Source: Candidatus Polarisedimenticolaceae bacterium | GTDB taxonomy: Bacteria > Pseudomonadota > Gammaproteobacteria > Chromatiales > Chromatiaceae | Direction of reading: 5' to 3' | Length of the DNA stretch: 64,000 nucleotides | Assembly (NCBI GenBank): GCA_021648685.1 | Contig: JAKISI010000001.1 | Location: forward strand, 1-64,000 | In this document: in pieces, positions 1 through 64,000 of the stretch | How the letters are laid out: the number at the start of each line of letters is the position of its first letter | Numbering within the stretch: position 1 is the first letter of the stretch | Position numbers and translations under genes: made by a program | Notes under the pieces: generated by a model | What the model was told of the DNA's origin: nothing | The model's input: the letters and a program-made list of their open reading frames with translations, nothing else | The model's database searches: none

Positions 1-819
1 GCGCTGAAGCTGGCACTGTTTCCATTGCATCTCTGGCTGCCCAATGCCTACACCTATGCCCCCTCAGTGGTAACGGTCTTTCTTGCTGCAACAGCGACCA
101 AGGTTGCGCTTTATGTGATGTTGCGGGTGCTGTTTACCATTTTCCCGGATAGCTTTTTGCTGGCAGCGCATGCCAGAGAGCTTTTTATCGTGGCCGGTAT
201 TGCCAGCATTATCATCGCGTCGGTCTATGCCATCTATCAGGAGGATGTCAAGCGGTTGCTGGCCTACTCCAGTGTTGCACAGATTGGCTATATGGCGATG
301 GGAATCGGCTTTGCATCGGCCACAGGCGTTACTGCCGCACTGATCCATCTTTTCAATCACTCCTTGATGAAAGGTGCCCTGTTCATGGCCGTTGGCGCCA
401 TTATCTATCGTATCGGTGCCTGTCATATGAGAGACATTCATGGGCTGGGCAGGGCGATGCCGTGGACCTTTGGCGCTATTGTGATTGGCGGCATGAGCCT
501 TGTCGGCGTGCCTGGCACAGCCGGATTTATCAGCAAATGGTATCTGGTAGCGGCAGCACTGGAACAGGAGGCCTGGATATCTGTCGCAGTCATTCTGTTT
601 GGCTCTCTGCTGGCAGTGGTCTATGTTGGAAAATTGGTAGAGGCGCTCTATTTCAAGCCCATCACCGAGTCCGGGAGATCTGTAACCGAGGCACCGTTAC
701 TGCTGTTGGCACCTACCTGGGTGCTGGTGTTTGCCAATATCTATTTTGGTCTGGATACGGAATTAACAGTGGGCGTTGCTGAAAAAGCGGCGGCCATTCT
801 GGGGGTCGTGAACCCATGA
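1..819 (+). CDS. Mrp/complex-I-like antiporter subunit D homologue, 5' truncated by window edge
   Basis: The reading frame is open from base 1, so the true start lies upstream. About 272 residues of the C-terminal half are visible. They begin with the ALKLALFPLHLWLP segment typical of proton-conducting subunits (MrpD, NuoL/M/N), which carries the conserved channel lysine. A second conserved lysine lies in the LAATATKVALY helix. The rest is a run of hydrophobic helices that includes the family's AYSSVAQIGYM and FNHSLMKGALF segments. It should sit in the inner membrane as an ion-translocating subunit of a multisubunit cation/proton antiporter. Its stop overlaps the next start (ATGA), indicating one operon. 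Assignment to MrpD rather than another antiporter-like subunit is an inference. Confidence 0.85.
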   Translation, partial: ALKLALFPLHLWLPNAYTYAPSVVTVFLAATATKVALYVMLRVLFTIFPDSFLLAAHARELFIVAGIASIIIASVYAIYQEDVKRLLAYSSVAQIGYMAMGIGFASATGVTAALIHLFNHSLMKGALFMAVGAIIYRIGACHMRDIHGLGRAMPWTFGAIVIGGMSLVGVPGTAGFISKWYLVAAALEQEAWISVAVILFGSLLAVVYVGKLVEALYFKPITESGRSVTEAPLLLLAPTWVLVFANIYFGLDTELTVGVAEKAAAILGVVNP

Positions 820-2282
820 GTGCAGAAACACTACTGCTGACCATTCTGCTGCTGCCTCTGGTCGGGGCTGTCGGTATCATTGCTGCCCGGCATAATCCGA
901 ATATCAGAGAGGGGGTCACGCTGGTAACCGCCTCGCTCATCGCCATCCTGGTGCTGATTATGGCCTGCCGCTTCCTGGATGGAGAGGCGTTTGCCTTTAC
1001 CGTGATGGAGCCTCTGCCCGGAGTCGCTATCGCCTTTGAAATTGAGGCGCTGGGGATGCTGTTTGCGCTGATTGCCGGGCTGTTATGGGTGGTTACTTCC
1101 ATCTACTCTATCGGCTACATGCGCAGCAATAATGAGCAGAATCAGACGCGGTTTTTTGCTGCATTTGCGGTCTCTATCGCTGCGACGATGGGCATTGCAT
1201 TTGCCTCCAACCTGTTTACGCTGTTCCTCTTTTATGAGCTGTTGACGCTTGCCACCTACCCACTGGTTGCCCATGCGGGCACTCCCGAGGCAAAGCGCGG
1301 CGGAAGGGTTTACCTCGGTATTTTGCTGGGGACATCCATTGGCTTTTTCCTGCTTGGAATCATGGTTACATGGGTGCTTACCGGCAGTGTCGATTTTCAG
1401 GAGGGTGGCATCCTGGCGGGTCACATTGACCCGGCGTGGGCGGGTCTGCTCTATGCGTTCTTTCTGTTCGGTATCGGCAAGGCTGCACTGATGCCCTTTC
1501 ACCGCTGGCTGCCCGCAGCGATGGTGGCTCCTACTCCGGTGAGTGCGCTGCTGCACGCCGTGGCGGTGGTCAAGGCGGGTGTATTCACCCTGCTTAAGGT
1601 GACTATCTATATCTTTGGCAGTGATTTTATCCTCTCCAATGATGTGACGGGTGGCCTGATCTGGGTGGCGGCAGCCACCATACTGATTGCATCGCTGATT
1701 GCGATGACCAAGGACAACCTCAAGGCACGTCTCGCCTACTCTACGGTCAGTCAGCTGAGCTATATCGCACTGGGTGCGATGCTTGCGAGCAAGGCGGGGC
1801 TGATTGGTGCCTCAATGCATATTGCGATGCATGCCTTTGCAAAAATTACCCTCTTTTTTGCCGCCGGTGCCATCTATGTTGCTGCCCATAAAAAACTGGT
1901 CAGTGAGCTGAACGGGCTGGGTCGGGCAATGCCCATCACCTTTGCGGCATTCTTTATTGGCACCTTGAGTATTATCGGGCTGCCACCGTTTGGCGGCATG
2001 TGGAGCAAGTGGTATCTCGGATTGGGCGCGGTCGAGGCTGCGCAGCTGTCGTTGCTTGCGGTGTTGATGATCAGTTCGCTGCTTAATATTATCTATCTGC
2101 TGCCTATCCCTATTCGCGCCTTTTTCAGCAAACCCGACAGTGGCGAACACTATACGCAGATAGCGGAAGCGCCAAAACCGATGCTGCTGGCCATGATTAT
2201 CACCTCAACGGCCTGTGTGGTGCTGTTTTTCTACCCGGACACCTTCTACCAACTGGCAAGCCTGGCGGCTGGAGGTTCTTGA
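816..2282 (+). CDS. Mrp/complex-I-like antiporter subunit D homologue (second copy)
   Basis: This 488-residue polytopic membrane protein belongs to the proton-conducting membrane transporter family (PF00361). Family landmarks are visible: the helix-5 glutamate in FLFYELLTLATYPLV, the channel lysine in FGIGKAALMPFHRWLP, a histidine-containing ALLHAVAVVKAG helix, and LAYSTVSQLSYIALG. Length and motif order fit MrpD or NuoM/NuoL-like subunits. The ATG overlaps the upstream stop by four bases. It probably works with the flanking homologues as one antiporter complex exchanging Na+ or K+ for H+, or coupled to a redox partner encoded upstream of the window. The transported cation cannot be read from sequence. 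Confidence 0.88.
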   Translation: MSAETLLLTILLLPLVGAVGIIAARHNPNIREGVTLVTASLIAILVLIMACRFLDGEAFAFTVMEPLPGVAIAFEIEALGMLFALIAGLLWVVTSIYSIGYMRSNNEQNQTRFFAAFAVSIAATMGIAFASNLFTLFLFYELLTLATYPLVAHAGTPEAKRGGRVYLGILLGTSIGFFLLGIMVTWVLTGSVDFQEGGILAGHIDPAWAGLLYAFFLFGIGKAALMPFHRWLPAAMVAPTPVSALLHAVAVVKAGVFTLLKVTIYIFGSDFILSNDVTGGLIWVAAATILIASLIAMTKDNLKARLAYSTVSQLSYIALGAMLASKAGLIGASMHIAMHAFAKITLFFAAGAIYVAAHKKLVSELNGLGRAMPITFAAFFIGTLSIIGLPPFGGMWSKWYLGLGAVEAAQLSLLAVLMISSLLNIIYLLPIPIRAFFSKPDSGEHYTQIAEAPKPMLLAMIITSTACVVLFFYPDTFYQLASLAAGGS

Positions 2283-2283
2283 T

Positions 2284-2538
2284 ATGTCAGATGAAAGCGA
2301 GAAAACATATCTCTTCGACAAGCCCAAAAATATCGAGCGTCTGCTGAAGTGGTTTTATGGCGCCTGCATTCTGCTGGTGGTTGCTGATTTTATTTTTCAC
2401 CGCCACATTGGCTTTGGCTGGGAGGAGGTTCCGGCTTTTTATGCCATTTATGGCTTTGTCGCTTGCGTAGTGTTGGCCGTCATCGCAAAGAAGATACGCA
2501 AGGTTGTGATGCGTAAGGAAAATTATTACGATGAGTGA
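2284..2538 (+). CDS. Small two-helix membrane protein in the antiporter operon
   Basis: This is an 84-residue protein starting MSDESEKTYLF, one base after the upstream stop. An in-frame upstream extension is possible but would run into the preceding gene. A charged N-terminus is followed by two hydrophobic segments (about residues 22-40 and 48-68) and a basic C-terminal tail (KKIRKVVMRKE). Its stop overlaps the next gene by eight bases, so it is translationally embedded between two large antiporter subunits. The size and position resemble the small E, F or G subunits of Mrp antiporters, but I do not recognise its family. A structural or assembly subunit is the likeliest role. Confidence 0.7.
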   Translation: MSDESEKTYLFDKPKNIERLLKWFYGACILLVVADFIFHRHIGFGWEEVPAFYAIYGFVACVVLAVIAKKIRKVVMRKENYYDE

Positions 2539-4225
2539 GTTGCCCCCCTTCGTTCTCTTTTTTATTGCAGCACTGCTGGTAGCCGTCACCCGCGGCACTG
2601 TACGTCAGGTTATATTGCTGGCAACACCGCTCATCGCGGGTTTGCATCTGTGGTTTAACATTGATGCCGGGGTTGTCGTCACTCACTCCATTATGAGTTA
2701 TGAGTTGACCGCCATGCGGGCGGATAAGCTCGGCCTGCTGTTTGCTTACCTGTTCTGTATTGCCAGCTTTATCGCGAGCATATTCTCTCTCCATCTAAAA
2801 GATACAAAACAGCATGTCGCCGGGGTGATGTATGCAGGCAGTGCAGTGGGGGCGGTGCTTGCAGGTGATCTGATCACGCTGTTTATCTTTTGGGAGCTGT
2901 TGGCGGTAAGTTCGGTGTTTCTTATCTGGGCGCGCGGCAGTGAGCGGGCGTTCAAGGCCGGTATGCGCTATCTGCTCTTTCAGGTGCTGTCAGGGCTGTT
3001 GCTGCTGGCCGGTGCATTGGTTTATTACCACGATACCGGCTCGCTGGCATTTGGCCACATCGGTCTGGATATGGGTGTTGCCGGTTGGTTGATCTTTATC
3101 GCTTTTGGTATTAAAGCTGCGTTCCCTTTTCTGCATGGCTGGCTTGTCGATGGCTATCCTGAGGCGACCGTTACCGGCATGGTGTTTCTCTCTGCCTTCT
3201 CCACCAAGGTTGCAGTCTACGCCCTGGCACGCGGATTTGCGGGTGAAGATATTCTGGTCTATATCGGCGTCACCATGGCCTGCTTTCCGATTTTTTATGC
3301 GGCGATTGAGAATGATCTGCGTAAGGTGCTTGCCTACTGCCTGATCAATCAGCTCGGCTTTATGGTGACTGGTATTGGTATTGGTACTGCGCTGGCGCTA
3401 AATGGCGTGGTTGCACATGTTTTTAGTCATGTGATTTATAAGGGATTGCTGCTTATGGCCATGGGTGCGGTGCTCTATCGGGCTGGAAGCATCAATAGTT
3501 CAGATCTTGGTGGGCTATACAAGTCCATGCCGAAAACCGCCGTGCTCGGCATAGTCGGCGCGCTTGCTATCGGATTCCCGCTGTTTGCTGGCTTTATCAG
3601 TAAATCAATGGTGATGAGTGCGCTGATGTATGGGGATTATGGTTATCTGTGGCTGTTGATGCTGTTTGCCTCAGCTGGTGTATTTCACCTTGCGGGGATC
3701 AAGGTTCCCTATTTTGCATTTTTCGCGCATGATTCGGGCATTCGTACCGAAGAGGCACCAAGGAATATGCTGATTGCCATGAGCATCTCTGCGGCGCTCT
3801 GTCTCTTTATCGGCATGCAGCCACAATATCTCTATGCGCTGCTGCCCTGGGAGATGGAGTACTGGCCGTATGATGTAACGCATGTTCTGGCTCAATTGCA
3901 GCTGCTCTTTTTCTCCGCGCTGGCCTTTGTCTGGTTGAATAAAAAGGGGTTCTACCCACTTGGGTTGCCTTCCGTAAATCTGGATATGGAGTGGCTTTAC
4001 CGCAAGCTGTTGCCTGTGGGCGTGCGACGGGCAATGCTCTTTCTGCGCAGTGCAAAGGAGTCTGCCCTGAGCGCAGTAACAGCGCCTGTGCAGGGTATTC
4101 AATCTGTCTTCTTTCAGTCGTCAGTTGCCAAATACTATCTCTCGGAAAGCTGGCCCACCGGAAGCATGGTGTTCTGGATCTCGGTCATCCTTGCCGCCTA
4201 TCTGCTGCTGGGCATCTTTGGATAG
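2531..4225 (+). CDS. Mrp/complex-I-like antiporter subunit D homologue (third copy)
   Basis: This 564-residue polytopic membrane protein is the third antiporter-like subunit in a row. The conserved glutamate (TLFIFWELLAVSSVF) and channel lysine (AFGIKAAFPFLHGWL) are present, with LAYCLINQLGFMVTG and HVFSHVIYKGLLLMA matching the family. It is longer than its two neighbours because of a C-terminal extension: a more polar stretch near residues 480-535, then a final hydrophobic helix (MVFWISVILAAYLLLGIF). The start overlaps the upstream stop. A hairpin candidate follows the stop, so this appears to be the last gene of the operon. Confidence 0.86.
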   Translation: MSELPPFVLFFIAALLVAVTRGTVRQVILLATPLIAGLHLWFNIDAGVVVTHSIMSYELTAMRADKLGLLFAYLFCIASFIASIFSLHLKDTKQHVAGVMYAGSAVGAVLAGDLITLFIFWELLAVSSVFLIWARGSERAFKAGMRYLLFQVLSGLLLLAGALVYYHDTGSLAFGHIGLDMGVAGWLIFIAFGIKAAFPFLHGWLVDGYPEATVTGMVFLSAFSTKVAVYALARGFAGEDILVYIGVTMACFPIFYAAIENDLRKVLAYCLINQLGFMVTGIGIGTALALNGVVAHVFSHVIYKGLLLMAMGAVLYRAGSINSSDLGGLYKSMPKTAVLGIVGALAIGFPLFAGFISKSMVMSALMYGDYGYLWLLMLFASAGVFHLAGIKVPYFAFFAHDSGIRTEEAPRNMLIAMSISAALCLFIGMQPQYLYALLPWEMEYWPYDVTHVLAQLQLLFFSALAFVWLNKKGFYPLGLPSVNLDMEWLYRKLLPVGVRRAMLFLRSAKESALSAVTAPVQGIQSVFFQSSVAKYYLSESWPTGSMVFWISVILAAYLLLGIFG

Positions 4226-4286
4226 ACAATCTTAAGCGACTCTTGCTATTGCCTTCATAGGGTCAAGGGGCGGTGGCAGTCGCCCT

Positions 4287-4320
4287 GCTAACGATTCAGG
4301 TTAGCGCCTTATTCCTTTTT
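4287..4320 (+). terminator. Candidate terminator after the antiporter operon
   Basis: GCTAAC and GTTAGC form a six-base-pair stem with a seven-base loop (4287-4305), followed by a T-rich tract ending in five T residues (4316-4320). A second small stem, GGGCG with CGCCC, lies just upstream (4268-4285). The stem is short, so strength is uncertain. The position 60 bases after the last antiporter gene supports termination. Confidence 0.4.
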
Positions 4321-4423
4321 CGCATAAGCCATCGGTATACCTAGATCTGCATGTTATATTAGAATGGCGGTTCCGCTATGCATTGCGCATAAATTGATTC
4401 TGGACGCCGGCGAAAAAATAAAA

Positions 4424-6169
4424 ATGCACAAAGCCCCCCTCCCTTCGATCTGGCACCGTCTGTTTCCTTTCCTCTCCTGGGTGGGGGAGCTGCGGCAGCC
4501 TGAGGTTCTTCGCGCAGACATCCTTGCCGGGATCACGGTTGCCCTGGTGCTTATTCCTCAATCCATGGCGTATGCGCAGCTTGCAGGGCTGCCACCACAC
4601 ATGGGGCTTTATGCTGCTCTGTGGCCGACGGTGATTGCTGCGTTGTTTGGCTCTTCGCGGCAGCTCTCCACCGGGCCGGTAGCTGTTGTCTCTCTGATGA
4701 CGGCTACGGCACTGGAGCCTCTGGCCAGCATGGGCAGTGAAGGGTTTCTTGCCTATGCGGTGCTGCTTGCACTGCTTGTCGGGTTGTTTCAACTGGCTCT
4801 GGGGTTTTTACGCATGGGGGTGCTGGTCGATCTGCTCTCTCACCCTGTGGTGCTGGGCTTTACCAATGCTGCTGCCCTCATCATTGCCAGCTCTCAGCTG
4901 GGCAAGATATTTGGGCTCAACATTGCCAATGAAGATCAACACTATGAAACGGTATGGAATACCCTGGTTGCTGCATTCACGCATACGCATGGCTTGACAT
5001 TGCTGATGGCGCTGCTGGCTTTTGTCATTATCTTTGGCCTGATGAAATATGCGCCCAAGGTGCCTGCGATAGTGACCGCTGTTGCCGTAACAACCATGAT
5101 ATCGGCATCAACCGGATACATGGAGGCAGGCGGTCAGGTTATAGGTGCTATTCCGGCGGGGCTGCCTGCATTGGTGCTCCCGACATTCAACTGGGAGATC
5201 ATCAGCCAGCTGCTCTCCTCTGCGGTGGTGATTGCCCTGATTGGCTTTATGGAGGCCATATCCATCTCCAAGGCGATAGCGACCAGCACCCGGCAGCGGC
5301 TGGATGCGAATCAGCAACTCATCGGCGAAGGGCTTGGGAATATTGCCTCCGGGCTCTCCTCCGGCTATCCGGTATCCGGTTCCTTCTCTCGCTCGGCAGT
5401 CAATATGAATGTGGGGGCCGTGACCGGTTTCTCTTCTATCGTCACCGGTCTTGTGGTGGCGATTGCACTGCTCTGGTTCACACCCGGCCTGTACCATCTG
5501 CCGCAAGCTACCCTGGCGGTTGTGATCGTGGTGGCGGTTGTCCGGTTGATCAAAATAGGCCCTTTCTTTCATATCTGGAAGGTGCATCGCCATGACGGGA
5601 TTGTGGCGCTGGTGACCTTTGTTCTGACGCTGTTGCTGGCACCGCATCTGGATTACGGTATCATGGCCGGTGTCGGACTCTCTCTGGTTCTGTTTCTCTA
5701 CCGCACCATGCGTCCTCGCTTCTCTATTCTATCGCGTTATGTCGATGGCACCCTGCGGGATGTGGAGATCTATGATCTGCCGACCAGTGAACAGATCGCA
5801 ATTATTCGTTATGATGGTGCCCTTTATTTTGCCAATGCAGGCTTCTTTGAAGATCAGGTTCTGGCCATTGAGGCGGCAAACCCCAAGCTGCGTTTTATTA
5901 TCATCGATGGCGGCGGCATCACCCAGATCGATGCCACGGGTGAAGAGACGCTGTATCACCTGATCAGAAGGCTGCATGATGCGGGCATTGAGGTGTTGAT
6001 GGCGCGCTCAAAAAAGCAGGTTATTGATACGTTAAGATACAATGAGGGGCTGATGGCGTCTCTGGGAGAGGAGCGCATCTTCCCCCGTATCAAATTTGCG
6101 CTGGATTATGCCTGGAAAAAACTGGGCGATAGCTACGATAACGCCAACTGCCCACTGCGGCGAAAATAG
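4424..6169 (+). CDS. SulP family inorganic anion permease with STAS domain
   Basis: This 581-residue protein has the SulP layout: a multi-helix transporter domain (about residues 25-430) and a cytoplasmic STAS domain (about 455-565). The SulP signature is clear in ITVALVLIPQSMAYAQLAG. The STAS core reads FIIIDGGGITQIDATG, where the phosphorylatable serine of anti-sigma antagonists is not obviously present. Family members carry sulfate, bicarbonate or other anions, often with Na+ or H+, and the substrate cannot be assigned here. I chose the ATG at 4424 because homologues begin close to this point. An in-frame ATG at 4364 would add 20 residues that look non-conserved. Neither start has a strong ribosome site. 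Confidence 0.88.
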   Translation: MHKAPLPSIWHRLFPFLSWVGELRQPEVLRADILAGITVALVLIPQSMAYAQLAGLPPHMGLYAALWPTVIAALFGSSRQLSTGPVAVVSLMTATALEPLASMGSEGFLAYAVLLALLVGLFQLALGFLRMGVLVDLLSHPVVLGFTNAAALIIASSQLGKIFGLNIANEDQHYETVWNTLVAAFTHTHGLTLLMALLAFVIIFGLMKYAPKVPAIVTAVAVTTMISASTGYMEAGGQVIGAIPAGLPALVLPTFNWEIISQLLSSAVVIALIGFMEAISISKAIATSTRQRLDANQQLIGEGLGNIASGLSSGYPVSGSFSRSAVNMNVGAVTGFSSIVTGLVVAIALLWFTPGLYHLPQATLAVVIVVAVVRLIKIGPFFHIWKVHRHDGIVALVTFVLTLLLAPHLDYGIMAGVGLSLVLFLYRTMRPRFSILSRYVDGTLRDVEIYDLPTSEQIAIIRYDGALYFANAGFFEDQVLAIEAANPKLRFIIIDGGGITQIDATGEETLYHLIRRLHDAGIEVLMARSKKQVIDTLRYNEGLMASLGEERIFPRIKFALDYAWKKLGDSYDNANCPLRRK

Positions 6170-6304
6170 GTCTGGGCGCTGGGCCGACAAATGTGTAAAG
6201 TTTTGATGAAATCCTGTACTATTCGGCACCCTTGCAGCCTGCTCTCTGGGCTGTGCAGGCGCTATTGCTGCCTTTGATTTAGTTACTGTAAGCCTTTCTA
6301 TGCC

Positions 6305-7492
6305 ATGAATTCTATAGACGCCAAAGCGGCACGAATCAAACCCTTTAGCTCGACCCCCCGTACGTTGATGGGGCCTGGGCCATCTGAACTTCATCCCCGT
6401 GTGCTGACAGCCATGGCACAGCCGACGATCGGCCATCTGGATCCGCTCTTTATTGATCTGATGGATGAGATCAAGGTGCTGTTGCAATATGCCTTTCAGA
6501 CAGAAAATGCAGTGACCTTTCCGCTCTCGGCTCCCGGGTCGGCCGGCATGGAGGCCTGCTTTGCCAATCTGGTGGAGCCGGGCGACCAGGTTGTTGTCTG
6601 CCAGAATGGTCTGTTTGGCGGCCGTATGAAGGAGAATGTGGAGCGCTGTGGCGGCATACCGATTATGGTGGAGGATGAGTGGGGCTCAGCGGTTGATCCG
6701 GAAAAGGTAGAGGCTGTGCTGAATACCCATCCTGAGGCAAAGATTCTCGCCTTTGTGCATGCCGAGACCTCTACCGGGGTCGAGTCTGATGCAAGAACTC
6801 TGGCAGATCTGGCCATTCGGCATGGCTGTTTGACACTGGTCGATACCGTCACTTCGTTGGGCGGGTCGCCTGTTCTGGTGGATGAGTGGGAGCTTGATGC
6901 GGTCTATTCCGGCTCGCAGAAGTGTCTCTCCTGTGCGCCGGGTCTCTCCCCCATTACCTTTAGTGCGCGCGCCTTGGAGAAGGTCAAAAACCGCCGCAGC
7001 AAGGTGCAGAGCTGGTTTATGGATCTGAATCTGATGATGGGCTATTGGGGCAAGGGCCGACGCAGAGTCTATCACCATACCGCGCCGGTCAATGCGCTGT
7101 TTGGCCTGCATGAGGCGCTGCTGATGCTGAAGGAGGAGGGGCTGGAGAACGCCTGGGATCGCCATCTGCGTCACCATCTTGTACTACGGGACGGCTTGGC
7201 ATCGCTGGGTATCGAGTTTCTGGTGCGCAAGGATTGGCGTCTTCCGCAGTTGAATGTCGTGCGTGTGCCTGAGGCGCTGAATGATGCTTCGGTACGGGCT
7301 GATTTATTAAAGTATTACAACCTGGAGATTGGCGCTGGCCTAGGGCCATTGCAAGGGGATGTCTGGCGTATTGGCCTAATGGGTTACAGCAGCCGGCCAG
7401 AGAATGTCCTGCTCTGCGTGGGTGCGCTGGAGTCATTGCTGAAGACCTGTAGCGCCCTTGCTACTGTGCACAAAACATTGGAGAACAGATAG
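6305..7492 (+). CDS. Class V PLP-dependent aminotransferase (alanine-glyoxylate / serine-pyruvate type)
   Basis: This 395-residue protein belongs to the class V aminotransferases related to alanine-glyoxylate and serine-glyoxylate aminotransferases. The N-terminal LMGPGPSELHPRVL motif, the TSTGVE and DTVTSLGG segments, and the PLP lysine in SGSQKCLSCAPG (Lys206) are all present. The C-terminal GYSSRPENV matches family members. It probably interconverts glyoxylate and glycine, or serine and hydroxypyruvate, in the cytoplasm. The donor amino acid cannot be fixed from sequence. The gene ends directly before the rhodanese start codon, so the two are probably co-transcribed with psd. Confidence 0.85.
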   Translation: MNSIDAKAARIKPFSSTPRTLMGPGPSELHPRVLTAMAQPTIGHLDPLFIDLMDEIKVLLQYAFQTENAVTFPLSAPGSAGMEACFANLVEPGDQVVVCQNGLFGGRMKENVERCGGIPIMVEDEWGSAVDPEKVEAVLNTHPEAKILAFVHAETSTGVESDARTLADLAIRHGCLTLVDTVTSLGGSPVLVDEWELDAVYSGSQKCLSCAPGLSPITFSARALEKVKNRRSKVQSWFMDLNLMMGYWGKGRRRVYHHTAPVNALFGLHEALLMLKEEGLENAWDRHLRHHLVLRDGLASLGIEFLVRKDWRLPQLNVVRVPEALNDASVRADLLKYYNLEIGAGLGPLQGDVWRIGLMGYSSRPENVLLCVGALESLLKTCSALATVHKTLENR

Positions 7493-8308
7493 ATGTCCGC
7501 GCTTGATCTGCCTTTGATCGTTGAGGCCGAGGAGTTGGCCGGGCTGCTGGGTAGGGAGGGGCTACTGGTGGTTGATCTCTGCCAGGAGCCGACCTATAAG
7601 CAGTACCATATTCCGGGTGCTGTGCATATTGAATATGGACAGATTATTGCAGCCAGGCCGCCCGTGCATGGGCTGGTGCCCAAGTGCGCAGATCTGGAGC
7701 GGCTCTTCAGCGCTATCGGCATAAGCAATGAGACCCATGTGGTGGCTTATGACGATGAAGGCGGCGGCAAGGCGGCACGCCTGCTGTGGACGCTGGAGAT
7801 TATGGGGCATCAGCGGATGTCGCTGCTGAACGGCGGGCTCTATGCCTGGGCGAATGATGGCCACCCGCTGGATGCCGGAGCGGTAGAGGCCGTTCCTGCC
7901 ACCTTTGTCAGCCACTACTCGGCGCGACCCATTGCCGGGGCGGATTATATTTTACAGCATCTGGGGGATGACGATGTCGTGCTGGTCGATGCCCGCAGCA
8001 GGGATGAATATATTGGACGCCAGGTGATGGCCAACCGTGGCGGGCATATTCCGGGCGCAAAGCATTGGGATTGGCAGGAGATCATGGATCCACTCAACAA
8101 CCAGCGCCTTAAAGGCAGGGGCGAGCTGGAGCAGGCGCTGGCCGAACGTGGCATCACACCCAACCAGCAGGTGATCACCTATTGTCAGACAAACCACCGC
8201 TCATCGCTCACCTATATTGCACTTAAATCCCTGGGGTATAAGCAGGTGAAAAGCTACCCTGGCTCCTGGTCTGATTGGGGCAACAGAGAAGATACCCCGG
8301 TTGAGTGA
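7493..8308 (+). CDS. rhdA: RhdA-type tandem-domain rhodanese (sulfurtransferase)
   Basis: This 271-residue protein has two rhodanese domains (about 10-125 and 150-265). The catalytic Cys231 lies in the loop CQTNHRS. That loop differs from the classical thiosulfate (CRKGVT) and mercaptopyruvate (CGSGVT) loops but closely matches the CQTHHR loop of Azotobacter vinelandii RhdA, which has the same length. RhdA-type enzymes move sulfane sulfur from thiosulfate or similar donors to acceptors. The gene follows the aminotransferase without a gap, and its stop overlaps the psd start (TGATG). The rhdA-psd pairing is also found in Pseudomonas. The physiological donor and acceptor are unknown. Confidence 0.85.
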   Translation: MSALDLPLIVEAEELAGLLGREGLLVVDLCQEPTYKQYHIPGAVHIEYGQIIAARPPVHGLVPKCADLERLFSAIGISNETHVVAYDDEGGGKAARLLWTLEIMGHQRMSLLNGGLYAWANDGHPLDAGAVEAVPATFVSHYSARPIAGADYILQHLGDDDVVLVDARSRDEYIGRQVMANRGGHIPGAKHWDWQEIMDPLNNQRLKGRGELEQALAERGITPNQQVITYCQTNHRSSLTYIALKSLGYKQVKSYPGSWSDWGNREDTPVE

Positions 8309-9192
8309 TGGCACATAACCCTGACGTTAACCTGACCGACAAGCTGTTTGCGCTGCTGCTTTATCTGTTGCCGCACCACCTGCTCTCTCAGCTGGTCTAC
8401 TGGCTCACCCGCTGCGAATGGGTTCCCCTGAAAAACACACTGATCCGCCAGGCCATCAAGCTGTACCGCGTTGATATGGAGGCTGCAGCAGAGCCTGACC
8501 CGGCAGCCTATCCTTGCTTCAATGCCTTCTTTACACGCCCACTGCGTGCCGATGCGCGTCCTTTTGCGGTGGGTAATCACACACTGTTGAGCCCGGTTGA
8601 CGGTGCGGTCAGCCAATCTGGCCGGATTGTTGATGGGCGCATCTTTCAGGCCAAAGGGATAGAGTATTCGCTGGAAGAGCTGGTGGGGGGGGAGCGTTCA
8701 CTGGTAGAGGCGTTTAGCGGTGGCAGCTTTGCGACCATCTATCTCTCTCCACGGGATTATCACCGTATACATATTCCACTGGCGGGGCGGCTGACCAGAA
8801 TGTTGCATATACCTGGACGTTTATTCAGTGTCAGCCCGTCAACCACCCGAACCGTGCCGCGACTGTTTAGCCGCAATGAGCGGGTAGTCAATCTGTTTGA
8901 GACAGATGCCGGGCCGATGGCCGTGATTATGGTTGGCGCTATCTTTGTGGCAAGCATCGACACCGTCTGGGCAGGGACGGTTGCGCCACGCTCGCGCAGT
9001 GTAAGGCGCTGGAGTTATGGGCGTAGCAGCACAGAGCCAATCAGCTTTGAGCGAGGCGCAGAGATTGGCCGGTTCAATATGGGTTCAACGGTGCTGCTGC
9101 TGTTTGGGAAAGATGCGGTTGAATGGTCTGCTGCAATGGAGCCGGGTGCGGTGCTTGAAATGGGGCAGGCGATAGGCAGTATCGGCAGTTGA
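8308..9192 (+). CDS. psd: Phosphatidylserine decarboxylase proenzyme
   Basis: The product decarboxylates phosphatidylserine to phosphatidylethanolamine at the inner membrane. The 294-residue proenzyme is expected to self-cleave at the Gly-Ser of a C-terminal GST motif, leaving a pyruvoyl group on Ser260. Here the motif reads MGST instead of the usual LGST. The catalytic aspartate (LSPVDGAVSQSG) and histidine (YHRIHIPLAGRL) are present. Length fits the bacterial proenzyme. I chose the ATG at 8308, which overlaps the rhdA stop. A GTG three bases earlier is a less likely start. The gene converges on pilE with a ten-base gap. Confidence 0.95.
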   Translation: MAHNPDVNLTDKLFALLLYLLPHHLLSQLVYWLTRCEWVPLKNTLIRQAIKLYRVDMEAAAEPDPAAYPCFNAFFTRPLRADARPFAVGNHTLLSPVDGAVSQSGRIVDGRIFQAKGIEYSLEELVGGERSLVEAFSGGSFATIYLSPRDYHRIHIPLAGRLTRMLHIPGRLFSVSPSTTRTVPRLFSRNERVVNLFETDAGPMAVIMVGAIFVASIDTVWAGTVAPRSRSVRRWSYGRSSTEPISFERGAEIGRFNMGSTVLLLFGKDAVEWSAAMEPGAVLEMGQAIGSIGS

Positions 9193-9202
9193 CTGGCGCA
9201 AA

Positions 9203-9616
9203 CTACCAGCATTGGCTGGTAGATGATGTTTTTTCACCCCTCTGGTTCATTGTCATGGCTTTGCATGCTGTATCATCCGCTTGCGTTCCAGTGGCTGTTG
9301 CGGTGATGGTGAAGGTTGAGCCATCGTCGGAGGTGGTCAGTAAGAGTGTGTAATAACCTTCGTTTGATTTCCCATCTTTTAATGCAGAGTTGATGGGTAG
9401 GTCTTTCAGGGTGCTGCTATAGACCTTGTTTTTTGTGTAGTAGCGCTCCTCAGCCATGGCCACTTCGAGCACAGCGCTCTTTCCATCGACACGTCGTGTC
9501 TGGAGAACCTGGTTCCTGTAGGAGGGGTAGGCGATTGCAGCCAGGATAGAGATAATCACAACCACTATCATCAGCTCGAGCAGAGTGAACCCGTTGTGCC
9601 ATGTTCTGCTCATCAC
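9203..9616 (-). CDS. pilE: Type IV minor pilin PilE
   Basis: This 137-residue prepilin has a short basic leader ending in Gly, then the mature N-terminus FTLLELMIVVVIISIL with the Glu5 needed for pilin assembly. It should be cleaved and methylated by PilD at the G-F bond. The C-terminal globular part carries two cysteines (DDTACKAMT and SQCW) that can form the usual disulfide loop. It is the last gene of a seven-gene set in the order fimU-pilV-pilW-pilX-pilY1-pilY2-pilE, as in Pseudomonas aeruginosa. There, PilE helps link the minor-pilin priming complex to the major pilin. Confidence 0.92.
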   Translation of the reverse strand: MMSRTWHNGFTLLELMIVVVIISILAAIAYPSYRNQVLQTRRVDGKSAVLEVAMAEERYYTKNKVYSSTLKDLPINSALKDGKSNEGYYTLLLTTSDDGSTFTITATATGTQADDTACKAMTMNQRGEKTSSTSQCW

Positions 9617-9621
9617 AATCT

Positions 9622-9990
9622 TTATTTCCGATAAATCTTTACAATGTAAGGGACTGATGGCTGTTTTGGATTAGGCGCTGTCTCAAATGTTACCACCTCC
9701 CCACGTCTGATGGCCGAAAGCAGCCCAAGCCTGGTTGATGAGCCAATGACCCTGTAATCGGCATGTAGCTGATATGCAAAATCGTTGATCCATACTCTTC
9801 CGGTTGCTTGATCATGGCCAAAAAACGGGCCTATTGATGGCCTCGGGAGAGTTTTTCCTGCCTCTGCGAGTTCTTGTGGCTGATATGCCGGTTTGGGTGA
9901 GACGTTTCCTGCATGCAGTTGAGCTGTCGCTATAAACAGAGTGGCGACAAGCAACGTGATGCAGCTTGCTTTACGGGGTTGTCTGTTCAT
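9622..9990 (-). CDS. PilY2-like type IV pilus biogenesis protein
   Basis: This 122-residue protein starts at an ATG preceded by AGAGAGG. An N-terminal signal-like segment (ITLLVATLFIATAQLHA) suggests export to the periplasm. The rest is small and soluble, with a GRVWINDFAYQLHADYRV core that would form strands. It sits between pilY1 and pilE, exactly where pilY2 lies in P. aeruginosa, and has similar size. The assignment rests mainly on position and size, because PilY2 proteins are poorly conserved and their role is unclear. Confidence 0.6.
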   Translation of the reverse strand: MNRQPRKASCITLLVATLFIATAQLHAGNVSPKPAYQPQELAEAGKTLPRPSIGPFFGHDQATGRVWINDFAYQLHADYRVIGSSTRLGLLSAIRRGEVVTFETAPNPKQPSVPYIVKIYRK

Positions 9991-10017
9991 GTGCCTCTCT
10001 ATCAATACGCCTGAAGG

Positions 10018-13000
10018 TTATTGGAAATTATAGTGCGACCAGGATGAGCGCGCCTTTGAGTGGAGTGTCCCCTGAATGTCGATCTGGCCAATGGTTTTAC
10101 TGCCATCAGCTGACTCATTGTCTTTGGGCAGGAGTATAGTGCCGGAATTTCCAGATCCGGTTTGAATGATGCTGGGCTGCCAATATAGATCTCCCGACCT
10201 AAGCCCGGACACGTTGACTGCAGGGTCGCCTGCCATATCGGATTCACTGAACAGGCCATCACGGTTGATATCAAGTGCTGTAAACCTGGGTGCGCCACCG
10301 CTGTTTGAATCCAGCACCATGAGCCAGCTGCCACCTCCGACGCCGCAGAGATTTTGTTCGGGTATTATTGTGGTAAAGATTACCAGTGAGCCAAAGATGA
10401 CCGGGTTAACGATGGTGCGCTCTTTTGATGTCTTGAAATTAACATACCAGCCCCGTTTTGTTGGATAGCTGACAGGGTTGCTGGACATTGTGCGTACTTT
10501 ATAGGTGCTGTTATCAATAGTGATCTCATGCTCTGTGATCTCTTGCTTTACAAGATTTGTTTCGACATTAGTAACCTCGCTGCCATTGTCCCAGATGCCA
10601 TAAAAACTTTGGGTGGTTTCATTATCAATATCGGTTTTGTTTATGTACTGTCCTGTCCCAAAGAAGAGCATGGTGTTGGGTGTGGTGCCTGACCCTCGTT
10701 GGTATGGGTGAAGGGTGACTGCAGGGCGAGTGGTGATGGGCTGCCCATCGTTGGTTTTAAATAGTTTGCTTTTTTTCCACTGGCTTTTTTTCTTGCTGGA
10801 GAGGTCGAATGCCCAGAGGTTGCCGGCCAGGTCTCCAGCGTAGGCTCTGTCGGCTATGCCGTCTCCATTCAGGTCAACAATGGCAGGGGCTGACAGTCCG
10901 TTACATTTGCTCTCCTCATCGCTACAGCTGCCATTTTCAATAGAGCCTACGCCAGTGTTTATTATTCTGATAATTTTTCCATCAGACAAATTGACAATAA
11001 ACAGCCGGGCTTTGCCATCGCCATCTGGGCCATTGTCATATCCGTTGCCAAAAATGGCGGCCCATTTCCCATTGTTCAGTTTTGCCAGTGTGGGCTGGCC
11101 AAAGGTATACCCCAGATATTTATGGGTAAACTCCCAGAGCACCTTGGTTGCTGCTGTGCTTTCATCGGCAAGTGCACCTGGATCGGTGATATCAAGTGCA
11201 AACAGCGCCTTGCCACCTCCCCGCAGCCCGCTTACGAGAACGGTTCGCCATGCATCTTTGATAAAAACATTGCCAATGGCTGGTGTTTGATCGGCATAAT
11301 AGCGATGTATGTAGCCTGGGTCGGCAAGCCAGTGCAAGCCTGCATTTTCGGCATCTGAAAAGAGTGCTTTTGGAAAATAGGCAAAGACCTCTTCGCCGTT
11401 GTTTGCATTAAAGCCGTGCAGGCCACCACCGTTTGTGCCGACGTAGATCATGGGGGTGCGCTGGCTTACATAGGGTGCGTTGTCTTCCTCGTCGGTAGCA
11501 ATACTTGTTGCCCATTGGCGGTAGGAGTGATCCTTCTCTATGGAGTCAGGATAGCTGGCAGGGTTGGGCCTGCCGACATAGACGGGTGCAGAGTGGACGA
11601 TATCGGCAAGCAGCTTGCCATGGCGTGGACGGAAATTGTAGCTGCCGTTATTGCCTTCATGCTCAGAGCTGCCGCGCAGATAGTCTGCCAGTGCCTGCCC
11701 AAATGCCTTGTTGGCTGAAATTTCATCTGCATCACTGGTGTCAATATCATGCGGGGCATTGGTGAGCAGGTCTTCTATTTGTTCAGAGTCCAGGTCACTC
11801 GAATCTGGATCCTGGTAATCATCGGGGAAGCTAAAGGGTGCGCCCTTTTTCCCATTGAATGTAATGATCACCCGGGAGCCTTCACGCTCTGAAAGCTTTT
11901 GGCTTGCACTCCATACGGGGTTATCATTTATCTCGGTTGTGGTGAGTTGATAGGCGAAGAGCTGGCCAGACCAATCCTCTGGGTCAAACTCTGCCTGATA
12001 GATATATCCGCCGGCTCGCATGTTGGTTGAGTTGATAGTGACAGCAGTAGCGGCGGGTGTGGTGCCTGTGCGAGCGGTGATGTCAGATATTGCCTCGTTC
12101 AGTTTTTTGATAAGATCATGCGGCCTGAAGGCGCTCAGATATTGGCCGCGGCCATTCCATGCGGCATGCAGCATGTCATCAATAGTAGAAGGGTAACCTG
12201 CTTTAACATCAGGCCAGCCGGAGCCTTGGCCTGTGTAATCTGGGTCACTGCAGATCTCTGGCCACCCCTGCGCTTCAACGGACTGTTCACGATTGTCTGG
12301 ATAGCAGGGGGTCGAGTCGCTTTTTTGCAAGGCACTGCTCAGGCCAAAGGCAATGGTATACGTAACCAGATGTTGTGCCGGGTTGTCATCTTTGCTGCCG
12401 GGCGGGAAGATGGGTACGGCTGGAACTCTATCTGGAAGTCCGGAGAGGTCATTCTTGTAGTAATGCATGGCAATATCGGCCAGGGTGGGGCCAGGATAGT
12501 TATCCTCCTCGGCCTGGGTTATGTCTGGATAGCCATCCGCATAGGATTGACCATCATAAGGATTATCGCTATTCGCATCTGCATCGCCAATGTTGTCTGG
12601 GGAGGGGCCATTCCATTCCCCATCAGAGAGCATTACTACAAAATTTTGCTGGCATTCACCACCTTCATTTGCACTGACTATAGGTGATCCATTGGCGAGT
12701 TTAAAACCAAAGAGGTCTTCTCCAATATTAAGCTCTGCATCACTGTCGCCATCCTTGAAATAACGCCCAGTATTGTCTAATGCTCTTCGTAGAGGCGTGT
12801 AACCGACTAGACGTAAGCGAAACAGCTGGGTTAATAAATGCTTCTTATTGTGAACAGCAGCAGGGTTAACGGGGAGTGATTTGGTATCTATGTCTGCAAT
12901 TTCAACGCCAAACTGCTCGTTTGAGGGTGTCGTATCCTCCTCCATGTTTGGGGTGATTACTGCGAAGCCAACACGCTCTTGAGATTTAGAGATAATCTCA

Positions 13001-13797
13001 GATAGAGCACGTTTCATGACATAGACTCTTGAACGATAGTAGCTGAACCAGTTTGCAAAGTTTTGCTGCTCATCACTTGTCATATCTCTAACAAATACTC
13101 TGTCCTCATCATCAAACTGGCACTCATCATTTTCATACTTTCTGCATTCAAACAGTTCATACACGCCAGTGCCGTTAATATCTTCCCAAACTTCGCATTC
13201 ACCCCTGTCATACTTGCCATTGTCGTTTATATCTTCCCAGGGATAGTAGTATGCACCATCCGGCCCCATGTCTTGTGTAAGGTCGCACTGCCCGGTATTG
13301 GTGTAGGAACCACCGGTCAACCCGCTGCTCACCCCAGTTCCAGCCGTGCAGGCTGCCCCGGTGCTTCCAAGATAAGGGTTTTCTCGTGCGTTCGTTACCT
13401 CTGCATCGGTGTATGGGTTGCCATCTTTATCCACTCCAAACCATGGTGTGTAGATTTCTGAAGGGTTGTACATCAAGGCGTTACTGCCTGGGCAGAGAAG
13501 CCTTTCAGCAGTGATGCCGTCAATATCAATATAGTCAGGTATAAAAGGTGTAAAAGGTGTAAAATCCAGATAATCGAAGAATGAATATTCACCGCTTATT
13601 TGGAGTATGTTCTCTCGTGCCATTGAGCCGGAATTATCCAGTAGCAGCATGATGTTGGGTTGCACTCGTTGCTGCAGGAAGAGTGGTGTCTGGGATGGCT
13701 CTGAGTAAGATGGGGCTGGTGATAACAGCATTGTTATGCCAGCAATGGCAACGAACAGACGAGTGGCTTTTGCAGACAGGGCATTCAGAATGTGCAT
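10018..13797 (-). CDS. pilY1: PilY1 type IV pilus tip-associated adhesin/assembly factor
   Basis: This 1259-residue secreted protein has a signal peptide (about residues 1-32). A von Willebrand A-like region near the N-terminus carries the metal site LLLDNSGSM (Asp54, Ser56, Ser58). The C-terminal half is the PilY1 beta-propeller domain, with a calcium-loop DLNGDGIAD at about residue 974 and a second DINRDGLFSESD at about 1175. PilY1 primes pilus assembly with the minor pilins, regulates extension and retraction through calcium, and acts in adhesion or surface sensing. Length is close to that of Pseudomonas PilY1. An aspartate- and glycine-rich insert near residues 110-200 includes EF-hand-like acidic repeats (EDINDNGKYD, EDINGTGVYE). 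Confidence 0.93.
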   Translation of the reverse strand: MHILNALSAKATRLFVAIAGITMLLSPAPSYSEPSQTPLFLQQRVQPNIMLLLDNSGSMARENILQISGEYSFFDYLDFTPFTPFIPDYIDIDGITAERLLCPGSNALMYNPSEIYTPWFGVDKDGNPYTDAEVTNARENPYLGSTGAACTAGTGVSSGLTGGSYTNTGQCDLTQDMGPDGAYYYPWEDINDNGKYDRGECEVWEDINGTGVYELFECRKYENDECQFDDEDRVFVRDMTSDEQQNFANWFSYYRSRVYVMKRALSEIISKSQERVGFAVITPNMEEDTTPSNEQFGVEIADIDTKSLPVNPAAVHNKKHLLTQLFRLRLVGYTPLRRALDNTGRYFKDGDSDAELNIGEDLFGFKLANGSPIVSANEGGECQQNFVVMLSDGEWNGPSPDNIGDADANSDNPYDGQSYADGYPDITQAEEDNYPGPTLADIAMHYYKNDLSGLPDRVPAVPIFPPGSKDDNPAQHLVTYTIAFGLSSALQKSDSTPCYPDNREQSVEAQGWPEICSDPDYTGQGSGWPDVKAGYPSTIDDMLHAAWNGRGQYLSAFRPHDLIKKLNEAISDITARTGTTPAATAVTINSTNMRAGGYIYQAEFDPEDWSGQLFAYQLTTTEINDNPVWSASQKLSEREGSRVIITFNGKKGAPFSFPDDYQDPDSSDLDSEQIEDLLTNAPHDIDTSDADEISANKAFGQALADYLRGSSEHEGNNGSYNFRPRHGKLLADIVHSAPVYVGRPNPASYPDSIEKDHSYRQWATSIATDEEDNAPYVSQRTPMIYVGTNGGGLHGFNANNGEEVFAYFPKALFSDAENAGLHWLADPGYIHRYYADQTPAIGNVFIKDAWRTVLVSGLRGGGKALFALDITDPGALADESTAATKVLWEFTHKYLGYTFGQPTLAKLNNGKWAAIFGNGYDNGPDGDGKARLFIVNLSDGKIIRIINTGVGSIENGSCSDEESKCNGLSAPAIVDLNGDGIADRAYAGDLAGNLWAFDLSSKKKSQWKKSKLFKTNDGQPITTRPAVTLHPYQRGSGTTPNTMLFFGTGQYINKTDIDNETTQSFYGIWDNGSEVTNVETNLVKQEITEHEITIDNSTYKVRTMSSNPVSYPTKRGWYVNFKTSKERTIVNPVIFGSLVIFTTIIPEQNLCGVGGGSWLMVLDSNSGGAPRFTALDINRDGLFSESDMAGDPAVNVSGLRSGDLYWQPSIIQTGSGNSGTILLPKDNESADGSKTIGQIDIQGTLHSKARSSWSHYNFQ

Positions 13798-13831
13798 GTT
13801 TTTTTACTCGTTAAGTTTGAATTCTGAATAT

Positions 13832-14521
13832 TTAGAGTTGTAGTTGAAAGTGGCTTTGCAGTGCATATCGGGTTGTTCTCTCTCTGCCCCAGCCAATGGC
13901 GGTTATTCTAAAGGCATACATTCGGGTATCGGTAGATGACTCCCCCATGACTATACTGGGGGAGGGGCCCAAACCACGACCAATATACTCAATAACAAGA
14001 CGGGGTTGCTGGTTTACCAGGTCTTCATCAATAGCGGGCAGCCCTGCGTCACCCAGCGTTATGTAGCCTTTTGGCAGTGTTTCACAGGTGGTGGAGCCAG
14101 CGCACCAATGGCCTTCATTGGTGGCAGTGAAGCTGCAATCTACCGGGTCTTTCCCCTGGCAGGGGGTGGAGATGCCCGGTGCTGCCTGTGTAGAGTAGAG
14201 TCCCTTTATTGGCGCGGTGCCAAACCAGTCTTTTTGTGCATCGTAACTGCTATCACTCTTGGGTATAAACTGGACAGCCCCGGAAGTTACGTTAGTCGTT
14301 AGCCAGTTCTCGGCAGTGCGCAAGGCCGTTTCAGCAGATTGCATGGCGGTGTAGGATTCGTGAAAGTTCCCTGACATGCGCTCTTCCAGCAGTGAATTCT
14401 CTACGCCGGATATGCCCAGCAGGGTCATCACCAGCAATAGAAGCATGGCGACAACCAGCACGGCTCCGCGCTGAGTGCGCTGGCCTGCTGGGGCAGGTTG
14501 TTGTGTTGAGTGGTGGTTCAT
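13832..14521 (-). CDS. pilX: Type IV minor pilin PilX
   Basis: This 229-residue protein has a 19-residue leader (ending QRG), then a hydrophobic helix starting AVLVVAMLLLLVMTLLG. As in other PilX proteins, the Glu5 of normal pilins is missing (a Val is there). That fits its position at the tip of the priming complex, where no pilin lies ahead of it. The motif SLLEERMSGNFHESYTAM is characteristic of PilX. The start overlaps the pilW stop by four bases, and pilY1 follows after 34 bases. Cysteines in the globular domain may form disulfides. Confidence 0.9.
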   Translation of the reverse strand: MNHHSTQQPAPAGQRTQRGAVLVVAMLLLLVMTLLGISGVENSLLEERMSGNFHESYTAMQSAETALRTAENWLTTNVTSGAVQFIPKSDSSYDAQKDWFGTAPIKGLYSTQAAPGISTPCQGKDPVDCSFTATNEGHWCAGSTTCETLPKGYITLGDAGLPAIDEDLVNQQPRLVIEYIGRGLGPSPSIVMGESSTDTRMYAFRITAIGWGRERTTRYALQSHFQLQL

Positions 14522-15531
14522 AGGTCAGCAAGCCGGTTGCGTAGTTTCACAACAAATTCAATTTTTTCTGTGAAATCCGGGCCACCATCTTCCGCTTTTG
14601 GAACGGGTTTTCCTGAGCTGATGGTCAATGTGATACGGAGACTGGCAATGCGGTTTTCAAACTCGCCTTCCACGCTGCTCCAGTCAACGTAACGATCTGA
14701 TGTGCCATCGGGCGGGCTGGTAATGTCGATGCCGTAGCTGACCTGAAAATCTTCAACACCAGAGAGGATCTCCTGGCGGGCGCCGCCAAGCCGTGTTGCA
14801 TAGAGTGCGCTTATGGTTGTGTCATCTGTATCTGTATCTGTATCCTGATCCTGGGTTTTGGTGTCCAGTTCGTAGGTGATGGCGTTCATTTTTATCGCTG
14901 TGGCAGAGGAGTAGTGCGCACTGCCAAAGTAGTGCGTGCTCTCTGTTGCAACGTTGTATACGCCATCAACAGGGGTTCCGATGGCATGCTCCAGTTTCCC
15001 GTTGGTTTTGCTGGTGAGCATGAAGGCAGCAATCGTGCTGCAGTCACTGACGGTGATGATGTCGCCGGCTTCAAGCTCAGCATAGGCAGGATGTGCGCTG
15101 TCGACCACTACAGCATCGTCTTGTGGTGTCATCGGGGCGATGACGGGCAGGCTGTATTCGGGTAGTGCGTATCGTATAGTGAGGGTGTCAGCGTCATTAT
15201 CACCGCCTTCTGTGCCAGTGACGGCATGGCTGAAGTTGTAGAGCCCCCCCGCATCTTCATCTTTTCTAACCGTGCTTTTGATCTGGCTTGCGCCGTTCTG
15301 AGCAGAAGGTGCGCAGCCGTAAAAGCCGGCCGGTGAGATGTCTTTAACCATACGGCTGACGATATAGCGTATATTTTCCTGAATTCTGGCCGACTCCTCC
15401 TGTACCTTAAAGGTCTTTTTGCTGCCTAAAAACATGGATGAGGCACCCGCCATCAGCAGCAGGCTGAGGATCATGGCCACCATCAGTTCAACGAGTGTCA
15501 GCCCTCGCTCCCGGGTGTGCAGACTGCTCAT
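14518..15531 (-). CDS. pilW: Type IV minor pilin PilW
   Basis: This 337-residue prepilin-like protein has a leader ending at the Gly of ERG, followed by LTLVELMVAMILSLLLMAG with Glu5 present. The long globular domain, the segment RIQENIRYIVSRMVKDI and the GFYGC motif fit PilW. It is a minor pilin of the type IVa priming complex. The gene overlaps both pilV and pilX by four bases, so translation of the three is coupled. An acidic DTDTDTDD tract lies near residue 235. Confidence 0.9.
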   Translation of the reverse strand: MSSLHTRERGLTLVELMVAMILSLLLMAGASSMFLGSKKTFKVQEESARIQENIRYIVSRMVKDISPAGFYGCAPSAQNGASQIKSTVRKDEDAGGLYNFSHAVTGTEGGDNDADTLTIRYALPEYSLPVIAPMTPQDDAVVVDSAHPAYAELEAGDIITVSDCSTIAAFMLTSKTNGKLEHAIGTPVDGVYNVATESTHYFGSAHYSSATAIKMNAITYELDTKTQDQDTDTDTDDTTISALYATRLGGARQEILSGVEDFQVSYGIDITSPPDGTSDRYVDWSSVEGEFENRIASLRITLTISSGKPVPKAEDGGPDFTEKIEFVVKLRNRLADL

Positions 15532-16052
15532 GGTATGAGGCTCATGGTGTGACGCCGAAGGGCGGTCTCTGGGTTGCGGTCATCATCCCACCAGATTTTT
15601 ACCGCAAAGATGTTTGTGCCCTCGCCCTCACACCCATGCTCTTCCTTGGAGGTGCCATCGTTTGGTGTGCTGTCGAGACAGATGACCCCTTGCCCATCAG
15701 GCAGTGCAGCGTTTTGCTGGCTCCATGACCAGTGGTCATACTTTGCAAGGGCTTCGCTCCCGCAGCCCTGATCATCATTTATGCATCCAGGGTCATCATC
15801 CGGGTCGCCGGTAAGATTATCGTAGCTGCCATCGGCTACCCCTGCTGTATTGCTGCGCAATCTGTCGGCACCATCAATCACCCGAAGCACAGCGAGTGTG
15901 GATTGGGCTGCGCTCTGGTTGCTGCGCAGTGCGTTGAATTGAAGCCCCGCCAGGCCGAGGAGCCCTACGGAGAGGATGATGGCGGTAATGAGAACCTCCA
16001 TCAGGGTGAAACCAGCCTGGCGGCTGGAAGGCTGTGGTATGCGGTTATCCAT
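15528..16052 (-). CDS. pilV: Type IV minor pilin PilV
   Basis: This 174-residue minor pilin has a leader ending in Gly14 and the mature helix FTLMEVLITAIILSVGLLGLAG. The LGLAGLQFNALR continuation, followed by a short cysteine-containing globular domain, is typical of PilV. The start lies inside the 3' end of fimU (eight-base overlap) and the stop overlaps pilW, so it is in the middle of the operon. It should act with FimU, PilW, PilX and PilE to initiate pilus assembly. Confidence 0.88.
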   Translation of the reverse strand: MDNRIPQPSSRQAGFTLMEVLITAIILSVGLLGLAGLQFNALRSNQSAAQSTLAVLRVIDGADRLRSNTAGVADGSYDNLTGDPDDDPGCINDDQGCGSEALAKYDHWSWSQQNAALPDGQGVICLDSTPNDGTSKEEHGCEGEGTNIFAVKIWWDDDRNPETALRRHTMSLIP

Positions 16053-16554
16053 CTGGTGTGCATGGCCCTTTGGTCACTGAGGTATGTCCGGCGGGCTGAA
16101 CGGTAATGGTGCGTTTTTGATTTCCACTGCAGTGGCTGTATTCGATCACAAATACCATGGCGTTATCTGATTGTAAGGCCCCAGAGCTGTTGAAGCTGAT
16201 AAAGGCCGGGCCTTCCATGCTGTAGTCTCCGGGTGGAGCTGGCCAGGAGCGCAGTTGCTCGTTATCGCCAGCGTCAAGACGGGCAAACCATCCGCTTGAC
16301 CAGCCACTGGCTCCCCCGCAGCTGGTGGTTCCCTCTTCTGTTGTGCCTATGGCGCAGACGGATACGCTTATTCCGCGTTTTACCGATTCGCTTCGGGCAA
16401 ACGACAGTGCGGTTATCAGGCTGTCTGTGTGTGCGGTAGCCCGGTTATTCGCCATCAGGTTGGACATGCCGGGTATGCCAACGGCAACGATTATGGCCGC
16501 CACGACCAGCGTGATAATGAGTTCAATGAGGGTAAATCCATCTGCTCTTTTCAT
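16045..16554 (-). CDS. fimU: Type IV minor pilin FimU (GspH/FimT family)
   Basis: This 169-residue prepilin has a short leader (MKRADG), then FTLIELIITLVVAAIIVAVGIPG with Glu5. The ALSFARSESVKRG segment and the C-terminal GspH-like beta domain identify the FimT/FimU/GspH family. It is the first gene of the minor-pilin operon, and any promoter should lie in the 82 bases between it and epmA (16555-16636). I see no clear promoter or AlgR-type site there. Confidence 0.88.
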   Translation of the reverse strand: MKRADGFTLIELIITLVVAAIIVAVGIPGMSNLMANNRATAHTDSLITALSFARSESVKRGISVSVCAIGTTEEGTTSCGGASGWSSGWFARLDAGDNEQLRSWPAPPGDYSMEGPAFISFNSSGALQSDNAMVFVIEYSHCSGNQKRTITVQPAGHTSVTKGPCTPDG

Positions 16555-16636
16555 TATGCGAAGAATCTATCAGGGTTTTTTATGTATGGGCAGTGGTTTG
16601 AGGATGATCTGTTAAATATCCCGGACAAGCGGTATC

Positions 16637-17629
16637 TCATGCGCGTGTGATTGGGAAGCTGAGCACCTGGTCGATATGTGTTGCCTGGGTGATCTGCATC
16701 AGCAGCCGGTCTATTCCCAGTGCTACGCCTGCGCAATCCGGCAGCCCGGCATCCATTGCAGCCAGCAGGTTTTGATCCATAGGGACAGCAGGTTGCCCTT
16801 GTGCTGCCCTCTTTTCAAGATCCTGGTGGAATCTTTGGCGCTGCTCGCCGGCATCAGTCAGCTCATGAAAGCCATTGGCCAGCTCCATCCCCTCCATATA
16901 GAGTTCAAAGCGTTCGGCCAGGGGAGGGGTGCCGGAGCTGATTTTGGCCAATGAGGCCTGGCTGGCGGGGTAGTCAACTACAAAGCTGAGAGAGTTCTGC
17001 CCAAGCTGTGGCTCAATGCAGTGGCTGAGCAGTAGATCCAGCCAGCCATCTTTTGAGGGCAGATTCAGCCGCTGCGCATCTGCAATGCCGTGCTGCCTGG
17101 CACACTGTTGCAGCTGTGAGACGGTTGCAATGTGGGGGTTGATATCGAGGTGGCACTTAAAAATCTCACGGTAGCTTAGATGCTCAACGACTCTGGGTTC
17201 AGGCAGCAGGTTGTTGACCAGTGCGGCCACGTCATCCATTAACTGATAGTGGTTGAAACCTGGGCGATACCATTCGAGCAGGGTGAATTCCGGGTTGTGT
17301 CGACGACCTGATTCGCCGTCCCTAAAGGCCTTGCAGATCTGATAGATCGCCCCGCTGCCTGCCGCCAGCAGGCGTTTCATCGGGAATTCGGGGGAGGTCT
17401 GAAGGTAGAGTGGCTGGGGTGCCGGGAAGCTTGGCCCGCTATAGGTGAGTTGAAAGCTCTCTATCGCAGGGTCGGTCGTGGTATGGGATGAGCAGACCGG
17501 CGTCTCGACTTCCAACACGCCGGTCTGTTCAAAATAGGCTCTTATTTTCGCTAAAAGCTGCGCACGGGAGCGGATCGTCTCTAAACTGGTGGTGGGCTGC
17601 CAGCCTGGGGGATGCAGATCCGGTTCCAA
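16637..17629 (-). CDS. epmA: EF-P--(R)-beta-lysine ligase EpmA
   Basis: EpmA is a truncated lysyl-tRNA synthetase paralogue that attaches (R)-beta-lysine to a conserved lysine of elongation factor P. The 330-residue protein consists of the class II catalytic domain alone, with motif 2 (FRDGESGRRHNPEFTLLEWY) and motif 3 (GVALGIDRLLM) visible. The start is a TTG at 17629, preceded by AAGGGG with five-base spacing. That ribosome site overlaps the efp stop, so translation is coupled to efp. No ATG gives a better fit. The target EF-P is directly upstream and the partner EpmB is divergent beyond it. Confidence 0.92.
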   Translation of the reverse strand: MEPDLHPPGWQPTTSLETIRSRAQLLAKIRAYFEQTGVLEVETPVCSSHTTTDPAIESFQLTYSGPSFPAPQPLYLQTSPEFPMKRLLAAGSGAIYQICKAFRDGESGRRHNPEFTLLEWYRPGFNHYQLMDDVAALVNNLLPEPRVVEHLSYREIFKCHLDINPHIATVSQLQQCARQHGIADAQRLNLPSKDGWLDLLLSHCIEPQLGQNSLSFVVDYPASQASLAKISSGTPPLAERFELYMEGMELANGFHELTDAGEQRQRFHQDLEKRAAQGQPAVPMDQNLLAAMDAGLPDCAGVALGIDRLLMQITQATHIDQVLSFPITRA

Positions 17630-17638
17630 AGTGGCCCC

Positions 17639-18208
17639 TTATTTGCCGGCTCTGGAGACATACTCACCCGTGCGGGTATCTACTTTGAGGGCTTCGCCAA
17701 TCTGGATGAAGAGCGGTACGCGAACTACGGCACCGGTCTCTAATGTGGCTGGTTTGCCGCCGCCGCCCGAGGTGTCGCCTTTTAGTCCGGGGTCTGTATC
17801 TGTGACAGTGAGAATGACAAAGTTGGGTACCTCAACGATAATGGGTGTGCCGTTCCACAGGGTGATGGTGCATATATCCTGATCCTTGAGCCATTTGGTC
17901 GATTCACCTACGGCGGTGGCATCTGCGCTGACCTGTTCATAGGTATCAGGATCCATAAAGTGCCAGAATTCACCATCGTTGTAGAGATACTGGTAATTGC
18001 TCTCGACAACATCGGCGGCCTCGACCGATTCGCCAGATTTAAAGGTGCGCTCAATAACCCGCCCATTTTTAAGATTGCGTATTTTGACCCGGTTGAATGC
18101 CTGGCCTTTACCGGGTTTTACAAATTCATTCTCAATAATCGAGCAGGGGTCGCCATCCAGCATAAACTTGAGGCCGCCCTTGAACTCATTGGTGCTATAG
18201 CTTGCCAT
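17639..18208 (-). CDS. efp: Translation elongation factor P
   Basis: EF-P binds ribosomes stalled at polyproline stretches and promotes peptide bond formation. The 189-residue protein has the KOW-like N-terminal domain and two OB domains. The loop [10 protein letters not shown] carries the lysine that EpmA and EpmB modify. The C-terminal signature includes DTDPGLKGD and GEYVSRAGK. The ATG at 18208 gives the standard MASYSTNEF start and has GAGGA upstream. The modification enzymes on either side confirm the lysyl-lysine type of EF-P. Confidence 0.97.
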
Positions 18209-18242
18209 GTCATCCTCGCAAAACAACAAAAATTCGGCGCAC

Positions 18243-18272
18243 ATGATACCTCGAACCGGCGGTTTGTGTCAG
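18243..18272 (-). promoter_or_regulatory. Candidate sigma-70 promoter for efp-epmA
   Basis: Read on the minus strand, CTGACA (18272-18267) and TATCAT (18248-18243) match the -35 and -10 hexamers with an 18-base spacer, about 35 bases upstream of the efp start. The site lies inside the 5' end of epmB, and its -10 box coincides with the ATG I prefer for epmB. Confidence 0.45.
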
Positions 18273-19253
18273 ACACCATCCTGGCAGGCGGCCATGGCCA
18301 ATGCGTTCACCTCCCCTGAAGAGCTGATTGACTATCTTGAACTGGATCGATCGCTGCTCCCGGCTGCGCGTGCAGCGGCTCTGCGGTTTGGACTGCGGGT
18401 GCCAAGAGGGTTCGTGGATCGTATGCAGCGGGGGAATCCTCAAGACCCCTTGCTGCTACAGGTTCTGCCGATGGGGGCCGAGCTTGAGTTGCGGCCTGGG
18501 TTTGTGCAGGATCCGGTGGGAGATCTGGCGGCCACCCCTGCTGCCGGTGTTGTGCATAAATACCACGGCCGGGCATTGCTGATTACAACGGGTGCCTGCG
18601 CACTCCATTGCCGATACTGTTTTCGCAGACATTTTCCCTATCAGGAGGCCTCGGCACATCTGGATCGCTGGCAAGCGGCGCTGGACTATCTTGGCCGTGA
18701 TGCCAGCATCAAAGAGGTTATTTTGAGCGGGGGTGATCCCATGATGATTGCCGACAGCCGACTGGCTGAACTGTTTCGGGCGCTGGAGGCCATTCCGCAT
18801 TTGACCCGACTGCGGATTCACACCCGAATGCCCATTATTGTGCCGCAACGCATAACAGAGGAGATCGTGGAGGAGTTGAGCCGGCTGCGCCTTAAAACGG
18901 TCGTGGTTGTGCACTGCAATCATGCCCGTGAGTTGACGCAACAGGTCTGCCAGGCACTTAAAAGGCTTGAAGAAGGTGGGGTGAGATTGCTTAATCAGTC
19001 GGTCTTGCTGAAGGGGATAAATGATGAGCTGGAGGTGCAGGTTCAGCTGTGTGAAGTGCTGTTTGATGCACAGGTGCTCCCCTATTATCTGCATCTGCTG
19101 GATCCTGTACAGGGAGCCGCGCATTTTAATGTGAGTCAAAAAGAGGCGCGGCTCCTTTATCGGCAACTGCAGCAGCGGTTGCCAGGATATCTGCTGCCAA
19201 AGCTGGTGTATGAAAAAGCAGGTGAGGCGTCAAAAATTCCTGTGACTTTGTGA
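18243..19253 (+). CDS. epmB: EF-P beta-lysylation protein EpmB (lysine 2,3-aminomutase-like)
   Basis: EpmB is a radical-SAM enzyme that converts (S)-alpha-lysine to (R)-beta-lysine for EF-P modification. The radical-SAM cysteine motif CALHCRYC is followed by FRRHFPYQ. Further family landmarks are [20 protein letters not shown] and [15 protein letters not shown]. From the ATG at 18243 the protein has 336 residues and aligns well with the start of E. coli EpmB. An in-frame ATG at 18207 would overlap the efp start codon on the other strand. Neither start has a clear ribosome site. It is divergent from efp with essentially no intergenic space. Confidence 0.93.
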
Positions 19254-19378
19254 AAAGTGGCTTTTTGACGTGCGAAATGGAGTGCAGTCGCCCTTGAAAT
19301 GCCACTGAAATATAATGGGAGTATTATAGGATAATGTGAAGAGGCCTTTATCTGCGTGGGGGTATTGTAGTAACATGC

Positions 19379-19424
19379 CATCCCGCTCTTGATGCAGCTT
19401 GTTCAAGGCGGGATGTCTTTATTT
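19379..19424 (+). terminator. Strong hairpin with T-rich tail between epmB and the FimX-associated gene
   Basis: CATCCCGC (19379-19386) pairs perfectly with GCGGGATG (19408-19415). After a single-base bulge an inner CTTG/CAAG stem extends it. The tail TCTTTATTT follows, which fits a rho-independent terminator on the plus strand. It lies 125 bases after epmB and 50 bases before the next gene. Confidence 0.55.
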
Positions 19425-19474
19425 ACTGGCAGTAATGTTAAACGGAGCTTTGGCAGCTATTGTCTGCACATGCT

Positions 19475-21274
19475 ATGACCAGCGCATTAAAAACAGTCGG
19501 AGTAAGCGAAAGGCGTCGCACACCACGCGGCCTTTCAAAACTGTGGGTTCCAGAATGTACGGAACCCTTGGAAGAGTTTTTTCTGGCAGATGTGGAAAGG
19601 GCCCAGATATGGCTGGCGGACTTACCGATGGCCAATATCTCAGAGACTGCCCGCCAGGTTTTGAATGCACTGGTTGACTTCAATCGCCAGCCTATTCCCC
19701 ATGAAACCCGCATCAGGGTTGCTGATCTCTTTCGGCAGCCGATCCGCTATATCAGCCAGAATCTTGAAAAGCACTATATCGATGCAGCACTTCCCCTTAC
19801 GGCAAGGAGCAGAAGAACCGTCAAGCTGAGCCAGGAGCTGCATGCTGAGCTGGCAGTCGCATATAAGATCTTTATTCTGGAGGCCTTTGCGCATCGAGGG
19901 CAGAGCAGCAAGCGATTGATTGCTATTGCCATCCACAGAGCCATAAGCTGCCTGTCCGAGGTGCTCTATTTGGCAACCCTGGAGTATGGTCAATACCCTG
20001 AGCGCGTCTGGCGTGAGACCCACCTCCTGTATGCACTGGCAGCAAAAAACAGCATCCACAGGCTGCCCGTTCAGGATCGCAATAAAACCACTGCAGGAGG
20101 CAGCTGCATCGGGGATCTGTATAAACGCACACTGCTGTATGCATTGGCTGCCCCCTGCTGTCTCAGGCAGCGCGAAAACCAGTTTATTTATGGGCAGTTA
20201 TTGGAGTGGACAAACTTCGTTCGATTGGCTCTCCCGGGTGTCAATGGATATAACAGCGGACAATTTCTTGTTCGGATCGCATCTGATGCGCCACCTAATC
20301 ATCTGTCGTTGGAGAAGAAAAAGCTAAGCAGACACTGCCGCATACTGGATACTCAAAGGCTGGTGGATCATCTAAATGAAGTGCTGGTGAGCATGAAGCC
20401 TCAAACCGCGAAAGATAAACTGGTAGGAGCTGCCAGGTTGTCCAGATCAATGCTCGAACATCTCATTATAAATTTGAGTGGCAGACCGAAGCGTAGATTT
20501 TCTCGCACCACACAAGGGTATACGCTCAAACTCGCAGTGGGCATGTCACATGCCTATAATCTTGCAAAAACCAATACCCGCGCTCATTCTGGCCGTGATG
20601 TGAAGAACGAGGTTGATTGGCTGGCTCAATATATACCGCGTGACGCCATTTCAGATGATTCTGAAAATGGCTGGAGTGACTCATCAAACCTGTTGTTTAA
20701 TCTGGATATAGAGGGTGACAGCCTGGCTTCCAATCGTTCTGATGCATTATTTCAAGGCACGATGCTGGAGGATAATGTCCAGTCTCCCTGGGCCTTGAGT
20801 TGCAATCAGAGAGAGATAGTGGTGTACGAGTGTAAAACCAGAAATGAGAGTGCGGGTGGCTATTGTGTTGATTGGGTCGATAGCGATGCCCCTAAAATAA
20901 AGCCTGGAGAGTTGATTGGTATCCAGTCACAGGCCCGAGGTAAGGGGTTTGGCATTGCAACTGCTAGATGGGTAAGAAACAGTCCGGTAGACAGGCTGCA
21001 GATAGGTATGCAGCTTATTGCCCCAAGCTCCTTTGCCGTGAAGGTAAGGTTGGATGACGAAGAAAAAATATCCTGTATCTACAATAGTCTATTGGTACCT
21101 GAGTCAAAATTTGCCAAAATACCGCTTAGCCTCATAGTGCCGGCGCACTCCTACCAGAAAGGTAATGTTTTGTGGATTAACAGTGGAAACAATGAGCTGC
21201 GTATCTCTCTTACACAGTTACTGAATGCCACAACATCGTTTTCACAATACCGCATTGCCTACCACTCAAAATAG
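19475..21274 (+). CDS. FimX-associated protein with PilZ-like C-terminal domain (PA4958-type)
   Basis: This is a 599-residue cytoplasmic protein of no firmly assigned function. The first 400 residues look alpha-helical, with no catalytic motif I recognise. The C-terminal part (about 440-580) resembles a PilZ barrel: N-x-S-x-x-G occurs as NESAGG (Asn457-Gly462), followed by GELIGI and the strand pair IATARWVRN...LQIGMQLI. A clear RxxxR motif is not visible. It sits directly before fimX, as PA4958 does in P. aeruginosa from my memory of that gene order. A role as a c-di-GMP-linked partner of FimX in pilus control is inferred. The ATG at 19475 is preferred over a TTG at 19460. Neither has a good ribosome site. 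Confidence 0.6.
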   Translation: MTSALKTVGVSERRRTPRGLSKLWVPECTEPLEEFFLADVERAQIWLADLPMANISETARQVLNALVDFNRQPIPHETRIRVADLFRQPIRYISQNLEKHYIDAALPLTARSRRTVKLSQELHAELAVAYKIFILEAFAHRGQSSKRLIAIAIHRAISCLSEVLYLATLEYGQYPERVWRETHLLYALAAKNSIHRLPVQDRNKTTAGGSCIGDLYKRTLLYALAAPCCLRQRENQFIYGQLLEWTNFVRLALPGVNGYNSGQFLVRIASDAPPNHLSLEKKKLSRHCRILDTQRLVDHLNEVLVSMKPQTAKDKLVGAARLSRSMLEHLIINLSGRPKRRFSRTTQGYTLKLAVGMSHAYNLAKTNTRAHSGRDVKNEVDWLAQYIPRDAISDDSENGWSDSSNLLFNLDIEGDSLASNRSDALFQGTMLEDNVQSPWALSCNQREIVVYECKTRNESAGGYCVDWVDSDAPKIKPGELIGIQSQARGKGFGIATARWVRNSPVDRLQIGMQLIAPSSFAVKVRLDDEEKISCIYNSLLVPESKFAKIPLSLIVPAHSYQKGNVLWINSGNNELRISLTQLLNATTSFSQYRIAYHSK

Positions 21275-21451
21275 CCCGATCGAAACGCAGCCAATATCTT
21301 GTTGGCCGCCCTATCGCATGGCATTTCGTGCCCACCAGAGACCCCACGCAGCCCGATATAAATTATTTTTCTTAAAAAAGAAGCGGTATACCATCCCTGC
21401 AAATGCAATATAATTGCAAGGATCGACCTCCAAAATATAAATATTACGCCC

Positions 21452-23581
21452 ATGTCCGCCAGTACCACAATCGAGTTGCTGATTATTGACCCATCAAGGG
21501 ATGATGCAGAGTTACGCATCAGTACGTTGCGAAATGCGGGGCTGGCAGTCCATGCAAAAAGGGTTGATACGGCGTGTGATCTAGTTGATCTGTTGGATAA
21601 CACGGATTTTGATATAGTGCTCTATGCCTGTGGTGACGAAAATATCGCATTATCAGACGCATATAAAATTTGTGAGCAAGCCAGGCGGGATCTCCCCTTT
21701 ATCGTTCTGCACCAGGATGAGGTTGCTAATGTGGAGGAGGTCACCACGAATGAAAAAATCAGAGATGTTATCCTCAAACATGATTTGCAGCGCATCCAGC
21801 GCGTAGTAAAGCGTGAACTCTACGACCTTAGAGTCCGGCAGCAACTTAATGATCTGAAACGGCAGCTGCGAGAATCGGAACGACGCTGTGCTTCACTGAT
21901 AGAAAACTCCCAGAATGCAATTGCTTATGTTCATGAGGGTATGCACATCGGTGCAAACGCAGCTTATCTGGGCATGTTTGGCAACCTGGATGTGCAGGAT
22001 ATTGAAGGGCTGCCTATTTTGAACATGGTTGCATCAAGCGACCACAGAAGATTTAAGGCTTTTCTCCGTAAGCTGCCTGAAAAAAGTGGTGTTTCAGAGT
22101 TGGATATAAAATGCCAAAGCAGCAATGGCGATACCTTTGATGCACGGATGGAGTTTTCCAGTGCCAGTATTGATGATGAGCCGTGCACGCAGATTATTAT
22201 CCGCGACCAATCAAGAACCAATGAGCTTAAAGAAAAAATAGAGATTCTTAGTCTGCAAGATTCACAAACAGGCCTCTACAATCGTCCCTTCTTTTCAAAG
22301 AAGCTGGAGCAAGCGGCAGAGCACTTTCAGGAACCAAACGGCGCCTGTTCCATTTTGTATATCAGCATTGATCAGTTTCAGGCAATCCAGAATAGTGCAG
22401 GGATTGCTGCTAGTGACACCCTTCTTAAAACAGTTGCAGCCATTCTCAGGCAAGCGGTAAGTGAAGATGAGATCCTGGCTCGTTTTGGTGAGCACTCATT
22501 TACTATATTGAGTCGATGTTCAAAAAATGCTGAAGCGATTGCAGGCACTATATGTGAATCTCTGGACAGAGCATTCAAAGGGCAATCTGAGTATGAGACG
22601 AACCCAACCTGCAGCATCGGAATTGCTTATTCCGAAGGTGAAACTTCAAGCCAGGATTTTATTGACCATGCCTATTTCTCCTGCGAAATAGCAAGAGGCA
22701 ATGGGGGCAATCAGTTTGCAGTCTATGACCCCAATGCAGCACTGCCTGGATATGAGGATGATGCGCCGCAGGATAGGGAGCAAGCAGACAGCACACCCCA
22801 GGAGCTGGAAGAGGTTGAAGGGCCACTCATTGACGCCAGGGGGCTGCTTAAAGAGGCGTTGGCCAATAGCCAAATGCGCCTGGTTTATCAGCCTGTAGTC
22901 AGTCTGCAGGGTGACTCCAGAGAAAACTATGCGGTCATGGTTCGTCTGACTGACAGCCATGGCGAAGAGATAGATGCCGGTACTATATTTGATAAGGCTG
23001 AAGTAGAGGAGCTAATGGTTGATGTGGATCGTTGGGTTATCAAACACGCCATCCAGGAGCTGACCCGGCAACGCAAAGATGGGCGAAAAATAAACTTCTT
23101 TGTTACGCTATCCAATGCCAGTATTATAGATCCATCAACACTGTTAATGGTTTGTGACAGCTTGCGTGAGGCGCAGGCTAAAGGTGCCTGGTTAACATTC
23201 CAGATTCGTGAGGCAGACCTGCGGGCACATACACAGGAAGCCAAGAACCTCGTAAAAGGGCTGAAAAAAATAAAATGCCAAATTGCCATAACGCACTTTG
23301 GTTTGGCTCCAAAGCCTGAGTCCATTCTTAAACGTTTGCCAATTGATTTTGTAAAACTGGATGCTTCATTTCTGGAGGGTTTGGCAACGCAACAGAAAAA
23401 GCAGGATGATCTGGCAGAGATTAACGCCAAAATTCAGGATCATGGGATTAAAACCATTGCCACAGCCGTTGAGGATGCCAATAGCCTGTCTGTGCTATGG
23501 ACAGTAGGCGTTAACTGTATTCAAGGCTACTTTTTGCAGGAGCCATCGGGCACGATTGCTTTTGATTTTAGCAGCACTTGA
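21452..23581 (+). CDS. fimX: FimX-type c-di-GMP receptor (REC-PAS-degenerate GGDEF-degenerate EAL)
   Basis: This 709-residue protein has the FimX domain order: an N-terminal receiver-like domain (about 8-125), a PAS domain (about 145-255), a GGDEF domain (about 265-430) and an EAL domain (about 465-705). All signature motifs are degenerate. The receiver lacks the acceptor aspartate at the expected strand (DIVLYACGDE), GGDEF reads GEHSF (346-350) and EAL reads AVM (494-496). It should therefore have neither cyclase nor normal phosphodiesterase activity. FimX instead binds c-di-GMP in its EAL domain and promotes polar type IV pilus assembly. QGYFLQEP near the C-terminus is retained. Its operon partner is the gene upstream. 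Confidence 0.85.
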   Translation: MSASTTIELLIIDPSRDDAELRISTLRNAGLAVHAKRVDTACDLVDLLDNTDFDIVLYACGDENIALSDAYKICEQARRDLPFIVLHQDEVANVEEVTTNEKIRDVILKHDLQRIQRVVKRELYDLRVRQQLNDLKRQLRESERRCASLIENSQNAIAYVHEGMHIGANAAYLGMFGNLDVQDIEGLPILNMVASSDHRRFKAFLRKLPEKSGVSELDIKCQSSNGDTFDARMEFSSASIDDEPCTQIIIRDQSRTNELKEKIEILSLQDSQTGLYNRPFFSKKLEQAAEHFQEPNGACSILYISIDQFQAIQNSAGIAASDTLLKTVAAILRQAVSEDEILARFGEHSFTILSRCSKNAEAIAGTICESLDRAFKGQSEYETNPTCSIGIAYSEGETSSQDFIDHAYFSCEIARGNGGNQFAVYDPNAALPGYEDDAPQDREQADSTPQELEEVEGPLIDARGLLKEALANSQMRLVYQPVVSLQGDSRENYAVMVRLTDSHGEEIDAGTIFDKAEVEELMVDVDRWVIKHAIQELTRQRKDGRKINFFVTLSNASIIDPSTLLMVCDSLREAQAKGAWLTFQIREADLRAHTQEAKNLVKGLKKIKCQIAITHFGLAPKPESILKRLPIDFVKLDASFLEGLATQQKKQDDLAEINAKIQDHGIKTIATAVEDANSLSVLWTVGVNCIQGYFLQEPSGTIAFDFSST

Positions 23582-23665
23582 ATCGGTGCTGGTATGCCCT
23601 TATAGATACTCCTGAAAAAACACCTGTAACGGTTCAGATTTCGGGGGTGAGCCGAATGATTGCCA

Positions 23666-24574
23666 CTAATCATTGGCTACCCCATGAGGCACATGCCCTG
23701 TAGGCACATGCTGACGTGCTGATTCACAGTGGCCTTGCTGGTCATCGAAGAAAAAGTCAGCGCCAAAGGCGTTAAGAAACTCCCCTTTATCTATACCTCC
23801 TAAAAACAGAGCTTCATCAATGCGAATATTCCATGCGCGCAGGGTTCTTATAACACGCTCATGAGCTGGTGCAGCGCGAGCGGTGATCAGCGCAGTGCGG
23901 ATGGGTGAGTTGTTAGCAGGTGTTGATGATTGTATTTTATGCAAGACTTCGAGAAATTCTTTAAATGGCCCACCAGAGAGCGGCTTATGTGCGGCTGCTT
24001 TTTCACTGGCTGTAAATGCCTCCAGTCCCTTAGTTTTAAATACCCGTTCGGCCTCGTCTGAAAACAGCACGGCATCACCGTCAAAGGCAATGCGCAGTTG
24101 GCTGGATGAGGTCTTGGAGGATTCCGTGTTTGATGGAAGTATGGTGGCCGCAGCAAGGCCAGATTGCAGTGCCCGGTTAACATCAACAGGGTTTGCTGAG
24201 AGAAAGAGATGGGCCCCCATGGCTTTTGCATAGCTATAGGTGCTGGAGCCGCCGGTAAAGGCGGCTCGTGTTATTGCCAGGTTGTGGTGCTGTATTGAGT
24301 TAAAGATTCTGAGCCCGGTGTCGGCACTGTTGCGGGAGAGCAGTATCACCTCTACCGAGGCCAAACCAGCCAGCTTCTCATTTAAGTGCAGCAGTTTTTC
24401 TACCAGCGGAAAAGCTACCCCCGGTTTTAGGATGTCATCCTCATGAGCAATCTGAAATTCACAGTAGGCATCAATGCCCTGAGTTTCAAAAATCTTGTGG
24501 GAATCATCCAGATTAAACAGTGCCCTGGATGATATGGCTACGACTAGTTTGGATGGCTCGCTATCTTTTGTCAT
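23666..24574 (-). CDS. 5'-nucleotidase (PF06189 type)
   Basis: This 302-residue protein resembles the bacterial 5'-nucleotidase family related to cytosolic 5'-nucleotidase I. The N-terminal half has the VVAISSRALFNLDDSH start and an EVILLSRNSADTGLRIF segment. The DxD-type HAD motif appears as AFDGDAVLFSDEAERVF, with FFFDDQQGHCESA near the C-terminus. It should dephosphorylate nucleoside monophosphates in the cytoplasm, but substrate preference is unknown. It starts four bases after the diguanylate cyclase stop, so the two are almost certainly co-transcribed. Confidence 0.8.
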   Translation of the reverse strand: MTKDSEPSKLVVAISSRALFNLDDSHKIFETQGIDAYCEFQIAHEDDILKPGVAFPLVEKLLHLNEKLAGLASVEVILLSRNSADTGLRIFNSIQHHNLAITRAAFTGGSSTYSYAKAMGAHLFLSANPVDVNRALQSGLAAATILPSNTESSKTSSSQLRIAFDGDAVLFSDEAERVFKTKGLEAFTASEKAAAHKPLSGGPFKEFLEVLHKIQSSTPANNSPIRTALITARAAPAHERVIRTLRAWNIRIDEALFLGGIDKGEFLNAFGADFFFDDQQGHCESARQHVPTGHVPHGVAND

Positions 24575-24578
24575 AGGG

Positions 24579-25805
24579 TTAGTGCTGATTGCTACTCTTT
24601 AGCATGGTATGAAAAAACTGTCGCTGGTTTCGGCCATTGCGCTTGCATTGATACATGGCTTCATCCGCTTCAGTATAGAGTTGATCCAGCAGCGCCTCAT
24701 GTTCGCCGCTGTTGCATCCTCGGTCATTGCGAGCCGTCATGCCGATGCTGATGGTGATCTCTATTTGGCCTACTGCTCCACCAAGATCCAGCCGTTGTGT
24801 ATCTTTTTGAATGCGTGCAGCCAATATGTCGGCTTTATCAAGTGAGGTGCTGGGCAGTATAAGCACAAACTCTTCACCGCCTAATCGTGCTACCAGATCA
24901 TCTGGACCAATCTCTTTGCGCAAGATGGTGGCTATCTGGCGCAGCGCCTCATCGCCAACCACATGCCCCCATTGGTCATTGATTTTTTTAAAATGATCAA
25001 TGTCTATCAACAGAACACTGAACGGCAGGTTATGCTGAATAGCGTGTGCCAATGTTGTTTTTCCAGCTGAGAAAAAATAGCGTCGATTACCAAGCTGGGT
25101 TAATTCGTCAACTGTTGAGAGGGTTTCAAAGCGTTTTTTCAGTTCATTGGACTCTTTCAGTGCCTGCTCCAGCTTTCTGGTTCTTTTGCGTACCTTGCTG
25201 TCGAGAGTGCGCAGCAAGCGCTGGTTGTGTTGCATCTGCCCTAATACATTACAGAAGAGCATAAGCATCTGCTGATGCCATATATCAAAAGATCCTGCGG
25301 TTGGATGAGATATATTGAGTATGCTGAGTACATCATCACCAAAGCAGACCGGCACTGATATTATGGATCGAACAGTTGTCCCTTTATTGGCTGCTTCTGA
25401 TGGCTTGAAATCGTTGTCTGCTTTGCAGTCTGGGCAATATTGAAGCTGTTTTGTCTGGCAGGCAATATCAGCTAAACGTCTGCTGCATGTGAATGGCAGA
25501 CTATTGACCAGCTGTTGTGAGCATGCTGCCCCCTTGTTATGGGTGCAGACCAGCTCTTTATTGTGTTGAGTGCCAGCGATGCAATAAAGCTGCCCCTCTT
25601 CATGTATGGATATTGAGCAGCTTTCCAGGTCGATGTGTTCTACCAGTATGCGCAACGCCTGCTCAAGCAGGGTCTCTTCTGTAATGCCTTGGATATGAAC
25701 GGCTGTGAGGGTGCGCAGGGATGATAGCGCATCTATCAGATTAACAATGCGATCCTGCAGATCCAGATTATCGGCGGTGTTTGAGGGTGAAGGTGTAACA
25801 GTCAT
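24579..25805 (-). CDS. Diguanylate cyclase with N-terminal GAF-like sensor domain
   Basis: This 408-residue cytoplasmic protein has a GAF-like domain (about 25-185), a basic coiled-coil linker (LDSKVRKRTRKLEQALKES) and a C-terminal GGDEF domain (about 230-400). The active site reads GGEEF and the preceding DELTQLGNRRYF is intact, so c-di-GMP synthesis is expected. The inhibitory RxxD site is absent (GPDD in that position). The sensor domain is unusually rich in cysteine between residues 85 and 130, including CPDC. The gene is flanked by the HDOD gene (six bases) and the nucleotidase (four bases) in one operon. Confidence 0.88.
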   Translation of the reverse strand: MTVTPSPSNTADNLDLQDRIVNLIDALSSLRTLTAVHIQGITEETLLEQALRILVEHIDLESCSISIHEEGQLYCIAGTQHNKELVCTHNKGAACSQQLVNSLPFTCSRRLADIACQTKQLQYCPDCKADNDFKPSEAANKGTTVRSIISVPVCFGDDVLSILNISHPTAGSFDIWHQQMLMLFCNVLGQMQHNQRLLRTLDSKVRKRTRKLEQALKESNELKKRFETLSTVDELTQLGNRRYFFSAGKTTLAHAIQHNLPFSVLLIDIDHFKKINDQWGHVVGDEALRQIATILRKEIGPDDLVARLGGEEFVLILPSTSLDKADILAARIQKDTQRLDLGGAVGQIEITISIGMTARNDRGCNSGEHEALLDQLYTEADEAMYQCKRNGRNQRQFFHTMLKSSNQH

Positions 25806-25811
25806 AAAGCA

Positions 25812-26675
25812 TTAGTTAAGCATTCTTGCTGTTGCTTGCAGCTCGCTGCATTGGTTATGGAACTGCTCTTCTATCTTGGCCAGTATTGATTCATCAACAC
25901 CCTCCAGTTGTGAGAGAAGTGTATCATTTTTTAGACCGCTTTTGCGTTTTGTCAAATATTGGTTTGCCCAGGCTGCGGTGCGGCTGATGAGCATGGTCTC
26001 AGTGGAGTAGATGTTGGGGTGGTTGTCGTGATTTAGCCCGGCAATGGTATGAATCACCATCTCTGGAAGATGCCAGCGGATGGCAAGCTGCTCTCCAATG
26101 GCTATATGGTTGATGCCAATATGCAGCTCTTCAAGTGTGAGAACATCGGCATCTGGGTGCTCCTTTATCTCTGCCAATACAGCAGAGAGAGGGTGAGGAA
26201 ACAGATAAGCAAGAACAAGCATGCCAAGATTTTGCAGCAGGCCGCATAGGTAAAGTCCATCAAGATTGGGTTGGTGTCTGGGTTCAATCTTCAGGGCGAT
26301 CATGCGTGAGAGCACAGCACACCCCAGTGCCTGACTCCAGTAGCTGGTCAAGTCAAAGTTGCTGCACTTTCTTGTATCAATGCTGCCGGTCATGGCCATG
26401 CTAAGCGCCAAACCTTTAACAAGATTGAGCCCCAGCACACGTATGATGGCCTCTTTGGTAGTGTAGACAGGCTGTGTGCCCATAAAATAGGCGGCGTTGG
26501 CCATGCCGAGTATTCGGGCAGAAAGAGGTGGATCCTGATCAATGATGTTGGCAATGTAGTCAACCTCAACTTCAGGATCACTGGCTGCCTCAAGCAGCCG
26601 GGTGGCGCTAATAGAGAGAGGGGGGATATGTTTCAGCTGTAGTATTTCATGCTGAACCGTTGCCTGGGTCGCCAT
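25812..26675 (-). CDS. HDOD domain protein
   Basis: This 287-residue protein is mostly a single HDOD domain (about 10-210). The LPPLSISATRLLEAASDP-like start (here IPPLSISATRLLEA), LSARILGMANAAYF and AIIRVLGLNLVKGLALS fit the family. HDOD proteins are HD-like folds, mostly without catalytic metal residues, that act in signalling and stress or motility regulation. It is first in a three-gene operon with the diguanylate cyclase and nucleotidase. The 168-base gap to nrtR holds the divergent start region. Confidence 0.85.
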   Translation of the reverse strand: MATQATVQHEILQLKHIPPLSISATRLLEAASDPEVEVDYIANIIDQDPPLSARILGMANAAYFMGTQPVYTTKEAIIRVLGLNLVKGLALSMAMTGSIDTRKCSNFDLTSYWSQALGCAVLSRMIALKIEPRHQPNLDGLYLCGLLQNLGMLVLAYLFPHPLSAVLAEIKEHPDADVLTLEELHIGINHIAIGEQLAIRWHLPEMVIHTIAGLNHDNHPNIYSTETMLISRTAAWANQYLTKRKSGLKNDTLLSQLEGVDESILAKIEEQFHNQCSELQATARMLN

Positions 26676-26778
26676 AGGTATTATCCTTCGCCTAAATAAT
26701 TACTGAACAGATAGAGTTTCGGCTGGCTGCGTTTTTTCTTTACACCATGGTCATATACATTAGTAATTGTAAGTTTTA

Positions 26779-26807
26779 TTGACATTGTGTATCTTTGACA
26801 CTATGGT
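26779..26807 (+). promoter_or_regulatory. Sigma-70 promoter upstream of nrtR-nadA
   Basis: TTGACA (26779-26784) and TATGGT (26802-26807) are separated by exactly 17 bases, a near-consensus sigma-70 promoter. The sequence ACACTATGGTC over the -10 box (26798-26808) recurs with one change as ACACCATGGTC at 26742-26752. That could be a repressor half-site pair, but no NrtR palindrome is obvious. Confidence 0.6.
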
Positions 26808-26843
26808 CTGGAATATCTGAAAATCAACGAGGTATCAATCGTT

Positions 26844-27518
26844 TTGTGCAGCCAGCACGGTTATCAATATCCGCGTCCCGCAGTGACCACAGATGTTGCT
26901 GTGTTTACGATACGTGGCCAGCGGCTACAGCTGTTGTTGATACAGCGCGCTGGCGAGCCCTATCAAAACAGGTGGGCGCTGCCGGGTGGTTTTTTGGATA
27001 TTAATGAGGATCTGGAGGCTTGCGCCAAGCGTGAATTGGCAGAAGAGACGGGGATAAGCGGCGTCTATCTTGAGCAGCTCTACACCTTTGGCTCGCTCAA
27101 TCGTGATCCCCGTGGGCGTGTTATCAGCGTGGCTTATTATGCGCTGGTGCCTTCTGACCGACTGCAACCCAAAGCGGCAAGTGATGCCGCTGATGTGCAG
27201 TGGTTTGCACTGGATCAGCTGCCACCCCTGGCTTTTGACCATCAACAGATTGCGGCTCTGGCACAGCGCAGGCTTGCGGCAAAACTGGACTACTCCACTA
27301 TAGCCTTTCAGTTTATGCCAAAAACTTTTACCCTGAGTGAGTTGCAAGCAGTGTATGAAATTCTGATCAATGAGCGTTTGGATAAGCGTAATTTCCGCAA
27401 AAAGATATTAGCATTGAAGGAGATTGAAGCGGTGGGTGAGCTGCGCCGAACAGGGAACCATCGTCCAGCTCGCGTCTACCAGTTAAAAAACCCGGAGCGG
27501 GTTGATATCATTAAATGA
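26844..27518 (+). CDS. nrtR: NrtR-type Nudix transcriptional regulator of NAD metabolism
   Basis: The product has a Nudix domain (about residues 12-145) and a C-terminal winged-helix segment (about 150-220). The phrase FTLSELQAVYEILINERLDKRNFRKKIL is typical of NrtR, a repressor of NAD biosynthesis genes that responds to ADP-ribose. The Nudix box is complete: Gly, then Glu six residues on, then RELAEETGI, so hydrolase activity may remain. In many NrtR proteins this box is decayed. The gene lies 41 bases before nadA. The start is uncertain: TTG at 26844 gives 224 residues, with GAGGT 11 bases upstream, and no in-frame ATG is nearby. Confidence 0.78.
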   Translation: MCSQHGYQYPRPAVTTDVAVFTIRGQRLQLLLIQRAGEPYQNRWALPGGFLDINEDLEACAKRELAEETGISGVYLEQLYTFGSLNRDPRGRVISVAYYALVPSDRLQPKAASDAADVQWFALDQLPPLAFDHQQIAALAQRRLAAKLDYSTIAFQFMPKTFTLSELQAVYEILINERLDKRNFRKKILALKEIEAVGELRRTGNHRPARVYQLKNPERVDIIK

Positions 27519-27559
27519 AGCTATATTAATGCCCTGAATTGAGAATAGAGAGTCGCGTT

Positions 27560-28615
27560 ATGTCCAGAAGCAGTAAGATTGCTCAAGATGCAACCAAACA
27601 GCAGCGTACCTTTGAGGTGCCACAGCACCCCAAATGGCCATTGTTGGATGAGGACGAAAAAAAGGCGCTGAAGGCGCGCATCAAGCAGCTGTTGATAGAG
27701 AAAAATGCAGTGCTGGTTGCCCACTATTATACCGATGGCGATCTTCAGGATCTGGCAGAGGAGACGGGCGGTTGTGTATCGGACTCACTTGAAATGGCTC
27801 GCTTCGGCCATGCACATGATGCGCCTACGCTGGTCGTGGCGGGCGTCCGTTTTATGGGTGAGACGGCCAAGATTCTCAGCCCCGAAAAGCGTATCCTGAT
27901 GCCGGATCTCAATGCGACCTGCTCTCTGGATGAGGGTTGCCCCCCTGATCAGTTTGCGGCTTTTTGCGAGGCTCACCCAGATCACACCGTTGTGGTCTAT
28001 GCCAATACCAGCGCTGCGGTGAAGGCGCATGCAGACTGGATGGTTACCTCAAGCATCGCCTTGCCCATTATCAAACATCTGAAAGCGCGGGGGGAGAAGA
28101 TCCTGTGGGCACCTGACCGGCATCTGGGCAGCTATATCCAGAGTGTTACGGGGGTTGACATGCTGATGTGGGACGGCTCCTGCGTGGTGCATGAAGAGTT
28201 TAAATCAGTTGCACTTGAGCGGATACGCAAATTGCATCCTGATGCCGCTGTGCTGGTTCACCCGGAATCTCCCGCCGATGTTATTGAGCAGGCAGATGTG
28301 GTCGGCTCCACTACAGCGCTGATCAACGCAGTAACCCGCATGGCAAACAGAGAGTTTATTGTGGCCACGGATGATGGCATTTTTCACAAAATGGCGCTGT
28401 TGGCACCAGACAAGATATTGATTGAGGCACCAACGGCCGGGCATGGTGCAACCTGCGAAAGCTGCGGGCACTGCCCCTGGATGGCCATGAATGCACTACA
28501 GAATCTGGAAACGGCCTTACAAACCGGCAATAACGAAATCCGCATTGATGAAACGCTGCGCAAGCGTGCAGTACTGCCGATTCAGCGCATGCTGGATTTT
28601 GCTTCAAAGCAGTAG
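27560..28615 (+). CDS. nadA: Quinolinate synthase A
   Basis: NadA condenses iminoaspartate with dihydroxyacetone phosphate to form quinolinate, the first committed intermediate of de novo NAD synthesis. The 351-residue protein carries the [4Fe-4S] cysteines: Cys121 (ATCSLDEGC), Cys208 ([10 protein letters not shown]) and one in [10 protein letters not shown] (299-305). Other motifs are [18 protein letters not shown] and [12 protein letters not shown] chose the ATG at 27560 over a TTG at 27539 because the earlier residues are not conserved. It follows the NrtR-type regulator, which probably controls it. Confidence 0.95.
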
Positions 28616-28697
28616 CCGGCTCTCTCTTCCATGCCAGGGAGCGGCAATGAGCGGGGATTGGTTCCGCGCTATTGATGGCGCACGATAAAGGATTTTT

Positions 28698-30164
28698 ATG
28701 ACAGAAAAACGCGGTATGAGAGCGGCTGTTTTATCGGTTTGTTTGCTCTTGTTCGGGCTGTCGCTACCTGAAAATGTATGGGCTTCAGCAGGGGGCGGCT
28801 TTATTGATCTGACAGATCATGCTGTTGGCTATATCGCGCTGCTGCTCTTCGTCATAGCCTATGGCGTGGTTATGGCAGAAGAGTACACCCATCTGCGTAA
28901 ATCCAAGCCGGTCATCCTTGCCGCCGGTATCATGTGGGCTATTGTCGCTGCGGTATACATTCAGCATGGAGACACCCATACGGTAGAGGCGGCTGTCCGG
29001 CATAATATACTGGAATATGCCGAGCTGTTTCTCTTCCTGCTGGTGGCAATGACCTACATTAACGCTATGGGCGACCGTTCTGTTTTTGATGCACTGCGTT
29101 CATGGTTGGTGCGCAAAGGGTTTAATTATCGCCAGCTTTTCTGGATTACCGGCTGGCTTGCCTTCTTTCTCTCCCCCATCGTCGACAACCTGACCACAGC
29201 TCTGTTGATGTGTGCAGTGATTCTTGCAGTGGGTGCCGATAATAAAAAGTTTGTCGGTTTAGCCTGTATCAACATCGTGGTCGCGGCCAATGCAGGTGGT
29301 GCCTTTAGCCCTTTTGGTGATATTACAACGCTAATGGTCTGGCAGAAGGGGGTGGTCGATTTTTGGGGCTTTTTTCTTCTCTTCCTCCCATCGGTTGTTA
29401 ATTTTGCACTGCCCGCTGCCATTATGCAGTTTGCACTCCCGCAGGCGCGGCCTAAAGCCTCTGACGACGTGGTGGCAATGAAGCGTGGTGCCGTCATGAT
29501 TATATGCCTGTTTTTGGCGACCATTGTTACCGCAGTCAGCTTCCACAATTTTTTGCATCTCCCCCCTGTGCTGGGCATGATGACCGGCCTGGCCTATCTA
29601 CAGTTCTACGGTTACTACCTGAAGAAGAGCCACCGGCCAAAGCTGGATATGGAGAGCATTGATCAGGAGCAGGGCATGGTGGGTGACATCGTCCCTTTTG
29701 ATATCTTCAACAAGATTGCGCGTGCCGAGTGGGATACGCTGCTCTTTTTCTACGGCATCATCCTCTGCGTAGGGGCGCTGGGACAGATCGGCTATTTAGC
29801 AATAGTGTCGCAGGTTATGTATACCGATTGGGGGCCTGCTTTGGGGTTGAGTGATGCCTGGGCAGCAACGCCCGCCAATGTGATGGTCGGGCTCTTCTCT
29901 GCCATTGTGGATAATATCCCGATGATGTTTGCGGTGCTGAGCATGAACCCTGATATGTCACAAGGGCAGTGGCTGCTGGTTACGCTTACAGCAGGTGTGG
30001 GAGGTAGCATGCTCTCTATCGGCTCTGCGGCGGGTGTGGCTTTAATGGGGCAGGCACGAGGCCAATACACCTTCTTTGGGCATTTGAAATGGGCGCCGGT
30101 GATTGCGTTGGGCTACATTGCCAGCATACTGGTACACATCTGGGTTAATAGCGATATTTTTTGA
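28698..30164 (+). CDS. nhaD: Na+/H+ antiporter NhaD
   Basis: NhaD is an ion-transporter-superfamily antiporter that exports Na+ (or Li+) in exchange for H+. The 488-residue protein has an N-terminal signal-like segment ending near VWASA, then about a dozen membrane helices. Diagnostic stretches are LSPIVDNLTTALLMCAV, ANAGGAFSPFGDITTLMVW and AIVDNIPMMFAVLSM, the two SPIVDNLT/AIVDNIP repeats expected of this fold. AAGGA stands five bases before the ATG. Together with the Mrp-like operon at the window start, it fits a saline habitat. Confidence 0.92.
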   Translation: MTEKRGMRAAVLSVCLLLFGLSLPENVWASAGGGFIDLTDHAVGYIALLLFVIAYGVVMAEEYTHLRKSKPVILAAGIMWAIVAAVYIQHGDTHTVEAAVRHNILEYAELFLFLLVAMTYINAMGDRSVFDALRSWLVRKGFNYRQLFWITGWLAFFLSPIVDNLTTALLMCAVILAVGADNKKFVGLACINIVVAANAGGAFSPFGDITTLMVWQKGVVDFWGFFLLFLPSVVNFALPAAIMQFALPQARPKASDDVVAMKRGAVMIICLFLATIVTAVSFHNFLHLPPVLGMMTGLAYLQFYGYYLKKSHRPKLDMESIDQEQGMVGDIVPFDIFNKIARAEWDTLLFFYGIILCVGALGQIGYLAIVSQVMYTDWGPALGLSDAWAATPANVMVGLFSAIVDNIPMMFAVLSMNPDMSQGQWLLVTLTAGVGGSMLSIGSAAGVALMGQARGQYTFFGHLKWAPVIALGYIASILVHIWVNSDIF

Positions 30165-30221
30165 CCTCCCAGTTCATCGGATACCGGCTCATTCTCTATT
30201 TCGCCAGATTATATTTGTCGA

Positions 30222-30227
30222 TATAAT
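30222..30227 (+). promoter_or_regulatory. Consensus -10 box for tRNA-Leu
   Basis: A perfect TATAAT lies ten bases before the tRNA start. No good -35 hexamer is seen 17 bases further upstream (the sequence is TTTCGC). Confidence 0.5.
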
Positions 30228-30236
30228 GCCCCGGCT

Positions 30237-30324
30237 GCCCGGGTGGCGAAATTGGTAGACGCAGCGGACTTAAAATCCGCCGGTCATTGCGACCATGCCG
30301 GTTCGATTCCGGCCCCGGGCACCA
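30237..30324 (+). tRNA. tRNA-Leu (anticodon UAA)
   Basis: This is an 88-base class II tRNA. The seven-base acceptor stem GCCCGGG pairs with CCCGGGC, the CCA end is encoded, and the D arm GGCGAAATTGGTAGACGC has the leucine form. The anticodon loop reads TTAAA in context CGGACTTAAAATCCG, giving TAA. A long variable arm (CCGGTCATTGCGACCATG region) and the T arm GGTTCGATTCC complete it. Confidence 0.96.
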
Positions 30325-30487
30325 CCAGCAAATCCAACAACATCCAGAATATTCTGTGTTTCAAAGATGCTTAGCAGGATGCCAAGCACGGGATCTTTGA
30401 TTCATAAAGATGGTTCCCCTCATCAAGTTCCTGAACTTTGCCGCCCTGAGTTGCGTGAGAAATGAGGATTGATTCCTGCCATGCTTA
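30325..30487. other. Gene-free spacer with a hairpin
   Basis: No plausible coding frame is seen. TCAAAGAT (30361-30368) pairs with ATCTTTGA (30393-30400), and an inner GCTTAGC/GCCAAGC stem pairs with one G-U. This could end the tRNA transcript or be a folded spacer. There is no T-run after it, so the terminator call is weak. Confidence 0.4.
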
Positions 30488-30644
30488 GGGCTTGTCAATA
30501 AATAACTTGATCATCTTGCTTGCCTATCCTTCCGTCTTCGGCGTTGCTGAAAGGGTTACATACAACGAGTATGCGCCCCTTTCAGCGCCTTGAATACGAA
30601 ACGATATTCAGCGCAATATGATCAAGTTATTTATTGACAAACCC
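30488..30644. mobile_element. MITE-like element, 157 bp
   Basis: The element has terminal inverted repeats of about 27 bp with a single mismatch: GGG + one base + a 23-bp perfect arm (30492-30514), matching 30618-30640 plus one base + CCC. A TTA on each side (30485-30487 and 30645-30647) fits a 3-bp target duplication. Inside, GCTGAAAGGG (30546-30555) pairs with CCCTTTCAGC (30577-30586) around a CATAC/GTATG core, so the whole unit can fold into one long hairpin. It has no coding capacity and would need a transposase in trans. Confidence 0.75.
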
Positions 30645-30824
30645 TTACCGGGAAGAACCTGTTTCACAAGAAACCAATTTGATCTGGACAAGCAGTAGGC
30701 GCTTTGATTCAGCTTCATTTCAGCTAAGGCGATTATATTATTTGCTATCGACCTCCTGGGCTGAAACCAATAGGGATGCCTGGCAGGATAAAACCAACTG
30801 AAACCATGGGATAGAATCATCTAT
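30645..30824. other. Leader region of the redox operon
   Basis: The 180 bases between the MITE and the reductase gene have no coding frame of interest. An AT-rich GATTATATTATTTG stretch near 30730-30745 could hold a -10 box, but no matching -35 is convincing. A strong ribosome site before the ATG is also not obvious. Confidence 0.3.
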
Positions 30825-32114
30825 ATGAACACGGGAACCCTGACGCTGATCATCTTTGTTGCCATCCTGCTTCAGGTGGTGATTGCTGTGCTGATTGGAC
30901 TCTACCGGCGCAAGCAACAATACCAGGATCTGGTGTCTCGTATGAGTGAGCTGCAGTCTGCCACATCAAATACCGCTGCAACTGTTTCATCTGAAGTGGC
31001 AGCTAAAGCACCACCCGCCTGGCAGGGCTTCAAGGATTTTGTTGTTCAGCGTCGGGTTATGGAAGATATGGCAGAATCTATCTGCTCCTTCTATCTGGTG
31101 CCAGTAGATGGCCAGCCTCTACCCTCGTTTAAACCGGGTCAGTTTCTTACCTTCAATCTCCAGATCACAGACCCAATAACCTGTGAAATAAAAAGCATCG
31201 TGCGCTGTTACTCCCTGTCGGATAGGCCGCAGCCTGATTACTACCGGGTTACTATCAAGCGGGTTCCCCCACCAGCCAATCAACAGGATATACCGCCTGG
31301 CTGCTGCTCCAACTACTTCCATGATCATGTGCAAGAGGGGGCGCAGCTTTCAGTCAAGGCACCATCCGGCCATTTTTACCTTGTAGAGAGAGAGCCTCTG
31401 CCCATTGTCCTGGTGGGAGGGGGTATCGGCATCACACCGATGCTGAGTATCATCAATACCCTTTTACACAGCGGAAGTTCGCGTGAGATCTGGCTCTTCT
31501 ATGGGGTGCGCAATGGCACCGACCATATCATGAAGAGGCATCTGGAGGTGCTGCAGCAAACGCATGCCAACTTCCACCTGCATATCTGCTATAGCCGACC
31601 CAATGAGGCGGATAAGGAGGGTGTTGACTATCAGCACCGAGGGCATGTGGGTATCAAGCTGCTGCGCCTCACCTTGCAGCTGAAGCGCTACCAGTTCTAT
31701 GTCTGTGGACCCAGGGCGATGATGGAGAGTCTGGTACCTGCGCTGGAAACCTGGGGTGTCGCAACTGATGATATCTATTACGAGTCCTTCGGCCCGGCAA
31801 CCTTGCCCAAGCATAAGAGAGCCAAACCACAGATCAGCAAGCCAGATGCAGCACAGCAGGCTATCACCGTCACCTTCAGCAAGTCTGGTAAAAACATCAG
31901 CTGGAACCCGGATGTTGAGTCACTGCTGGAGCTGGCCGAGGATAATGGTATTGAAGTGGATTCTGGCTGCCGGGCTGGCAGTTGTGGCAGCTGCCAGACC
32001 GCTCTGGAATCTGGTGAAGTGGATTACACTCAGGATCCTGATGCTGACATAGAGGCAGGGCACTGCCTGTTGTGTATTTCAAAACCTAAAAGTGACCTTA
32101 CGCTAACCGCATAG
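30825..32114 (+). CDS. Membrane-anchored NqrF-like flavin / 2Fe-2S oxidoreductase
   Basis: This 429-residue protein has an N-terminal membrane anchor (about 5-27), a ferredoxin-NADP reductase-type FAD and NAD(P)H domain (about 70-325), and a C-terminal plant-type [2Fe-2S] domain (about 345-425). The FAD motif is RCYSLSD (127-133) and the nucleotide motif is GGGIGITPM (198-206). Cluster cysteines are Cys382, Cys387, Cys390 and one of Cys414/Cys417. The domain order is reversed relative to NqrF (where ferredoxin comes first) and matches phthalate-dioxygenase-reductase or Hcr-type enzymes. It should draw electrons from NAD(P)H in the cytoplasm. The two genes behind it code for a membrane b-type and a periplasmic multiheme c-type protein, suggesting a transmembrane relay. 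Confidence 0.82.
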   Translation: MNTGTLTLIIFVAILLQVVIAVLIGLYRRKQQYQDLVSRMSELQSATSNTAATVSSEVAAKAPPAWQGFKDFVVQRRVMEDMAESICSFYLVPVDGQPLPSFKPGQFLTFNLQITDPITCEIKSIVRCYSLSDRPQPDYYRVTIKRVPPPANQQDIPPGCCSNYFHDHVQEGAQLSVKAPSGHFYLVEREPLPIVLVGGGIGITPMLSIINTLLHSGSSREIWLFYGVRNGTDHIMKRHLEVLQQTHANFHLHICYSRPNEADKEGVDYQHRGHVGIKLLRLTLQLKRYQFYVCGPRAMMESLVPALETWGVATDDIYYESFGPATLPKHKRAKPQISKPDAAQQAITVTFSKSGKNISWNPDVESLLELAEDNGIEVDSGCRAGSCGSCQTALESGEVDYTQDPDADIEAGHCLLCISKPKSDLTLTA

Positions 32115-32122
32115 AGACCGTT

Positions 32123-32701
32123 ATGGAACCTTCGCTTATCAGTAAAAAAGTCATGCCGTTTCTGCTGAGTTTTATCGCACTGATTGCTGCGACGGCTATA
32201 GTAGATGCGCTACTGCATCTATCGGGTTTGACCTGGATCGGGCGCTGGCTGGGCATACCGGGTGTTCTTTTAATCCTGCTCTCCTTCCTCTACTCGATGC
32301 GTAAACGCAAGAAGATCAGCTTTGGCAAACCGAAGACATTGCTCAAACTGCATGAGGTTCTTACCTGGACAGGAGCGCTGATGGTTCTGGTGCATGCGGG
32401 CATACATGTCTACAACATCCTACCCTGGCTGGCGCTGGTTGCCATGATGGTCAACATCATCAGCGGCATGACCGGTCAGTACCTGCTGGATCGCTCACGC
32501 CGTTATGTGGCAGAGAAAAAGGCAAGCTATGCAGAGCGAGGGCTTACTGCGGAAGCAGCAGAGAAAGAGCTCTTCTGGGACTCTGTCACCTATGACCTGA
32601 TGAAGAGGTGGCGGGCGGTGCACTTTCCGATCACCCTGGTCTTCTCGGTACTTGCTATCACCCATATCTTTACCATCCTTCTATACTGGCAATGGAAATG
32701 A
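32123..32701 (+). CDS. Putative b-type cytochrome membrane subunit
   Basis: This 192-residue protein has four or five hydrophobic segments (about 11-31, 43-59, 79-98, 100-117, 166-188). Histidines lie in membrane segments at His77 (LHEVLTW), His91 and His95 (VHAGIHVYN), His167 (HFPIT) and His181 (THIFTI), a pattern that could hold two stacked b hemes. I do not recognise a named family with certainty. It is eight bases after the reductase and overlaps the multiheme cytochrome start (ATGA), so it most likely links cytoplasmic reductase to periplasmic cytochrome. Heme binding is inferred from histidine spacing only. Confidence 0.65.
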   Translation: MEPSLISKKVMPFLLSFIALIAATAIVDALLHLSGLTWIGRWLGIPGVLLILLSFLYSMRKRKKISFGKPKTLLKLHEVLTWTGALMVLVHAGIHVYNILPWLALVAMMVNIISGMTGQYLLDRSRRYVAEKKASYAERGLTAEAAEKELFWDSVTYDLMKRWRAVHFPITLVFSVLAITHIFTILLYWQWK

Positions 32702-33480
32702 AAAATAGAACTGTCAATGCAATCGTCCTGGCCAACCTGGCGGCGATTCTGCTGCTGGTGATCTTTGTTCCACAGCTGATGATTGAGCCAGGTAAGCTCA
32801 TTGATGCCCATCTGGATCTCACTGATGACTGCTTCAACTGCCATACGCCATTTATTGGCAGCACACCTGACAAGTGCATGAAATGCCATAAGGTGGAGGA
32901 GATCGGCCTGAAGACCACCAAAGGTCTGATCATTGCCAAAGAGAAGAAAAATGTCGCCTTCCATCAACAGTTGATCGAAGATGATTGTATTGCTTGCCAC
33001 AGTGATCACAAAGGCGTGCAGGCCTTTCGGCCCATTGGCTATTTTTCACATCAGTTGATTGCACGGGATATACAGGAGCAGTGCAGTGGCTGCCACACCA
33101 ATCCGTCTGATGCACTGCATCTGAAGATCGAGGGCAACTGCTCTCAATGTCATACCATTGATGGTTGGACTCCTGCTACCTTGGAACATGAGAAATACTT
33201 CCGCTTCGACAAGGATCACGATGCGGCCTGCGACAAGTGCCATATCGAGAGTAATTACAGCAATTACACCTGCTATGGCTGCCATGAACACTCCCGTTCA
33301 AAGATCCGGGAAGAGCATGTGGAAGAGGGCATTCGTGACTATGAAAATTGTGTCGAATGCCATCGCAGTGCGGATGAGGATGAGGCTGAATATATCTGGA
33401 AGTTAAAACGCCGAGGGTTATCGCCGCAGGATTATCCTGCCTATAGAGGCAGAGACCACGAAGACGACGATGATGATTAA
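32698..33480 (+). CDS. Membrane-anchored eight-heme cytochrome c
   Basis: This 260-residue protein has one N-terminal hydrophobic anchor (about 8-28) and eight CxxCH heme motifs: CFNCH, CMKCH, CIACH, CSGCH, CSQCH, CDKCH, CYGCH and CVECH. The spacing and short paired motifs resemble the cytochrome c3/NapC-like class III folds. The C-terminus is highly acidic (DHEDDDDD). The ATG overlapping the upstream stop is chosen; an ATG two codons earlier is also possible. It should face the periplasm and accept or donate electrons at the outside of the membrane. The final partner is not encoded nearby. Confidence 0.85.
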   Translation: MKNRTVNAIVLANLAAILLLVIFVPQLMIEPGKLIDAHLDLTDDCFNCHTPFIGSTPDKCMKCHKVEEIGLKTTKGLIIAKEKKNVAFHQQLIEDDCIACHSDHKGVQAFRPIGYFSHQLIARDIQEQCSGCHTNPSDALHLKIEGNCSQCHTIDGWTPATLEHEKYFRFDKDHDAACDKCHIESNYSNYTCYGCHEHSRSKIREEHVEEGIRDYENCVECHRSADEDEAEYIWKLKRRGLSPQDYPAYRGRDHEDDDDD

Positions 33481-33511
33481 ATCGTATCCGCAATCAATCG
33501 TGTATCCTGGA

Positions 33512-33545
33512 TAAAAAAACCGGGTTCTTATGCCCCGTTTTTTTA
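33512..33545. terminator. Bidirectional terminator between the redox operon and glgA
   Basis: Seven A residues plus CCGGG pair with CCCCG plus seven T residues around an eight-base loop, with one internal mismatch. The A-tract and T-tract on the two sides let it work for both converging transcripts. Its right end covers the glgA stop codon. Confidence 0.8.
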
Positions 33546-35060
33546 TCGTACCGGATTGGGGATGGGGTTAAGGATTGCTTCGCGGTAGAGCTCCACATAC
33601 TGTGTTGCGCTACTGGGCCAGCTGAAATCCTGCTGCATGCCGGTTACTGCCAGCTTCTGCCACCAGCTTTCGGGGCGATGGTAGAACTCAATAGCGCGCT
33701 CGATGGCCTCCCACAGGGCGGGAGCCGTAGGGTGGTCAAATACAAACCCGGTGGCACTGCCGTCAAGCAGGCTCTGGGCGGTGACATCAACCACGGTATC
33801 GGCCAACCCTCCCGTGTGGCGCACAATGGGCACAGTGCCGTAACGCAGGCTGTAGAGCTGGTTCAGACCGCAGGGTTCAAATCGGGAGGGCATCAGAAAG
33901 CAGTCACTGCCGGCTTCGATGCGGTGAGCCAGCTGTTCGTTATATCCGATATGGATGGCGATGTTATCCAGGTAGCGTTCACTGGCATCGCTTAGTGCCT
34001 CTTCAAAATGAGCCATACCACTGCCGAGCAAAACAACCTGAATGTTCTCGATGCGAGCCAGCTTCGGCAGCAGCTCCAGCACCAGGTCGATCCCCTTCTG
34101 CTCTACCAGCCGCCCTACATAGCCCAGTAGAAAGGCCTTCTTATTCTGCGGCAGCCCCATCTCCTGCTGGAGTTGCTGCTTGTTGATCTGCTTTAGCTCA
34201 AAGGTGTTGTGGTCAAAATGCTGGTGGATATAGGGGTCGGCAGCGGGGTTCCAGTAGTGATAATCAATGCCATTGAGTATACCGGAGAGCCGATTCTGCC
34301 GGTGGCGCAGCAGCCCTTCCAACCCATAACCGAACTCTGATGTGCAGATCTCATCGGCATAGGTGGGGCTGACGGTGTTGAGCCGGTCGGCAAACGCCAG
34401 ACCACCTTTGATGAAAGAGAGCTTGTCATGAAACTCCAGACCCTCGTGGCTCCATAGCTCTGATGGAAGCTGTAGCTGCTGGAAAATGGCCTGGTCAAAG
34501 AGCCCCTGGTAGGCCAGATTGTGGATGGTAAAGAGCGTTGCCGGCCGGTTTCCTTCATGGTGCAGCAGCGGGGGAACCAGGCCGGTTTGCCAGTCGTTGC
34601 AGTGGATAATGTCAGGCTGCCAATGCTGATCTGCCTGGTTAAGTGCCACCGCAACAACAGCCCGGCAGAAGAGCGCAAAACGCTGGGCATTGTCGGGCCA
34701 GTCATGGCCGTCCGGGCCAACGTAGGGGTTGCCAGGGCGACCAAACAGCTCGGGTGCATCGACCAGATAGAGCGGAAGATGGCCAAAAAGCATGCCCGAG
34801 AGCAGGCGTACCGGCTCTGTATGCCCTGCCAGATAGAGCGTTGCCGCCTCTTTTAACGGGATGGCCCTCTCCACCACCTCAGGGTAGGCCGGCAGAATCA
34901 GACGAATATCATGATTCATATGGCGTAGCGTGGGCGGCAGGCTGCCAGCAACATCGGCAAGGCCACCTGTCTTTATCAGGGGCTGCGCTTCGCTGGCGGC
35001 GAATAGTATCTTAAGTGATTGCTGTGAATCGGTTGAGGAGAAAGGGGCTGCGTTATCCAT
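33543..35060 (-). CDS. glgA: Glycogen synthase GlgA
   Basis: GlgA transfers glucose from ADP-glucose to the end of alpha-1,4-glucan chains. The 505-residue protein is a GT5-type GT-B enzyme. The ADP-glucose loop is KTGGLADVAGSLP near residue 31, the glucan-side motif includes HCNDWQTGLVP, and the C-terminal domain has GYVGRLVEQKG and the catalytic-pocket SRFEPCGLNQLYSLRYGT. It starts divergently from pgi with a 137-base gap, so storage and central glucose metabolism are adjacent. Confidence 0.94.
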   Translation of the reverse strand: MDNAAPFSSTDSQQSLKILFAASEAQPLIKTGGLADVAGSLPPTLRHMNHDIRLILPAYPEVVERAIPLKEAATLYLAGHTEPVRLLSGMLFGHLPLYLVDAPELFGRPGNPYVGPDGHDWPDNAQRFALFCRAVVAVALNQADQHWQPDIIHCNDWQTGLVPPLLHHEGNRPATLFTIHNLAYQGLFDQAIFQQLQLPSELWSHEGLEFHDKLSFIKGGLAFADRLNTVSPTYADEICTSEFGYGLEGLLRHRQNRLSGILNGIDYHYWNPAADPYIHQHFDHNTFELKQINKQQLQQEMGLPQNKKAFLLGYVGRLVEQKGIDLVLELLPKLARIENIQVVLLGSGMAHFEEALSDASERYLDNIAIHIGYNEQLAHRIEAGSDCFLMPSRFEPCGLNQLYSLRYGTVPIVRHTGGLADTVVDVTAQSLLDGSATGFVFDHPTAPALWEAIERAIEFYHRPESWWQKLAVTGMQQDFSWPSSATQYVELYREAILNPIPNPVR

Positions 35061-35197
35061 GCCTTATTTTTTGTGACAACAACATGAAATATCCAAGCTG
35101 GGTTTGAGGGTGAATTTGCGTATACTCTAACACATGTCGGAAGCGCATCTGCGCTGGAGTTGTCTGCACATTACAAAGCAACTGGGTGTTACTCATT

Positions 35198-36838
35198 ATG
35201 GCCATATTGAATCAGACGGAAGAGTGGCGGGCGTTGAAAGATCATTGGCGAAAGCTCTCATCGGTGCCAATGCGGGATCTTTTTGCACGGGATCCAGAAC
35301 GCTTTGAGACCATGTCGCTGCATAACTGCGGAATGCTGCTGGACTATTCTAAAAACATCATTGACCGTGAAGGGCTGGCGCTATTGATGGAACTGGCAGA
35401 AGCGGCGGATCTAAAGACCTGGACTCGGCGCATGTTTGCCGGGGACTGCATCAATAACACAGAGCGCCGGGCCGTGCTGCATGTGGCTCTGCGCAACCGG
35501 AGTGGCCATCCAGTCTGGCTGGAGGGTGAAGATGTGATGCTAGGGGTGCGGGAGGTGCTGGCGCAGATGGCTAGATTCTCAGAGGCCGTGCGCAGTGGCG
35601 AGTGGACCGGGCATACCGGGCGAAGAATCACCGATGTGGTCAATATCGGAATTGGCGGCTCCAACCTGGGGCCGCTGATGGTGACCGAGGCGCTGCGACA
35701 CTATCAGACAACGCAGCTACAGATGCATTTTATCTCCAATGTGGATGGCACCCACATTATGGAGACACTAAAACCGCTGAACCCTGAAACCACGCTGTTT
35801 ATCGTGGCCTCCAAAACCTTCACCACTCAGGAGACACTGACCAATGCCCATACGGCACGGCAGTGGTCTATCAATGCACTGGGGGATGAGAAGGCGGTTG
35901 CCCGTCATTTTGTAGCCGTCTCTACCAACACAGAGGCGGCCAGTGCATTTGGTATCGACCCGGCCAATATGTTTGGCTTTTGGGACTGGGTGGGTGGCCG
36001 CTACTCACTCTGGTCTGCGATTGGCCTGCCGATTGCAATTGCTGTGGGCATGGATCAGTTTGAGGAGTTGTTGGCTGGTGCGCATGAGATGGACGAGCAT
36101 TTTCGCACTGCCGAGCTGCCAGAAAATATGCCGGTGATACTGGCGCTGCTGGGGGTCTGGTATGCCAACTTTGCCGGCGCACGCACCCATGCCATCCTGC
36201 CCTATGATCAATACCTGCGCCATCTGCCAGCCTACCTGCAACAGACCGATATGGAGAGCAACGGCAAGCGGGTGACGCGGGATGGCAAGGTGGTGGAGTA
36301 TGCCACCGGCCCCGTGGTGTGGGGCGCAGCGGGTACGGATGGTCAGCACGCCTTCTATCAGTTGATGCATCAGGGGACGCAGATGGTGCCGGCAGATTTT
36401 ATTATCCCTCTGAAAAGTCATAACCCCGTGGCAGATCAGCATCAAAAGCTGCTGGCCAACTTTCTGGCGCAGACCGAGGCGCTGATGAAGGGACGCACCC
36501 GGGCGGAAGCGAGAGAGGAGCTGGAACAGACAGGGTTGGAGGTGGAACGCATTGTCGATCTGCTGCCGCACAAAGTCTTTCCGGGGAACCGCCCAACCAA
36601 CAGCATCCTGATCGACAAGTTGACACCGCGCCGACTGGGGGCGCTGATTGCACTCTACGAGCACAAAATCTTTGTGCAGGGTGTGATCTGGAACATCAAC
36701 TCATTTGATCAATGGGGTGTGGAACTGGGCAAGCAGCTTGCGGGGGTTATTCTGGCAGAGCTGAAGAGTGAGGCGGAGCCTCTAGCACATGACCTCTCCA
36801 CTTCCGGCTTGATTGATTACTGCAAGCGGCACGGTTAG
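35198..36838 (+). CDS. pgi: Glucose-6-phosphate isomerase
   Basis: The enzyme interconverts glucose 6-phosphate and fructose 6-phosphate. The 546-residue protein has the sugar-isomerase fold with [15 protein letters not shown], the catalytic-loop [22 protein letters not shown] and the C-terminal signature [14 protein letters not shown]. The length matches the bacterial enzyme. I chose the ATG at 35198 ([10 protein letters not shown]). A GTG 12 bases upstream is in frame but adds only four residues. Confidence 0.96.
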
Positions 36839-36853
36839 CTCTCTTTGTTACCC

Positions 36854-36873
36854 TTTGCCCTAAACCGGGCAAA
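36854..36873. terminator. Candidate hairpin after pgi
   Basis: TTTGCCC and GGGCAAA form a perfect seven-base-pair stem with a six-base loop, 15 bases after the pgi stop. No T-run follows on either strand, so intrinsic termination is doubtful. Confidence 0.3.
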
Positions 36874-37011
36874 TCCACTCAAAATTCCTTCATCAATGCT
36901 TTATTGCGCATGGTCGCTTAGGGTAAAGTGGAAAACTTTAGTTGATGAAATAGCGCCGCACAAATCGGTAGCTCCCCCCTGATACGGCACTTGAAGATAC
37001 TATCAGGCCGA

Positions 37012-37608
37012 TCACGGATAACAGCGCAGCAGGCCAACCACCACACCCTGCACCGCTACCCGTTCAGCGGCATAGAGCAGCGGTGACATCCCGGGGTTTT
37101 CTGCGACCAGCTCAACACGGCCATCCAGCCGGGTTTTCAGGCGTTTGAGTGTCGCCTCTTCACCATCAACCAACGCCACCACGATCTCCCCATCATCTGC
37201 ACGCACCCGGTGTTCGATAATAACCGTATCCCCATCCTGAATACCTGCCTCAATCATCGAGTCACCCCTTACCCGAAGCGCATAGCGGTCTGCCCCCAGC
37301 AACTCACCCAGGTTCAGCACATCCTGACCCGGAATGGCCTCAATCGGCTGGCCTGCTGCAATATACCCCATCAGCGGCATGCTCAACATATCGGCCCGAT
37401 CCTCCTCCACCAGCTCAATCCCCCGCTGCCGCCCCGGATGCAAGATAAGATAGCCCGCACCCGCCAGCGCCTGCACATAACGGTGTGCCACACCCTTGGA
37501 GCGAATACCAATACCATGCGCAATCTCGGTTAGACTCGGGGCATGCTGATGAGCAGCTATAAAGTGCCGAATAAAGTTTAGGGTTTGAAGTTGACGCGGG
37601 GTAAGCAT
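37012..37608 (-). CDS. lexA: LexA-type SOS repressor
   Basis: LexA represses SOS genes and cleaves itself when stimulated by RecA filaments. The 198-residue protein has an N-terminal winged helix (1-65) and an S24 peptidase-like C-terminal domain. The self-cleavage bond is Ala85-Gly86 (YIAAGQP) and the catalytic dyad is Ser117 (RGDSMIEAG) and Lys155 (EATLKRLKTR), all intact. The recognition helix (IRSKGVAHRYVQAL) differs from that of E. coli LexA (FRSPNAAEEHLKAL). AAGGAG stands six bases before the chosen ATG; an ATG one codon earlier is closer to it. No E. coli-type SOS box is visible upstream. Confidence 0.88.
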   Translation of the reverse strand: MLTPRQLQTLNFIRHFIAAHQHAPSLTEIAHGIGIRSKGVAHRYVQALAGAGYLILHPGRQRGIELVEEDRADMLSMPLMGYIAAGQPIEAIPGQDVLNLGELLGADRYALRVRGDSMIEAGIQDGDTVIIEHRVRADDGEIVVALVDGEEATLKRLKTRLDGRVELVAENPGMSPLLYAAERVAVQGVVVGLLRCYP

Positions 37609-37821
37609 CATGTTCTCCTTGGGTTCTCACAGCACAATAGAGAAGATCCCGCAAACTATCAACCCTTTTCCAGGCAACCCCCGGCGATAAAAGCATAAAG
37701 AAATCCAGATAGATGACGACACTTTGGGCATGGGCAATATTTGATCCATTCACTGAATTGATTTAATAATGTAACGAGAGAGCAGCTTCCAAAAAAATCT
37801 CACTGGGTACACCAACCACTA

Positions 37822-39663
37822 ATGCCTTTATCAATACCTGATGCCCACACCTACGCTGTTCTTGTATTGATTGGCGTTGCACTGTTTCTTTTTACCCGCG
37901 ACCGCATTCCACTTGAAACCTCCTCTCTGCTGGTTTTAATCGCACTGGTCGTCGGGTTTGAGGTGTTCCCCTATCAACGCAACGGGCTTGAACTCCGCCC
38001 GGAAGAGCTTTTCCTCGGATTTGGTCATGAGGCACTGGTCGTCATCTGCTCGCTGATGATCCTCAGCCGCGGGCTGGAGACCACAGGCGCACTGCGCCCA
38101 CTGGCCTCGTTCCTCTCCCGAATATGGATCGCCTTTCCCATGCTTTCGCTGCTGCTGACACTGTTCATTGCAGCGGTGCTAAGCGGCTTTCTCAACAACA
38201 CACCCATCGTCGTGATGCTGCTGCCGATACTGATCAGCGCATCACTGCGCAGCAAGCAACCAGCCTCAGGCATCCTGATGCCAATGGGGTTCGCCACACT
38301 GGTGGGCGGCATGGGCACCCCCATTGGCACCTCAACCAACCTGCTGGTCGTTGCCATTGCCGCAGATCTCGGGCTCAAGCAGTTCGGCATGTTTGACTTT
38401 GTCATGCCCGCTGCCATCGCCGCCAGCATCGCCATCATCTACCTGTGGCTTGTTGCACCTCGCCTGCTGCCCGAACGCAAACCGCTGTTGGCTGATACCT
38501 CTCCGCGCGTCTTTGAGGCACTGCTGCACATTGATGAAGAGAGCTTCGCCAATGGAAAAACATTGACCGACATCCTGATAAAGACCAATCGGGAGATGAA
38601 GGTCGAGGCGATCTATCGCGGTGAAGGGTTGCAAGTAAGCCGGCTGCCAACTGCAGTAATCCGCGAAGGTGATCGCCTGCTGGTAAGTGATACCCCGGAA
38701 AATCTGAAAGATTACGAGCACCTGCTGGGAGCAAAACTCTACAATGTCTCAAATATCGAAACCCCCATCAGTGATGAAAACCCACTCTCGGCCGAAGGGC
38801 AACAGCTGGCTGAAATTGTAGTCACAGAGCACTCCCCCCTCTACCACAAGACACTCAGACGCGCCCGCTTCGCCGAGCGCTACGGCCTGGTCATTTTGGG
38901 TCTGAACCGACCCGGTGGTGTCTCACTGCGGGGCCGGGACATCAGTGACACGGAGCTTCAGCTTGGAGATGTGCTACTCGCACAGGGGGCGGCCGAAAGC
39001 CTTAAAACCATCAAAAACCGTGGTGATGTTCTGGTACTTGACGCCACAGTCGATCTGCCGCATACCGACAAAGCCCCGCTGGCGCTCTCCATCATGTTGC
39101 TGGTCGTTGGGCTGGCCGCATTCGGCATTGCCCCGATCACTGTCACCGCGCTGGCGGGAATGGGGTTGATGCTGGTGACAAAATGTCTGAGCTGGAATGA
39201 TGCCGCCGATGCGCTCAGCACCCCCATCATATTGATCGTTGCCGTTAGCCTGGCACTCGGTCTTGCGCTGACCCGAACCGGTGGTGCCGAGTTCCTGGCT
39301 CTGGGCTATGTCTCACTGGTCGCCGACTGGCCACCTGCGATGATCATGAGCGGCTTGATGCTGCTGATGGCCATCCTCACTAATATCGTATCCAACAATG
39401 CCGCAGCGGTGATCGGCACCCCCATCGCCATCAGCATTGCACAGGAGCTTGGACTCTCACCCGAGGCCTTTGTGCTGGCCGTCCTGTTTGGTGCCAATAT
39501 GAGCTACGCCACCCCCATGGCCTATAAAACCAACCTGCTGATCTTCAGTGCCGGTGGCTACAAATTCACAGATTTCCTGCGCGTTGGCCTGCCGCTTATG
39601 CTGATCATGTGGGTGACGCTGTCGCTGATTCTTCCGCTCTTTTTTCCGCTGCAGCTTCCGTGA
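37822..39663 (+). CDS. SLC13/DASS-type permease with two TrkA-C (RCK_C) domains
   Basis: This 613-residue inner membrane transporter has two hydrophobic halves (about 1-215 and 415-610) separated by a cytoplasmic part with two TrkA-C domains (about 225-310 and 325-405). The TIPVVVML-like helix (NNTPIVVMLLPIL) and PIGTSTNLLVV are typical of the ArsB/NhaD-like SLC13 group, with NIVSNNAAAVIGTPIA as the second repeat. Homologues carry sulfate, dicarboxylates or other anions with Na+, and the substrate is not predictable here. Its 3' end overlaps the convergent gene by 59 bases. Confidence 0.85.
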   Translation: MPLSIPDAHTYAVLVLIGVALFLFTRDRIPLETSSLLVLIALVVGFEVFPYQRNGLELRPEELFLGFGHEALVVICSLMILSRGLETTGALRPLASFLSRIWIAFPMLSLLLTLFIAAVLSGFLNNTPIVVMLLPILISASLRSKQPASGILMPMGFATLVGGMGTPIGTSTNLLVVAIAADLGLKQFGMFDFVMPAAIAASIAIIYLWLVAPRLLPERKPLLADTSPRVFEALLHIDEESFANGKTLTDILIKTNREMKVEAIYRGEGLQVSRLPTAVIREGDRLLVSDTPENLKDYEHLLGAKLYNVSNIETPISDENPLSAEGQQLAEIVVTEHSPLYHKTLRRARFAERYGLVILGLNRPGGVSLRGRDISDTELQLGDVLLAQGAAESLKTIKNRGDVLVLDATVDLPHTDKAPLALSIMLLVVGLAAFGIAPITVTALAGMGLMLVTKCLSWNDAADALSTPIILIVAVSLALGLALTRTGGAEFLALGYVSLVADWPPAMIMSGLMLLMAILTNIVSNNAAAVIGTPIAISIAQELGLSPEAFVLAVLFGANMSYATPMAYKTNLLIFSAGGYKFTDFLRVGLPLMLIMWVTLSLILPLFFPLQLP

Positions 39664-40954
39664 TCCTGTCCCAGGTTTTTTTATAGATTCCAAGCACACT
39701 CATCAGGTTCAACCACAACAGCAGGTTGGAAGCCGCAAACACAACACCTGCCGGAACAAGAAACCAGGCCGGCCGCCATAATACTGCAACCATCAACAGC
39801 AGCATCAAAAGATGCAGCCAGAACTGGATAGCGGCCCGGTCATCCGGAAGCAGCTTCCTGATATTTGGAATCAGACGCCGGCTGAGTCTATGCTCAGTCA
39901 CCTTGATACTGAGGTGCAGCCAGGTCAGGAAGGGTATGATTTTATACAGCATGCCATTGACAGCCGAGATCAAGAACCCCTGGATCATCAACAGCCCCAG
40001 CAACAGCGGATAGCTGGGGTTTTGCTTCAGCGCCGGAGAGATCAATGCCGCAATCCAGAGCGCAACTGCGGCCAACAGGCTCAGCATGGCACAGCGCCAA
40101 AACCAGAGCGTCACCTCTGACGCCGGTTTTCTCTTGCGTCTATGCTGCAACCGAAGGGTGACCACCGCAAACAGTGCCAACTCTGCTGCAACGGCCGCTG
40201 CTCCGATCAAAGAGAGCAGCGGCAACTTCAAAATCCCACTGCCAGCCCAGACAACCAGGCCCACAATAACTACTACCGTCAGATAGCGAATCAGCGCCGC
40301 AGGGTAGGCCGGTGTCAACTGAAACATCGGCACCACAGCATAGGCCACAGTGATCAGCAGAAGACCAGACCACCCCACCAGCCCCCAGACCAGATGAATC
40401 CCCGTCAGATGTCGGGCAAGCGCCACACCTGGCACACTGTGCCCGATAGCCAGCCAGGCACCCAACCCCACCGTGATAATCAGGCTTGCCAGGGCTAGGC
40501 CAATCGCAAACCCAGTGCTGCGCTGGGCGCTACTCCTGAGCAGTCCCGAAACAACAGCACCAATAAACAGCACAAAAGAGATCAGCAGCAGCAACACCGC
40601 CGTATGCATGAGATAGGGCAGACTGGATATAAATCCGGCCGCCAGCAGCAAGGTGCCAACCGCCAGGGTGATCTGCATGACCGCGGCAACCCATCCAATC
40701 TGGCGTGGCTGCCCACCCAGCAACACCGAGACCACCTGCAGCAGCGCCGCCTGCATCACCATTGCCAGATAACCCAATACCAGAAGGTGGGTATAGGCCA
40801 GCATGCCGGCTGACCAGCGACTGCTGAAATGGCTGTGATCTAAAAAAATCAGCAACAGTGCGGCCATCACCCCAAACAGCGGTGCCGTCATAAAAAAACG
40901 TAACGGGACAGCGAAAGGTGGCGTCTGGGAGAGAACCAGTTGGGATTGCTTCAT
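39605..40954 (-). CDS. Polytopic membrane protein of unknown function, oxidase-subunit-like
   Basis: This 449-residue protein has about 12 hydrophobic segments. Histidines occur in or next to helices: AYTHLLVLGYLAMV, RHLTGIHLVWGLVGW and FLTWLHLSIKV. The pattern recalls distant relatives of heme-copper oxidase subunit I or NnrS, but I cannot assign it to a family. It is divergent from a monoheme cytochrome c gene, 100 bases away, which makes a redox role plausible. The ATG at 40954 is preferred over a TTG 18 bases upstream. Its 3' end runs 59 bases into the SLC13 permease gene. Confidence 0.6.
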   Translation of the reverse strand: MKQSQLVLSQTPPFAVPLRFFMTAPLFGVMAALLLIFLDHSHFSSRWSAGMLAYTHLLVLGYLAMVMQAALLQVVSVLLGGQPRQIGWVAAVMQITLAVGTLLLAAGFISSLPYLMHTAVLLLLISFVLFIGAVVSGLLRSSAQRSTGFAIGLALASLIITVGLGAWLAIGHSVPGVALARHLTGIHLVWGLVGWSGLLLITVAYAVVPMFQLTPAYPAALIRYLTVVVIVGLVVWAGSGILKLPLLSLIGAAAVAAELALFAVVTLRLQHRRKRKPASEVTLWFWRCAMLSLLAAVALWIAALISPALKQNPSYPLLLGLLMIQGFLISAVNGMLYKIIPFLTWLHLSIKVTEHRLSRRLIPNIRKLLPDDRAAIQFWLHLLMLLLMVAVLWRPAWFLVPAGVVFAASNLLLWLNLMSVLGIYKKTWDRITEAAAEKRAEESATASPT

Positions 40955-41054
40955 CTGATATAAAAATGCCAATCTGTTATAACGTAACGGAATCCAGAGA
41001 TCCAGCTACTGTAATCCGGGCATCTTATCAAAGAGCCAAATGGATGAGAATCAC

Positions 41055-41513
41055 ATGCAAAAAACCGCTTTATCCCTCATTTTTCTCTCCTCTCTGCCGG
41101 CAATCATCCAGGTTGATGCCGTACTGGCAGCAGGCAGTGAAAAACGCTGGTACAGCACCCATCAGATCACACAAGGCAAGCGGCTCTATACGGAACACTG
41201 CGCAAAGTGCCACGGGGAAAATGCTGAAGCCACACCCGACTGGCGTAAATCAGATGCCAACGGCGTCTATCCCCCTCCCCCACTGAACGGAACAGCACAT
41301 GCCTGGCACCACCCACTGCCACAGCTGCGTCTGACCATACGCCATGGAGGCGCCCGCTTTGGCGGCAAAATGCCTCCCTTCGACGACATCCTCTCTACCA
41401 CTGAAGTTGACAGCATCATCGCCTGGTTTCAATCCCTGTGGTCTGATGAGACCTACCATCGGTGGGCCACGGGAGGGGCATCACAAATATCAAAACCAGG
41501 ACAACTGCGGTAA
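41055..41513 (+). CDS. Monoheme cytochrome c, periplasmic
   Basis: This 152-residue protein has a signal peptide (MQKTALSLIFLSSLPAIIQVDAVLA) and one heme site CAKCH. The distal ligand is probably the Met of GGKMPPF. The layout TQGKRLYTEHCAKCHGENAE fits small class I cytochromes c. It should carry electrons in the periplasm. I chose the ATG at 41055, with GGATGAG upstream; an in-frame ATG at 41040 would put five extra residues ahead of the signal peptide. The divergent membrane protein is a possible partner. Confidence 0.85.
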   Translation: MQKTALSLIFLSSLPAIIQVDAVLAAGSEKRWYSTHQITQGKRLYTEHCAKCHGENAEATPDWRKSDANGVYPPPPLNGTAHAWHHPLPQLRLTIRHGGARFGGKMPPFDDILSTTEVDSIIAWFQSLWSDETYHRWATGGASQISKPGQLR

Positions 41514-41579
41514 GCTTGCCTGCAACCTGGTGTACAATTTTTGCAAGGCCGGATCAACCGTGCCACAAAAACCGTTATT

Positions 41580-41840
41580 ATGAAGAAACTGAAAAATGAA
41601 AAAGGGCTTCTAAAAGAGGCGCTGCGTGTAGGGATGATCTATGCCGAGAAGCGTGGGGCGGCAGAATTTGACCCCACCGACTCTCACCACCTGAAGATCG
41701 AATATATCTACCGGCTGCTGGTGCATGACAAGCAGATCCAGCCACTGGCCAAGGGGCAGGTAGATGAACCCAATATGCGCCACAAACTGGCAATCTGGAT
41801 ATTCAAACTCCTGCCTGAAGAGCATCCGCTCAAAAAATAG
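41580..41840 (+). CDS. Small conserved protein, DUF5062-like
   Basis: This 86-residue soluble protein starts MKKLKNEKGLLKEALRVG and includes KIEYIYRLLVHDKQIQPLAKG and a terminal PNMRHKLAIWIFKLLPEEHPLKK. The sequence is lysine-rich at both ends and mainly helical, and it resembles the DUF5062 family of marine gammaproteobacteria as I remember it. No function is known. It follows the cytochrome c gene by 66 bases and converges on the arsenosugar operon. Confidence 0.65.
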   Translation: MKKLKNEKGLLKEALRVGMIYAEKRGAAEFDPTDSHHLKIEYIYRLLVHDKQIQPLAKGQVDEPNMRHKLAIWIFKLLPEEHPLKK

Positions 41841-41859
41841 CCCACAGAAGCAACGACCA

Positions 41860-42477
41860 CTATCGGTTTTGCTGCTGCCAGCGTTCAAAATCTACGGGGC
41901 GGTCAATATCCCACAACGGCTCCAGCTCTTGCCAGCGCCAGCCCAATCCGGCCAGCCGTCTGCGGGTCATCTCAAGCACCTGATCACCACCCCAGGGCAT
42001 ATCTTCAAACAGCACCGCACTGCTCTGACGCAGCCCAAGCAGGACATAACCGCCATCCTCAGCCGGCCCCAGCACAGCATCCTCCCCATCCATCAACCAC
42101 TGCAAGGCCTGAGCCAGATGAGCACCACTCAGCAGGGGACAGTCAGCACCTATCAGCAGCACGGCATCTGACTCTTTCAGTGCCCGATCGGCAGCACGGC
42201 ACATACGTTCACCAAGATCAGCGCCAGACTGATCACATAGCCGCAGATCATGTTGAGATGCCAGCTGTTGAAAAAAGGCATCGGTTGAATCCGGAGCACA
42301 CCAGAGTTGAACCGGGGAGAGACCGGCGGCCATAACCGATTCAACGCTCTGTTGCAGCAATCGCATGCAGAATGATGCCGCACCCTCTGCACCCAAGGCC
42401 GGAATCAACCGGGTTTTGACATAGCCCGGCACTGGTGCCTTGGCAAATATCAATATTCGTGTATTAGGAAATCGCAT
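41860..42477 (-). CDS. Arsenosugar biosynthesis glycosyltransferase-like protein, TIGR04282 (DUF2064)
   Basis: This 205-residue protein has a nucleotidyl/glycosyltransferase-A fold. Family motifs are ILIFAKAPVPGYVKTRL at the N-terminus, LLIGADCPLL in the middle (the DxD-like metal site) and GPAEDGGYVLLGL. The family is named for its genomic link to the radical-SAM protein ArsS, and direct biochemistry is lacking. It is last in the arsS operon but is separated from the preceding gene by a 188-bp inverted-repeat element. The left end of that element lies only three bases before this start codon, and no Shine-Dalgarno sequence is seen within it. Confidence 0.85.
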   Translation of the reverse strand: MRFPNTRILIFAKAPVPGYVKTRLIPALGAEGAASFCMRLLQQSVESVMAAGLSPVQLWCAPDSTDAFFQQLASQHDLRLCDQSGADLGERMCRAADRALKESDAVLLIGADCPLLSGAHLAQALQWLMDGEDAVLGPAEDGGYVLLGLRQSSAVLFEDMPWGGDQVLEMTRRRLAGLGWRWQELEPLWDIDRPVDFERWQQQNR

Positions 42478-42480
42478 AAA

Positions 42481-42668
42481 CCAGGAGGCTGCCCGAGAAT
42501 AGAGATCGTAGCGAGGGAAAGCTGGTTTGAGTCAGATTTTTCCATTATTTGAGGCGAATATTGGGCATATTTAACGAAAATGATGGGGGAATCTGGCCAA
42601 ATCCAGCTTTTCCACACTTGTGCCCGCTTTTTGGGTAGTAGGTCTTCTATTCTCGGACAGCCTCCTGG
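42481..42668. mobile_element. MITE-like element, 188 bp, inside the arsenosugar operon
   Basis: Inverted repeats of 23 bp with one mismatch bound the element (42481-42503 and 42646-42668). Each contains the core AGGAGGCTG and a GAGAATAGA block. Inside, AAGCTGG (42519-42525) pairs with CCAGCTT (42603-42609) and CAGATT (42533-42538) with AATCTG (42590-42595), so the unit folds into a long imperfect hairpin. No open reading frame or target duplication is evident. The right arm overlaps the coding end of the upstream glycosyltransferase. Confidence 0.72.
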
Positions 42669-43354
42669 CGTGCTGGCAGATACCAGCCTGCCAGCCGTTT
42701 GGGGTTTGCCCCCAATGCAAATGCCAGTCGCAACCACCACATCAATACCACCGTACGGCAGATGCCTCGGCACTCCCAACGGCGGCTGGAGGTTGTCAGC
42801 TTCAGATGCAGGCAGAGTGGTTTGCCAATCCGTTTCAACCGTTTACTAAGCACAATATCCTCCATCAGCGGTATCTCAGGAAAACCACCCAGATCATCAA
42901 ACTGATCCCGCCGGACAAAGATGGCCTGGTCACCCGTTGCAATACCTGTCCAGCGTGATCGTAGATTCATCGCAAATGCCACCATTTGCAGCAGTGGATG
43001 CAAACCGGAAAACCGCACATCAAACCGCCCCCAGATCGCACCCGCAGCAACCCTGTTAAGGATCAACTCGGCCGCACCCGCAGGCAGCTCCGTATCGGCA
43101 TGCACAAACCAGAGCAGCGTCCCATTGGCTGCGGCTGCACCACAGTTCATCTGCTTTGCCCTGCCAGCGGCAGAACAGAGCAACTGGTCAACCAGCGGCT
43201 TCGCAATCTGCACCGTGCCATCATGGCTGCCGCCATCCACCAGAATCACCTCATGCCCCGCTTGGCGCAGTGGCTGTAGTGATGCCAGCAAACGGCCAAT
43301 GGACGCTGCCTCATTCAGGCTGGGGATGATAATAGACAACCTGTTTTGCATCAT
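42647..43354 (-). CDS. Arsenosugar biosynthesis glycosyltransferase, TIGR04283 (GT2)
   Basis: This 235-residue family 2 glycosyltransferase starts LSIIIPSLNEAASIGRLL and has VDGGSHDGT and the DxD motif in LWFVHADTELP. GRAKQMNCGA and LMEDIVLSKRLKRIG are typical of the TIGR04283 group found next to ArsS. It starts directly at the arsS stop, so the two are coupled. Its last six residues (QEAVRE) and its TAG stop are coded by the terminal repeat of the adjacent MITE, so the native C-terminus has probably been replaced. Confidence 0.88.
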   Translation of the reverse strand: MMQNRLSIIIPSLNEAASIGRLLASLQPLRQAGHEVILVDGGSHDGTVQIAKPLVDQLLCSAAGRAKQMNCGAAAANGTLLWFVHADTELPAGAAELILNRVAAGAIWGRFDVRFSGLHPLLQMVAFAMNLRSRWTGIATGDQAIFVRRDQFDDLGGFPEIPLMEDIVLSKRLKRIGKPLCLHLKLTTSSRRWECRGICRTVVLMWWLRLAFALGANPKRLAGWYLPARQEAVRE

Positions 43355-44317
43355 CTAATCCAATGCACCACCGCAACTGCTGCCCTGTCCCGCCGTGCAG
43401 CCATAGCAGTGCTCAGCCACCGCGATGGCCGCCCCTTCCAGATCATCCCCCATCAGCTCGCTGATATGGGTACGCGCCTGCTGCGCATGCACCAGCGGCA
43501 TATCCAGCATCTGATTAAAATCACAGTCAAACAGATACCCTTGCCAATCTACACTGATCTGGTTGAGGCACATCACACTGCCCAGATTATTCTCATCAAA
43601 CGCGCTTCGCAGCAGATCCAGATAGCTGTCAAACCCACCCCGTGACCGGAGCAGGCTGCCAAAGCGCAAAATAGGCATATTGGTCAAGGTATACAGCTGG
43701 TTGAACTGGATGCCAAAGCGGTCTCGCAGCTGCGCCCTGTACTCTGTCTCCAGTATCTCCTGCGGTGGCGGCAGATGCGGCCCCGATGGGTTATAAACCA
43801 GGTTTAACTCCAGACCACTTCCGGCCTTGCCATAGCCCAGGGCATTGAGCCTTTTCAGCCCCCGGATACTGGATTCGTAGACACCTCCTCCTCGCTGGGC
43901 ATCCACATTTCCTTTCAGATAACAGGGCAGGGAGGCGAAAACCACAACCTGGTTTGCGGCCAGAAACGCGGCCAAAGAGGTCTGCTCCGGCTCCTCCAGA
44001 ACCGTCAGATTGCAGCGGTCAATCACTCTGACGCCCAGCCCCCGTGCCTGCTCGACCAGATAACGGAAATGTGGATTCAACTCTGGCGCACCACCTGTCA
44101 AATCAAGCGTAGAGACCTGAAATCTCTGCATAAAAGCGATCATCTGATCCATGCTCTCCCGATCCATCGACTCCACCCGATTGGGGCCGGCATTCACATG
44201 ACAATGTTGGCAACTCAGATTACAGCGGTACCCCAGATTGACCTGGATGGTCTCCAGCTGGCGACGCCTGAGTTGCGGGAAGCGGGAGGGAAAAAGCAGA
44301 TGTGATGAGTCGAGCAT
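43355..44317 (-). CDS. arsS: Arsenosugar biosynthesis radical SAM protein ArsS
   Basis: This 320-residue radical-SAM enzyme has the cluster motif CNLSCQHC near residue 32 and the C-terminal Cys-rich segment HCYGCTAGQGSSCGG typical of ArsS. LDLTGGAPELNP and LVYNPSGPHLPPPQ are family signatures. ArsS is thought to add the adenosyl-derived group in synthesis of dimethylarsinoyl nucleosides or sugars. No arsM methyltransferase or arsR is in this window. It is the first gene of the operon with the two glycosyltransferase-like genes. Confidence 0.92.
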   Translation of the reverse strand: MLDSSHLLFPSRFPQLRRRQLETIQVNLGYRCNLSCQHCHVNAGPNRVESMDRESMDQMIAFMQRFQVSTLDLTGGAPELNPHFRYLVEQARGLGVRVIDRCNLTVLEEPEQTSLAAFLAANQVVVFASLPCYLKGNVDAQRGGGVYESSIRGLKRLNALGYGKAGSGLELNLVYNPSGPHLPPPQEILETEYRAQLRDRFGIQFNQLYTLTNMPILRFGSLLRSRGGFDSYLDLLRSAFDENNLGSVMCLNQISVDWQGYLFDCDFNQMLDMPLVHAQQARTHISELMGDDLEGAAIAVAEHCYGCTAGQGSSCGGALD

Positions 44318-44486
44318 AATGTGAAAAAGTCAGATAACGAGAACATGTATGTTAGAGATCAAATCCACACATCGCAAGGATAGCCGCTAGATGGAATAGA
44401 GTGCTAGAATGCCCGGAAACAGAGGCTCACGGGAACAGCAGAGGGTTAAAGCGACTCCCGCAAGCAGACAAAAACAAGTTTACCTC

Positions 44487-44563
44487 GCCCCCGTAGCTCA
44501 GCTGGATAGAGCATCCGCCTCCTAAGCGGAAGGTCACACGTTCGAATCGTGTCGGGGGCGCCA
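44487..44563 (+). tRNA. tRNA-Arg (anticodon CCU)
   Basis: This 77-base tRNA has the acceptor stem GCCCCCG pairing with CGGGGGC and an encoded CCA. The D arm is GCTCAGCTGGATAGAGC. The anticodon stem TCCGC/GCGGA holds the loop CTCCTAA, so the anticodon is CCT (reads AGG). The T arm is TTCGAAT within ACACG/CGTGT. Minor arginine tRNA genes are common integration sites, and mobile-element relics follow. Confidence 0.96.
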
Positions 44564-44578
44564 TAAACAGCCGCTTAG

Positions 44579-44760
44579 TTACTGGCTGCTCTCATGCAAA
44601 GAAAGGGTTGAAGCCAGGGGGCTCAGCACCGCCGAGCCACCCCGCTCAATCAGATGCATGAGATCTGAGTGATACACGCATCTGCATGCTCCAACTGCTC
44701 CTGAATCGTCCGGATATCCATACCGCGCTCCAGCAAGTGCGTGGCAAAAGAGTGGCAGAG
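44579..44760 (-). pseudogene. Relic of an integron-type tyrosine recombinase (C-terminal fragment)
   Basis: One minus-strand frame reads [16 protein letters not shown] and continues to [10 protein letters not shown], the conserved C-terminal box of XerC/IntI-type recombinases. After a frameshift the neighbouring frame continues with [15 protein letters not shown], matching the integron-integrase end (GG..V.SPL). The catalytic Arg before HSFAT is Cys here (LCH), and the tyrosine region (YTH) is broken. Everything upstream is lost. It cannot be functional. The integron-integrase subtype is inferred from the GG-SPL tail. Confidence 0.65.
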
Positions 44761-44891
44761 GGAGGTTCAACAAATCTTATCAAACGATTTGGGGGGAAAT
44801 CGATGTCGAGCGGCATACCTATCAGAGTGCCAAAGGTGGGCGGCAGTACTGCTTGCTGGAAAGAGAAGCCCGAATCCTCAAGAAGAGCTAG
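44760..44891 (+). pseudogene. Relic of a transposase, ISKra4-like fragment
   Basis: A plus-strand frame reads RHTYQSAKGGRQYCLLE, preceded by SYQTIWGEIDVE and followed by EARILKK and a stop at 44889. This resembles the middle of ISKra4-family transposases as I remember them (RHVYQSS.GG..YCPLE). No start, catalytic residues or inverted repeats are seen. It abuts the integrase relic on the other strand, so an insertion sequence may have landed in or beside the integrase gene. Confidence 0.5.
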
Positions 44892-44991
44892 AGGCTATCG
44901 AAATACCGAGAACTTCATCAATATGATCTACTTTTTGTGCGGGAAATTGAAGCTATTTTTATCCACTCAATGTGGCATAGACTCGTTTTTT
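44892..44991. other. Non-coding remainder of the relic region
   Basis: This AT-rich stretch follows the transposase fragment and runs to the end of the flagellar block. I see no gene, repeat or promoter that I can support. Confidence 0.3.
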
Positions 44992-45008
44992 ACCGGCCCT
45001 TAGCCGGT
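44992..45008 (+). terminator. Hairpin over the end of the DUF2802 gene
   Basis: ACCGGC and GCCGGT form a six-base-pair stem with a five-base loop. The plus-strand tail is CTCTTTTAT, and the minus-strand tail is A-rich, so if it terminates at all it does so for plus-strand transcripts. It covers the DUF2802 stop codon. Confidence 0.3.
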
Positions 45009-45419
45009 CTCTTTTATCCCATGCAGCATTACGATCAGATTGGCTTCATTGCTTCCTAGTCCTAACTCTTCTATGAGACGTGGGGCCGTTGCGCCATGAC
45101 GAACCATCTGTATGGCGTCACCGTATGAGCAATCATTCTGCTCCTGGTTCTCGATATGATCCTGACGCATCTGTAATGCCCGATGGTGTTGCTCTAGCTG
45201 GTTAAGCCGCCTGTTGACACCAACGGTGCCTGCACAGAGTGCAGAGAGGTTCGATGTGAGCGTATCGATCTGCGCCTGAGCCTGGGTCAGCTGAATGCTT
45301 TTTTTTCGCAGCTGGGAGATCAATACCCACAGCAGGCAGCCAATGGCGGTCAAGCCTGCTATGCCTATGCCAGCCCAGGCACTGCCCCAGGTTATATCTA
45401 TTGTATCAAGCATAATCAT
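45000..45419 (-). CDS. DUF2802 domain protein at the end of the chemotaxis operon
   Basis: This 139-residue protein has one N-terminal membrane helix (about 14-35) and a coiled-coil (about 36-92). A C-terminal helix-turn-helix-like segment, GDAIQMVRHGATAPRLIEELGLGSNEANLIVMLHG, is characteristic of DUF2802. Homologues follow cheW in polar-flagellated gammaproteobacteria (PA1465 in Pseudomonas). Function is unknown; the context suggests a role in polar array or motor organisation. The ATG at 45419 is used; an ATG two codons on is equally possible. Confidence 0.8.
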   Translation of the reverse strand: MIMLDTIDITWGSAWAGIGIAGLTAIGCLLWVLISQLRKKSIQLTQAQAQIDTLTSNLSALCAGTVGVNRRLNQLEQHHRALQMRQDHIENQEQNDCSYGDAIQMVRHGATAPRLIEELGLGSNEANLIVMLHGIKETG

Positions 45420-45483
45420 CTACCCTTGGGAAGCGCTGCATCCTAAGTTATTACCTTGACGGAGCACTGGCATGCGATAGCGG

Positions 45484-45966
45484 TTAGAACATCCCAACTT
45501 CTGCCCACTCTTCGTCTGTCAGCAGTTTGTTTAAATCCACGACAATCAGTAGGTTTTCTTCTCTTGTGGCTACGCCCTGGATATAGCGTGAGCTCTCTTC
45601 GTTTCCAACATTTGGGGCGCTGTCGACCTCTGAGGAGCGCAGCTCCACCACTTCGGCAACGCTATCTACCAGGATGCCGACAACCTGTTTGTCAGACTCT
45701 ATGATGACGATGCGGCTGGAGTCTTCGATCTCTGTCGTGGAGAGCCCGAAGCGGGTTCTTGTATCGATCACGGTAACCACGTTGCCACGCAGATTGATTA
45801 TTCCAAGCACATACATTGGTGCCCCCGGAACGGGTGCAATCTCCGAAACACGCAGTACCTCCTGCACTTGCATCACATTGATGCCGTAGGATTCATCCTG
45901 AAGCCTAAAGGTAACCAGTTGTATTACCGGGTCATCCGCATAACTCTCGGCTACGGCATCTGTCAT
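45484..45966 (-). CDS. cheW: Chemotaxis coupling protein CheW
   Basis: CheW couples chemoreceptors to CheA in the cytoplasmic array. The 160-residue protein is a single CheW beta domain with VTFRLQDESYGINVMQVQEVLR, APVPGAPMYVLGIINLRGNVV and the NLRGNVVTVIDTRTRFG signature. GAGGTGAG precedes the ATG. It lies between parP and the DUF2802 gene, as in Pseudomonas and Vibrio. Confidence 0.95.
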   Translation of the reverse strand: MTDAVAESYADDPVIQLVTFRLQDESYGINVMQVQEVLRVSEIAPVPGAPMYVLGIINLRGNVVTVIDTRTRFGLSTTEIEDSSRIVIIESDKQVVGILVDSVAEVVELRSSEVDSAPNVGNEESSRYIQGVATREENLLIVVDLNKLLTDEEWAEVGMF

Positions 45967-46032
45967 GTCTCACCTCAATGTTCTTATCATCTGACTGTCA
46001 AAAACCGGACGCACATGGCGCACGGCATCTTC

Positions 46033-46767
46033 TCATGCATTATTCATGCCTGTTTTGGCGTGGCTCCTGGGGTTGCCGGCTTGGATCATTGTTAGCAGTA
46101 CATCCAGATCAATGATGATGCAGAGCTGATCTGGCAGTGTGCCTGCCATCCAGGCGCGGTTTTTATGCCGGCAGGACCAATGGACATCATCAGACTCCAC
46201 CATAACCGGGCTGAGCAATTTGTCACACATCAGCCCCCACTCCCCATTGCCAATAATCAGTACATGGTTGGGAGAGACGGTCTGCTCTGTTACCGGCGAC
46301 AGCTTGCCTGGCATAACGAGTCGTGCGATATCAATGACCCCCACCTTGTGTCCGCGATGCGCCAATATGCCCCGGTGCCACTCTGGCTGCCCCAGGAGAT
46401 GCGTTGTGCCTGATTCCAGTTTTCCTGCAATGCTGCTTAACTCACTTAACGGTACCGCTAAGTGTAGCCCATTGATCTCAAACAGCAGGCATTGAAACCG
46501 CCCTTTTCCCCAGTGTGGAATTACCGGTTGCGGTTGCTCTTCAATATCCAGATGCACGGCCGATGAGGCCACTGGTGCGGCAGCTGGCTCCACCTTTGGG
46601 GCGGTTACAGGGGCTGCATCCTGCCCTTGGGTGACCGCGGTGTCCGGTGTCTCATTAACCGGTTCTTTATACTCCTCTACTTCATTTAGAAGTGTCTGCA
46701 AATACTCTGCAACCAGTTGATCTGGCTCGCTGAGTTGCAGTGGTTGTTCTTCTCGTTTGGTTTTCAT
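46033..46767 (-). CDS. parP: ParP-like CheW-domain protein (chemotaxis array positioning)
   Basis: This 244-residue protein has a variable, proline- and alanine-rich N-terminal half (about 1-100) and a C-terminal CheW-like domain (about 105-230; FEINGLHLAVPLSELSSIAG, LGQPEWHRGILAHRGHKVGVIDIARLV). The layout, position between a ParA-like gene and cheW, and four-base overlap with that gene match ParP of Vibrio. There its CheW-like AIF domain binds CheA and the polar ParC. The name is by analogy; it could also act as a second CheW. Confidence 0.78.
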   Translation of the reverse strand: MKTKREEQPLQLSEPDQLVAEYLQTLLNEVEEYKEPVNETPDTAVTQGQDAAPVTAPKVEPAAAPVASSAVHLDIEEQPQPVIPHWGKGRFQCLLFEINGLHLAVPLSELSSIAGKLESGTTHLLGQPEWHRGILAHRGHKVGVIDIARLVMPGKLSPVTEQTVSPNHVLIIGNGEWGLMCDKLLSPVMVESDDVHWSCRHKNRAWMAGTLPDQLCIIIDLDVLLTMIQAGNPRSHAKTGMNNA

Positions 46768-47564
46768 CCGGTGGCCCCGGCTCTGGAGTGAGGCTGGTCC
46801 ATCTGCTGGAGGGTCTCCAACAGAGCAGCATAGGCCAAAAGGCCTCTGGCACGTGGGTCAAATGCAGCGGGTGGTATACCGGCACGGCTTGCTTCACGAA
46901 ACTTGGTATCTATTGGAATGACGCCTTCCCACAGCTCATTTGGCCAGTTTTTACGCAGTGTTCTAAGGCTTGAAATGGAGGCTCTTGTGCGCTTGTCAAA
47001 CAGAGTGGGGACGATAATATAAGAGAAGTCTGTTTTGCGTGCCTTCAGCACCATTTTTAGTGTATTCAGCATCCGCTCCAGACCCTTGAGCGCAAGAAAT
47101 TCGGTCTGCACGGGAATAACCAAGCGTTCGCAGGCTGCCAGAGCATTGATCATGAGCACACCCAGCATGGGTGGACAGTCAATCAATACATAATCATAGC
47201 GATTGGAGAGCTTGTTCAGTGCATTCTTGAGTATCAATCCCATCCCTTCCAGTCGGCCAGCCTGGCGGTCAAGTGTTGCCAGTGCCACTGATGCGGGCAG
47301 CAGCTCCAAACCCTCTGTCCCGGTCTCACAGATAATGGATGCCGGGTCGATAGGGCGTCGCTCTGCCACTGCCTGAAACAGGGAGTAGGCGCTCTCTTCA
47401 AGCATGTCAGGGTCATATCTGAAATAGCTGGTTAGTGAGCCGTGTGGGTCGATATCCACCAGTAGTGTTCTGAAGCCCCAGGCCGCAAGCAGACCCCCCA
47501 GGCTGACGGCTGTTGTTGTCTTTCCTACCCCTCCTTTTTGATTGGCAATAGTCCAGACTTTCAC
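46764..47564 (-). CDS. parC: ParC-like ParA-family ATPase of the chemotaxis cluster
   Basis: This 266-residue ATPase has the deviant Walker A motif KGGVGKTTTAVSL at the N-terminus, LVDIDPHGSLT, and a Walker B-like VLIDCPPMLGVLMINAL. It belongs to the ParA/Soj family. In the che operon of polar flagellates this gene (ParC in Vibrio, PA1462 in Pseudomonas) places chemotaxis arrays at the pole. The start overlaps motD and the stop overlaps parP by four bases each, so translation is coupled. No parB is present. Confidence 0.85.
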   Translation of the reverse strand: MKVWTIANQKGGVGKTTTAVSLGGLLAAWGFRTLLVDIDPHGSLTSYFRYDPDMLEESAYSLFQAVAERRPIDPASIICETGTEGLELLPASVALATLDRQAGRLEGMGLILKNALNKLSNRYDYVLIDCPPMLGVLMINALAACERLVIPVQTEFLALKGLERMLNTLKMVLKARKTDFSYIIVPTLFDKRTRASISSLRTLRKNWPNELWEGVIPIDTKFREASRAGIPPAAFDPRARGLLAYAALLETLQQMDQPHSRAGATG

Positions 47565-48403
47565 TGTGGAATCTCGGCTGCTTCTACGATTTTGCGACCT
47601 GCCTGCGCTTTTTTTCCTGCCATGATCAATAGTGAGACACGACGATTTTTTTGTCGACCGGCAGCTGTTGTGTTATCCGCTATGGGGCGGTGTTCTGCAT
47701 AACCAATGGCGGCCAGACGTTCAGGGTCAATGCCCAGACGGGTAAATATGTGCACTACACTGGCGGCGCGGGATGCCGACAGCTCCCAGTTGGAGGGAAA
47801 TGCGGCATTCTTAATTGGAATATTATCGGTATGCCCCTCCACATTGATGACATTCGGCAGTGGCTTGAGGATTGCAGCAATAGTGCGCATGACATTGAGT
47901 GCTTTATGTGAAATACGGGCCGTGCCACTGGCAAACAGCATCTTGCTTTTTATTTCGACTTCAATCCAGTGCTTGGTCTGTGTAACCTCAATAAGCCCTT
48001 GTCCAATATAGTTTGACATGGAGCCTTTAAGGTCAGCAGCAATAGAGGAGAGGTCAGCCTGGTTTGGCATAACCTCATCCGGCTGCCCAGAAGTCTCTGG
48101 CAGCGCAGCATCAACAAGGGATTCCAGATTGGCTGGCTGTGAATCATCCTGATTATAAGCACCGGGATCAGAGGGCCTTAAGCTGGTGGCTACATCACCA
48201 ATCTGGATCGGGTTCATCTTGTCCACACTGGGCTTGAATGCACCGACCAAGGTGTTGGAGAGTACCCGGTATTTCCCTTCATTAACCGACGATATTGAAT
48301 ACATGACCACAAAGAAGGCAAACAGCAGGGTGATAAAGTCTGCATAAGAGACCAGCCACCGCTCGTGGTTGACTGGATCTTCATGGCGTTTTCTTCGTCT
48401 CAT
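47561..48403 (-). CDS. motD: Flagellar stator protein MotD (MotB family)
   Basis: This 280-residue protein has a basic N-terminus, one membrane helix with the proton-carrying Asp (WLVSYADFITLLFAFFVVMY), and a C-terminal OmpA-like peptidoglycan-binding domain (about 145-260; VEGHTDNIPIKNAAFPSNWELSASRA). With MotC it forms the second stator type of Pseudomonas-like organisms. I chose the ATG at 48403 (MRRRKRHEDPVNHERW), which matches MotD starts. An in-frame ATG at 48451 would add a 16-residue extension. No good ribosome site marks either. Confidence 0.92.
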   Translation of the reverse strand: MRRRKRHEDPVNHERWLVSYADFITLLFAFFVVMYSISSVNEGKYRVLSNTLVGAFKPSVDKMNPIQIGDVATSLRPSDPGAYNQDDSQPANLESLVDAALPETSGQPDEVMPNQADLSSIAADLKGSMSNYIGQGLIEVTQTKHWIEVEIKSKMLFASGTARISHKALNVMRTIAAILKPLPNVINVEGHTDNIPIKNAAFPSNWELSASRAASVVHIFTRLGIDPERLAAIGYAEHRPIADNTTAAGRQKNRRVSLLIMAGKKAQAGRKIVEAAEIPQ

Positions 48404-48460
48404 ATCATCTACAACAAGTGACAACAACCGGATGGTAAAAACAGAGGCCATTCATTATTT

Positions 48461-49201
48461 TCACCGAAGATAGCCATGCAGTTTTGACTCTATGTTCCTG
48501 GGGTTTTCGCCCTCTGCAATGGAGACGATCCCCTCTATCACCATCTCCCGGTATTGGCTGCGGCTCATGGCGTGTGCCTTTAGTTTGTTGCCAAACGGTA
48601 ATAAAAACAGGTTTGCCAATCCGATGCCATAGATGGTGGCGACAAAAGCTGTTGCAATGCCGCCGCCCAACTTGCTGGGATCTGCCAGATTCTGCATGAC
48701 ATGGATCAGACCCATAACCGCGCCAATGATGCCGATCGTGGGTGCGTAGCCTCCCATCCCCTCAAACACCCTTGCAGCGGCCAGATCATGATATTCCTGA
48801 TTATCCAGCTCTACCTCAAGGATTGATCTTATGACCTCAGGCTCGCTGCCATCGACCAGCAGCTGCATGCCTTTGCGCATAAACAGATCGGTTTCAGACT
48901 CTGCAATTGTCTCCAGCCCCAGCAGCCCCTCTTTACGTGCGATATCGCTCCAGAGGATGATCTTTTTTATCGCCTCCTGGGTATTGATTTTTGGTGGTAC
49001 AAATACACTTCCTGCCAGCCGCAATGCATGCAGAAAATCACGTACTGGCGTTTGCAACAGAATGGCACCGATTGTGCCACCCAATACGATCACCAATGCA
49101 GGCCCGTTAAGCAGTGAGCCGATATGCCCACCTTCAAGGGCATTGCCACCAATGACGGCAACAAAAGCCAGGATGATACCGATAACGCTCAGCAGATCCA
49201 T
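48461..49201 (-). CDS. motC: Flagellar stator protein MotC (MotA family)
   Basis: This 246-residue inner membrane protein has four hydrophobic helices, with MDLLSVIGIILAFVAVIGGNALEGG at the start and MGGYAPTIGIIGAVMGLIHVMQ and GIATAFVATIYGIGLANLFLLPFGNKLK in the second half. The last motif is the MotA/TolQ/ExbB signature. It pairs with MotD as an ion channel driving the rotor. Its start overlaps the cheB stop (TGATG). Confidence 0.94.
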   Translation of the reverse strand: MDLLSVIGIILAFVAVIGGNALEGGHIGSLLNGPALVIVLGGTIGAILLQTPVRDFLHALRLAGSVFVPPKINTQEAIKKIILWSDIARKEGLLGLETIAESETDLFMRKGMQLLVDGSEPEVIRSILEVELDNQEYHDLAAARVFEGMGGYAPTIGIIGAVMGLIHVMQNLADPSKLGGGIATAFVATIYGIGLANLFLLPFGNKLKAHAMSRSQYREMVIEGIVSIAEGENPRNIESKLHGYLR

Positions 49202-50256
49202 CAGGGGGTGCTCTCGACTGCCTTTACAAGTGCTGGGCCTATTTGATTAACGGGAAGAACCCGATCGGACAGCCCGGCTTTTTGCACCGCTTGCGGCATA
49301 CCAAAAACCACGCAGCTGGCTTCGTTCTGAGACCATACTGATGAACCATTGGATTTAAGCAGGCGAGCACCTTCCAGCCCATCTGCCCCCATGCCGGTCA
49401 AGACAACAGCAAGTATGCCTTTGCGGTAGATATTGGCCAAGGAGCTGAAGGTGATGTCAACGCTTGGCTTGTAGGTTTGACCGCTATCCGACTCTTTGAT
49501 GCGCACAATGGATCTGGCGCTTCCCCGCCGCTCGGTGGTCATTTGCGTGCCACCTGGTGCCAAAAGCGCTACTCCGGGTTGCAGGGGGTCACCATCAACT
49601 GCCTCTCTTACTGTGATATGAGACTGTGTATCCAGTCTTTTCGCAAAGGCTGGCGTAAAGTTCGCGGGCATGTGCACCACCAGCAGGATAGGCAAGGGAA
49701 AATTGGCTGGTAAGCGGGTCAGTATCGTCTGCAGTGCAACGGGGCCGCCTGTTGAGGCACCAATAACAACCATTTGATAGTGCGCCTTGGGTGCTGGATG
49801 CTGCTGAGTCTGAACCTTGGGCTTTGAAGATGATGGTGGCAGGGGAGGGCGTCTGGCAAGGGCGAAGATACGTTTGGCCAGCACGCTGCTGGCTGCCTCA
49901 TGGCCTGCGGATATATTTCCAAAATTCTTTGATAGAAAGTCTGCTGCCCCAGCATCCAGTGCATCCAGTGTTGCGGTTGCCCCCTCTCTGGTTAAGGATG
50001 AGAGCATTAAAATAGCAGTGGGTCGATCTGCCATGATGCGCTTTACTGCGGTTATCCCATCCATAACCGGCATCTCTACATCCATAGTGATGACATCAGG
50101 ATGCAGCTGTTGTGACAGCTGTACCGCTTTTAATCCATTCTCCGCCTCGCCAATGACTGCTATGCCGTCTATCTTATTGAGCATCTCAATCAGGCGTTTG
50201 CGAAAAAAGGCTGAATCATCAACGACCAGCACTCCTATCTTTGAGCTCGATGTCAT
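49201..50256 (-). CDS. cheB: Chemotaxis response regulator protein-glutamate methylesterase CheB
   Basis: CheB removes methyl groups from chemoreceptor glutamates and is activated by CheA. The 351-residue protein has a receiver domain (about 5-120; VLVVDDSAFFRKRL, acceptor Asp in DVITMDVEMPVMDG) and a methylesterase domain (about 160-345) with the catalytic serine in IGASTGGPVALQ and further motifs VVHMPANFTPAFAKRL and GMGADGLEGARLL. The ATG at 50256 matches family starts; a GTG or ATG further upstream is less likely. No cheR is in the window. Confidence 0.95.
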   Translation of the reverse strand: MTSSSKIGVLVVDDSAFFRKRLIEMLNKIDGIAVIGEAENGLKAVQLSQQLHPDVITMDVEMPVMDGITAVKRIMADRPTAILMLSSLTREGATATLDALDAGAADFLSKNFGNISAGHEAASSVLAKRIFALARRPPLPPSSSKPKVQTQQHPAPKAHYQMVVIGASTGGPVALQTILTRLPANFPLPILLVVHMPANFTPAFAKRLDTQSHITVREAVDGDPLQPGVALLAPGGTQMTTERRGSARSIVRIKESDSGQTYKPSVDITFSSLANIYRKGILAVVLTGMGADGLEGARLLKSNGSSVWSQNEASCVVFGMPQAVQKAGLSDRVLPVNQIGPALVKAVESTP

Positions 50257-50329
50257 AGGTTTAACCCACAAGTGATAGAGATGCTGGGAAAATCCTTTGC
50301 ATCACTTGCAACTTACAGTCGGTCTGAAA

Positions 50330-52324
50330 TCAATGTGCATATTTTTGCATGAGCCCTGGCACATCCAGGATTAAAGCAATCTTGCCATCGCCTGTAATCG
50401 TTGCACCGGCCATACCCTCAAGCCCCTGCAATAGTGCCCCCAGCGGCTTGATGACAACCTCCTCCTGCCCAATCAGGTAATCCACTACCAAGCCAATATG
50501 CACGCCTCCTGAAGAGACTACGACCACATGGCCGCCCCCCTCTCCGCGTGGTGCGTTTATATCCTTTACCAACCAGTCATGCAGGTTAAAGAGTGGCAGG
50601 GCGCGGTCTCTGACACGAATTGTCAGTTGACCGTCTACGGTGTTGGTTCGGCTCACATCCATGTTAAAGATTTCGACTACATTTGACAGCGGCAGCGCAA
50701 AGGGTTGGGTGCCAAGCACAACCATCAAGGTTGGAAGGATGGCCAATGTCAAAGGCAACTTGATGGTAATAAGGCTGCCTGTCCCTAGCTCTGAATCAAT
50801 ATCCACTGTCCCGTTCATCTGTGAGATGCGGGTCTTTACCACATCCATACCCACGCCACGCCCGGAGACATCAGAGATCTCTGTCTTGGTTGAAAAACCG
50901 GGATGAAAAATCAGGTTGAAGCAATCTTTATCATCCATCCGGGCGGCGGCCTCTTCATCCATTATGCCCTTTTCAACCGCTTTCATGCGCAGTATATTAG
51001 GATCCATGCCTTTGCCATCATCTGTGATCGAAAGCATGATGTGGTCGCCCTCCTGAGAGGCGGAGAGTTTTACTGTGCCTTTGCGTGTTTTTCCAACGGC
51101 CTCTCGCTCATGGGGCTGTTCGATGCCATGATCTACCGCATTACGAACTAGATGAACCAGCGGGTCCGCCAGTGCTTCCACAAGGTTTTTATCAAGGTCG
51201 GTATCCTCTCCGATCATCTCCAGATCGATCTCTTTTTTAAGGGTGCGAGCCAGGTCGCGAACCACTCGGGGGAAACGGCCAAATACTTTTTTAACCGGCT
51301 GCATGCGGGTCTTCATAACTGCCAGTTGCAGATCTGAGGTTACGACATCCAGGTTGCTGACCGCTACAGCGACGGGGCCCTCGCCAATATCTGCGCGCAG
51401 TGTGGCAAGCCGGTTACGAACCAGCACCAGCTCACCCACCATGTTCATGATCTCATCCAGCCTTGCGGTATCCACACGTACTGTGGTCTCTCCGCTGGGT
51501 GCTGCTTTTTTAGACGCCGCCGCCTTTTTTGCCGGAGCCTTTTCAGGTTTCGCTGGTGTGGCCGCTGCTGCTGTCTTTTTGGGTGATGGGGCTGCTGGCT
51601 GAGGTGTGGCGGGCTGCTCCTTTACTTCAGACTTCTTGTGCTCTTCTGGCTTTGATCCTGCCTGTGTCGTGCTGCTATGTTTGCCTTTGCCGTGCAGCTG
51701 ATCCAGCAGCGCTTCGAATTCATCTTCCGTGATGTCGCTATTGTTAGAAATGGCTGCAGCTGTTGTTGATTCAGCGGCGGTGGGAGCACTACCATGCTTG
51801 CCTTCGCCGTGTAGCTGATCCAGCAGTGCTTCAAACTCATCTTCGGAGATATCATCGTCTCCTGTGGCTGATGATGACGCTGGTTTGGTTTCTGGCTCCG
51901 GCTCTGGAGCCACCTCAGGAGCAGCATTTTCATCCTGTGGTAATGCGTATAGCCTTAGTCTTTCCAGTAACTCAGCGGGGGCGCCTTCCGGCTCTTCACC
52001 AGCATTTATGCTTTCAAACATCCTGTTGACTTCATCCAGCACTTGCAGCACAGCATCCATTAGCTCTGGGTCAACAGCTCGCTCGCCCTTGCGCAAAATA
52101 TTGAATACATCCTCTGCCCGGTGACAAACAGCAACCAAGGCATCCATGCCAAGGAAGCCAGCACCACCTTTGATGGTATGAAATCCACGAAAAACAGAGT
52201 TGAGCAGATCCAGGTCATCTGGGGATTGCTCAAGATCCAGCAGCTCTTCGTTTAGTGTCTCCTGGATCTCTCCGGCTTCAATTAGAAAGTCCTGTAGAAT
52301 CTCATCATCGCTATTAATGCTCAT
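50330..52324 (-). CDS. cheA: Chemotaxis sensor histidine kinase CheA with duplicated FEALLDQLHG linker motif
   Basis: CheA autophosphorylates and passes phosphate to CheY and CheB. The 664-residue protein has an HPt domain with His49 (FHTIKGGAGFLGM), an unusually simple linker, a dimerisation domain (about 280-345), an HATPase domain (LVRNAVDHGIE, ITDDGKGMD, SGRGVGMDVV) and a C-terminal CheW-like domain (about 530-660). A standard P2 domain is not recognisable. Instead, the linker (about 154-216) repeats DEFEALLDQLHG twice, followed by a Lys/Ala/Pro-rich tether. The repeat may be the CheA segment that contacts ParP in polar arrays. Confidence 0.95.
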   Translation of the reverse strand: MSINSDDEILQDFLIEAGEIQETLNEELLDLEQSPDDLDLLNSVFRGFHTIKGGAGFLGMDALVAVCHRAEDVFNILRKGERAVDPELMDAVLQVLDEVNRMFESINAGEEPEGAPAELLERLRLYALPQDENAAPEVAPEPEPETKPASSSATGDDDISEDEFEALLDQLHGEGKHGSAPTAAESTTAAAISNNSDITEDEFEALLDQLHGKGKHSSTTQAGSKPEEHKKSEVKEQPATPQPAAPSPKKTAAAATPAKPEKAPAKKAAASKKAAPSGETTVRVDTARLDEIMNMVGELVLVRNRLATLRADIGEGPVAVAVSNLDVVTSDLQLAVMKTRMQPVKKVFGRFPRVVRDLARTLKKEIDLEMIGEDTDLDKNLVEALADPLVHLVRNAVDHGIEQPHEREAVGKTRKGTVKLSASQEGDHIMLSITDDGKGMDPNILRMKAVEKGIMDEEAAARMDDKDCFNLIFHPGFSTKTEISDVSGRGVGMDVVKTRISQMNGTVDIDSELGTGSLITIKLPLTLAILPTLMVVLGTQPFALPLSNVVEIFNMDVSRTNTVDGQLTIRVRDRALPLFNLHDWLVKDINAPRGEGGGHVVVVSSGGVHIGLVVDYLIGQEEVVIKPLGALLQGLEGMAGATITGDGKIALILDVPGLMQKYAH
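51674..51859 (-). repeat. Tandem 39-codon repeat in cheA linker
   Basis: Two copies of an acidic-amphipathic motif, EDEFEALLDQLHG plus GKH, are 117 bases apart (copies at 51791-51859 and 51674-51739). They differ at several third-codon positions, so the duplication is not recent and is kept by protein-level selection. Confidence 0.85.
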
Positions 52325-52326
52325 AA

Positions 52327-53055
52327 CTAAAATCCCAGGCTGGAGAGTAGGTCGTCCACATCATCCTGATTGCTTAACATCTCGCCCTGTTCAACATTTG
52401 GCACGGCAGGGCCTGCCATTTCGACTTCGGCTTTTTTAACTTCATTTATTCTTGCTGTACCCGAGATGGCGACCAAGCGTACCAGTTTCTCTTCTACATC
52501 CTGAATCAGCGTAATCACCCGGCGGATGATCTGCCCGGTTATGTCCTGATAGCCTTGTGCCAGAAGCACCTCTGATAAATTATCATGCAGCGTCTTTGAG
52601 TGGCCGCTGGCCAGGGTCAGGAAGCTGCCGATCTCTTCACTCAGTGCACGAAAATCCTCCAGCTCCATTTTACGATCCCGGAAGCGATCCCATTCCGCAG
52701 CTAATTTGCTGGATACCTGTGCCAACTCCTCTGAAACCGGCATGCTGTTTTCCACTGCTTTGAGGGTGGTGTTGGCTGCATTTTCAGTCATTTCAATGAC
52801 GTAGGTGAGGCGTTCTGCTGCATCGGGCATTTCATGCTGTACGACCTGTACGACCTTGTCATCCATCGCAAAACCGATGATGGCTTCATGCAGTTCGCGT
52901 GTTAAGCGACCTACCTCCTGAAACAGGTCCATCTCCATGTTTTCAGGAAAACTTCTAATAATCTGGGTGGCCTCAGTATCATTACCGGCTTCCAGAGCGG
53001 CAACAAGGGCGCGTGCTTGAGCCAGACGCTCACTCTCAACGATGGTTTGCTCCAT
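52327..53055 (-). CDS. cheZ: CheY-phosphate phosphatase CheZ
   Basis: CheZ speeds removal of phosphate from CheY. The 242-residue protein is helical. The central ILLAQGYQDITGQIIRR-like segment (here VLLAQGYQDITGQIIRRV) holds the catalytic Gln of the CheZ signature. The C-terminal peptide QDDVDDLLSSLGF is the CheY-binding tail. It sits between cheY and cheA with small gaps, as in Pseudomonas. Confidence 0.95.
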   Translation of the reverse strand: MEQTIVESERLAQARALVAALEAGNDTEATQIIRSFPENMEMDLFQEVGRLTRELHEAIIGFAMDDKVVQVVQHEMPDAAERLTYVIEMTENAANTTLKAVENSMPVSEELAQVSSKLAAEWDRFRDRKMELEDFRALSEEIGSFLTLASGHSKTLHDNLSEVLLAQGYQDITGQIIRRVITLIQDVEEKLVRLVAISGTARINEVKKAEVEMAGPAVPNVEQGEMLSNQDDVDDLLSSLGF

Positions 53056-53070
53056 CTATATTCCCCTTGG

Positions 53071-53457
53071 TTAACCTGCAACGCGCTCGAAGATTTTGTT
53101 GATTTTCTCTTCCAGAGTTCCTGCGGTAAAAGGTTTGATTACGTATCCATTCACCCCCGCTTCAGCTGCCATAATAATCTGTTCGCGTTTGGTCTCTGCG
53201 GTAACCATCAGCACCGGGAGGCTGGCCAGTTTGGGATCGGCACGCACGGCTTTTAATAGGTCGATCCCGGTCATGCCTGGCATGTTCCAGTCACTCACCA
53301 GAAAATCAAAGTTACCTGATTGCAGCATTGGCAGTGCTGTGAGTCCGTCATCCGCTTCATGCGTGTTGGTGAACCCAAGATCCCGCAGCAGGTTCTTGAT
53401 GATCCGCCGCATTGTGGAGAAGTCATCCACAATCAGAATCTTCATGTTTTTATCCAC
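53071..53457 (-). CDS. cheY: Chemotaxis response regulator CheY
   Basis: CheY-phosphate binds FliM and changes motor rotation. The 128-residue single receiver domain has Asp11/Asp12 ([12 protein letters not shown]), acceptor Asp56 ([11 protein letters not shown]), and the C-terminal Lys in VIKPF. The start is a GTG at 53457, preceded by GGAGGT with four-base spacing and giving [12 protein letters not shown], which lines up with E. coli CheY. The ATG at 53445 is 16 bases from that ribosome site and less likely. Confidence 0.96.
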
Positions 53458-53490
53458 TGTTACCTCCAAACTCAATACAATAGTTAGTCA

Positions 53491-54231
53491 TTACTCTTCT
53501 TCCGTATCTGCCAGCCACTCTTCCAGACGGGAGCGCAGACGCAATGCCGCCTGGCTATGGATCTGGCAGACCCGCGATTCGCTGACACCGAGTATTTGAC
53601 CGATCTCTCTTAAATTCAGCTCTTCATCGTAGTAGAGCGCCATGACCAGCCGTTCCCGCTCTGGCAGGCCCGCTATCTCTTGGGCCAGCGCCTCTTTAAA
53701 TGCATCTTTTTGTAACCCTTCATAAGGGCCGGCATGTATGCCCCCGGCCTCGCCTCGCATGACATCACCCACGGCTGTCAGCTCATCCAGGCTGAAGATG
53801 CGGCAGCCTGAGGCATCCTGGAGGATTGCGTGGTACTCTTTCAGTGTCATCCCCAGCTCTTCTGCGACCTCTACGTCACGGGCATCCCGCCCGTACTCAT
53901 TTTCAATGGTGCGCATGGCCTCTGCGACAACACGCGCCTTGCGATGTACGGATCGGGGCGTCCAGTCACTGCGCCTGATCTCATCCAGCATGGAGCCTCT
54001 GATGCGAATGCCGGCATAGGTCTCAAAACTGGCACCCTGGCTTGGGTCATAGTTGCGGCTTGCTTCAAGCAGGCCAATCATGCCGGCCTGGATCAGGTCA
54101 TCGGCCTGAATATTGGGTGGCAATCGGTTCATCAGATGATAGGCAATGCGCTTCACCAGTGGCGCATGCTGGGTAACCAGTTCATTACAATTATGTTCCT
54201 GCATAGCTGAATACGCTGCCAGACCATTCAC
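53491..54231 (-). CDS. fliA: Flagellar sigma factor FliA (sigma-28)
   Basis: FliA directs RNA polymerase to late flagellar and chemotaxis promoters. The 246-residue protein has region 2 (LIQAGMIGLLEASRNYDPSQGASFETYAGIRIRGSMLDE, conserved in sigma-28), region 3, and region 4 with LVMALYYDEELNLREIGQILGVSESRVCQIHSQA. It starts with a GTG whose last two bases overlap the flhG stop (GTGA). It leads the che genes, and a sigma-28-like promoter is visible in the end of flhG. Confidence 0.95.
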   Translation of the reverse strand: MNGLAAYSAMQEHNCNELVTQHAPLVKRIAYHLMNRLPPNIQADDLIQAGMIGLLEASRNYDPSQGASFETYAGIRIRGSMLDEIRRSDWTPRSVHRKARVVAEAMRTIENEYGRDARDVEVAEELGMTLKEYHAILQDASGCRIFSLDELTAVGDVMRGEAGGIHAGPYEGLQKDAFKEALAQEIAGLPERERLVMALYYDEELNLREIGQILGVSESRVCQIHSQAALRLRSRLEEWLADTEEE

Positions 54232-55115
54232 CGTTCTGTCTCCCCGTTGTAACTTGCATATTGAATCAGCCTCTCCACAAAGAACTGAAGTTGCCCATTG
54301 GCTCCAGCAGGTACAGGCCAGTTATCGGCTCTCTTTGCCAAATTCTTGAATGCCTGTGAAGCGGGGCTGCGTGGATAGGCCTGTACAACTGATTTTTGAC
54401 CTTTCACAGCCTTGCGTAAAGACTCATCATACGGGATGCTTCCCATCTGGTTGAGCATGACATCAAGGTACCGATCCGTCACCCTAAAGAGTTTATTATA
54501 GAGCGCCTTTCCCTCTTGTATACTGCGAACCATGTTTGAAAGGATTCGAAAGCGGTTGACACCATACTCCCGATGCAACAATTTGATCAGTGCATAGGCA
54601 TCGGTGATAGAGGCTGGCTCATCGCATACCACTACAACCAGCTCCTGTGCGGCTCGACTGAAGCTGATTACAGTATCAGAAATACCTGCTGCGGTATCTA
54701 CCACCAGCACATCCAGATCATCGCTGACTTCACTGAACGCATTAATCAGTCCGGCATGCTCGGCAGGGCTTAGTTCTGCCATCTGCTGAATGCCAGATGA
54801 TGCAGGCACTACACGTATCCCGGCAGGCCCATCCAGCATCACTTCACTTAAACTGCGCTCACCGCGCAGCACATGGGAGAGGTCGTACTCCGGGTGCAGC
54901 CCAAGGGCAATATCAATATTGGCCAGCCCCAGATCGGCGTCGAGTATCATGACCCGCCGGCCCATTTCGGACAGGGCAACGGCGAGGTTTATGGAGACAT
55001 TTGTTTTGCCTACCCCTCCCTTGCCTCCAGTCACTGCAATTACCCGTATCGGGCGGGGTCTCACCATTGCGCGAAGGCCTGAGGCCTGGTCAGCTCTCAT
55101 ATCAGACATGGGCAT
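54228..55115 (-). CDS. flhG: Flagellar number regulator FlhG/FleN (MinD-like ATPase)
   Basis: FlhG (FleN) limits the number of polar flagella, working with FlhF and the master regulator. The 295-residue ATPase has a deviant Walker A (VTGGKGGVGKTNVSINLA), DADLGLANIDIALGLHPE, VVDTAAGISDTVISF and CDEPASITDAYALIKLL. The start is chosen at the ATG 55115, which overlaps the end of flhF. ATGs at 55109 and 55100 are also possible. The family usually starts close to the Walker motif, so the N-terminal tail of about 30 residues may carry an FlhF-activating segment. Confidence 0.93.
   Translation of the reverse strand: MPMSDMRADQASGLRAMVRPRPIRVIAVTGGKGGVGKTNVSINLAVALSEMGRRVMILDADLGLANIDIALGLHPEYDLSHVLRGERSLSEVMLDGPAGIRVVPASSGIQQMAELSPAEHAGLINAFSEVSDDLDVLVVDTAAGISDTVISFSRAAQELVVVVCDEPASITDAYALIKLLHREYGVNRFRILSNMVRSIQEGKALYNKLFRVTDRYLDVMLNQMGSIPYDESLRKAVKGQKSVVQAYPRSPASQAFKNLAKRADNWPVPAGANGQLQFFVERLIQYASYNGETER
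54322..54348 (-). promoter_or_regulatory. Candidate sigma-28 promoter in front of fliA
   Basis: On the minus strand, a perfect GCCGATAA -10 element (54329-54322) lies about 90 bases upstream of the fliA start. The -35 part (CAAGAATT, 54348-54341) matches the TAAAGTTT consensus at only four positions, with the normal 11-base spacer. It lies in codons of flhG. Confidence 0.4.
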
Positions 55116-56343
55116 GGGTTCTCGTGCCTCCCAATGCCAGCGCCATGAAGCCATCATCCTGATTCTCTGTTGCCTCCTGGCTGAGCGCAACGGCATGGCT
55201 GATCAGTGAATGTGGTCGTGCAAGTTGTAGATCTTCAGGGACTTTTTGGCCGTCGGTGGTAAATGCGACAGGTAACCTGCTGTGTATCACCGCAGAGAGT
55301 ATATTGCCTATGGAGGCGGCTTCATCCATCTTGGTCAGGATGCAGGCATCGAGTTGTACTGTGGAAAATGCCTTTATCGCCTGCTCCAGTGATTGCTGTT
55401 GGGTGGTGGCTGGCAGCGCCAAGAAACTGCGTACCGGTTGATTGCCCGCTTTAAGCATGGAGAGTTGTTCATTAAGTTGCACATCACGCTGGCTCATGCC
55501 TGCCGTGTCTATCAGGATGAGTCGTTTGTCACAAAAGGCGTTCAGTGCACTGTTAAGCTCATCGACGGAGCCTGCCGAGCGCACTGGTACATCCAGGATG
55601 CGGGCATAGGTGTTGAGCTGTTCACGCGCACCGATCCGAAAATTATCTGTGGTAATCAATGCCACATTGCGTGAGCCGTGACGCAGACAGAAGCGGGCAG
55701 CCAGCTTTGCCACGGTTGTTGTCTTCCCAACCCCTGTTGGCCCGACGATGGCAATGGCTCCCCCCTGCTCCAGCATATCTTCATCTGCAACAGGCAGTGC
55801 ATTGGCCAGATTGTAGAGCAGTTTGCGCCAGGCCTGCTCTAGATTGTCAACCGTATCCAGCTGATTAACGGCCTCACGGCAGATGTCAGGACTAAAACCG
55901 ATGTTCATAAGACGCCGCAGCAGTTCTTGGGTATTGGGCTTATGTTCGGCCATGTTGTTCCAGGTTAGCTCCGAGAGCTCATTTTCCATCATGCGCCGTA
56001 GTGCCTGCATCTCCTGGCGCATCTCTACTAAAATGGGATCCTGGCTCCACTCTACGCGGGGGTTTGGTGGCGATTGTGGCTGGTCTGCCGCAGGCTGCTG
56101 TATGGGAGGCAGAGCCTTGTTTACGGCACGTTTTTTTGCAAAATCAGCAACCATCCCCGGTGCTTCCGGCCGAGAGGAGGCAGCCGCCATCACGGAAGAT
56201 TCGTCATAATCAATGGCGGCTACCAGCTCAACACCACCTTCAACTGATCTGTTCGATAGGATTACAGCATCTGCCCCGAGCGCTTCGCGTACCTTTTGGA
56301 TCGCTTGCCGCATATCCTTCGCAAAAAACCGTTTTATCTTCAT
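55102..56343 (-). CDS. flhF: Flagellar placement GTPase FlhF
   Basis: FlhF is an SRP-type GTPase that sets the polar site of flagellar assembly. The 413-residue protein has a basic N-terminal B domain (MKIKRFFAKDMRQAIQKVREALG), an N domain and the G domain with P-loop AIVGPTGVGKTTTVAKLA near residue 197. ITTDNFRIGAREQL, LIDTAGMSQRD and LTKMDEAASIGN are the other GTPase motifs. It lies between flhA (90-base gap) and flhG. Confidence 0.95.
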   Translation of the reverse strand: MKIKRFFAKDMRQAIQKVREALGADAVILSNRSVEGGVELVAAIDYDESSVMAAASSRPEAPGMVADFAKKRAVNKALPPIQQPAADQPQSPPNPRVEWSQDPILVEMRQEMQALRRMMENELSELTWNNMAEHKPNTQELLRRLMNIGFSPDICREAVNQLDTVDNLEQAWRKLLYNLANALPVADEDMLEQGGAIAIVGPTGVGKTTTVAKLAARFCLRHGSRNVALITTDNFRIGAREQLNTYARILDVPVRSAGSVDELNSALNAFCDKRLILIDTAGMSQRDVQLNEQLSMLKAGNQPVRSFLALPATTQQQSLEQAIKAFSTVQLDACILTKMDEAASIGNILSAVIHSRLPVAFTTDGQKVPEDLQLARPHSLISHAVALSQEATENQDDGFMALALGGTRTHAHV

Positions 56344-56433
56344 TGCTTGCCATTCCTCACAGAAAGAGAGCTATTCGCAATTAGCATGGGTTATCACTCT
56401 ACAATGCCCCCTAACCAGGTTTATACATCGTTA

Positions 56434-58521
56434 TCAGTTGGCTTTGCCAATCGTCGCAACCACCTTGATCTGGCGGTTATCCGGGATCTCATTGTATGAG
56501 AGCACCTTCATGGTCAGGCCGCTCTGCTTCACAAATTTAGACATCCAGGGGCGGATGGGTGCCGCCACCAGCAGGATACTCTCCTGCCCTGCGGTCTCTT
56601 GATGCCCCGCAGTTTCAGTCAGCGCCTGTTGCATGCGCTCTGCCAGCCCCGGCTCAAAACCTGCTGTCCCTTCCGGGGAGCTTTGCAATGTATTCTGCAA
56701 GATTTGTTCCAATCCGGGGTCAAGCACAGCTACAGGGATTTCTTCATTAGGACCAACGAGTTGCTGCATTATTGAGCGTGACAGGGATACCCGTACAACG
56801 GCAGTCAGTGCGTCAGGATCTTGACCACGCGGTGCATGTTCCGCCAATGTTTCGGCAATGGTGCGAATATCCCTGATGGGGACGTTTTCAGATAACAGGT
56901 TCTGGAGCACCTTCAGTATCTGCCCCAAAGAGAGGGTTTTTGGCACCAGATCCTCAACCAGTTTGGGGGCACTCTGTGCCAGCGTATCCAGCAGTTGCTG
57001 CACCTCTTCATGCCCCAGCAGTTCGGAGGCATGGTTTTGCAGGATCTCACTCAGATGTGTGGCAACTACCGTGCTGGCATCTACAACGGTGTACCCCAGG
57101 GTCTGTGCATGGTCACGCTGGCCAGGTTCAATCCAGACTGCATCCAGGCCAAAGGTTGGGTCTTTTCCCTCGACCCCCTGCAGTGTGCCAAACACCTGCC
57201 CTGGATTGATTGCAAGGTCGCGATCCGGGTGGATCTCTGCCTCTCCAATCGTCACCCCATGCAGGGAGATACGATAGGCATTGGGGGAGAGGTCAAGATT
57301 GTCACGGATATGCACTGGTTGAATAAGAAATCCAAGCTCTTGCGAGAGCTTCTTCCGCACGCCTTTAATGCGGCTCATCAGCTGGCCACCCTGGTTGCGA
57401 TCTACCAGGGGAATCAAACGGTAGCCCACTTCAAGGCCAATAATGTCTACCGGCTGCACATCATCCCAGCTCAGCTCTTTTTGTTGCGGTACCACCTCCT
57501 CTTCCACAGCGGGTGGAGGTGGTTGCTCTGCGGCTTGCTTTTGGCGCTGTATAATCATCCAGGCTGCTCCACCTGCAATGGCAGCCATGCTTAAAAATGC
57601 CACATTTGGCATGCCGGGGATGATCCCCATCAGCGTCAAAATGCCTGCGCTTACCGCCAGTGGTTTAGGGTCAGAAAAGAGCTGGGTTAGAACCTGTCCG
57701 CCCATATCCTGCTTACCCGCTACGCGTGTCACAATAATGGCGGTAGAGGTTGAGAGCAGCAGGGAGGGGATCTGTGCAACCAGCCCATCACCAATGGTCA
57801 GCAGTACATAGAAGCGCAGCGCGGTTGAAAAATCCAGACCATGCTGAAGTGTACCCACACCCAGCCCACCCAGAATGTTGATAAAAAGGATAAGAATGCC
57901 GGCGACTGCATCGCCTCTTACAAACTTGCTTGCACCATCCATGGCACCATAGAATGAGGCCTCTTTGGCAACCTCTGCACGCTGTGTCCGAGCCTCATCC
58001 TGGTCAATCAGGCCCGAGTTCAGGTCGGCATCAATCGCCATCTGTTTGCCTGGCATGGCATCCAGTGTGAAACGGGCGCTTACTTCTGAAACACGCCCCG
58101 CACCTTTGGTAACAACCACAAAGTTGATGATCACCAGAATGAAAAATACCACCAGGCCCACGGCATAGTTACCACCGATCACAAAAGAGCCAAAGGCCTC
58201 AATTACCTTGCCTGCAGCATCACCACCGTTGTGTCCCTCCAGCAAAACCACGCGAGTAGAGGCGACATTCAAGGCCAGACGCAACAGTGTGGCAACCAAC
58301 AAAAGCCCAGGAAAGACACCAAAATCAAGTGGCCGAAGGGTATAAACAACCACCAGTAATACAATGAGCGAAAGGGCGATGTTGAAGGTGAATAGTATGT
58401 CCAGTGCAATAGGCGGCATTGGCAGCACCACCATCCCCAGCATCATCAGCACTATGAGCGGCGCACCGAGGCCACCCAGCCCCACCCGTTTTACAGACTC
58501 AAGCAGAGCTGTGGTATTCAT
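56434..58521 (-). CDS. flhA: Flagellar type III export gate protein FlhA
   Basis: FlhA forms the nonameric gate of the flagellar export apparatus. The 695-residue protein has eight N-terminal membrane helices (about 20-315), the conserved FHIPEP-type cytoplasmic loop (RFTLDAMPGKQMAIDADLN), a linker with a VEEEVVPQQ tract, and a soluble C-terminal domain (about 360-695) that docks chaperones. I chose the ATG at 58521 (MNTTALLESVK). Longer in-frame forms begin at a TTG and look non-conserved. Confidence 0.95.
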   Translation of the reverse strand: MNTTALLESVKRVGLGGLGAPLIVLMMLGMVVLPMPPIALDILFTFNIALSLIVLLVVVYTLRPLDFGVFPGLLLVATLLRLALNVASTRVVLLEGHNGGDAAGKVIEAFGSFVIGGNYAVGLVVFFILVIINFVVVTKGAGRVSEVSARFTLDAMPGKQMAIDADLNSGLIDQDEARTQRAEVAKEASFYGAMDGASKFVRGDAVAGILILFINILGGLGVGTLQHGLDFSTALRFYVLLTIGDGLVAQIPSLLLSTSTAIIVTRVAGKQDMGGQVLTQLFSDPKPLAVSAGILTLMGIIPGMPNVAFLSMAAIAGGAAWMIIQRQKQAAEQPPPPAVEEEVVPQQKELSWDDVQPVDIIGLEVGYRLIPLVDRNQGGQLMSRIKGVRKKLSQELGFLIQPVHIRDNLDLSPNAYRISLHGVTIGEAEIHPDRDLAINPGQVFGTLQGVEGKDPTFGLDAVWIEPGQRDHAQTLGYTVVDASTVVATHLSEILQNHASELLGHEEVQQLLDTLAQSAPKLVEDLVPKTLSLGQILKVLQNLLSENVPIRDIRTIAETLAEHAPRGQDPDALTAVVRVSLSRSIMQQLVGPNEEIPVAVLDPGLEQILQNTLQSSPEGTAGFEPGLAERMQQALTETAGHQETAGQESILLVAAPIRPWMSKFVKQSGLTMKVLSYNEIPDNRQIKVVATIGKAN

Positions 58522-58584
58522 CTGTTGCAGAACCTGGATATTGGGCTGTCTGTATTTTGATACAGCACCCCATGGCAAATCATG

Positions 58585-59718
58585 TTAATCATGTTGATAC
58601 TCTTCCGGAACAGGGAAATCATCAGGCATCAGCGGCATGTCTCCGCCATTCTTACGATAGATCTGAAGCTGAAATACATAGGCCAGCAGTTTTGCCACAG
58701 CAAGATAGAGGCCAGTAGGGATGCTGTGGTTTATCTCTGTACTAAAATAGATAGCACGCGCCAACATGGGTGACTCTATCAGCAGCACATTATTCTCTTG
58801 GGCAATCTTTTTAATATTGGCTGCAACCAGCTCTTTACCTTTGGCAACAACCTTTGGGGCGGCCATAGAGTCCTGATCATATTTAATCGCCACTGCATAA
58901 TGCGTTGGATTGGTTACAACCACATCAGCCTTTGGCACTTCACCCATCATCCGACGTTGAGCCATTTCGCGTTGCAGGGCACGTATGCGGCTTTTTACTT
59001 CAGGGCGACCTTCTGTATTTTTCATCTCATCACGCACCTCCTGTCGGGTCATGCGCATTTGACGTTTGTGATCCCACAGCTGAAAAGGGATGTCCATTAG
59101 CGCAATCAGAATAAGCGTAGATGCAAGTATGATGAAAGAGTTTCCAACCAGTGAACCAACCTCTGCCAATGCTGGGGTGATCTCCAGCTGGCTAAGGCCT
59201 ATCAGGTCACCTATCGAAAGCCAAAGAATGCTCCCTGTGGCTGTGGCAATAAGCATAAATTTCAGCAATGCCTTAACCAGCTCCATTAACCCTTTTAGAG
59301 AGAAGACCCGTTTCATTCCGGTTATCGGGTTGAGCTTGTTAAACTTTGGTGCAATCGCTTGCATGCTAAAGGCAAGGCCACCGAGGGATACCGAGGCCAG
59401 GATAGCAATAGCCATTAAAATAAGAAAAAATGGAGCCAACATCCATAACGCATCCTGAAGGGCATCGGAGAGGTGCACCAACATGGCCATAGGGTCATAC
59501 AGATCATCTCTTTTGAGAGAGAAGTTATTGGTCATTAGCCCCCTTAACCCCTCTTCAAAATGGTCACTCATGGTTACCAGTGAAATGGCGCCAGCCAATG
59601 TCACGGCCATTGTATTCAGCTCTCTTGAACGGGCAACCTGTGATTTTTTCTTGGCATCCTCCAGCTTTTTGGCTGTGGGTTCTTCTGTTTTCTCCTGTCC
59701 GTCTTTGTTTTCAGCCAT
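58585..59718 (-). CDS. flhB: Flagellar type III export switch protein FlhB
   Basis: FlhB sets the switch from hook to filament export. The 377-residue protein has four membrane helices and a C-terminal cytoplasmic domain with the self-cleavage NPTH motif (VVTNPTHYAVAI) near residue 268. The N-terminus KTEEPTAKKLEDAKKKSQVARSRE is typical. GAGGTAAG precedes the ATG, and the fliR stop lies just upstream. Confidence 0.95.
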   Translation of the reverse strand: MAENKDGQEKTEEPTAKKLEDAKKKSQVARSRELNTMAVTLAGAISLVTMSDHFEEGLRGLMTNNFSLKRDDLYDPMAMLVHLSDALQDALWMLAPFFLILMAIAILASVSLGGLAFSMQAIAPKFNKLNPITGMKRVFSLKGLMELVKALLKFMLIATATGSILWLSIGDLIGLSQLEITPALAEVGSLVGNSFIILASTLILIALMDIPFQLWDHKRQMRMTRQEVRDEMKNTEGRPEVKSRIRALQREMAQRRMMGEVPKADVVVTNPTHYAVAIKYDQDSMAAPKVVAKGKELVAANIKKIAQENNVLLIESPMLARAIYFSTEINHSIPTGLYLAVAKLLAYVFQLQIYRKNGGDMPLMPDDFPVPEEYQHD

Positions 59719-59721
59719 GGC

Positions 59722-60501
59722 TTACCTCACAATCTGCATGTGGTGCATTATGAATTGAAAACTTTCATTCACCAATTCACCAAAATTCTGTAATACGTTG
59801 GGCAAGGTTGCCCACATGACAATAAAGCCAATCATCATGGTCATTGGGAAACCTACGGCAAATATGTTGAGCTGTGGCGCTGCGCGCGTGATGATGCCCA
59901 TGCCTAAATTGACCACAAGCAGTGCAGTAACGAGTGGCAGCGCTATTAAAAGACCGCCTGAAAATACCCGGCCGCCCCAGATGGCAATATCCCACAGCGT
60001 GTTTCTTGACAGGCCATCCACTGCTATTGGTACGGTTTGGAAACTATCGATAACCAATTCGATAAGAATCAGATGGCCATTAAGAACCAGAAAAAGAAGG
60101 GTGACTAATATCAGGTAGAATTGCGAAACCACAGGCACTTGAACGCCATTTTGTGGATCCATCATTGAGGCAAAACCCAACCCCATGCTATACGCCATAA
60201 CCTGACCGGCAAAGACTACGGCGGCAAACACAAGTTGTAGCATAAAACCCATCATCACCCCAATGGCGATCTGCTGTAGCGCGATCAGCATGGCTTCATG
60301 GCTAAAGGTTTCAACCACAGGTGCTGGTGGTAGCATTGGCATTACAATCAGGGTAATCACCAGCGTCAAGGCTGCACGCCAGCGCATGGGAACCTGGCGG
60401 GAAGCAAAGATAGGGGCCGCTACAAAAACCGCGCCAATACGCATCAATGGCCAGAGAAAACCGGCCAGATAAGAGGCTATTGCTGTTTCAGAAAACACCA
60501 T
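59722..60501 (-). CDS. fliR: Flagellar export gate protein FliR
   Basis: This 259-residue polytopic protein has the FliR features: WPLMRIGAVFVAAPIFASRQVP in the first helix region, GFASMMDPQNG in the middle, and INLGMGIITRAAPQLNIF-like text near the end (here VNLGMGIITRAAPQLNIFAVGFP). It forms the FliP-FliQ-FliR core of the export channel. It follows fliQ by 17 bases. Confidence 0.95.
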   Translation of the reverse strand: MVFSETAIASYLAGFLWPLMRIGAVFVAAPIFASRQVPMRWRAALTLVITLIVMPMLPPAPVVETFSHEAMLIALQQIAIGVMMGFMLQLVFAAVVFAGQVMAYSMGLGFASMMDPQNGVQVPVVSQFYLILVTLLFLVLNGHLILIELVIDSFQTVPIAVDGLSRNTLWDIAIWGGRVFSGGLLIALPLVTALLVVNLGMGIITRAAPQLNIFAVGFPMTMMIGFIVMWATLPNVLQNFGELVNESFQFIMHHMQIVR

Positions 60502-60518
60502 TTACTTAGCCAGACTGA

Positions 60519-60788
60519 TTACCCTATTAGCGATGGAATGCTTTTGATTAACTGTTCTGTGTATCCTGTAATAACCCGCAATAACCATGGTCCTGTCATC
60601 ATTAATACCAGCACAACAACCATTAGTTTTGGTACAAAACTTAATGTCATCTCATTGATTTGGGTGGCGGCCTGGAACATGGCAATCAGCAGGCCAATAG
60701 CCAGGGCAGATAGCAGAATAGGTGCCGAGAGCAGGGTGATGACTTCAAGTGCCTGTTGGCCAATGTTGATTACGGTGTCTGCATTCAT
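60519..60788 (-). CDS. fliQ: Flagellar export gate protein FliQ
   Basis: This 89-residue protein has two membrane helices (about 16-36 and 50-72). QALEVITLLSAPILLSALAIGLLIAMFQAATQINEMTLSFVPK is typical of FliQ. Four copies wrap around the FliP-FliR core of the export gate. A 74-base gap separates it from fliP, with no clear regulatory signal. Confidence 0.95.
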   Translation of the reverse strand: MNADTVINIGQQALEVITLLSAPILLSALAIGLLIAMFQAATQINEMTLSFVPKLMVVVLVLMMTGPWLLRVITGYTEQLIKSIPSLIG

Positions 60789-60862
60789 TATGTTGCACCC
60801 ATGTTAACAAGCAGCTGCCGGTTATTGATTGCGGTTACCTGAAAAAATAAACAGCTGTTCAA

Positions 60863-61591
60863 TTATGTATAAAAACTTGCGGCCAATGTTCCAAGCACTA
60901 ATGCCCACCCATCAACCAGTACAAAAAGCATGATTTTAAAAGGCAGGGATATGATCAATGGTGAGAGCATCATCATGCCCATTGACATCAATACACTAGC
61001 CACAACCAGGTCGATGATTAAAAATGGGATAAAAAGTAAAAAGCCAATTTGAAAGGCGGTCTTCAGTTCACTGGTGGCAAAGGCAGGCATTAACAGAGAG
61101 AAGGGTGTCTGCTCTGGTGATTCAATCTCTTCATGTCCGGCAATCTCTGCAAACAGCATCAGGTCACTGTCCCGTGTTTGGGCTAACATAAATTCACGAA
61201 TTGGTGCTTTTGCATTATCAATGGCTTGGGTGGTTGAGATCTCTTCATTCAGGTAGGGTTGCAGCGCTGTGCTGTTCATTTCATCAAACACCGGGGCCAT
61301 GATGAAGAAGGTTAAAAACAGGGCTAAGCCAATTATTATTTGATTTGAGGGCGTTTGAGCAGTACCTAATGCCTGACGCAATATAGCCAATACAATAACA
61401 ATGCGTGCAAATGAGGTCATCATCATGAGCGCACCTGGCAGTAGACTCATGACGGTCATGAAAAGCAGGATCTGTATGGTCAGTGAATAGCTTTGACCTC
61501 CATCCTCTGTGGTGGTCACTGTCAGCGCCTCCAACCCTGGTGCAGCCTGACCAACAGCTGGAAATAACAACAGTAGAAGAAGAAATTTCAC
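60863..61591 (-). CDS. fliP: Flagellar export gate protein FliP
   Basis: This 242-residue protein starts with a cleavable signal peptide ([16 protein letters not shown]), as is usual for FliP. The conserved core is [49 protein letters not shown], and [19 protein letters not shown] stands near the end. It makes the pentameric FliP ring of the export gate. Its start overlaps the fliO stop (ATGA). Confidence 0.96.
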
Positions 61592-62013
61592 TGCTGCTTA
61601 TCCTGTAATGCAGTATTCAGTTGCTGCTTAAATTCTGGGTTATTATCAGCTGCTGCATTCCACTCCTCCTTTGAAAGCACATGCAGTGTTTGAATCCGCC
61701 CAGGTGAGACGCCAACCAGCAGGCGGGTCTCTCCCACTTGCAGAAGCACGGCTCGCTCTCGTGCACCGAGTGAGATGCCTCCAACGATAGTGACTACCCC
61801 TTTTCCTATGTTAGGCAGTCCACCAAAACGGCGCAAAAGCCAACCCAGCCCAACAATGAGTGCAAGTACCAAAGCCAGGCCAGCTGCGGTGTTGGCAAGG
61901 TGGCTGCTATCCAGTGGCAGATCGGCTAGAGATGCTGGTGTTTTGCTATCGGCCTCTACAGCAGTCAATGAAGATGGCAGCAACAGGAGAGGCGTTATCA
62001 GGATGCGGTTCAT
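61588..62013 (-). CDS. fliO: Flagellar export assembly protein FliO
   Basis: This 141-residue protein has an N-terminal signal-like segment, one membrane helix ([22 protein letters not shown], about 44-65) and a small cytoplasmic part ([33 protein letters not shown]). FliO helps assemble the FliP ring. The assignment rests on this typical layout and on its place between fliN and fliP, overlapping both by four bases. Confidence 0.9.
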
Positions 62014-62441
62014 TGCAATCTCTTAACCCTGTCTGCTGCGCTGATTACATCGGTCAGGCGTATGCCAAACTTTTCATTTACTACGACAACCTCTCCTTGG
62101 GCAATCAAGGTTCCGTTCACCAGTACATCCATTGGCTCTCCAGCCAGCCTGTCCAGCTCTACAACTGAGCCTTGATTAAGCTGGAGCAGGTTGCGAATGT
62201 TTATGCGGGTACGCCCGATCTCCATAGAGATTGTGATCGGTACATCCAGGAGAGACTCCAGGTTTACATCTACATTGCCCGTTGCTGCTGCATCTGGTTC
62301 CAATTTCTGAAACTGTGCAGATTCAGCTGCGGCAGGTTCCGTTGGCGTATCATCTGCCCCCGTGTCTCCTGACTCCTCAAGCGCGGCGGCCCATTCATCG
62401 GCCAATGCTTCATTTGGATCAATATTTTCATCGCTCATCAT
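62010..62441 (-). CDS. fliN: Flagellar motor switch protein FliN
   Basis: This 143-residue protein has an acidic, variable N-terminus (about 1-60) and a C-terminal SpoA domain (LLDVPITISMEIGRTRINIRNLLQL, GSVVELDRLAGEPMDVLVNG, FGIRLTDVI). With FliM it forms the C-ring and receives CheY signals. It lies 23 bases after fliM and overlaps fliO. The ATG one codon later is an equal alternative. Confidence 0.96.
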   Translation of the reverse strand: MMSDENIDPNEALADEWAAALEESGDTGADDTPTEPAAAESAQFQKLEPDAAATGNVDVNLESLLDVPITISMEIGRTRINIRNLLQLNQGSVVELDRLAGEPMDVLVNGTLIAQGEVVVVNEKFGIRLTDVISAADRVKRLQ

Positions 62442-62464
62442 AAATCTCCACTATAAATCGTGGT

Positions 62465-63469
62465 TCACTTCTTGATAATCTCTAATGCAGAAGTTACTCT
62501 CTGCTGTTTATGCCATTCAGTAAGTTTTATGGCATAGCAGCCTTCTGATATCCCGAGTTGCCCCTTAAATATCGGTACATCCGCAGCGCAGACATCCAGC
62601 AGGTCAGGTATGTCCATCGGAATAATATCTCCGGCTTTAAGTGCTGCAAGATCCTTCATGCTGATTTCTGCTTGACCCAACATGCTGACCAGTTCGACTT
62701 CAGATTCAAGGAACTGCTCTTTTAGTGCGATTGCCCAGCGGTCATCCCGTTCGCCTCTATCACTTTGAATGCCGGCATCCAGCAGTTCTCGAATAGGTTC
62801 CAGCATCGAATAGGGTAAGGTGAGGTAGAGGTCTCCACCACCTGTCTCCAGATCAATATGAAAAGCAGTGACTACCACCACCTCTGTTGGGCTTACGATA
62901 TTTGCAAACTGGGGGTTGACTTCAGATCCAACATATTCAAATTTCAGATCCATCACCAGTTTCCATGCTTCCTGGAGATCTTTAAACACAAGCTCCAAAA
63001 GCATTTGAACCACTCGAATCTCGGTAGGCGTAAATTCACGACCTTCAATTTTTGTATGGAACCGGCCAGTGCCACCAAAGAAGTTATCTACCACACAAAA
63101 AACTAATTTTGGATCAAGCACACATAGCCCCTGCCCCCGCAGAGGAGAAACCCTTATGACGTTCAAGCTGGTGGGAACAAACAGGCTATGCACAAATTCA
63201 GAGAACTTGAGCATCTGCACGCCTGATACAGAGATGTCTGCCGTGCGGCGTAACATATTGAAAAGGCTTGTCCGAAAATGGCGTGCAAAGCGCTCGTTTA
63301 TCATCTCCAGGGTTGGAAGACGGCCACGAACGATGCGATCCTGGCTACCAAAATCATAAGAGGATGGCTCACCACCATCCGCACCGGATTCTGTCTCTAC
63401 ATCACCATTATCAACACCGTGCAGCAGCGCATCAATTTCGTCTTGTGACAGCAGGTCGTTTGCACTCAT
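62465..63469 (-). CDS. fliM: Flagellar motor switch protein FliM
   Basis: This 334-residue protein has the N-terminal CheY-binding motif (LLSQDEIDALLHG), a central CheC-like domain (about 45-230) and a C-terminal SpoA domain (about 260-330). ERFARHFRTSLFNMLRRTADI and FFGGTGRFHTKIEGREFTPTE are family signatures. It forms the C-ring with FliG and FliN. It follows fliL by four bases. Confidence 0.97.
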   Translation of the reverse strand: MSANDLLSQDEIDALLHGVDNGDVETESGADGGEPSSYDFGSQDRIVRGRLPTLEMINERFARHFRTSLFNMLRRTADISVSGVQMLKFSEFVHSLFVPTSLNVIRVSPLRGQGLCVLDPKLVFCVVDNFFGGTGRFHTKIEGREFTPTEIRVVQMLLELVFKDLQEAWKLVMDLKFEYVGSEVNPQFANIVSPTEVVVVTAFHIDLETGGGDLYLTLPYSMLEPIRELLDAGIQSDRGERDDRWAIALKEQFLESEVELVSMLGQAEISMKDLAALKAGDIIPMDIPDLLDVCAADVPIFKGQLGISEGCYAIKLTEWHKQQRVTSALEIIKK

Positions 63470-63473
63470 GATG

Positions 63474-64000
63474 TTATTGCATTACAAAGCTGGTGAAAAA
63501 AACAGCCTCTACAGTTCCCGTACCACCCTGTTCATCGATAATGCGTTGCAGCTCTTTCAATACATCTGCCTGTAACTTCTCTTTTCCCTCTCGGGTTGCC
63601 AGATCAGATGCCGTTCGGCTCCCAAACAGTTTCAAAAAGTGGTGTCGAATCATTGGGTCGTTGTGTTTTAGAAACTCAATCAGATCTTCACTATGTGTTA
63701 GTGCCTGAATCCCAATCTGAAGCATCTTTGACCTGCCTTTGCCATCAGGTGATAAATTAACCACAAACACAGGCTTGAAATCCTGATAGAGGGCAGGGCC
63801 TTTCTCCTCCTCTTGCACCTCTGTTTTTTCCTCTTCATCGCCTTGGGTTGCCTCTTGGCTCTTATCTTCATCAGAGGGTGCCAACAGAAAATAGGTGGTA
63901 CCCACGCCAGCGCCTATAAGCAACAGCACGCCAAACCCAATAATCAGGATTTTCTTCCACGGCATCGGGGCTTTCTCAGCACCAAGATCCAGCTCATCAT
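63474..64000 (-). CDS. fliL: Flagellar basal body-associated protein FliL, 5' end beyond the window
   Basis: FliL is a single-pass inner membrane protein near the stator that supports motor torque. The frame has an ATG at 63965 (MPWKKILIIG) but stays open through to the window edge, reading DELDLGAEKAP before it, which is the usual acidic FliL N-terminus. The true start is therefore just outside. The visible part has a membrane helix (ILIIGFGVLLLIGAGVGTTYFLL), an acidic linker (EDKSQEATQGDEEEK) and the periplasmic FliL domain ending with FTSFVMQ. Confidence 0.93.
   Translation of the reverse strand, partial: DELDLGAEKAPMPWKKILIIGFGVLLLIGAGVGTTYFLLAPSDEDKSQEATQGDEEEKTEVQEEEKGPALYQDFKPVFVVNLSPDGKGRSKMLQIGIQALTHSEDLIEFLKHNDPMIRHHFLKLFGSRTASDLATREGKEKLQADVLKELQRIIDEQGGTGTVEAVFFTSFVMQ

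Follow-up and report, generated by a model that had tools for sequence, protein, structure and literature searches.

Short membrane proteins with five transmembrane (TM) helices and HX13H histidine pairs were reported by He et al. 2017 to adjoin multiheme cytochromes together with "another redox protein" (PMC5566968), and the same article places longer HX13H proteins in the putative extracellular conduits PCC3 and PCC4, for which coupling to quinones was proposed. PCC3 and PCC4 are currently read as quinone-linked conduits and as candidates for iron oxidation. A second set of comparators is formed by NOX, FRE and SpNOX, in which an NAD(P)H-FAD domain drives two stacked b hemes held by histidine pairs on TM3 and TM5; SpNOX reduces cytochrome c directly, and Fre/MsrQ is a split FNR/FRD pair (PMC5676040). 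In proteins of the YedZ/MsrQ type the first of the canonical heme histidines is missing (PMC3591440). Literature searches for the three-gene set studied here, whether under a name or through its components, brought up a single fitting article, that of He et al. 2017. The initial annotation of this DNA was correct that no characterised complex has this make-up, but the arrangement had already been noticed: this type of gene set is not wholly new, having been described in 2017 and left uncharacterised.

The set lies at 30825-33480 of the window (i.e., the whole stretch of 64,000 nucleotides that was analysed), and all features given below are on the plus strand. Gene 1 (30825-32114, 429 aa) encodes a membrane-anchored NAD(P)H reductase with an FNR-type FAD domain, an NAD-binding domain and a C-terminal plant-type 2Fe-2S domain; gene 2 (32123-32701, 192 aa) encodes a five-helix membrane protein, a predicted di-heme cytochrome b of the IMP type of He et al. 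2017; and gene 3 (32692-33480) encodes an N-terminally anchored, periplasm-facing c cytochrome with eight CxxCH motifs. The tight packing noted initially was found at the positions given, with a gap of 8 bases between genes 1 and 2 and an ATGA overlap between genes 2 and 3. The overlap holds if gene 3 starts at 32698 (260 aa) rather than at the other candidate ATG, 32692 (262 aa), and those relatives that retain just one ATG have the equivalent of 32698. The neighbouring genes are nhaD, tRNA-Leu, glgA and pgi (the last identified by reading its translation), and, as had been claimed for terminal oxidases and reductases, no oxidase, reductase or porin gene adjoins the set.

Gene 1 belongs to the FNR type with 2Fe-2S by all motif criteria (RxYS, GGGIGITP, CGP and CX4CX2C...C). 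Its Pfam matches were NAD_binding_1 (PF00175, E 3e-21, or 7e-21 in the genome), Fer2 (PF00111, E 2.9e-12) and FAD_binding_6 (PF00970, E 6e-5); these were above the cut-off, as was PF08030. The FAD-binding RxYS motif (RCYS, residues 127-130, 31203-31214) is nearly invariant in our alignment, the GGGIGITP and CGP motifs of the NAD(P)-binding domain (PF00175, 31410-31730) are conserved, and the four cysteines of the ferredoxin domain (C382, C387, C390 and C417; PF00111, 31884-32090) are invariant in 15 relatives. An N-terminal hydrophobic stretch (residues ∼4-27, 30834-30905, hydropathy peak 3.2) followed by RRK provides a membrane anchor, placing the catalytic part on the predicted cytoplasmic side; domains and hydropathy thus agree with the membrane-anchored FNR-2Fe-2S protein proposed at the outset. 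The closest solved relatives are the reductase domains of flavohemoproteins, which are nearest in sequence but lack the 2Fe-2S domain, and phthalate dioxygenase reductase, which, like PaaE, has its domains in the order of gene 1 and carries the corresponding motifs. None of these has the N-terminal anchor of gene 1, and the partner of the known class is an oxygenase or a globin, whereas that of gene 1 is a membrane cytochrome.

The product of gene 2 contains six histidines (32, 77, 91, 95, 167 and 181), and the five singled out initially in this 192-residue protein were confirmed in position. Hydropathy and flanking charges give five TM helices; the AF2 helices fit this number, with helix packing that is not secure (pLDDT 80, pTM 0.66). 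TM3 (32345-32407) carries H77 toward the cytoplasm and H91 and H95 toward the periplasm, as placed by their positions and flanking charges, TM4 contains an SGMTG motif, and the stretch 32609-32692, with W163xxxH167 and with H181 in TM5, provides the second HX13H pair. Because H77, H91, H95, H167 and H181 are invariant across 21 relatives with identity down to ∼30%, their occurrence is not a matter of chance. H77, H91, H167 and H181, like W163, remain invariant across 53 relatives that reach down to ∼20-30% identity, and two HX13H motifs occur in 52 of the 53 short relatives and in all 31 long ones. By the positive-inside rule H77/H167 are predicted to lie on the cytoplasmic side and H91/H181 on the periplasmic side, and we infer that gene 2 is a di-heme cytochrome b with two b hemes.

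This arrangement recalls the ferric reductase domain (FRD) superfamily, in which TM3 and TM5 carry four heme histidines spaced about 13-14 apart, a pattern present in gene 2. The TM3 spacing of H77/H91/H95 (14 and 4) is that of H101/H115/H119 in NOX2, whose heme histidine pairs match the inner and outer arrangement of gene 2 (PMC3591440). Searches by sequence and by fold gave no significant match. Gene 2 gave no match to PF01794 over the cut-off (nor, in this respect, does it resemble MsrQ), and only weak matches were found in 4 of 53 relatives (best E 0.008); comparison of the gene 2 family by hhalign with PF01794-type (FRD) and PF01292-type (b561) alignments was not significant, and a profile search of the PDB placed 5o0t, a "putative ferric reductase", at E 2.4. 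Foldseek (PDB, BFVD) and VIA-align searches with the AF2 model returned generic helical matches (BAR domains, ion channels, ABC transporters), with STEAP2, hydrogenase cytochrome b and cytochrome b561 among the weak rows. The single chain joining FRD and NAD(P)H/FAD domains that is a trait of NADPH oxidases is absent, the parts being encoded by separate genes; the set further differs from NOX, FRE and SpNOX in comprising three proteins and in having an added 2Fe-2S domain, five TM helices and an octaheme c acceptor. MsrPQ with Fre likewise distributes a cytoplasmic flavin reductase, a b-type membrane protein and a periplasmic acceptor over separate polypeptides, but its acceptor, MsrP, is a molybdopterin enzyme rather than a multiheme c cytochrome.

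The eight CxxCH motifs counted in the initial annotation of gene 3 are at residues 47, 62, 99, 131, 150, 180, 194 and 220, and the protein is predicted to face the periplasm from an N-terminal anchor. Matches over the cut-off to Cytochrom_c3_2, Cytochrom_CIII, Paired_CXXCH and Cytochrome_C7 place it with class III and c7-type cytochromes (PF14537, PF02085, PF14522). Every one of the eight heme motifs is invariant in 20 relatives, as are at least seven other histidines; because the conserved histidines suffice for bis-histidine ligation of eight hemes, gene 3 appears to be a relay and not a terminal enzyme. The AF2 model (pLDDT 53) was set aside.

Adjacency in other genomes had been chosen beforehand as the test on which the proposal of a relay should stand or fall, and the gene order proved to be widely kept. 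Of 50 distinct loci, 49 have gene 3 after gene 2 by automatic count; the exception, L142, was missed because the open reading frame starts early. An FNR homologue directly precedes gene 2 in 34 of 48 loci. Among the 14 loci lacking it there, three (L133, L137, L138) retain gene 1 reduced to its anchor, one (L122) has an FNR with an internal deletion, and other genes occupy the position in L026-L029 and L141, four of which (L026, L027, L029 and L141) have a b561 cytochrome close by; quinone or another donor can thus evidently serve. A strong octaheme match was found in 7 of 369 gammaproteobacterial genomes, all within the 8 with a strong membrane-protein match, counts that overstate independence because these genomes share ancestry. 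A Pfam tally of 103 neighbouring proteins of the relatives revealed no recurrent functional partner, the commonest, b561, occurring in 5. Hosts include Sedimenticola-like gammaproteobacteria and magnetotactic bacteria (Magnetovibrio, Magnetaquicoccus). The latter and a few CDF or VIT1 neighbours raised a link to magnetotaxis or iron, for which the support was too thin.

The short clusters that He et al. 2017 class as "Other multiheme cytochrome c" match this set as far as they are described there, having five TM helices, two HX13H motifs in TM3 and TM5, an adjacent periplasmic multiheme cytochrome, another redox protein and no porin. The main text there does not name the extra redox protein, whereas at most loci studied here an FNR-2Fe-2S NAD(P)H reductase fills this place, and related proteins are modelled in that article as quinone-coupled. 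By profile, short and long forms of the membrane protein fall into one family (hhalign probability 99.6), so that a homologous di-heme-b inner-membrane protein adjoins multiheme c cytochromes in PCC3 and PCC4 as well. In PCC3, however, this protein is ∼300 aa, its cytochromes have 21-24 hemes or are larger, and there is a porin, compared with 192 aa, 8 hemes and no porin here; neither a porin nor large extracellular and periplasmic multiheme cytochromes were found beside our three genes. The flavoproteins also differ: an anchored YpdA-like protein with 2x[4Fe-4S], rather than an FNR with 2Fe-2S, was present in 27 of 33 PCC3-type loci and in 30 of 30 PCC3-type genomes sampled. A TrxR-cNMP-[4Fe-4S] protein also pairs with the family, and in two genomes (L226, L227) Pyr_redox_2 and a BFD 2Fe-2S domain, a flavoprotein family other than that of gene 1, form a direct fusion with the HX13H domain, next to a decaheme c cytochrome. 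What is new here is thus that the short and long proteins are one family and that it pairs with four types of NAD(P)H flavoprotein, one of them also fused to it. These pairings favour NAD(P)H as the cytoplasmic partner, with outward electron flow, and suggest that NAD(P)H, and not quinones, may drive the gene sets with this membrane protein.

We consider it likely that the three products form one inner-membrane NAD(P)H:multiheme-cytochrome-c oxidoreductase, resembling a split NADPH oxidase, outward-directed and independent of quinones. Gene 1, tethered by one helix, would oxidize cytoplasmic NAD(P)H at FAD, and its 2Fe-2S cluster would hand single electrons to gene 2, where they would run from the inner b heme (H77/H167) to the outer one (H91/H181). 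The acceptor of the outer heme would be neither oxygen nor chelated iron but the octaheme cytochrome, anchored alongside on the periplasmic face. The anchor helix of gene 1 might, speculatively, serve as the sixth helix of a ferric-reductase-like bundle. Flow would be outward, helped by the membrane potential, and gene 3 would pass electrons to periplasmic acceptors, providing a quinone-independent outlet for reducing power. While the gene anatomy, conserved ligands, adjacency and co-occurrence are observed and the topology is predicted from sequence, the bound hemes, the formation of a complex, the direction and the terminal acceptor are inferred. The transmembrane relay first proposed is upheld in its anatomy and by adjacency elsewhere, with its b hemes still presumptive, but its "in either direction" was too loose: because inward transfer from c hemes to NAD(P)+ opposes the membrane potential, established bioenergetics favours outward flow.

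More tentatively, and with somewhat greater doubt than confidence, the set may represent a single branch within a widespread and as yet unnamed class of NAD(P)H:multiheme-c oxidoreductases that work without quinones, in which one new di-heme b family has recruited at least four NAD(P)H flavoproteins and which would include PCC3 and PCC4, NAD(P)H feeding extracellular wires directly. If NAD(P)H does feed periplasmic or extracellular multiheme cytochromes directly, some electron chains of the envelope bypass the quinone pool, the published quinone-coupled reading of PCC3 and PCC4 and their candidacy for iron oxidation need revising, and bacteria possess a three-part counterpart of NADPH oxidase whose acceptor is a heme wire.

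The principal competitor is a quinone-coupled cytochrome b, in which gene 2 trades electrons with the quinone pool while gene 1 is accessory or acts elsewhere. Quinone coupling is what He et al. 2017 proposed for the related PCC3/PCC4 proteins (PMC5566968), several relatives lack the FNR, and a b561 cytochrome lies near the deltaproteobacterial loci and L141; yet the FNR directly upstream in 34 of 48 loci and the four flavoprotein types pairing with the family, one of them fused, make this explanation unlikely. We regard as less probable still a reverse relay, in which the oxidation of sulfur or iron in the periplasm would feed low-potential electrons into the octaheme cytochrome, and these would serve carbon fixation by reducing NAD(P)+. 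FNR-type enzymes are able to run both ways, and Sedimenticola-like gammaproteobacteria and magnetotactic bacteria, which are among the hosts, are groups known for lithotrophy. Such flow would, however, run against the membrane potential and presumably require, in the periplasm, a donor of much lower potential than NAD(P)H, and the gene of a donor enzyme is absent beside the set. Also against it, related PCC3 clusters of S. lithotrophicus were down-regulated on Fe(II) vs. thiosulfate (PMC8788666), though one PCC3 inner-membrane gene of Sideroxydans CL21 went up with iron oxidation (PMC12442390).

A true NADPH oxidase or ferric reductase, whose outer heme would itself reduce O2 or Fe(III) with the octaheme protein as a sink or shield, seems very improbable. 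The NOX2-like spacing of the TM3 triad would suit it, as would T117/G118 in SGMTG, which resemble T178/G179 of NOX, and the CDF or VIT1 metal transporters near a few loci. However, such transporters are rare among the 103 neighbours, and direct O2 chemistry fits poorly with an octaheme or larger partner at all testable loci; the extra TM3 histidine of the triad, moreover, is retained in just 7 of 31 long relatives.

The trio (30825-33480, forward strand) lies on contig C88 of a 2.95 Mb draft genome in 98 contigs; its closest counterpart is in a Sedimenticola MAG, whose membrane protein is 98% identical to gene 2. The initial annotation gave the right gene coordinates and overlap, and the right histidine positions and number of hemes. 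The product of gene 1 (30825-32114, +; 429 aa) has a single membrane helix at its N terminus, with RRK after it, and then domains for FAD (with RCYS), for NAD(P) and, at the C terminus, for a 2Fe-2S cluster; among solved structures it is closest to phthalate dioxygenase reductase and the reductase half of flavohemoproteins. After an 8-base gap comes gene 2 (32123-32701, +; 192 aa), a membrane protein with no significant match to any Pfam or NCBIfam family or PDB sequence. Overlapping it, gene 3 (32692-33480, +) encodes eight CxxCH motifs and an N-terminal anchor; because lysine and arginine precede this anchor, the cytochrome body is predicted to be periplasmic. Between a tRNA-Leu and the trio is a MITE-like element (30487-30645; 33-nt inverted ends, 94% complementary) with further genomic copies at 85-88% identity (L234-L236). 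An NrtR-type Nudix/winged-helix regulator gene beside a nadA-like quinolinate synthase gene (26844-28615) lies ∼2 kb upstream of the trio, and this proximity of NAD-synthesis genes is probably coincidence.

Gene 2 resembles a di-heme cytochrome b. H77-H91 and H167-H181 form two pairs with members 14 residues apart, and because the charges make the TM2-TM3 and TM4-TM5 loops cytoplasmic, H77/H167 should lie on the cytoplasmic and H91/H181 on the periplasmic side of TM3/TM5. H77, H91, H95, H167 and H181 do not vary in 21 relatives, and in 53 relatives, with identity down to ∼20%, the four presumed ligands are fixed and otherwise only G44, G115, G118 and W163 are invariant. This ligand pattern is shared with the ferric reductase domain (FRD) superfamily, as in NOX2 (H101/H115 on TM3, H209/H222 on TM5); NOX enzymes additionally retain His119 and Thr178-Gly179 (PMC3591440), and gene 2 shows the identical 14+4 spacing in H77/H91/H95 and SGMTG on TM4. 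Profile comparison of the family with FRD and b561 alignments, however, found no significant similarity, fold searches gave unspecific matches, and the recurring Pfam matches among 53 members were weak (DUF4405, 24; cytochrome b561, 14; ferric reductase, 4). The likeness is one of pattern, and gene 2 is predicted to work like an FRD. In gene 3, all eight CxxCH motifs are fixed across 20 relatives, in which at least seven further histidines are invariant (H40, H91, H106, H120, H143, H166, H209) and H176 and H200 almost so, enough for bis-histidine ligation of all hemes; such sufficiency argues for electron transfer rather than a catalytic site.

Electrons would most likely pass from NAD(P)H through FAD and 2Fe-2S to the inner b heme, the outer b heme and the octaheme c. 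Every step has precedent, in SpNOX, which passes electrons straight to cytochrome c, and in Fre/MsrQ, where the FNR and the b-heme protein are separate (PMC5676040). The proposed relay across the inner membrane between cytoplasmic NAD(P)H and periplasmic hemes is supported overall, but not its either-way direction: outward flow is favoured because the membrane potential helps an electron toward the positive side, and inward flow is disfavoured because it would call for donors in the periplasm with a potential far below that of NAD(P)H. No reductase or porin gene is adjacent to the trio in the window.

Relatives of gene 2 were taken from GTDB species genomes and from two sampled sets, 369 genomes of Gammaproteobacteria and 398 of Pseudomonadota, with class and phylum labels inferred from named relatives. 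A multiheme c gene followed gene 2 in 49 of 50 distinct loci with room to test; the miss (L142, genome G084) is a start-codon artefact, as its cytochrome is present. An FNR homologue was directly upstream in 34 of 48 loci. Strong gene 2 matches occurred in 8 of the 369 genomes, and these held 7/7 strong gene 3 matches and 7/11 strong gene 1 matches (hypergeometric 5e-14 and 1.5e-11, values overstated because genomes have common descent). Among 103 neighbour proteins no recurrent partner beyond the trio was found and flanking genes vary; the trio is a self-contained module of scattered distribution. In a few lineages (L072, L121, L128, L119) its immediate or close neighbours include a gene for a cation-efflux (CDF) or VIT1 metal transporter, and a nitrogenase component 1-type (NifE/N-like) gene adjoins it in a single genome from the same class (L117:10090-13527). 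A variant order (L111:9096-16522) comprises a close FNR relative, a cNMP-binding and 4Fe-4S protein, a divergent HX13H protein and a 10-CxxCH protein.

The arrangement is of a kind noticed before but never characterised, prior notice that the initial annotation had missed. He et al. 2017 reported PCC3 and PCC4, a pair of putative porin-cytochrome conduits whose five-TM inner-membrane protein carries WX3HX13H on TM3 and TM5 as well as SGXXG on TM4; they compared the histidines with FRD and proposed quinone coupling (PMC5566968). Shorter proteins of the same design, which adjoin multiheme cytochromes and another redox protein, mostly without a porin, were judged less likely to act in extracellular electron transfer and were found to lack significant sequence homology to the long ones (PMC5566968). 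The window trio fits this short type. By hmmsearch and hhalign (probability 99.6, E 1.4e-24), short and long proteins group as one family, a profile-based unification added here.

The partner of this family is in most cases an NAD(P)H flavoprotein, of several kinds. The first, FNR plus 2Fe-2S, accompanies the short type (the FNRs of L107, L109 and L225 are more distant) and is unrelated to the others, which have in common a broad two-dinucleotide-domain flavoprotein fold but not their subfamily, iron-sulfur domain or order of domains. The second, a membrane-anchored 2x[4Fe-4S] plus YpdA-like flavoprotein, is encoded close to the PCC3-type gene at 27 of 33 loci (threshold >250 bits). PCC3-type loci (L060-L068, L073, L108, L127, L208-L224) encode a 300-aa HX13H protein with 21-24-heme and 15-77-heme cytochromes. 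This second flavoprotein is present in 30/30 PCC3-type genomes of the sample, in some on another contig, versus 42/369 overall, and goes unmentioned in the PCC3 papers (PMC5566968, PMC12442390, PMC8788666, PMC10734462), the later three of which give four components with no flavoprotein among them. Beside one such locus, a frame of at least 2326 residues with 77 CxxCH (L073:12022-18999) reaches the end of the fetched stretch. The third kind, a TrxR-like plus cNMP plus [4Fe-4S] protein, is found in PCC4-like loci (L074, L230). In the fourth, a NirB-like Pyr_redox_2 plus BFD 2Fe-2S protein is in one chain with the HX13H domain (L226:3792-5714 and L227:4026-6041, both reverse strand), a decaheme c following next door. 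For a flavoprotein that would feed the b hemes directly, this fusion and the repeated recruitment are the best comparative evidence; the wider interest is a proposed, testable NAD(P)H-driven class that would include PCC3.

In three loci (L133:7315-7449, -; L137:7031-7165, -; L138:6806-7180, +) only the membrane anchor of the reductase is left (∼44 residues); it keeps its place upstream of gene 2, with a four-base overlap in L133 and L138. In L122 (10370-10717, -) the middle is gone and a remnant is kept upstream of the membrane-protein gene. Since anchor-only remnants persist there, the gene 1 anchor may have a structural role, perhaps, speculatively, by completing an FRD-like bundle as its sixth helix. 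The loci without FNR, some of them with a b561 neighbour (L026, L027, L029, L141), show that the b/c core can take another donor, possibly quinol.
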